Shown one piece after another: positions 1 to 23,015 of a DNA stretch of 23,015 nt. Location: the IMG/VR virus record IMGVR_UViG_3300029319_000442, positions 1 to 23,015 of that record; one strand, 5' to 3'. Under the pieces are notes generated by a model. That model did no database searches, had not been told where the DNA came from, and saw only the letters and a program-made list of their open reading frames with translations. Numbering within the stretch: the first letter of the stretch is position 1; each line of letters starts with the position of its first letter. Position numbers and translations under genes: made by a program. Origin of the DNA: a virus.

Positions 1-11
1 TAATTCATGTT

Positions 12-338
12 ATGATTAATTCAATTTATGGTAACTTAGGTGGTGTTGGTGGGACTAACTATCATCATTTCAGAATAGTTAAACAAGTCAATGATCGAAC
101 TGATAATGTCAATGCAATGGGTGGTAAAATAGACGCAGAAATACAAAGAGCTCAAAGTCAAGGCGAGCACTCTGGTCGTTTTTATCAAGTATTTGATTTT
201 CCAAAAAGCACTATGGAACTCACATATAAATTACAAGCATATGAACAAGGTAGCATGGATTTATTATTTAATGATACTGGGTCATCATCCAGTATGACTG
301 CATATGAAATTAGATCTACAGGAGATGAAAGAGAATGA
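12..338 (+). CDS. Small protein of unknown function (possibly 5'-partial)
   Basis: I do not recognise this 108-residue protein. It is mostly polar, with a glycine-rich N-terminal patch (GNLGGVGG) and an acidic, charged C-terminus; no signal peptide, membrane segment or known motif is visible. The ATG at 12 has no Shine-Dalgarno sequence in the 11 bases before it. The frame also stays open to the left edge of the window, so the protein may start further upstream and be truncated here. Its stop overlaps the next start as ATGA at 335-338, which implies translational coupling with the chaperone-like gene and then the fibre gene. The position suggests a role in tail or fibre biogenesis, but that is inference from neighbours only. 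Confidence 0.7.
   Translation: MINSIYGNLGGVGGTNYHHFRIVKQVNDRTDNVNAMGGKIDAEIQRAQSQGEHSGRFYQVFDFPKSTMELTYKLQAYEQGSMDLLFNDTGSSSSMTAYEIRSTGDERE
320..324 (+). promoter_or_regulatory. Ribosome binding site AGGAG for the chaperone-like gene
   Basis: AGGAG lies 10 bases before the ATG at 335, inside the end of the preceding gene. It fixes the start within the ATGA overlap. Confidence 0.7.
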
Positions 339-748
339 GGTATCATCCAGGCACCATAGTTAGATCACTTGGAATTAGTGATTTTAGAATTGATGGAGTT
401 CCTACAAATGAAGAAGAGTTTCTTTCTATGTTTCATAAGAAATTACCTAATGGAACATATACAAATGATTCATCTCAATTTGGAGTGACTTGGGATCAAA
501 TAAAAACAAAACTTGATGAATTAAATAATGCAGAATCAATTAGACTTTTAAGAGAAGAAAGAGATAGAAGACTTACAGAATGTGATTGGATTATTACTAA
601 GAATAAAGAATTAGGGACAAATATTCCTGCTGCTTGGAAAACATATCGTCAATCACTAAGAGATTTACCAAGCAATTCAAATCCAAAACTTGATGATAAT
701 AATGACTTAGATATGTCATCAGTGGTCTGGCCCACTAAACCATCATAA
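335..748 (+). CDS. Phage tail assembly chaperone-like protein
   Basis: This 137-residue protein has a C-terminal segment (about residues 69-112) that resembles the phage tail-assembly-chaperone domain: a charged helix REERDRRL, then TECDW, a variable spacer, and a closing W-x-x-Y-R-x-x-L-R-D-L-P. Small proteins with this domain are commonly encoded beside phage tail-fibre genes and are thought to help fold or assemble the fibre. The N-terminal half (residues 1-65) is unrecognised. The start is supported by an AGGAG ribosome binding site at 320-324 and by the ATGA overlap with the preceding gene. The large fibre-like gene begins 11 bases downstream, so that fibre is the likely client. The domain is recognised by eye; whether this protein is a chaperone or a minor structural component is not settled. 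Confidence 0.75.
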   Translation: MRYHPGTIVRSLGISDFRIDGVPTNEEEFLSMFHKKLPNGTYTNDSSQFGVTWDQIKTKLDELNNAESIRLLREERDRRLTECDWIITKNKELGTNIPAAWKTYRQSLRDLPSNSNPKLDDNNDLDMSSVVWPTKPS

Positions 749-751
749 ATA
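744..751 (+). promoter_or_regulatory. Candidate T4-type late promoter box CATAAATA
   Basis: CATAAATA matches the T4-like late promoter consensus NATAAATA, read by the phage late sigma factor gp55. It overlaps the stop codon of the chaperone-like gene and ends only 8 bases before the ATG at 760. In T4 transcription starts a few bases past the box, so the mRNA would be nearly leaderless, and indeed no Shine-Dalgarno sequence precedes that ATG. In DNA this AT-rich the 7-mer core is common, so the match could be chance. Confidence 0.4.
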
Positions 752-759
752 ATTAAAAA

Positions 760-3282
760 ATGTTATATAAAGACGCAGAAGGAAAAAACTTTCAAAAAGC
801 ATATAAAAGAATAGGTATCAGAAGAGATAGAAACTTTTCTGATTTATCAAATCCAACTGCAGGTTTAGATAATTTAATAGACACTTTAATTGACGTAACA
901 GGAACTGAGTTTTTATCTACAGATTTAGCAGCGATTAAAAATATTTTTGCAAGAGGTTTAACAAATAATGGTTATCTAAAAATTGCAGGAAGTGCAGTCA
1001 AATTTACAAGTCCAGATGGAATTACTGCGTCTTTTAATCCTCGAATCACATATCAAAATCGTTTAGATAAAATTCAAATATTTTCAGGAGAACCAAGGTT
1101 AAACGGTGGAAATGGATTAACAGCAAAATATTATCAAAATGACCAAATAAATTTTAGTGAACACTCAGAATTTCAGTATAATGTAGATCCAAATACAACT
1201 TCATCTGATGTTTTCACAGGAATTACAACTGAAGGTGCGATTGAAAACGACAATTTTTGGGAGGCTGGTAATTTTAATTATACAGGAAGCGTACACCCAC
1301 AATCATCAAAAGCAAATACTGGTGTACAATGGGAAGGATATTTTATACCTACGATTACAGGAAGAGTTGTTTTTTCTGCTAGTTCTACTGGTTATTTTAC
1401 AGTTGATTTTAATAAAGAAGGATATGAAGAAGATAATGATAAAAGTCAAACAACTGCATCAGTAAATGCTGTTGGTCAAGATAATGTTTATGATGAGCAA
1501 GGTAGAATCGGTCTTAGCACATCAATTTCAGGAATAAGTTCAACCACCACTCAAAATCAACTTTTAATTACAAATTCTTCGGAACTTGGAAAAATGAATA
1601 CCATTGGAATTGGTATGACAGCAGTTCATCCGAATATTGCTGTAAATTCAACAATTGAAGCATATGATAAAGAAACAGGAGCAATTAATTTAGTGCCTCC
1701 AGCTGGAGCGGCTAGTGCAATCACTGCACCAATATCAAATCAAACTATAACATTTAACAGAGTTTTGGGTCAAGATGTAAGGCATGAATTCAATACCTAT
1801 GTATTGACTGCTTATAAAAAATATCGTATTCGATATCGATACTTCCATCATAGAAATTTTGATTCTAAGGATATTATTAGATCAATGAATATGGATTATC
1901 GACAATTTAATCAGCAAACTTTGACTCATTTAAGGTATAATACTTTATACACTTTAGATTATAATTTTTCAGATTCTGTTAAAGGTTCATTTAATACATA
2001 TCTAGACAATTCTGTTCTCTTTGGTGGAACAAATATATTTCAAATTCTACCAACAGATCCTATCGGACTTGGGTCTCGAACTAACGCTGCACAATATTCC
2101 AAACTAAAATCTAGAAAAAAACTTGATATTACATATAAAGTAAAACAAACACTAGGGGATGGAAGTAATTTATCTACAGGAATTGTTAGAAGACAAACAC
2201 CTTGTGGAACTATAAATGGTAGTGCGATTGTCACAACTGACCTCACATTACCGATTGAAATTGGTAATTATGTTTTTGGAACTGGTATTCCTGATAATGC
2301 AAGAGTCATTGATTCACAAATTAATCAATTTGTGATTCTTGATAAACCTGCAACTGCCACTGGAAATCCAACTTTAACATTTATAAATCACCGTGGATTT
2401 GTAAAAAAAGTGGTAGTTAATTCAAATGTCAGTAATAATAAAACAATAATTGCTAATTCTAGCACACCAATTTTAGCATCTGGTGTAGATAGTGGTGGCA
2501 ACGCTCTACCAAATTATACAACAACTCACACAGATGTTCAGAGAGACATGGTGGGTATTGGAACTAATATTAACGCAATCCAAATAACTGGTGTTTCTGG
2601 GCCTAGTGGTAGTGATGGTGGAAGTTTAACTTTAAAAGATAATGTAAGTGCAAATCAAAATGATGTAATTTATATCTATCAGTCACGAGGACTTAAAGAT
2701 AATTCTCTACTTGATTTCTGTGGTAAATTTGATGCTACTCCATCAGTACAATGTTTAATAACAACCTCTCCAGTAACAACTTCAGATACTGTGATTCCAG
2801 TTCAATCTTTGGGTGTAATCACACAAGGTAATATTGGAAATGGTAATTGGAATTTGCAAGGATTTAACTTTTCCTCTGGAACTACAATTCAATCAGTTAA
2901 TCCTAGCACAAATCCACCCACTATAACTGTGCAAAATACGGTAAATAGTGATCCACCGATCTCTAAAGATATCGTAAGTGGTACACAATTCACTGCTACA
3001 TCTAATAGTGATGACCGTCAATTATGCTGCCCTCCGACAGATACCTCTCCACCTTTTACTGCAACTGAAGAGGGTTTAAATACTGATACCGTTGCACCAA
3101 GACCAAATCTACGGTTTGAAAATGGAAATTTGATATTTGATGAACTTTTAATTCAAGTTAATTCAAGTTCTAACAATGCAGAAGATTCAGATACTTATCC
3201 TTCAGCACAAATAAATCGTAAGATTGATATTAGATCAACAACTGCAAACAAAACTTACAAAATATTAGCAGCAACATCATAA
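760..3282 (+). CDS. Putative tail fibre/adhesin with interrupted PA14-like domain
   Basis: This 840-residue protein is a probable virion fibre or adhesin. Residues 1-60 hold an N-terminal segment with the pattern RRDxN...NxTxxLDNL (residues 21-39), shared with the 436-residue protein of the opposite operon. Residues about 118-215 look like the first half of a PA14 carbohydrate-binding domain (GLTAKYY, then FNYTGS, QWEGYF, TGRVVFSAS, GYFTVDF). The closing strands appear only at about 345-362 (YVLTAYKKYRIRYRYF), so about 125 residues are inserted. Two segments, about 280-330 and 497-540, share a 'GxGIP.N..V' type beta repeat (the clearer one is GTGIPDN). Five cysteines sit at 482, 654, 665, 757 and 758. 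No Shine-Dalgarno site precedes the start. PA14 modules in surface proteins usually bind glycans, so host-surface recognition is the likely job; this is inference. Confidence 0.8.
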   Translation: MLYKDAEGKNFQKAYKRIGIRRDRNFSDLSNPTAGLDNLIDTLIDVTGTEFLSTDLAAIKNIFARGLTNNGYLKIAGSAVKFTSPDGITASFNPRITYQNRLDKIQIFSGEPRLNGGNGLTAKYYQNDQINFSEHSEFQYNVDPNTTSSDVFTGITTEGAIENDNFWEAGNFNYTGSVHPQSSKANTGVQWEGYFIPTITGRVVFSASSTGYFTVDFNKEGYEEDNDKSQTTASVNAVGQDNVYDEQGRIGLSTSISGISSTTTQNQLLITNSSELGKMNTIGIGMTAVHPNIAVNSTIEAYDKETGAINLVPPAGAASAITAPISNQTITFNRVLGQDVRHEFNTYVLTAYKKYRIRYRYFHHRNFDSKDIIRSMNMDYRQFNQQTLTHLRYNTLYTLDYNFSDSVKGSFNTYLDNSVLFGGTNIFQILPTDPIGLGSRTNAAQYSKLKSRKKLDITYKVKQTLGDGSNLSTGIVRRQTPCGTINGSAIVTTDLTLPIEIGNYVFGTGIPDNARVIDSQINQFVILDKPATATGNPTLTFINHRGFVKKVVVNSNVSNNKTIIANSSTPILASGVDSGGNALPNYTTTHTDVQRDMVGIGTNINAIQITGVSGPSGSDGGSLTLKDNVSANQNDVIYIYQSRGLKDNSLLDFCGKFDATPSVQCLITTSPVTTSDTVIPVQSLGVITQGNIGNGNWNLQGFNFSSGTTIQSVNPSTNPPTITVQNTVNSDPPISKDIVSGTQFTATSNSDDRQLCCPPTDTSPPFTATEEGLNTDTVAPRPNLRFENGNLIFDELLIQVNSSSNNAEDSDTYPSAQINRKIDIRSTTANKTYKILAATS

Positions 3283-3339
3283 AAAAGGTTTTTGATCAAA
3301 TTTTTGCCGAAATTTTTTTTCCGACTTTTTTGGAATTAA
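3281..3339. repeat. AT-rich intergenic element, copy A (probable transcription end signal)
   Basis: This stretch lies between two convergent genes and is strikingly similar to 22236-22293. Both copies start with AAAAAGGTTTT and end with a core that reads GAAA, eight T, one or two C, GACTTTTTTGGAA, then TAA. Copy A overlaps the stop codon of the 840-residue fibre gene and ends 9 bases past the stop of the leftward operon. Read leftward, both copies end in AAAACC followed by a run of T. Copy A shows no convincing G+C hairpin, only weak AT pairing (AAATTT...AAATTT). A terminator or RNA 3'-end signal is the best guess. Confidence 0.6.
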
Positions 3340-3348
3340 AAATTGATT

Positions 3349-4659
3349 TTAGTTTTCAGTCAAGAGTAAATAATATGATTCTTGGTTTCCATTCTCATCT
3401 TGAATTTTAATTGGTAGTTTATGAGTAAACGAGGACGCATCAACAGTTGTACTTAATTCTGTCACCTGATCGTCGATTCCAGTGATTATCATTGAATTAT
3501 TACCATCTAAAAATGCAAGTTCACCAATAGATACCTCTTCACTTCCAGTTGTTAGTTTACCATTATCATTTCCTGTGCCACTAGATTCAACCCAAGGATT
3601 ATTATCTGCTGAGAACGCACGAGTATCGGAAATATAAATGCCAGGTGCTGGTGCATTAGGAATAGTGCTTCCGTCTTGATTTTTGTTTACTACTTTATTT
3701 CCATTAGTATTATAGTTAGCTGGATCATGTAAATTAATACTACCTTCGAATTTAATTTGATCATCTGTGGTTAGACTCTGATCACTTCGATATTTTTTAA
3801 GAGAAAAATATTCAGCACTCTCAATATTTGATTGAGTGCTATCAATTAGACCATTTATATCATCTGGATAACTAAAATTTTGATTGTCTTGTACCTGTGG
3901 TTCAATAAAGTTAATCACTTGTTGTTGATGAACTGGATCTTGACGTTTGAATTGAAAATTATCTGGGTTTGCACTGAGAAAACCTAAAATTGGAATAGGA
4001 GTTCCACCTAAACTACTTGACAATTTAAACTTACTTACACCATCAGATTCAACAACATAATAATTTGTATTAATTGTAAATGGTGTAATTGTTGGCCCTC
4101 CAATAGCAACAGTAAAAACTGGAGACACATCAAAATTAATAACATCCCCATCAGTATAAACAAATACATTTTGACTTTTTAGGCGAAAAGATACACCACT
4201 AATTGAAATATCACTATCATTAAAATGTAATCCATCTAATGTAAATGTAACTCTAGTTAAATCAGGAGTAGCAGCAATAACACTATGCTGACCATTCAAT
4301 ATAGATGCATTCGAAGTATCAGGTATACCTGAAATCTCAACTAAATCACCAAATTTTAGGAGATAAGAATTAGTTAGAGTAATTGTAACTGATGAACTAT
4401 TAATAGGTGCATCATTAGCGTCTGTGTTTCCTTCAGAACTAATTTTACTAATGGCGAGCAATTTATCTGGAGAAAAATTAAAGAAACCATCAGAATCAAT
4501 TGTATTAAATGCAACATTAGATGTGTTTCTTAAATTATTTTGTAGATAACTTATGTCATCAGCAGTTCCTGCACCAGCAAGGTTATCTAATGCAAGAGTA
4601 TCATTCGTAGTTTCTTGAAGATTTAAATCTCTTCGGTATCCTTGATTTGAAATTGCCAT
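3349..4659 (-). CDS. Virion structural protein, N-terminal docking motif
   Basis: This 436-residue protein is the last gene of the leftward operon. It begins with GYRRDLNLQET...LALDNLAGAG, an N-terminal style I associate with T4-like cyanophage structural proteins and one that matches residues 21-39 of the fibre at 760-3282 without gaps. Residues about 87-150 form a beta module of the type 'VTITLT...L..GD.VEISGI....LNGQHSV....' that also occurs in the 2417- and 1174-residue proteins. The C-terminal third is polar and rich in Asn, Asp and Ser and ends QESYYLLLTEN. There are no membrane segments or catalytic motifs. The start is fixed by AGGAG 7 bases upstream, overlapping the previous stop. 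It is most likely a small fibre or connector on the tail; exact location in the virion is unknown. Confidence 0.75.
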   Translation of the reverse strand: MAISNQGYRRDLNLQETTNDTLALDNLAGAGTADDISYLQNNLRNTSNVAFNTIDSDGFFNFSPDKLLAISKISSEGNTDANDAPINSSSVTITLTNSYLLKFGDLVEISGIPDTSNASILNGQHSVIAATPDLTRVTFTLDGLHFNDSDISISGVSFRLKSQNVFVYTDGDVINFDVSPVFTVAIGGPTITPFTINTNYYVVESDGVSKFKLSSSLGGTPIPILGFLSANPDNFQFKRQDPVHQQQVINFIEPQVQDNQNFSYPDDINGLIDSTQSNIESAEYFSLKKYRSDQSLTTDDQIKFEGSINLHDPANYNTNGNKVVNKNQDGSTIPNAPAPGIYISDTRAFSADNNPWVESSGTGNDNGKLTTGSEEVSIGELAFLDGNNSMIITGIDDQVTELSTTVDASSFTHKLPIKIQDENGNQESYYLLLTEN

Positions 4660-4666
4660 TTTATTT

Positions 4667-4671
4667 CTCCT
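4667..4671 (-). promoter_or_regulatory. Ribosome binding site AGGAG overlapping upstream stop
   Basis: On the leftward strand TAAGGAG joins the stop codon of the leucine-rich-repeat gene to the ribosome binding site of the 436-residue gene, 7 bases before its ATG. This suggests coupled translation. Confidence 0.75.
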
Positions 4672-7307
4672 TATGCAATAATTGGTGGTTCTTCAGGTAT
4701 TCCACCAGTAAGACCTATACTCCAACCATTTGCTTCTAAAATTCTGGCCTTAGCATAACCCACCTCAGATGGGAAAATGGTTGCACCATTATTAGGTGAG
4801 TTTGGATCATTAACTGTTTGATTTTTTAAATTAATTGAAACACCCCCACGTTTAATTGCATTCCAATTGGTGTGTAAATCAATTAATATATTATTTAAAT
4901 CTGTTTGTGACAAATGATTAAATTTCAAGTCAATAAAATTCATCTTATAAAGTTTTGCAAATGCACCAGGTTTGTATGAAGATAATTTATTATTACGCAA
5001 AGTTAAACTTCTTATATTAGAACAACCACTAAAATCTGGAATTTGTCCTGAAATTTGATTATTAGGTGCTTGATATGTAAACATGCTTGGTAAACTTCCT
5101 GGTTCATTAATTCCAGTTAGATTGTTATTTTGTAAATACAGTTCACGCAAACTATTTCTAGTGTCAAATGATGGAATAGATCCTGTCAAGTTATTATATT
5201 GTAAATTAACATATTGAATAATATCATTACCTACAAAATTTGGAATACTTCCAGTAAAACCATTGTTCTCCATCCAAATAGTTTGAAGTTCACCATTATT
5301 AACAAAAAGTTGAGAAATATCTCCAGTAGTTTCACCGTATGAACGGTACCATATATAATTAAGTTTTGGATTAAACAAGAATGCATCTGGATGTATTCTA
5401 TTTTTCCCTTCTGTAAAATTACCACCAAGATTTCCAGAATCAATATATAACTCTTGAAGTTCAACTGCCTCTTTAAATGTCTCTGGATAAATTACATATT
5501 GTTGGGCAGAATCAGAAGTTTGAGGTTTACCACCTTTAATGGATGTATACCTTAAATCAAGTTTTGTTAATGCAGGATTACTAAACCTCAAAGGAAAATT
5601 TATTGATCCTAAATTTGTTGCATACAGATTAAGTGTTGCGAGTGAGGTGCAAGCATTGAAAAGATAATCTCCAGTGCTGCTATTAACCATTTGACCTCCA
5701 GAATTTCTATTATGAGTACTAATAAAACTAGTGAGACTTGATTTGGTTTTTAAATTGGTTGGGATTGCAACTGATGTGCCCGTATAATTAATTGTTGCAA
5801 TTGTATTATTATCTGCACTTGCTAAAGTATGAGGCCCGTCAGACAAATAATAATTACCACTAACATCTAAATTTATGAGATTTTCTAGCATCTTATAACT
5901 GCGTGATCCGTTTGGAATTGTACTACTTGCTGCCTGATTTCTATTGTCAACTGATCTAAAATCATTACTTGCAATTAGAAAAACTTTAAGGGTGTTTGGC
6001 ATATCAGGACAGAATGCAGAGCCTCCGTCTGGAGATCGAGCATCTGGGTGAAAATATGCTCCAGCTCCTCTTGAACAGTTAAAGGTTTCTAAATTTGATA
6101 ATCTTTTTGAAACAATATCTCTTTCAATTGAACCATAAAAAGTTCCCTCAATTCTAAGTTCGGTTACTGTTGTTGGAATCTTTGCAAGAACAGCACTATT
6201 AAATGTTCTTTCACTTTCTATATCACTTAAATAAAATGGATTTCTCATCAATGAAAGTGTATTTAATCCTGGTGCGATAAAAGAAAAATTAGGAAATGTT
6301 TTTAGATTATTGTATGCAAAATCAAGACTTGTGCAATTTATTAATTTTATAAATGGAAGTTCTGAAAGATTTGCCGATTGTATTTTTATGGAAAAAATAT
6401 CATTTGGATTCTTATAAAGTTTTATAAACCTCTCTCTTGATATTGGAGATCGATATGATATTGATGATGTTCCTGTTCCTTGATTAGTATAATTTGTATA
6501 TAAATTTTCGTTTGCAGTCTCAACTATTTTCCAACTTGCTCTTGTAACTGAAGAATTAACAATTGCTGTCGCATTTAAATTTCTAAAAAATCCTTTGAAT
6601 ACTACTGGTATTCCTTTCATTGCATACAGATACACAACTTTTAATTGTCCATCACTATCCGTAATTTGACATTTGATTCTTGAAGTTGGAACTTCAGATG
6701 GAAACTCTTTTACTTCTGGTGTGATACTTGTTTGTAATCTTGGTAGATCTTTTACACCACTAGCATTTGACTGAGTTCCAAATTCTAATTTACCACCTTC
6801 AACAATACCAACTCTTGCACCATAAGAAATTTTTGCTAAACTTTGAATAGAAAGATCTGGATCATTTGCTCTCGGATCTGAGGAACTCCATGCACTTACT
6901 CTTGATGTTGATATGTCTGCAATTTTGTAAGCTGGAGAACTAAAATTACCAAGGGTAATACTTTGAGTAAAATCACGATAGCGATATCGAATTGCAGTAC
7001 CACTTAATGAACCATTAATATCTAAATTACCAAATAATGTTTGATCGGATCCTGCACGATTACGTAAAATATTAACAAAAGTTTCTGATTCCCTACTAAA
7101 ACGATCTAAAGTTCTGTAGATGGGAGTTTCTAAACGAGAAAAACTAATCCAATCAAAACGAGACATACCTGCGTTAGTTGCACCTTTAATTATCTCTAAA
7201 TCAAGAGGATTGATCCCAAGATTTTGTAGGGCAGCATTTTTATTCTGCACATCAGCAAGAAGACTTCGAACATTTAAACCAAATATTTTAGGATTCGTAA
7301 GTGACAT
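4671..7307 (-). CDS. Putative virion protein with leucine-rich repeats
   Basis: This 878-residue protein has two parts. Residues 1-245 form a conserved-looking head (NPKIFGLNVRSLLADVQNKN, ALQNLGINPLD, FDWISFSRLETPIYRTLDRF, DINGSLSGTAIRYRYRDF, YLYAMKGIPVVFKGFFRNLN) of the type I associate with T4-like cyanophage structural proteins. Residues about 305-830 are leucine-rich repeats. Most are irregular, but residues 673-775 show the plant receptor pattern LxxLxLxxNxLTGxIPxF several times (NNGFTGSIPNF, YNNLTGSIPSF, NNNLTG). The C-terminal segment ARILEANGWSI resembles the end of BspA-like surface repeats. No signal peptide is present, as expected for a virion part. The stop of the preceding gene overlaps this start (TAATG), with AGGAG just upstream. 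A host-binding fibre tip is a reasonable inference. Confidence 0.85.
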   Translation of the reverse strand: MSLTNPKIFGLNVRSLLADVQNKNAALQNLGINPLDLEIIKGATNAGMSRFDWISFSRLETPIYRTLDRFSRESETFVNILRNRAGSDQTLFGNLDINGSLSGTAIRYRYRDFTQSITLGNFSSPAYKIADISTSRVSAWSSSDPRANDPDLSIQSLAKISYGARVGIVEGGKLEFGTQSNASGVKDLPRLQTSITPEVKEFPSEVPTSRIKCQITDSDGQLKVVYLYAMKGIPVVFKGFFRNLNATAIVNSSVTRASWKIVETANENLYTNYTNQGTGTSSISYRSPISRERFIKLYKNPNDIFSIKIQSANLSELPFIKLINCTSLDFAYNNLKTFPNFSFIAPGLNTLSLMRNPFYLSDIESERTFNSAVLAKIPTTVTELRIEGTFYGSIERDIVSKRLSNLETFNCSRGAGAYFHPDARSPDGGSAFCPDMPNTLKVFLIASNDFRSVDNRNQAASSTIPNGSRSYKMLENLINLDVSGNYYLSDGPHTLASADNNTIATINYTGTSVAIPTNLKTKSSLTSFISTHNRNSGGQMVNSSTGDYLFNACTSLATLNLYATNLGSINFPLRFSNPALTKLDLRYTSIKGGKPQTSDSAQQYVIYPETFKEAVELQELYIDSGNLGGNFTEGKNRIHPDAFLFNPKLNYIWYRSYGETTGDISQLFVNNGELQTIWMENNGFTGSIPNFVGNDIIQYVNLQYNNLTGSIPSFDTRNSLRELYLQNNNLTGINEPGSLPSMFTYQAPNNQISGQIPDFSGCSNIRSLTLRNNKLSSYKPGAFAKLYKMNFIDLKFNHLSQTDLNNILIDLHTNWNAIKRGGVSINLKNQTVNDPNSPNNGATIFPSEVGYAKARILEANGWSIGLTGGIPEEPPIIA

Positions 7308-10300
7308 TATTGCTCCTTGAAATTTAAACTACTTTGAACAAATTTAGAACTACCACTATTAAGTTGTTTTGCAGTAAAGAATGTTACTTCAACATTATTA
7401 TTATCTGGTGTAATTACATTACGATCAACTCCAAACACTTTTGTCATGTCAATTTCTTTTGTTTCATTTTCACCAACATAAAATATATCTTTTGTAGTCG
7501 AAGGTCTCAAAACATGTTCATTTTGAGTATCAACCAAAGTTGATGACAATTTATCTATCGGAACAAAATTAGTTGGTGGAGTGCTATCATTAATTGTCAA
7601 ATTTGATGATCCGTCATTTGCTAAATCAATAGAACCGTTTGATCCATTAGATACAGATAAAACTGGGGCAGTCGTTCTTTGAAAAGTTCCTGATTTTTCT
7701 CGTATTGATATATTATTTATTTGTGCTCTATCCATTAATTTACCAACTAGATATAATGGAAAAACATTATATTTAAACAGTTTTGTTTTTGCAGATTGAC
7801 TACCTAATCTAGATCCTCTTAATTGAACTGGTCTTCCCACAATAGTTAAATTTGAATCTCCAGACTCGAAACCACTTGGTCTTACATTTTCAGTAATTTC
7901 AATATACTGTTTTGAAGTAGTGCCTTCTATGTATCCTGTTGGTTTGTTCTCGGCAAATTTAGCAGTTGAGGTGGTATCTGGATTACCATTACTATCTCTA
8001 TAAACCACTGCACCACCTAACCAGTCGGTGATGTCTCCACCAAAAATACCGTCAACAGATAAAAAATATCTATTTCCTGTTCTAGATGTCCCATCTGGAG
8101 CTGTGTTACCATATGTTTGAGTTACATTTACTGCTAGGTCAAGTGGATTACTAACATTAATTTTAAGTATCGAACAAGCACCACCACTTGTTCCACTCAC
8201 TTCTGGAATTCTTACATCCTGACCCATTCTACACCTATAATCACTACCACCAGACCAAGACTCCCCCGTTTCAACACCATCCTCATCCATTCCTGCGTGT
8301 GAATGCGTGTGCTCACCAAACAAAATTTCTCTTTCTGGTAAAATTGTAGTAATACCTATACCAGAAGATGCAGTTCCATTAAGGTTTGAATAATCTGTCC
8401 AAGGTAAAACTTGAGAATCCCATCCATCTAATATATTTGGATTACTTACATTCACCGATGGTTTTTTATCCGTAATACCAATCATGAAATCTGCAAAATG
8501 TGTATTTGTTCCACCTAAAGAACTTTGATCTTTTTTTAATGGATTTATAAATTGAATATCAATTTCTGATCCTGTTAAAGGAAAATCAGATGCGAAATGA
8601 ACATCATAATTACTCAATCGAACTAGGTGCGGATAAGTGGCTCCACTACCAACTGCAATCGTTGTTGAAATTCCAGAGTTAGCATAATCTGTTGTCAATG
8701 TACCACCTATTGGTCTTGCATCTGATCCTGTGGATTTATTATAACTACTTTCTCTCGTTCCTGCTTGAAAATATCCATCCAAACCAGATCCAAATCCATA
8801 AACTTTCGCACTTGTATAGGTTTTAAAACCGTTACTATATGTGGTAACTGTAGTTGGATCCTCATCCATCTCTGTGATGTAAACATTGAATAAAGATGGA
8901 GCAATTAGTTTTGCACCAACATCAGCAGCAGTAAAACTTGCACCAGTTCCAACAGCAGTTATTGTATTTCCTCCAGTAAATTCTATTGTCATATTTCTTC
9001 CTGTTTCAGTAGTTTTTACTCCAGGAGTAAACACATGACCAAAACCAGCACATGCTGTACAAGTTTTAATTTTAAGTTCAGTTAAAGTATTAGTTGATAC
9101 ATTAAATTTAGTTGGAAGTATAAGTTTCCTATTTTGGATTGGAAACGCTACATCCTCTCCACTGGGACGTGTTATATAACTTTCAATTATATTTTTTGGA
9201 CGGATACCGAATATAGTAGTTTCATTTGCAGTGTTTATTTGTTTTGGGTTCAAACCAGTGCTGACAGAATATATTTGTGATGTTCCTTCATCTCCACCAT
9301 CAATATAATATGAAGCACCATACTTATATAAAAATTGTGGTGTCTTTAAGTTTGCAGTATTAAATACATCTAAAGAATATTTAAATCTAAAATATGAATC
9401 TTGTAAACATGGTTCTTTTAAAGAGTTTTCGATCACAAGAGTGTGAACAACAACCCATCTCGCCTCACCACTGCCTGAAGGAATGTAAGCGTAAAATCTT
9501 GCACCAATCGCACCATACCAACCAAATTCAATCTTCCACATGGTAACATTCTCTGGTCTAATTGTATAACCAGATGGCCCATTTCCGTTTAATGGATCTC
9601 CATTAAATTTATCTCTTGGTATTTCAACTGTATGAAATTTTCTTGGATTACCATTTTCATCATTGTCAAATGGATCACCACTTGGGATTTCTGGTTGAAC
9701 TGTATTATATGATGTTCCATTTATTTGAATACTTGTTATTTCTGTAGGATCCAATCCATTTCTAACTAGAACTTGGGTCGATAATGCAACTGTACTTCTA
9801 CGAACTATTGATAATTGACCTGCGTATATTTTAAAAATATATTGATCTGTTGGATTTGCAATTCCCCACTCTAATGCAATACCTGAAACTGGTTCTGTGG
9901 ATGCTCTTAATCCAAATGTAAATCCACTAATTCTACCTGGTTGATATCTGAACACTCTTCTTGATTGAATCGCACTGTATCTACGATGTCCAGTCGAATA
10001 TCCAGGTCTTGTATTTGATCCATCATAAAGTGATTGTAAATCATTTTCTGCAAGAAGAGTGCTTAGTTTTCCGAATGTTAAGAATTGTCCTGTGACTGGA
10101 TCTAGTAAACTTTTTCCTTCTCCAATCGCCCTCCATGTATCAGTCCATTCATCTATCTTTTGAAAAGCATAACTAAAATCTTTTTCTTTACCTAGTAATT
10201 TAGTGTAAATAACTTCACCACTACTCTCATCATAATCTACATCTGCAGGGTTTAAAAATTTATTTGTCCAATCTACAGAGTAACCAGATAGTTTTTGACT

Positions 10301-11356
10301 GTAAAGTTGATATGCAAGATTACCTAATCGAACAAAATTTATATACTGTTGAAATAAAGTTTCATCATATAATCCAAGTTTTGTATAGTTAGGGCCAAAA
10401 GGATATGAATGAGATGGTGGAAACGCAGATAATTTAATTGCAGATTCTTGTGTTTCCTCTTCAAGTCTTGCTAAGTAACGATTACCATATATCTTATTTG
10501 GTCTTCGATCCCAAGATGGTTTACTTGCACCTGTATTATATGAAAAACTTTCCCATTCATCACTGTTTATTCCGTAAGAGGAAACATTTGAAAATAAACT
10601 TAATTGTGTTTCTGCACGATTTACACCGAGTAGTGTTGTACTGACTTCACTAGTCTCTCTAAATTCTTCTGCAATTTTTAAGACATTATCTGCTGTATAA
10701 GTAGCAGTTCCTTGTCTTAGAAATTTAACTTTTTCAGTTGTAATTCCTGAAGTAACATGTTGAGATATTTTAATTCTATTATGATCTATTTTTAATACAA
10801 AAGAATCATTTGGAATATTAAATCCACTTACTTTGTCACCTATTTGAACATTTGAGATATAAGATAGATCACTTTCTGGAAAATATAAATTATTTGTTTC
10901 ATGATTTTCACTATCATCTACAGTGCGAATTTCACATGCATTTAAATCTGTAAAAGTAATTCCAATAGCAACAGCAGGAGAGACGACACGTTCTTTTACA
11001 GTTGTCGCAACTCCAACTACTGCACCTGTTCTTTTGAGGACTCTTATTTGATTAGAACTGGTGATTAATGTACTTACATCTAAATCAACTCCGTAAGTTG
11101 CAGTTGAGATCGCAACTTGTGTAACTGTTTTTATATCATACTTATCCTCTGCATTTGAAGGAAAAACAACTGAAGTTGATCTTTCAGAAGATGCATCAGG
11201 TAAGAAAAATTGATCAACTTTTGTTATTAGTTGATTACCAAACTCATCAGTTAGGAGTTCACCATTTGCAATGTTATATAGCGGTTGCTCATCTGATGGT
11301 ACTACGGATACTGGGCGTTTATCGTGCCCAATTTTAACATCCTTTCCTCCATTCAT
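7307..11356 (-). CDS. Large virion structural protein, paralogue of upstream gene
   Basis: This 1349-residue protein is a paralogue of the 1174-residue protein encoded just upstream. Shared blocks in the same order are: SEVSTTLLGVNRAE..LSLF with NSDEWES (236-270), RRVFRYQPGRISGFTFG (466-482), VEIPRDKFNGD (577-587), VTMWKIEFGWYGAIGARFYAY and GEARWVVVH (604-638), and YKYGASYYIDGGD (677-689). It differs by an N-terminal extension of about 180 residues, a probably helical insertion (about 320-445), a CxxC (766 and 769), and an HTHSH motif at 1016-1020 followed by an acidic Gly/Ser-rich loop. Both paralogues end in a similar strand-rich tail (FKEQ versus WEEQ). The start has a strong GGAGGAG site 9 bases upstream. 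It probably belongs to the baseplate periphery or tail-fibre network; no enzyme motif is seen. Confidence 0.8.
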   Translation of the reverse strand: MNGGKDVKIGHDKRPVSVVPSDEQPLYNIANGELLTDEFGNQLITKVDQFFLPDASSERSTSVVFPSNAEDKYDIKTVTQVAISTATYGVDLDVSTLITSSNQIRVLKRTGAVVGVATTVKERVVSPAVAIGITFTDLNACEIRTVDDSENHETNNLYFPESDLSYISNVQIGDKVSGFNIPNDSFVLKIDHNRIKISQHVTSGITTEKVKFLRQGTATYTADNVLKIAEEFRETSEVSTTLLGVNRAETQLSLFSNVSSYGINSDEWESFSYNTGASKPSWDRRPNKIYGNRYLARLEEETQESAIKLSAFPPSHSYPFGPNYTKLGLYDETLFQQYINFVRLGNLAYQLYSQKLSGYSVDWTNKFLNPADVDYDESSGEVIYTKLLGKEKDFSYAFQKIDEWTDTWRAIGEGKSLLDPVTGQFLTFGKLSTLLAENDLQSLYDGSNTRPGYSTGHRRYSAIQSRRVFRYQPGRISGFTFGLRASTEPVSGIALEWGIANPTDQYIFKIYAGQLSIVRRSTVALSTQVLVRNGLDPTEITSIQINGTSYNTVQPEIPSGDPFDNDENGNPRKFHTVEIPRDKFNGDPLNGNGPSGYTIRPENVTMWKIEFGWYGAIGARFYAYIPSGSGEARWVVVHTLVIENSLKEPCLQDSYFRFKYSLDVFNTANLKTPQFLYKYGASYYIDGGDEGTSQIYSVSTGLNPKQINTANETTIFGIRPKNIIESYITRPSGEDVAFPIQNRKLILPTKFNVSTNTLTELKIKTCTACAGFGHVFTPGVKTTETGRNMTIEFTGGNTITAVGTGASFTAADVGAKLIAPSLFNVYITEMDEDPTTVTTYSNGFKTYTSAKVYGFGSGLDGYFQAGTRESSYNKSTGSDARPIGGTLTTDYANSGISTTIAVGSGATYPHLVRLSNYDVHFASDFPLTGSEIDIQFINPLKKDQSSLGGTNTHFADFMIGITDKKPSVNVSNPNILDGWDSQVLPWTDYSNLNGTASSGIGITTILPEREILFGEHTHSHAGMDEDGVETGESWSGGSDYRCRMGQDVRIPEVSGTSGGACSILKINVSNPLDLAVNVTQTYGNTAPDGTSRTGNRYFLSVDGIFGGDITDWLGGAVVYRDSNGNPDTTSTAKFAENKPTGYIEGTTSKQYIEITENVRPSGFESGDSNLTIVGRPVQLRGSRLGSQSAKTKLFKYNVFPLYLVGKLMDRAQINNISIREKSGTFQRTTAPVLSVSNGSNGSIDLANDGSSNLTINDSTPPTNFVPIDKLSSTLVDTQNEHVLRPSTTKDIFYVGENETKEIDMTKVFGVDRNVITPDNNNVEVTFFTAKQLNSGSSKFVQSSLNFKEQ
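7313..7317 (-). promoter_or_regulatory. Ribosome binding site AGGAG for the leucine-rich-repeat gene
   Basis: AGGAG lies inside the last codons of the 1349-residue gene, 5 bases before the ATG; stop and start overlap by one base as TAATG. Confidence 0.75.
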
Positions 11357-11359
11357 AGA

Positions 11360-14300
11360 TCACTGCTCCTCCCAAGTGATACTTGCGTTTGTCGTTGAAA
11401 TTGCAGATGATGGATCGTATGTTCCCTCTGAAGATCCAACAACATATAAAGTTTCTACTATATTTGTAAGTGGGAATGATAGATATTCTTTATTGTAATC
11501 AAAGTAGGAAGACAAATCAAATTCCTCTCCTCCATTTGGAATGAATAAACTTGCAACAATAGTTCCTGTTTTTGGAATTGGTGCCCTTAATTCAGGACTT
11601 ACTTTGATAGATGATAATGCATCTAATGTAAAGTCATTATTTGTTACGGAAGAAAGAATTGTTCCAGTTGGTGTTGTTTGTCCCTCACGCAAGAAAACTG
11701 TGCCACCAGTTAGTTCAATATTATCATTAGTTGGATTTTCTGCTCTGAAATAGTATTCAGTTGATGCACCTCTTCTCTCTAAATATCCAAATACTGTTAT
11801 TGTTTTTTGAGCTGCATCATTCTGGAACTTACCCCTCAAATAACCATAAACACCAGTATTATTAGTGGTTAAGTAACTTGAAGATAAAAGATTAATTTTA
11901 AAAGATTTACCTCTCTTTCCGATATTCAAAACAGTTTTAGATGTATCAGATGGATCTGGGTTTGCTGGAAGTGTGAATGTTCCTGATATTGCAGAAGTGG
12001 TTTGGAATATCGGACTCTTAAGTAAATCAACTTTAATCAATGCATTTGAACCAGTTGACAATCTTGTTGGATATACCTGAGTACGGTTTCTAACCTCTCT
12101 ACCTGTGCTACTTGTAATGAAATCTCTACACTTCAATCCAATCATAGGTGTTGGACGATTTAAAATTAAATCAATACTATTTCCAGGAATATTAACTTCT
12201 GCAAGGGGAACATTTAGATGTAATCTATTGTTTGATGTATCTACATACACAACCTCTACATTCTGATCTTGTGGGTTTCCAGTTATTACTTTTGCACCAA
12301 CAAAATATGAAGATCCTAAAGAGCTAGTACCATTACCAGTGATATATGGATCAGTTGCGTTAATTGCAGGTTGGCCAACTGTTATTCCACTTGATACACT
12401 ACCAACTGCGAATGTTCTCTTTGATCCAAAAACATTAACTCCAACAGGAGTTCCATGACTGAATAATTTAACAGTTCCACGGTCTCCACCATCAATATAA
12501 TAAGAAGCACCGTACTTGATAATATGTTCTGATGATGAACCATAATCAAATGCAGTAGGAGTTCTTTTACCATCACTATATCCATAACGATATGAACTGC
12601 CACCACCGTATACCATGTAGGTGATTGGTAGAGTTGCATTACCTAAAGATGAACCTTTTAACTGGTTAGATGCTCTTAAATGATGCACACGCACCCATCT
12701 GGCCTCACCTGCACCAACTGGGACATAAGCAAGGAATAGAGCACCAACAGCACCATACCATGAGAACTCAATCTTGTACATGGTAACTTTATCAAATTCA
12801 AGATTCCATATACTTGTATCAGTTTGATTTGCACCTGTTGTTGTGTCAAGAACATTTGAACCTGCACGATTTGTTGCAGTTACATCACTGTATAATAAAT
12901 CATCAGTCGCATTATCTAAACGATCACCACTGAATCTAGATCTTGGAACACGGTATTCATATACATTCCAGAAATCTTTCTTAACATTTTGGTTTACCCA
13001 ATTTGTATAATAATTATTAACTGCTTTTATTTGTTTTGTTATTTTATCAACATCCGAGGAAGATGTAGTTAGAGTTGTATCTATGTACCCCTCTTCTTGT
13101 TCTTCAGAGTCTTTATACATGTATGGGAACATACCAGATCTTTTAATACTTCCAGTTCCATATTTTCTATATGTACCACCACCCGAATCAACAATTATAT
13201 TATCAGCAATTGGTTGCACAAAAGGAACAGGAGTTATAAGTGAGTGTCCAGATTGACTTGTATTGGATAATACTACATTATTAGCATCATCGGTTGTACC
13301 AGCCTTATAACCACTAGTCATTGCCACAGTTAGTTCTCTTAACTTAACTTTTACTTCCTTATTATCTTTATCATATGTTATGCCATTAACTCTATAAATT
13401 TTTTCATCAACTAAATCACCAATTGGATTTGCATTTATTCCTTTACTATAAGATACATATTGACTTGTAGAAAGTCCAAGAACAACAGCACCATTTTCCA
13501 TTGATTTTTCTGCATTAAAGAAAGTTGCAACAGTTGAAACACCAACATTAACTACGAATGTTGTACCAGCAGCACCAACTTGAAGAATATTATATCCATG
13601 TGTTCTATCTGGATATGTTTTTCTTAAATCGTTTGTTCCAGCAGCACCACCCGAACCATCTTGTAATGTTCCTGTGCCATCACCATTCGCATAACTATAA
13701 CGACAAGTCATTCCAATTCCACTTAATTGGACAAATTTGCCAACTTCAAATCCATGTGCACCATGTGTGGTGACTGTCATTAAACCTGTATCAATATCAT
13801 ACACTGCGTTCTCAATACTCTTTCCGATACCAGTGTTGTCTATATCAAATTTTAATTCTCTATTTGCTGCAGCACCAGTGGTTGCCTCTGATATAAAATA
13901 TTCTTGCTTATCCTGAAGAATAGATGGATCATAGACACCAGCATGTGTCATCATTAAGTTGTCACGATAAATTACAAGATCACCAAGTTTTACGTTAGTA
14001 TATCCTGCAGGTGTTGAGTCATGACCAGCTGTATAAGCAACACCTGTATAATCTGGGCCTCCACTTGGGTTATTAAATCCAGCATTTTTACCCGCCTTAT
14101 CGTCATCGGTTTCATTACCTCTTGGTGCTAAAACATCTAATGGATTTGTTGCACCAAAATCTGCTGTTTGACCAGGATTTGAAGTTGCATCAAAAGAAAC
14201 TGGATTATTGAATAGAAGTGATTGAGTTCTTCTTACTACGGAAAAATTATCTCCTTGACCATTATTTCTTGTTTCCCAATAATACCCATCAAAGTTATCA

Positions 14301-14884
14301 AATATTCCATACTTACGAATAGCTGGATTATAAATTGTCTGACCAATATCTTGTTGTTGACTAGCATCAGGAGTAGTTACAGATTCAGTAACTGTAGGAT
14401 CCATGATTGTGGTTTTTACACCAAATGTAGCAGCAGAAACACGACCTGGTTGATATCTAAAAAATCTTTTTGATGTAAGAACAGCAGTTCGATCTGCAGG
14501 TGCTTCAACTAGTGCACCAGATTCTTCAGGAACATGTGTTAATCCCCATCCCATGTCTTGTGTAACATTTGGATATGGTGTTCCACCTCCAACTGGTACA
14601 GTCGAGAATCCACTTGGTTCTGCTGCCCATTCTGTTGGGTTTACATCATAAGTATTAACATCTGCAAATATACCAAGTGCAACTTCTGATCTTGGTATTC
14701 CTAAAAGCGAAAGTGCAACTTCTGACTGTACTTTATTTTGTTCTGCAACAGGAATCGTTGATTGATCACTTGCAATAACGACGGGAACAGATTTATCAGA
14801 TTTTTGTTGACCAGGAGGGACTGGAGCAGTCCTTCCTACAACAACCACCGAGGCATTATTATTAACATTAGTGTTATCAGGCAT
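11360..14884 (-). CDS. Large virion structural protein (first of two paralogues)
   Basis: This 1174-residue protein opens with a short repeated style 'VPVVIASDQSTIPV' and then SEVALSLLGIPRSE...DVNPTEWA (54-87). It next has KRFFRYQPGRVSAATFG (139-155), YRVPRSRFSGDRL (644-656), VTMYKIEFSWYGAVGALFLAY with GEARWVRVHH (700-735), and IIKYGASYYIDGGDRG (788-803). The same blocks recur in the next gene. Residues about 356-455 hold a beta module (GLMTVTTHGAHGFEVGKFVQ, then TCRYSY, YPDRTHGY and FVVNVGVSTV) of the type repeated in the 2417-residue protein. No membrane or catalytic motif is present. The gene follows the 2417-residue gene by two bases, with a GGAG site 10 bases upstream inside that gene. 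A structural role in the tail is likely from family resemblance and operon context. Confidence 0.8.
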   Translation of the reverse strand: MPDNTNVNNNASVVVVGRTAPVPPGQQKSDKSVPVVIASDQSTIPVAEQNKVQSEVALSLLGIPRSEVALGIFADVNTYDVNPTEWAAEPSGFSTVPVGGGTPYPNVTQDMGWGLTHVPEESGALVEAPADRTAVLTSKRFFRYQPGRVSAATFGVKTTIMDPTVTESVTTPDASQQQDIGQTIYNPAIRKYGIFDNFDGYYWETRNNGQGDNFSVVRRTQSLLFNNPVSFDATSNPGQTADFGATNPLDVLAPRGNETDDDKAGKNAGFNNPSGGPDYTGVAYTAGHDSTPAGYTNVKLGDLVIYRDNLMMTHAGVYDPSILQDKQEYFISEATTGAAANRELKFDIDNTGIGKSIENAVYDIDTGLMTVTTHGAHGFEVGKFVQLSGIGMTCRYSYANGDGTGTLQDGSGGAAGTNDLRKTYPDRTHGYNILQVGAAGTTFVVNVGVSTVATFFNAEKSMENGAVVLGLSTSQYVSYSKGINANPIGDLVDEKIYRVNGITYDKDNKEVKVKLRELTVAMTSGYKAGTTDDANNVVLSNTSQSGHSLITPVPFVQPIADNIIVDSGGGTYRKYGTGSIKRSGMFPYMYKDSEEQEEGYIDTTLTTSSSDVDKITKQIKAVNNYYTNWVNQNVKKDFWNVYEYRVPRSRFSGDRLDNATDDLLYSDVTATNRAGSNVLDTTTGANQTDTSIWNLEFDKVTMYKIEFSWYGAVGALFLAYVPVGAGEARWVRVHHLRASNQLKGSSLGNATLPITYMVYGGGSSYRYGYSDGKRTPTAFDYGSSSEHIIKYGASYYIDGGDRGTVKLFSHGTPVGVNVFGSKRTFAVGSVSSGITVGQPAINATDPYITGNGTSSLGSSYFVGAKVITGNPQDQNVEVVYVDTSNNRLHLNVPLAEVNIPGNSIDLILNRPTPMIGLKCRDFITSSTGREVRNRTQVYPTRLSTGSNALIKVDLLKSPIFQTTSAISGTFTLPANPDPSDTSKTVLNIGKRGKSFKINLLSSSYLTTNNTGVYGYLRGKFQNDAAQKTITVFGYLERRGASTEYYFRAENPTNDNIELTGGTVFLREGQTTPTGTILSSVTNNDFTLDALSSIKVSPELRAPIPKTGTIVASLFIPNGGEEFDLSSYFDYNKEYLSFPLTNIVETLYVVGSSEGTYDPSSAISTTNASITWEEQ
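11366..11372 (-). promoter_or_regulatory. Strong ribosome binding site GGAGGAG for the 1349-residue gene
   Basis: GGAGGAG sits 9 bases before the ATG at 11356, within the end of the 1174-residue gene, and is the strongest site in this operon. Confidence 0.8.
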
Positions 14885-14886
14885 TT

Positions 14887-17800
14887 TTAAATAACTCCGA
14901 CTCTTCCTTTAGCGATAGTGAATATTCTCCTTATAGATATATAGTCATCGGGACGAGGGTTGGATCCATGAGATTGACCTTCTGTGGTGAATCCCGTTAA
15001 CACAATACGGTCTGCAAGTTTCTTATCAACTCTTAAACCATTCTTAGCAGTGATAGTTTGATTGTTCTCATCCTTCAACCCTGGAATTAGACCAGCTGAA
15101 TAGTCTGGAGTCATAGAATGATTTGGTAATTTTACAAAATCTCCAACTTGTATACCAGTCATTTGACCAGCATTTTCAAGTCGAACCACATACTGAGTAA
15201 CTGCAATACCAGTATTTACATATCCACCAGATGCTGCACCATAACCAGCACCGTTTGCCCAGTATCCAGATGTAATACCAACCACTGTGGAGAATCCAAT
15301 AGGTCTTTCTAGATATTCAGTTGCGATGATATCATATCCAAGAGTGGGATTTGTAACTCCCCCACCCACAGAACCAGCATAACCTGCGAGTGTAGCAGTT
15401 TGAGCTGCTGTTAATGCAAGTTGTAGAAATCCAGCTTCCCTTACATTTCCTTCAGCAGCTGCTTCATCTTGAGTAATAATTTCAAAGTTAAGGAACTTCT
15501 CACCAAGAGATGCAGTGCGAGTTGTGCTGTATAATCCAACCAAGGTTCCAATACCAGCAACGATATCAACACCACTGCTGCTGATATCTTTTCCTTGACC
15601 ATCTTCAATGTAAAGCAATTCTGGGCCCTCAAAGGTTGTTTGATGGTTAATTGTCAAATTAATTGAATCAAAGTCTGTATCATAGATGTCAGGAGAAGCA
15701 ATAAACTCATCAGCAGGCCCAAGAATAACATTATTTTGTGTAGTAATCTTACCAGTTGCATAAGCATCAATACCGCTACCACAATTTCGAATTATGTTTC
15801 CACCAGTTGCTACAACTGTTGTTACAGAAACATCTAGAGGGCCAGCAAAGTTTTCAAATAGACAGTCGTTTATTCGAACTGTCTCTGAATTTTGAACATC
15901 TAATGGTCGAATATTATATCTATCTGTTAATCCACCATCTACGATTGTACTATTCTCCACAGATACACGTTTTGAATTTCTTGCATACAATCCACCACCA
16001 GAACTATTTCGAATCTCCATGTCTTTGAATAACATTGAAGTTCCTCCATCGAATGTCACCAAGTTATTATCGTCATTCAATGTAAACATTAAGTTGTTTG
16101 AATTGTTACCATCAATTGTAACATCTGCAATTGTTATGTCTGTTGGATTTGTAACTCCTACGCCAACTAAATTTCCATCAAAACTTAAATTAAAAGCTGC
16201 TGTTCCTGCAGTACCGATTCGAGTTGAATCTGTTCCATAATATTGAAGTTTAAGAACGCTATTCTTACCATTTCCTCTCAAAGTAAATTTACTTGGAATA
16301 ATTAATTTATTTGTTAAGAAAGTTCCACTGGGTAGATTTAAGAAATTACCACCAGAAGAAGTAGTATTTGTCACTGCATTTTGTAGTGCTTCAGTATTAT
16401 CATGAACAACTTTTATTGCTGTGGTTGTTCCAAACCCAACTGTATTATTTAAATTGTAATTACTTTCAACTGTAATACTATTTTGACCAATCGCAGTGAT
16501 GATATCAATATCCCATCCTCTTCTTTGTCCTGTTGTAGCAACAGTTGGGAAATGAATTTGATGAGTTTCTACAGTGCTACCACCATCTCCAAGAAACTCA
16601 TTCTCAGTTCCTTTTGGACTCCAAGCAGTTTGTTCATAAACTCCATAATCCTTCCAGTTAATGTTTCCAGTTGCTGAACCTAACTCTTTTTGACCAAGAA
16701 CAGCAATTAATTTTGCTTGTGAAAGACTTGCATTTGAAGCTGCTGTTCTCGTAGTTTGTGTGAACTGAGCTGCTGTGGGTGTATAAATTTGACGATAAAT
16801 TAGAATACCATGATTTGTATCTGTTCTACTTAATGTTAAAGAATTATGATTTAAATCATTGAAACTATCCAATTCAGTGTTTGCCACTCCAACTCTAGGT
16901 GTAGAAATAGTTCCACTGTAAGCACCTGTTGGATCTATCTGAGAAGAAATTCCAACTTTACCATTTTTCATATGATATTGTGCTTGCCAATAATAATATG
17001 TTCTCGCAGTTGAAAATCCAGTGCTTGGAATTGATTCAACTATGACTGTATTTCCTGTGATTGGAAGAGGAACTGTTACACTATCTGACGCTTTAGTTAC
17101 ACCAAACATTTTAACCCTTTCACCAATGAAGAATCTAGAGGTTGAAATTCCAGATATTTGTAGTTTGCCATCTACAGTTGCTCCATTACCAACATATATT
17201 GTTCCATCATTACTAACTCCAAGACTTCTTAACTCGTAAGAGGGTAATTCATGAGGATCAATCATTTCATAACCACTACCATCTTCTTTAACTTTGATGA
17301 TACGGTTTCTCCCAAAAGTTGTTTCCTCTGTAGCATCAGGTAGATCAGATAACTTGAAGTTTTCGTATACATTTGCACGAATTGTACCATTTACATCTAA
17401 TTCATGTTGTGGTGATGCATTTTTAATACCTACATTTTGTGTTGCTTTATCAACCAAGAGAGATGGATTTGTATCATCGCCAACTTGGAAGAATGGATTG
17501 TTAGTTGCATTACCTTTAATGAGTAATTGAATTGCTTCAATACCATCTAATGAAGTTGATGTAACTTTATTTGAGAAGTTAACGGGCCCATTAAATTCTG
17601 ATGGTAAGTTCTGATTTGGCCCACCACCTACACGTAAAGTGTTACGGATGAATACATCATCAAATATGGCAGAATTTGTATCACCTATTTCACCTAAGAA
17701 TAACTCTCTTGGTTCTACTTTTTGACCACTGAAGAAATCACCACGGTCATTCATACCAGAGAAGAATACAACTCCACCTTTTTCTTCTCTTGAAATTGCA

Positions 17801-20800
17801 AGAAGTTCTTTCTCAGGTTCAATTTGTTTTTTAATTTTCTGTGGTAACGAAGTTGAATAGTTACCTGGCCCATACCCGATGTATTCGAATGTATGTCCAG
17901 AAGCACGGATAGCGGAGAATCTATGAACTTCAGATGGTATGACATTAATTTTTCTTGCAAGTTCATTTATTGAATGAGAAACAGATTGAGTTCCTAATAA
18001 ACCTCTGAAAACTGTCATCCCAGTTGTGTTTCCAACATCCTTACTCTTAACTCTTACTATTTCATTTCCAATCTGTAAGAAATCACCAGTGCTAATACCT
18101 ACAGTGCTTGCGATATCAATATCAGATTCATTATTAACATTACCTGCAGCGTTGATAGCAAGAATAGTTGTTGCACCAATACCAGTTAGTAATGGAGAAA
18201 GACTACCAGCAATCTTTTCAGAAGCAAGAGAAGTATCTTGACCGAATGAATTTAAAGCATACTTATAAATTTCTGCACCTGACTCACTAGTCACTGGTAT
18301 GCCAAGTGTCGAATTCATTGTGAAACTAGTATCAGATAATTTCTCTTTAACAATAAAGTCAAATCCATTGTAGACAGTTGCTGCTGCTCCTACAAGACCT
18401 GCAATCTTAATTTTATTTCCAACCGCTAAGTTATGACTCACACTTGTTGTGACTGTGACAATTCCAGAAAGAGATGTACCTGCAATGCCTGCAATATTAC
18501 TAATTCCAATCTTCTCATCAAGCAATGTGAATATACCACTTGTTGCACTAGCAGAACCTGTGTAGATACCTGCAGTAGAACCTGCTGTTTGTCCTTGAGC
18601 AACATGTGTATAAGTAACTGACTTCGTGCTTGGAACAGATGTGATCTTATATAATCCATTATACGCACTGTAAGTTCTATCATCGACTGAACCAACACCA
18701 ACAACTTGAATTACATTATTAATTGCTGAATTGATTCCTACAACCTGAACTACACCGTCAGTTCCACCACTAATTGCTAATGTTTGACCAATACCATATG
18801 AAGAACCACCATCTACAATCTCAATGGCAGTAATTGTTCCACTAGTTCCAGTTCTAACATTAACAGTCGCACCACCACCACTAGTTCCAGCACCTGTCAA
18901 TGCTGTATTGTATTTTACAGTATTCACACCGTAACCAGAACCAGGAACTGTTAATTGTAAGTTTGTAATCGCATTTAAATTATGCTCTACATCAGTTGTT
19001 AAAGTTGTAATACCCGAAGCATTACTTTCTCCAAAAGTAACAGCAAAACCAATTCGATTATCTCTTAGATAATTAATTGTTGATTCTTTTGTAATACTGT
19101 TAAGTGTGTGATTAACATTAACTTTACCTAGTACTTGATTTGATGCAGCAGAAACAGATTGAGGTGGATCATTGTTTGGATTGTCCTTATCTACTGTTGG
19201 ATATAAGTTAAGGAAGTTTTGTTTATATTTTGAATCAGAAAACTCAGAAACAGTTGGTGATATATTTCCAATCAGACAAGTTAAATAATAAACACCGTCT
19301 TGTTGTTCTGAAATATACTCTTGAATTGTATCTACTTCTTGTATTGTATAAGATGTATCGTACTCACTTCTTTCAAACACTGGCAAATCTGCAGCAGTAA
19401 TAGTGAGTTCTGTCGCATCACGAGCATCAACTGTAATATCTGTATATGTTCCTGCAAGAGTAGAACTTGCAAAGGTGAATATTTTTGATGACGGAGTTCC
19501 AGTGACTGTAAATAATCCGTTAAATCCAGAATTACCTACACCAGTTGTATTTGCTGAACTTCTTACATTTTTAAGTTTAACAACATCATTAACACTTAAT
19601 CTATGTGGTTTTTCTGTTGTTACAGTAACTGTGCTACTAGTGCTTGTGATACCTGCAATGACTCTTGGATTACGATTACTAATTACATTAGTGATAGTTG
19701 ACTGTTCACCAACTGTTTTAGATTCTTGTAACACATAATTCTTTTCTGGTTTCTTTGCAATATCTGCACCTATATAATCTTTTGGTATCACATAGCGTAG
19801 TCTGTAAATACGATCATCTAAAGCACGACTTTCTGCTCTTCTTTCAACATATGATGATGAGTTTTTAAGATTTATCTCAGTTCCAAATCCAACAAATCCC
19901 TCTGAAATTTTATTTGTTGTTGATGAAGAAGAACTAAGTATGTACCATTGATTCTCAGTAGTATCAAACTGAATTGGATGTCCAATTTCACCTGGTATTT
20001 TATCAGTAACTGTACTCACAACTGTAAGAATACCACCCTTCGTATTAATTTGTTCTGTAATTACGATACCTGCAAGAGCATCACTTTGTGTATTTGCAAG
20101 TTTAATTTTATCTGCTGCACTACCAAGAATTACAAAATACTTTCTACCAATTTCAATTCCATCTGGAGTTCTACCATCATCACCAAAAACTCGAACAGAT
20201 TCACCTGCAAGGAAGTTATGATTTGCAGTCAAGGTGAGTTCCTTTGATGCAATAGTATTACCAGAGGACGTACGAGCAACGGTAAACTTCTTCTCAGAAC
20301 TTGGGCCATCTCCCGATGCAACTGGCATTAATATTGGTGAGGAATAAGTTACATTTCCCAGAGAACTAACATTTACATTTAAGTACAACTTATCATCTTT
20401 CTTTGCACCAACTCTATATCCATTTACGACGTTAGTTGGTGGGTTGGTTATATCTTTTTCATCCTTAATGTATAGTCTTGCTGTTTGTGTAAGTCCAACA
20501 GTGGGGTCGAGTATTCTCCAAACAATATTTGTCTCTTCTTTTTGTAAGTCTTTTGGTGGTACGATATGTGTTACATAACCTGTATCATCACGATTAAATG
20601 CGTTTGGTTTAAATCCTTTCGATACTAATGCTTTGTTACCAAAATTAGAGTTGGAGTTTGTAATTGATTGCTCTCCACCAGACTCTGCTAAGAAATGATT
20701 TGAAAATCCAATCGCAAAAACAGAAACTGCTTGAATAAATGCATCATTTGATGCTTTTATGTGGAAATTATCATATCTCTTTTTATATGTTGCCTCTGGA

Positions 20801-22140
20801 TTAAGATATAAAGGAGTTTCAATATCAGCATCAGCTGCAGCATCAACACTGTTTAAGTAGTCTCCAGTTGCTGGTTTATAAATTACAAATGCTTTATCAT
20901 CTTTCTGTAGTCCAATACCAGTAAACTGAGCAACAACCATAGATTTAAATCCAGTTGCCTTTGATCCATCAGCATGCAATCCACACATACCAAAGACAGA
21001 TCTTAATGAACAGTTAAAGATGTAAGGTGAAGCACCAGTGACAGTATCTGCTTCAATTGTTACCTTCGCATCAGGATTTAAATCCATATTTACAGAATCG
21101 TCATTAGCGTCAGAATTTAAATTATATGTGAACTGCCTATCACTTGTAATACCAGTGACTCGATATGATCCATTATAAAGATCTGTTGAACCAACTCCTG
21201 CAATTAAAATTTTATCATCAACAGTTAGTCCATGTGGATCCTCTGTTAAAACAGAAGCATTTAAAAGAGTAGAAGATAATCCTTTAATTTTATTATCATT
21301 TGGAGAAAGATCACCAACAATTTTAGTTTCTGGTGTATTTGGTTCAAAATCATTATTAATTGGATAGTCAGGGATGGTTCTGTTTCCAGTATCATTTCCG
21401 TAAGCGTTCATTAACTTGAAATAATACTGCTGCAAGTCAGTTGTACCTGTTAAAGGGTCACTGTTTAAACCATCTGCATACTCAAAACAAGTTAATTTAT
21501 GATGTGATATATTTGGATTTCTCTTTTCAGTAAAGTTTTTACTAAAATATACTGACTGATTTGCATCAAATATACTAAACTGCCAGAAATAACAACCACC
21601 AGTTACACGGAAGAGTGCAGATCTTGGTATAATATCATCTGAAAAATCTGGATTTGGAACATATAAAGGTCTTATCTTTGTCTTTCTTAGATCAAGTCCT
21701 ACAATTGAAGTTCCTTTTGGAACAATTACACCACCATGAATCGAATTAAATTTATATAAAACGTTATTTGTATTATTTAAATTAAATATTGAACCATTAT
21801 CTAATTCTATATCAGTTACTCCCGTAACATCAGACTTATTTACATCAAAATATTGTACGCTACCACCATTATTTTTTACATATAATCCTGGTCTATTATC
21901 AATTACATGTTCACCAGGATAAAGTAAGATAGTTGTTCTGTCAAATCTATCGTTATTCTGTCCTGATTGATATGAAAACCTAGCTGCTTCTATTAGTGCT
22001 CTTTGAATAGTGACAAAAGGTCTTGTTAAGGAATTTCCTTTGTTATCAAAACTATCTGTAGCATCTAGATCAGACGGGTTTACATATAGAATATTACCAT
22101 CAGTATTAACTAGAAAATTTTCTAACCTTGAAAGGGGCAT
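14887..22140 (-). CDS. Giant modular virion protein with pectate-lyase-like beta-helix
   Basis: This 2417-residue protein is the first gene of the leftward operon. Residues 15-210 (TRPFVTIQRALIEAARFSYQ, TTILLYPGEHVID, GVIVPKGTSIVGLD) look like an incomplete beta-helix start. Beta modules of the form 'VTVTT...H.L.V.D.V.I......YNG.F.VT......FT' occur near 288-345, 825-895 and 1222-1280, with a Gly-rich GSGYG...GGSSYG unit near 1065-1128. HTFEYIGYGPGNYSTSLPQ (1416-1434) is a signature I associate with cyanophage fibre-like proteins, followed by QNVGIKNASPQHELDVNGTI (1568-1587), a common fibre motif. Residues about 1900-2170 match a pectate-lyase-type beta-helix (DNTEALQNAV, LPSGTF, KFTLRGNGKNS, then repeated short N/D/G turns). 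It is probably a long tail fibre or baseplate-linked spike; glycan binding or depolymerase activity is possible but no active site can be assigned. Confidence 0.85.
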   Translation of the reverse strand: MPLSRLENFLVNTDGNILYVNPSDLDATDSFDNKGNSLTRPFVTIQRALIEAARFSYQSGQNNDRFDRTTILLYPGEHVIDNRPGLYVKNNGGSVQYFDVNKSDVTGVTDIELDNGSIFNLNNTNNVLYKFNSIHGGVIVPKGTSIVGLDLRKTKIRPLYVPNPDFSDDIIPRSALFRVTGGCYFWQFSIFDANQSVYFSKNFTEKRNPNISHHKLTCFEYADGLNSDPLTGTTDLQQYYFKLMNAYGNDTGNRTIPDYPINNDFEPNTPETKIVGDLSPNDNKIKGLSSTLLNASVLTEDPHGLTVDDKILIAGVGSTDLYNGSYRVTGITSDRQFTYNLNSDANDDSVNMDLNPDAKVTIEADTVTGASPYIFNCSLRSVFGMCGLHADGSKATGFKSMVVAQFTGIGLQKDDKAFVIYKPATGDYLNSVDAAADADIETPLYLNPEATYKKRYDNFHIKASNDAFIQAVSVFAIGFSNHFLAESGGEQSITNSNSNFGNKALVSKGFKPNAFNRDDTGYVTHIVPPKDLQKEETNIVWRILDPTVGLTQTARLYIKDEKDITNPPTNVVNGYRVGAKKDDKLYLNVNVSSLGNVTYSSPILMPVASGDGPSSEKKFTVARTSSGNTIASKELTLTANHNFLAGESVRVFGDDGRTPDGIEIGRKYFVILGSAADKIKLANTQSDALAGIVITEQINTKGGILTVVSTVTDKIPGEIGHPIQFDTTENQWYILSSSSSTTNKISEGFVGFGTEINLKNSSSYVERRAESRALDDRIYRLRYVIPKDYIGADIAKKPEKNYVLQESKTVGEQSTITNVISNRNPRVIAGITSTSSTVTVTTEKPHRLSVNDVVKLKNVRSSANTTGVGNSGFNGLFTVTGTPSSKIFTFASSTLAGTYTDITVDARDATELTITAADLPVFERSEYDTSYTIQEVDTIQEYISEQQDGVYYLTCLIGNISPTVSEFSDSKYKQNFLNLYPTVDKDNPNNDPPQSVSAASNQVLGKVNVNHTLNSITKESTINYLRDNRIGFAVTFGESNASGITTLTTDVEHNLNAITNLQLTVPGSGYGVNTVKYNTALTGAGTSGGGATVNVRTGTSGTITAIEIVDGGSSYGIGQTLAISGGTDGVVQVVGINSAINNVIQVVGVGSVDDRTYSAYNGLYKITSVPSTKSVTYTHVAQGQTAGSTAGIYTGSASATSGIFTLLDEKIGISNIAGIAGTSLSGIVTVTTSVSHNLAVGNKIKIAGLVGAAATVYNGFDFIVKEKLSDTSFTMNSTLGIPVTSESGAEIYKYALNSFGQDTSLASEKIAGSLSPLLTGIGATTILAINAAGNVNNESDIDIASTVGISTGDFLQIGNEIVRVKSKDVGNTTGMTVFRGLLGTQSVSHSINELARKINVIPSEVHRFSAIRASGHTFEYIGYGPGNYSTSLPQKIKKQIEPEKELLAISREEKGGVVFFSGMNDRGDFFSGQKVEPRELFLGEIGDTNSAIFDDVFIRNTLRVGGGPNQNLPSEFNGPVNFSNKVTSTSLDGIEAIQLLIKGNATNNPFFQVGDDTNPSLLVDKATQNVGIKNASPQHELDVNGTIRANVYENFKLSDLPDATEETTFGRNRIIKVKEDGSGYEMIDPHELPSYELRSLGVSNDGTIYVGNGATVDGKLQISGISTSRFFIGERVKMFGVTKASDSVTVPLPITGNTVIVESIPSTGFSTARTYYYWQAQYHMKNGKVGISSQIDPTGAYSGTISTPRVGVANTELDSFNDLNHNSLTLSRTDTNHGILIYRQIYTPTAAQFTQTTRTAASNASLSQAKLIAVLGQKELGSATGNINWKDYGVYEQTAWSPKGTENEFLGDGGSTVETHQIHFPTVATTGQRRGWDIDIITAIGQNSITVESNYNLNNTVGFGTTTAIKVVHDNTEALQNAVTNTTSSGGNFLNLPSGTFLTNKLIIPSKFTLRGNGKNSVLKLQYYGTDSTRIGTAGTAAFNLSFDGNLVGVGVTNPTDITIADVTIDGNNSNNLMFTLNDDNNLVTFDGGTSMLFKDMEIRNSSGGGLYARNSKRVSVENSTIVDGGLTDRYNIRPLDVQNSETVRINDCLFENFAGPLDVSVTTVVATGGNIIRNCGSGIDAYATGKITTQNNVILGPADEFIASPDIYDTDFDSINLTINHQTTFEGPELLYIEDGQGKDISSSGVDIVAGIGTLVGLYSTTRTASLGEKFLNFEIITQDEAAAEGNVREAGFLQLALTAAQTATLAGYAGSVGGGVTNPTLGYDIIATEYLERPIGFSTVVGITSGYWANGAGYGAASGGYVNTGIAVTQYVVRLENAGQMTGIQVGDFVKLPNHSMTPDYSAGLIPGLKDENNQTITAKNGLRVDKKLADRIVLTGFTTEGQSHGSNPRPDDYISIRRIFTIAKGRVGVI

Positions 22141-22172
22141 CGTATTAGCACACTAAATTTTTTCTTCTGTCT

Positions 22173-22180
22173 TATTTATC
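22173..22180 (-). promoter_or_regulatory. T4-type late promoter box GATAAATA for the large operon
   Basis: Read leftward, GATAAATA matches the NATAAATA late consensus of T4-like phages. It ends 32 bases before the ATG at 22140, downstream of the probable end signal of the preceding gene. It would drive the five-gene operon down to 3349. A second identical box lies at 22545-22552. Confidence 0.7.
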
Positions 22181-22235
22181 ACGAAAGAAAGGGCAGGCAC
22201 TCCTTCTACATGGAGATCTTTTGTACTCCTACCTC

Positions 22236-22258
22236 AAAAAGGTTTTAAACCATTTTTT
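22236..22258 (-). terminator. Candidate intrinsic terminator
   Basis: Read leftward, a run of A is followed by T, then GGTTTAAAACC and TTTTT. GGTTT can pair with AAACC and the flanking A and T runs can extend the stem around one bulged base. This is an AT-rich, modest hairpin with a T tract, placed between the 74-residue gene and the next promoter. Confidence 0.45.
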
Positions 22259-22293
22259 GGCCAGAAATTTTTTTTCGACTTTTTTGGAAATAA
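22236..22293. repeat. AT-rich intergenic element, copy B
   Basis: This is the second copy of the element at 3281-3339, in the same orientation. The core 22264-22293 differs from 3309-3339 by a missing C and very few substitutions. It begins 4 bases past the stop of the 74-residue gene, as copy A lies just past the stop of the 436-residue gene, so both sit at the 3' ends of leftward transcripts. Confidence 0.65.
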
Positions 22294-22297
22294 GATG

Positions 22298-22522
22298 TCA
22301 TTTTGATTCCTCTACATCTTCATCTTCCAACGAATCAATAACTTCTTTTAATTTTTCATAGTAAAGTGGTTCCCCACGCAACTCAGCAAGTTTTGCAATT
22401 GCAACCGATTCAACACAAGTCCAATATGTTTCTCCACTCACAACGTGTTCATCAGTGAAGTATGCTGCAATATCCTCTTGAAGATATTGAAGTTCTCTTA
22501 GTGTTTCTCTCTGAATTTCCAT
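22298..22522 (-). CDS. Small acidic hypothetical protein
   Basis: I do not recognise this 74-residue protein. It is largely helical in appearance: an N-terminal charged helix (IQRETLRELQYLQEDIAAYF), a central segment with TYWTCVESVAIAKLAELRG, and a strongly acidic C-terminus (DSLEDEDVEESK). There is no signal peptide or membrane segment. It has its own late promoter box (22545-22552) 22 bases upstream and a probable terminator right after it, so it is likely expressed late as a single gene. No clear Shine-Dalgarno site precedes the ATG. Late expression between structural genes hints at a small assembly or virion factor, but nothing in the sequence proves it. Confidence 0.7.
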   Translation of the reverse strand: MEIQRETLRELQYLQEDIAAYFTDEHVVSGETYWTCVESVAIAKLAELRGEPLYYEKLKEVIDSLEDEDVEESK

Positions 22523-22544
22523 AGTTTAATTACTGAGTATGCTT

Positions 22545-22552
22545 TATTTATC
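22545..22552 (-). promoter_or_regulatory. T4-type late promoter box GATAAATA for the 74-residue gene
   Basis: This leftward GATAAATA is identical to the box at 22173-22180 and lies 22 bases before the ATG at 22522, in the short gap after the 103-residue gene. Confidence 0.65.
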
Positions 22553-22559
22553 CAATAGA

Positions 22560-22871
22560 TTACGCAGCTGTATGCGTTACTTTTCTCCATGCGGAACCAT
22601 TATAGAAACATAATGTATTCAAATCAGAATCATAGACCACAGCACCTTGAGTCATCCCAGATAATGCATTTCTCTGAGTAGTAGTAACAACTGGAGGATA
22701 AAAAGGTGCAGTAGTGCTAGTACATTTGACTTCTCCTGTCGCAGTAACTTTTCTACAATCAATGTCCTGACAGTCTATGTCTTGACTAGGTGATATACCA
22801 TAAGTACTACCATTAGCCAACATACTATCTAAAGTTTCACCTTCTCCAATTCCTGAATAATACTTTGCCAT
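22560..22871 (-). CDS. Small tail-fibre-type structural protein
   Basis: This 103-residue protein ends in a motif common in phage fibre and virion proteins: FYPPVVTTTQRNAL (57-70), then GAVVYDSDLNTLCFYNGSAWRKV (76-98). The usual form is 'PP..TT.QRNAL....G..VYN...N....Y.GSAW..V'. The middle has a small internal duplication, DIDC twice (31-34 and 36-39), giving a Cys-containing patch with C34, C39 and C50. There is no signal peptide. The start is well supported by AGGAGG 8 bases upstream, and it overlaps the preceding stop by one base (TAATG). In isolation the motif usually forms a small beta domain at fibre ends or between repeats; here it stands almost alone, so a small fibre, tip or decoration protein is plausible. 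Confidence 0.8.
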   Translation of the reverse strand: MAKYYSGIGEGETLDSMLANGSTYGISPSQDIDCQDIDCRKVTATGEVKCTSTTAPFYPPVVTTTQRNALSGMTQGAVVYDSDLNTLCFYNGSAWRKVTHTAA

Positions 22872-23014
22872 TAGAGTGTCCTCCTATCATAATGATATCC
22901 AGCAATTGAATACTGATCATTCTTACCTGGATAATCTTCAGGTGAGTTTCCTTCATACTCTGGAATTAAACGTTCACCGTCTTTTCTCTCACCATAAACT
23001 ATGTAACTACAGTG
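22871..23014 (-). CDS. C-terminal part of an unidentified gene (runs off right edge)
   Basis: Read leftward from the right edge, the frame starting at 23014 is open for 47 codons and ends with TAA at 22873-22871, sharing one base with the next ATG. The visible peptide is hydrophilic (for example CSYIVYGERKDGERL, PEYEGNSPEDYPGKND and the ending GYHYDRRTL). Rightly placed overlap and the embedded AGGAGG make it a real upstream gene of the same transcript. In T4-like phages a neck or baseplate gene would be a typical neighbour here, but the fragment is too short to identify. Confidence 0.65.
   Translation of the reverse strand, partial: HCSYIVYGERKDGERLIPEYEGNSPEDYPGKNDQYSIAGYHYDRRTL
22880..22885 (-). 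promoter_or_regulatory. Ribosome binding site AGGAGG for the 103-residue gene
   Basis: AGGAGG lies 8 bases before the ATG at 22871, inside the last codons of the gene that enters from the right edge. Confidence 0.8.
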
Positions 23015-23015
23015 A

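Follow-up and report, generated by a model that had tools for sequence, protein, structure and literature searches.

An S-TIM5 gp118-like leucine-rich repeat protein in a cyanophage tail gene cluster, a putative baseplate or tail-tip adhesin

An ATG-started open reading frame (ORF) on the minus strand of the window (the whole stretch of 23,015 nucleotides analysed here, from a 25,794-base IMG/VR viral contig) encodes a protein of 878 amino acids, in which the initial annotation had recognized leucine-rich repeats (LRRs) of plant-receptor type joined to a 245-residue head resembling a phage structural domain. The locus raises the question of what such a protein does in a phage, and whether its repeats form a swappable host-recognition module on a conserved head. 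The features of the locus are listed in Table 1.

Table 1 Features of the LRR gene, its product and the neighbouring genes in the window
Feature	Position	Strand	Basis
Whole LRR protein, 878 aa (S-TIM5 gp118 homologue)	4671..7307	-	ORF; Pfam LRR; profile match to S-TIM5/S-TIM54 gp118
N-terminal module, residues 1-60, common to opposite-strand neighbour, putative docking peptide	7128..7307	-	hhalign; head-profile search
Conserved head, residues 1-200, low-confidence model	6708..7307	-	Top conservation; pLDDT mostly <50
Beta-strand domain linking head and LRR, residues 201-300	6408..6707	-	AlphaFold2 strands 210-298
LRR solenoid, residues 301-830, ~20 turns	4818..6407	-	Pfam; AlphaFold2; PDB sequence and fold matches to LRR ectodomains
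Plant-type LxxLxLxxNxLxGxIPxF repeats, residues 674-788, spacing 22-24	4944..5288	-	Sequence
C-terminal cap, residues 831-878, near-invariant GW motif	4674..4817	-	Alignment; AlphaFold2 helix 848-859, strand 863-865
gp117-like neighbour, 436 aa; N-terminus weakly related to putative docking module	3349..4659	-	S-TIM5 gp117 synteny; hhalign vs gp116-like E 1.3e-5
gp116-like neighbour, 840 aa; N-terminal module ~residues 13-80	760..3282	+	Synteny; hhalign; head-profile match
S-TIM5 gp119-like virion structural protein, 1349 aa	7307..11356	-	phrog_1645 E 2e-33; tblastn 41-45% to S-TIM phages
gp120-like virion structural protein, 1174 aa	11360..14884	-	phrog_1645 E 5e-17; synteny
Giant tail fibre protein, 2417 aa	14887..22140	-	~1550 N-terminal residues 43-47% identical to cyanophage tail fibres
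Tail fibre assembly / Phage_tail_APC protein	335..748	+	Pfam and PHROG matches

Repeats and predicted fold

Matches to LRR_8 (56.9 bits, cut-off 27, E 1.8e-15), LRR_4 (53.4, cut-off 27) and LRR_1 (32.4, cut-off 20.6) were all found above the Pfam cut-offs, and the tandem LxxLxLxxN units scoring above the gathering threshold place the protein in the leucine-rich repeat superfamily. A scan for LxxLxLxxNxL gave 12 hits, every one after residue 300, compared with a mean of 3.9 and a maximum of 11 in 2000 shuffled copies of the same protein. The most regular stretch (residues 674-800) consists of six units starting at residues 674, 697, 720, 742, 765 and 789, with a spacing of 22-24; upstream of them the units are irregular and lie 22-37 residues apart. 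The NNLTGSIPxF-like units noticed earlier in the C-terminal repeats are real, and the GxIP motif appears as GSIPNF, GSIPSF and GQIPDF in three of the last six repeats. The protein does not belong to the plant-specific LRR class, which has 24-residue units with LxGxIP throughout, because only these last six units are regular and only three of them carry GxIP. The description of the repeats as BspA-like had to be dropped, as no LRR_5 or DUF285 match was reported by Pfam up to E 0.1.

The structure was predicted with AlphaFold2 from an alignment of 34 natural homologues. In the model an unbroken solenoid with some 20 turns spans residues ~300-870, with pLDDT above 90 in most ten-residue blocks; together with the Foldseek comparison the model gives, as a prediction and not a solved structure, a solenoid fold with one strand per repeat. 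The LRRs that the initial annotation had placed at about residues 305-830 (positions 4818-6395) are thus borne out by both Pfam and the LRR solenoid predicted within residues 300-878, and the solenoid itself is regarded as secure. Ahead of it the model has a beta-strand domain, with a pLDDT of about 65-70 at residues 201-230 that climbs to about 85-93 at residues 241-300. The first ~200 residues, the head, mostly have pLDDT below 50 within the full-length model, and folding the head by itself brought no improvement (mean pLDDT 56.9). The head could possibly be an obligate oligomer.

When the solenoid was compared with the PDB, plant LRR ectodomains were matched by sequence and by fold, with modest TM-scores of 0.2-0.4 on the query. 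Like the ectodomains of plant LRR receptor kinases (MIK2, FLS2, BRI1, HSL1), the phage protein has the LxxLxLxxNxLxGxIP motif and the solenoid fold, but it has no kinase or membrane anchor and its unit length is irregular outside the last six turns. A plant origin of the LRR was considered and rejected, because these matches reflect the kind of repeat and the proteins that the PDB happens to contain, the GC of the LRR segment equals that of its surroundings, and distant relatives have the gene in the same slot. The likeness to plant receptors shows a common type of repeat and is no evidence of plant descent. Among phage families, the LRR part was matched by phrog_6688 (E 8e-7) and phrog_21719 (E 1e-5), which are LRR-like and of unknown function, but the match covers 120-200 repeat residues only and leaves the head unmatched. 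It has been reported that ORF 287 of the Vibrio jumbo phage vB_VhaM_pir03 encodes a BspA-family LRR protein (PMC7765460); this is also an LRR protein of a tailed phage, but of DUF285/BspA type, unlike the 878-residue protein.

Genomic surroundings and homology with S-TIM5 gp118

The LRR gene sits between the genes for the 1349- and 436-residue proteins, and the gene for the 840-residue protein is convergent with it on the other strand, with the tail fibre assembly gene beyond. Upstream of the LRR gene, past the genes for the 1174- and 2417-residue proteins, baseplate-hub-like genes were found at the contig end. The genes around the LRR gene match families of tail fibres, virion structural proteins, baseplate hubs and fibre assembly proteins, and the LRR gene is securely placed within the tail cluster of a cyanophage. 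The 1349- and 1174-residue neighbours both match phrog_1645 and have segments in common, such as KIEFxWYGAxGAxFxAYxPxGxGEARWVxxHxLxxxN; judged from their sequences, the pair appears to consist of tandem paralogues of one virion structural protein. The last ~850 residues of the 2417-residue protein lie outside its matches to cyanophage fibres, and the 840-residue protein has a weak PA14 match (E 0.0037, under the cut-off).

No matches to the whole protein or to the head alone were obtained by tblastn in 50,697 phage records, and the LRR part alone gave only weak repeat-type matches in phages. The homologue in the S-TIM phages was reached via the 1349-residue neighbour (tblastn) and via profile comparison. 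With hhalign, the profile of the window family was aligned to gp118 of S-TIM5 and S-TIM54 over residues 10-359 (probability 99.35, E 6.2e-21); this head homology required 34 sequences, whereas a five-sequence profile aligned the C-terminal repeats alone. S-TIM5 gp118 (YP_007006107.1, UniProt H6WFW9) was also the top BFVD structure match (E 1.4e-17), and LRRs are detected in it by Pfam as well. The gene order of S-TIM5, gp120-gp119-gp118-gp117 with gp116 on the opposite strand, is the order in the window. The 878-residue protein has in common with gp118 the slot between the gp119-like and gp117/gp116-like genes, a head whose homology extends into the first LRR turns, LRRs after the head and the same overall predicted fold, and it adds to the gp118 family a new member of more canonical appearance. 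The gp118 proteins of S-TIM5 and S-TIM54 differ from it in being longer (1193-1217 residues), in having far fewer canonical repeats, and in a remaining solenoid too diverged for sequence alignment save for a C-terminal stretch. According to a review, S-TIM5 has no T4-type structural module and has a novel one (PMC4928673). No report of an LRR virion protein of a cyanophage was found in the literature searched, which covered subscription journals thinly.

The LRR protein and the gp116-like protein have an N-terminal module in common. Residues 1 to ~60 of the LRR protein were aligned with the N-terminus of the gp116-like protein at E 5.9e-8, and at E 4.6e-10 with S-TIM sequences added, compared with E 0.12-0.41 in the controls (an unrelated neighbour and reversed profiles). 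When whole contigs were searched with the head profile, the gp116-like ORF was a further weak match in four of eight genomes (E 8e-4 to 0.009), and the N-terminus of the gp117-like protein is in turn linked to that of the gp116-like one (Table 1). N-terminal attachment domains occur in phage tail fibres, and by analogy the ~60-residue stretch suggests a common docking module.

This module and the deposited annotations bear on whether the protein belongs to the particle at all. The role of LRR proteins in other phages is sometimes not known, which leaves room for a protein acting in or on the cell during infection, either an LRR effector or an assembly factor encoded among late genes. However, the deposited S-TIM5 annotation gives gp118 as "virion structural protein and packaging", whereas it lists several neighbouring proteins as hypothetical, and gp116, which has the head module in common, is likewise annotated as virion structural. 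A role outside the particle is therefore considered improbable, and the LRR protein is likely to be present in the virion.

In IMG/VR, 47 loci with a head-plus-LRR protein were retrieved by profile search, nearly all matching residues 1-864, and the gene order around these loci is kept as one conserved cassette. Since psbA/psbD-type genes occur in the contigs of 5 of 17 relatives, those relatives at least should have cyanobacterial hosts. One 236-kb relative (L026 / G003) has a T4-type capsid protein and tail sheath together with psbA/psbD-type genes, so the cassette is also present in a T4-like cyanophage, beside S-TIM5-like ones. Its LRR gene (G003:C1:123496-125743) is split near the start into a 37-residue piece and a 774-residue frame, by a frameshift or a sequencing error. 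The L034-L055 clade (e.g. G006, 151,964 bases) carries near-identical 794-residue LRR versions; psbA had no match in the five contigs of this clade tested (52-152 kb), and the host of the clade may differ from that of the psbA-carrying group. Insertions between the gp119-like and LRR genes were seen in some relatives; in L006 and L007, at 5359-7869, they comprise short fibre-like genes (MxSRRPLIVNS...) and two more ORFs of 224 and 204 residues. A search with one genome per species gave a single locus, on a phage-like contig that had been assigned to an actinobacterial MAG; L060 (NHEZ01000047.1), a contig in a Cellulomonadaceae MAG (TMED98), has the same phage cassette with an 819-residue LRR protein and is probably a mis-binned phage contig.

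Joint inheritance of head and repeats

Head and repeats were compared in 34 non-redundant relatives. The head is the most conserved region of the protein, with a mean pairwise identity of 0.56 against 0.40-0.47 for three LRR parts. The expectation that the head is conserved and the repeats vary holds to this extent, but the repeats and the neighbouring virion proteins are conserved to about the same degree, the LRR identity being 0.43 and that of the gp117-like and gp116-like neighbours 0.43 and 0.39. The proposed 245-residue head thus stands as a conserved region, though its first ~200 residues are without a confident model.

A recently acquired, exchangeable host-recognition cassette, in which LRRs are swapped on a fixed head, would account for the higher conservation of the head and for the few well-supported splits at which head and LRR trees conflict. 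These conflicts come mainly through one long-branch sequence, L051, and were not counted as a head-LRR swap; the sequence is divergent and has an insertion in the head. The L051 protein (8001-11627) is 1209 residues long in total, its head insertion exceeds 100 residues by a wide margin, and its LRR is distant from all others. The head and LRR trees have 16 of 31 splits in common, compared with 0.14 expected with shuffled labels, and head and LRR identities are correlated at 0.88-0.92. The same head-LRR combination was found in all 34 relatives: no head without LRR was seen, no relative carried this head on an unrelated tip, and a clear exchange was not found either. The length of the C-terminal LRR part is nearly constant, 162-170 residues in all sequences except a truncated one, and the GC of the LRR segment, given above, also speaks against recent acquisition. 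Given the correlated identities, the splits in common and the lack of observed exchange, head and LRR are one inherited unit in this family; the swappable module of the initial annotation is not supported, and an exchangeable cassette is considered very improbable.

Concave face and proposed function

The repeat motif, and not measured solvent exposure, was used to tell concave from convex positions, and on this assignment aromatic residues make up 24% of the exposed concave strand positions and 11% of the convex/loop positions. Family-wide entropy is higher at concave exposed positions (2.12 bits) than at convex/loop positions (1.67 bits, p = 0.00015). Among close pairs, amino-acid differences are fewer on the concave face (7.9% vs 14.5%, CI of the difference -0.114 to -0.020), and among distant pairs they are more frequent there (75.9% vs 64.5%, CI 0.042 to 0.186), the bootstrap intervals excluding zero in both cases; as the main weakness of this comparison, 21 of the 26 close pairs come from one clade, so that few independent lineages bear on the within-lineage constraint. 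Such a pattern of substitutions would be expected of a binding surface with a partner that is constant inside each lineage and changes from one lineage to the next, and the partner could be a host molecule or another virion protein.

We propose that the LRR protein belongs to the virion, where it forms part of the adsorption apparatus of the cyanophage, at the baseplate or tail tip. The conserved head, which starts with the ~60-residue module also present in the gp116-like protein, would attach it to the particle, probably in oligomeric form; the beta-strand domain would then hold the ~530-residue solenoid outward, and the concave beta-sheet would bind a cyanobacterial surface molecule that is constant within a phage lineage and different between lineages. 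We infer the presence in the particle, the docking site, the oligomeric state and a host-surface molecule as ligand, and we give this putative adhesin, with a docking head and a host-binding concave face, about an even chance. It counts against the adhesin that its LRR part is no more variable than the neighbouring proteins, unlike many receptor-binding tips.

The main competitor is an internal baseplate scaffold, in which the LRR binds virion partners (e.g. the gp117-like and gp119-like proteins or the giant tail fibre) and the concave face co-evolves with its partner. A cassette inherited as a block in strict gene order and an LRR divergence that tracks the head and the neighbouring genes would suit such a scaffold, and constraint within lineages with divergence between them is expected for a co-evolving protein partner as well. 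However, aromatic-rich exposed strands and an ectodomain-like solenoid of ~20 turns would be more typical of ligand binding, and the cluster has fibres, fibre assembly proteins and the weak match of carbohydrate-binding type (PA14) in a neighbour. We therefore consider the scaffold possible but rather unlikely. If the protein is an adhesin, a cyanophage lineage might recognize its host by the LRR concave face and not by trimeric fibre tips, with the LRR protein and at least one neighbour using one baseplate socket via the ~60-residue module, so that several different adhesins would fit a common socket; this wider proposal is put forward only tentatively.

Most phage adhesins take the form of trimeric fibres, spikes or lectin-like tips. 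An adhesin built of LRRs would be a new variation on this theme: if the LRR solenoid is indeed the binding part, phages would have one more, distinct fold for recognition, with the concave-face architecture that immune receptors of plants and animals also use. The cyanophage group concerned turns up in many metagenomes. The adhesin reading offers a testable explanation for S-TIM5 gp118, annotated so far just as virion structural, and names the surface positions worth examining, and the N-terminal module provides a handle for finding further proteins attached to the same baseplate site.
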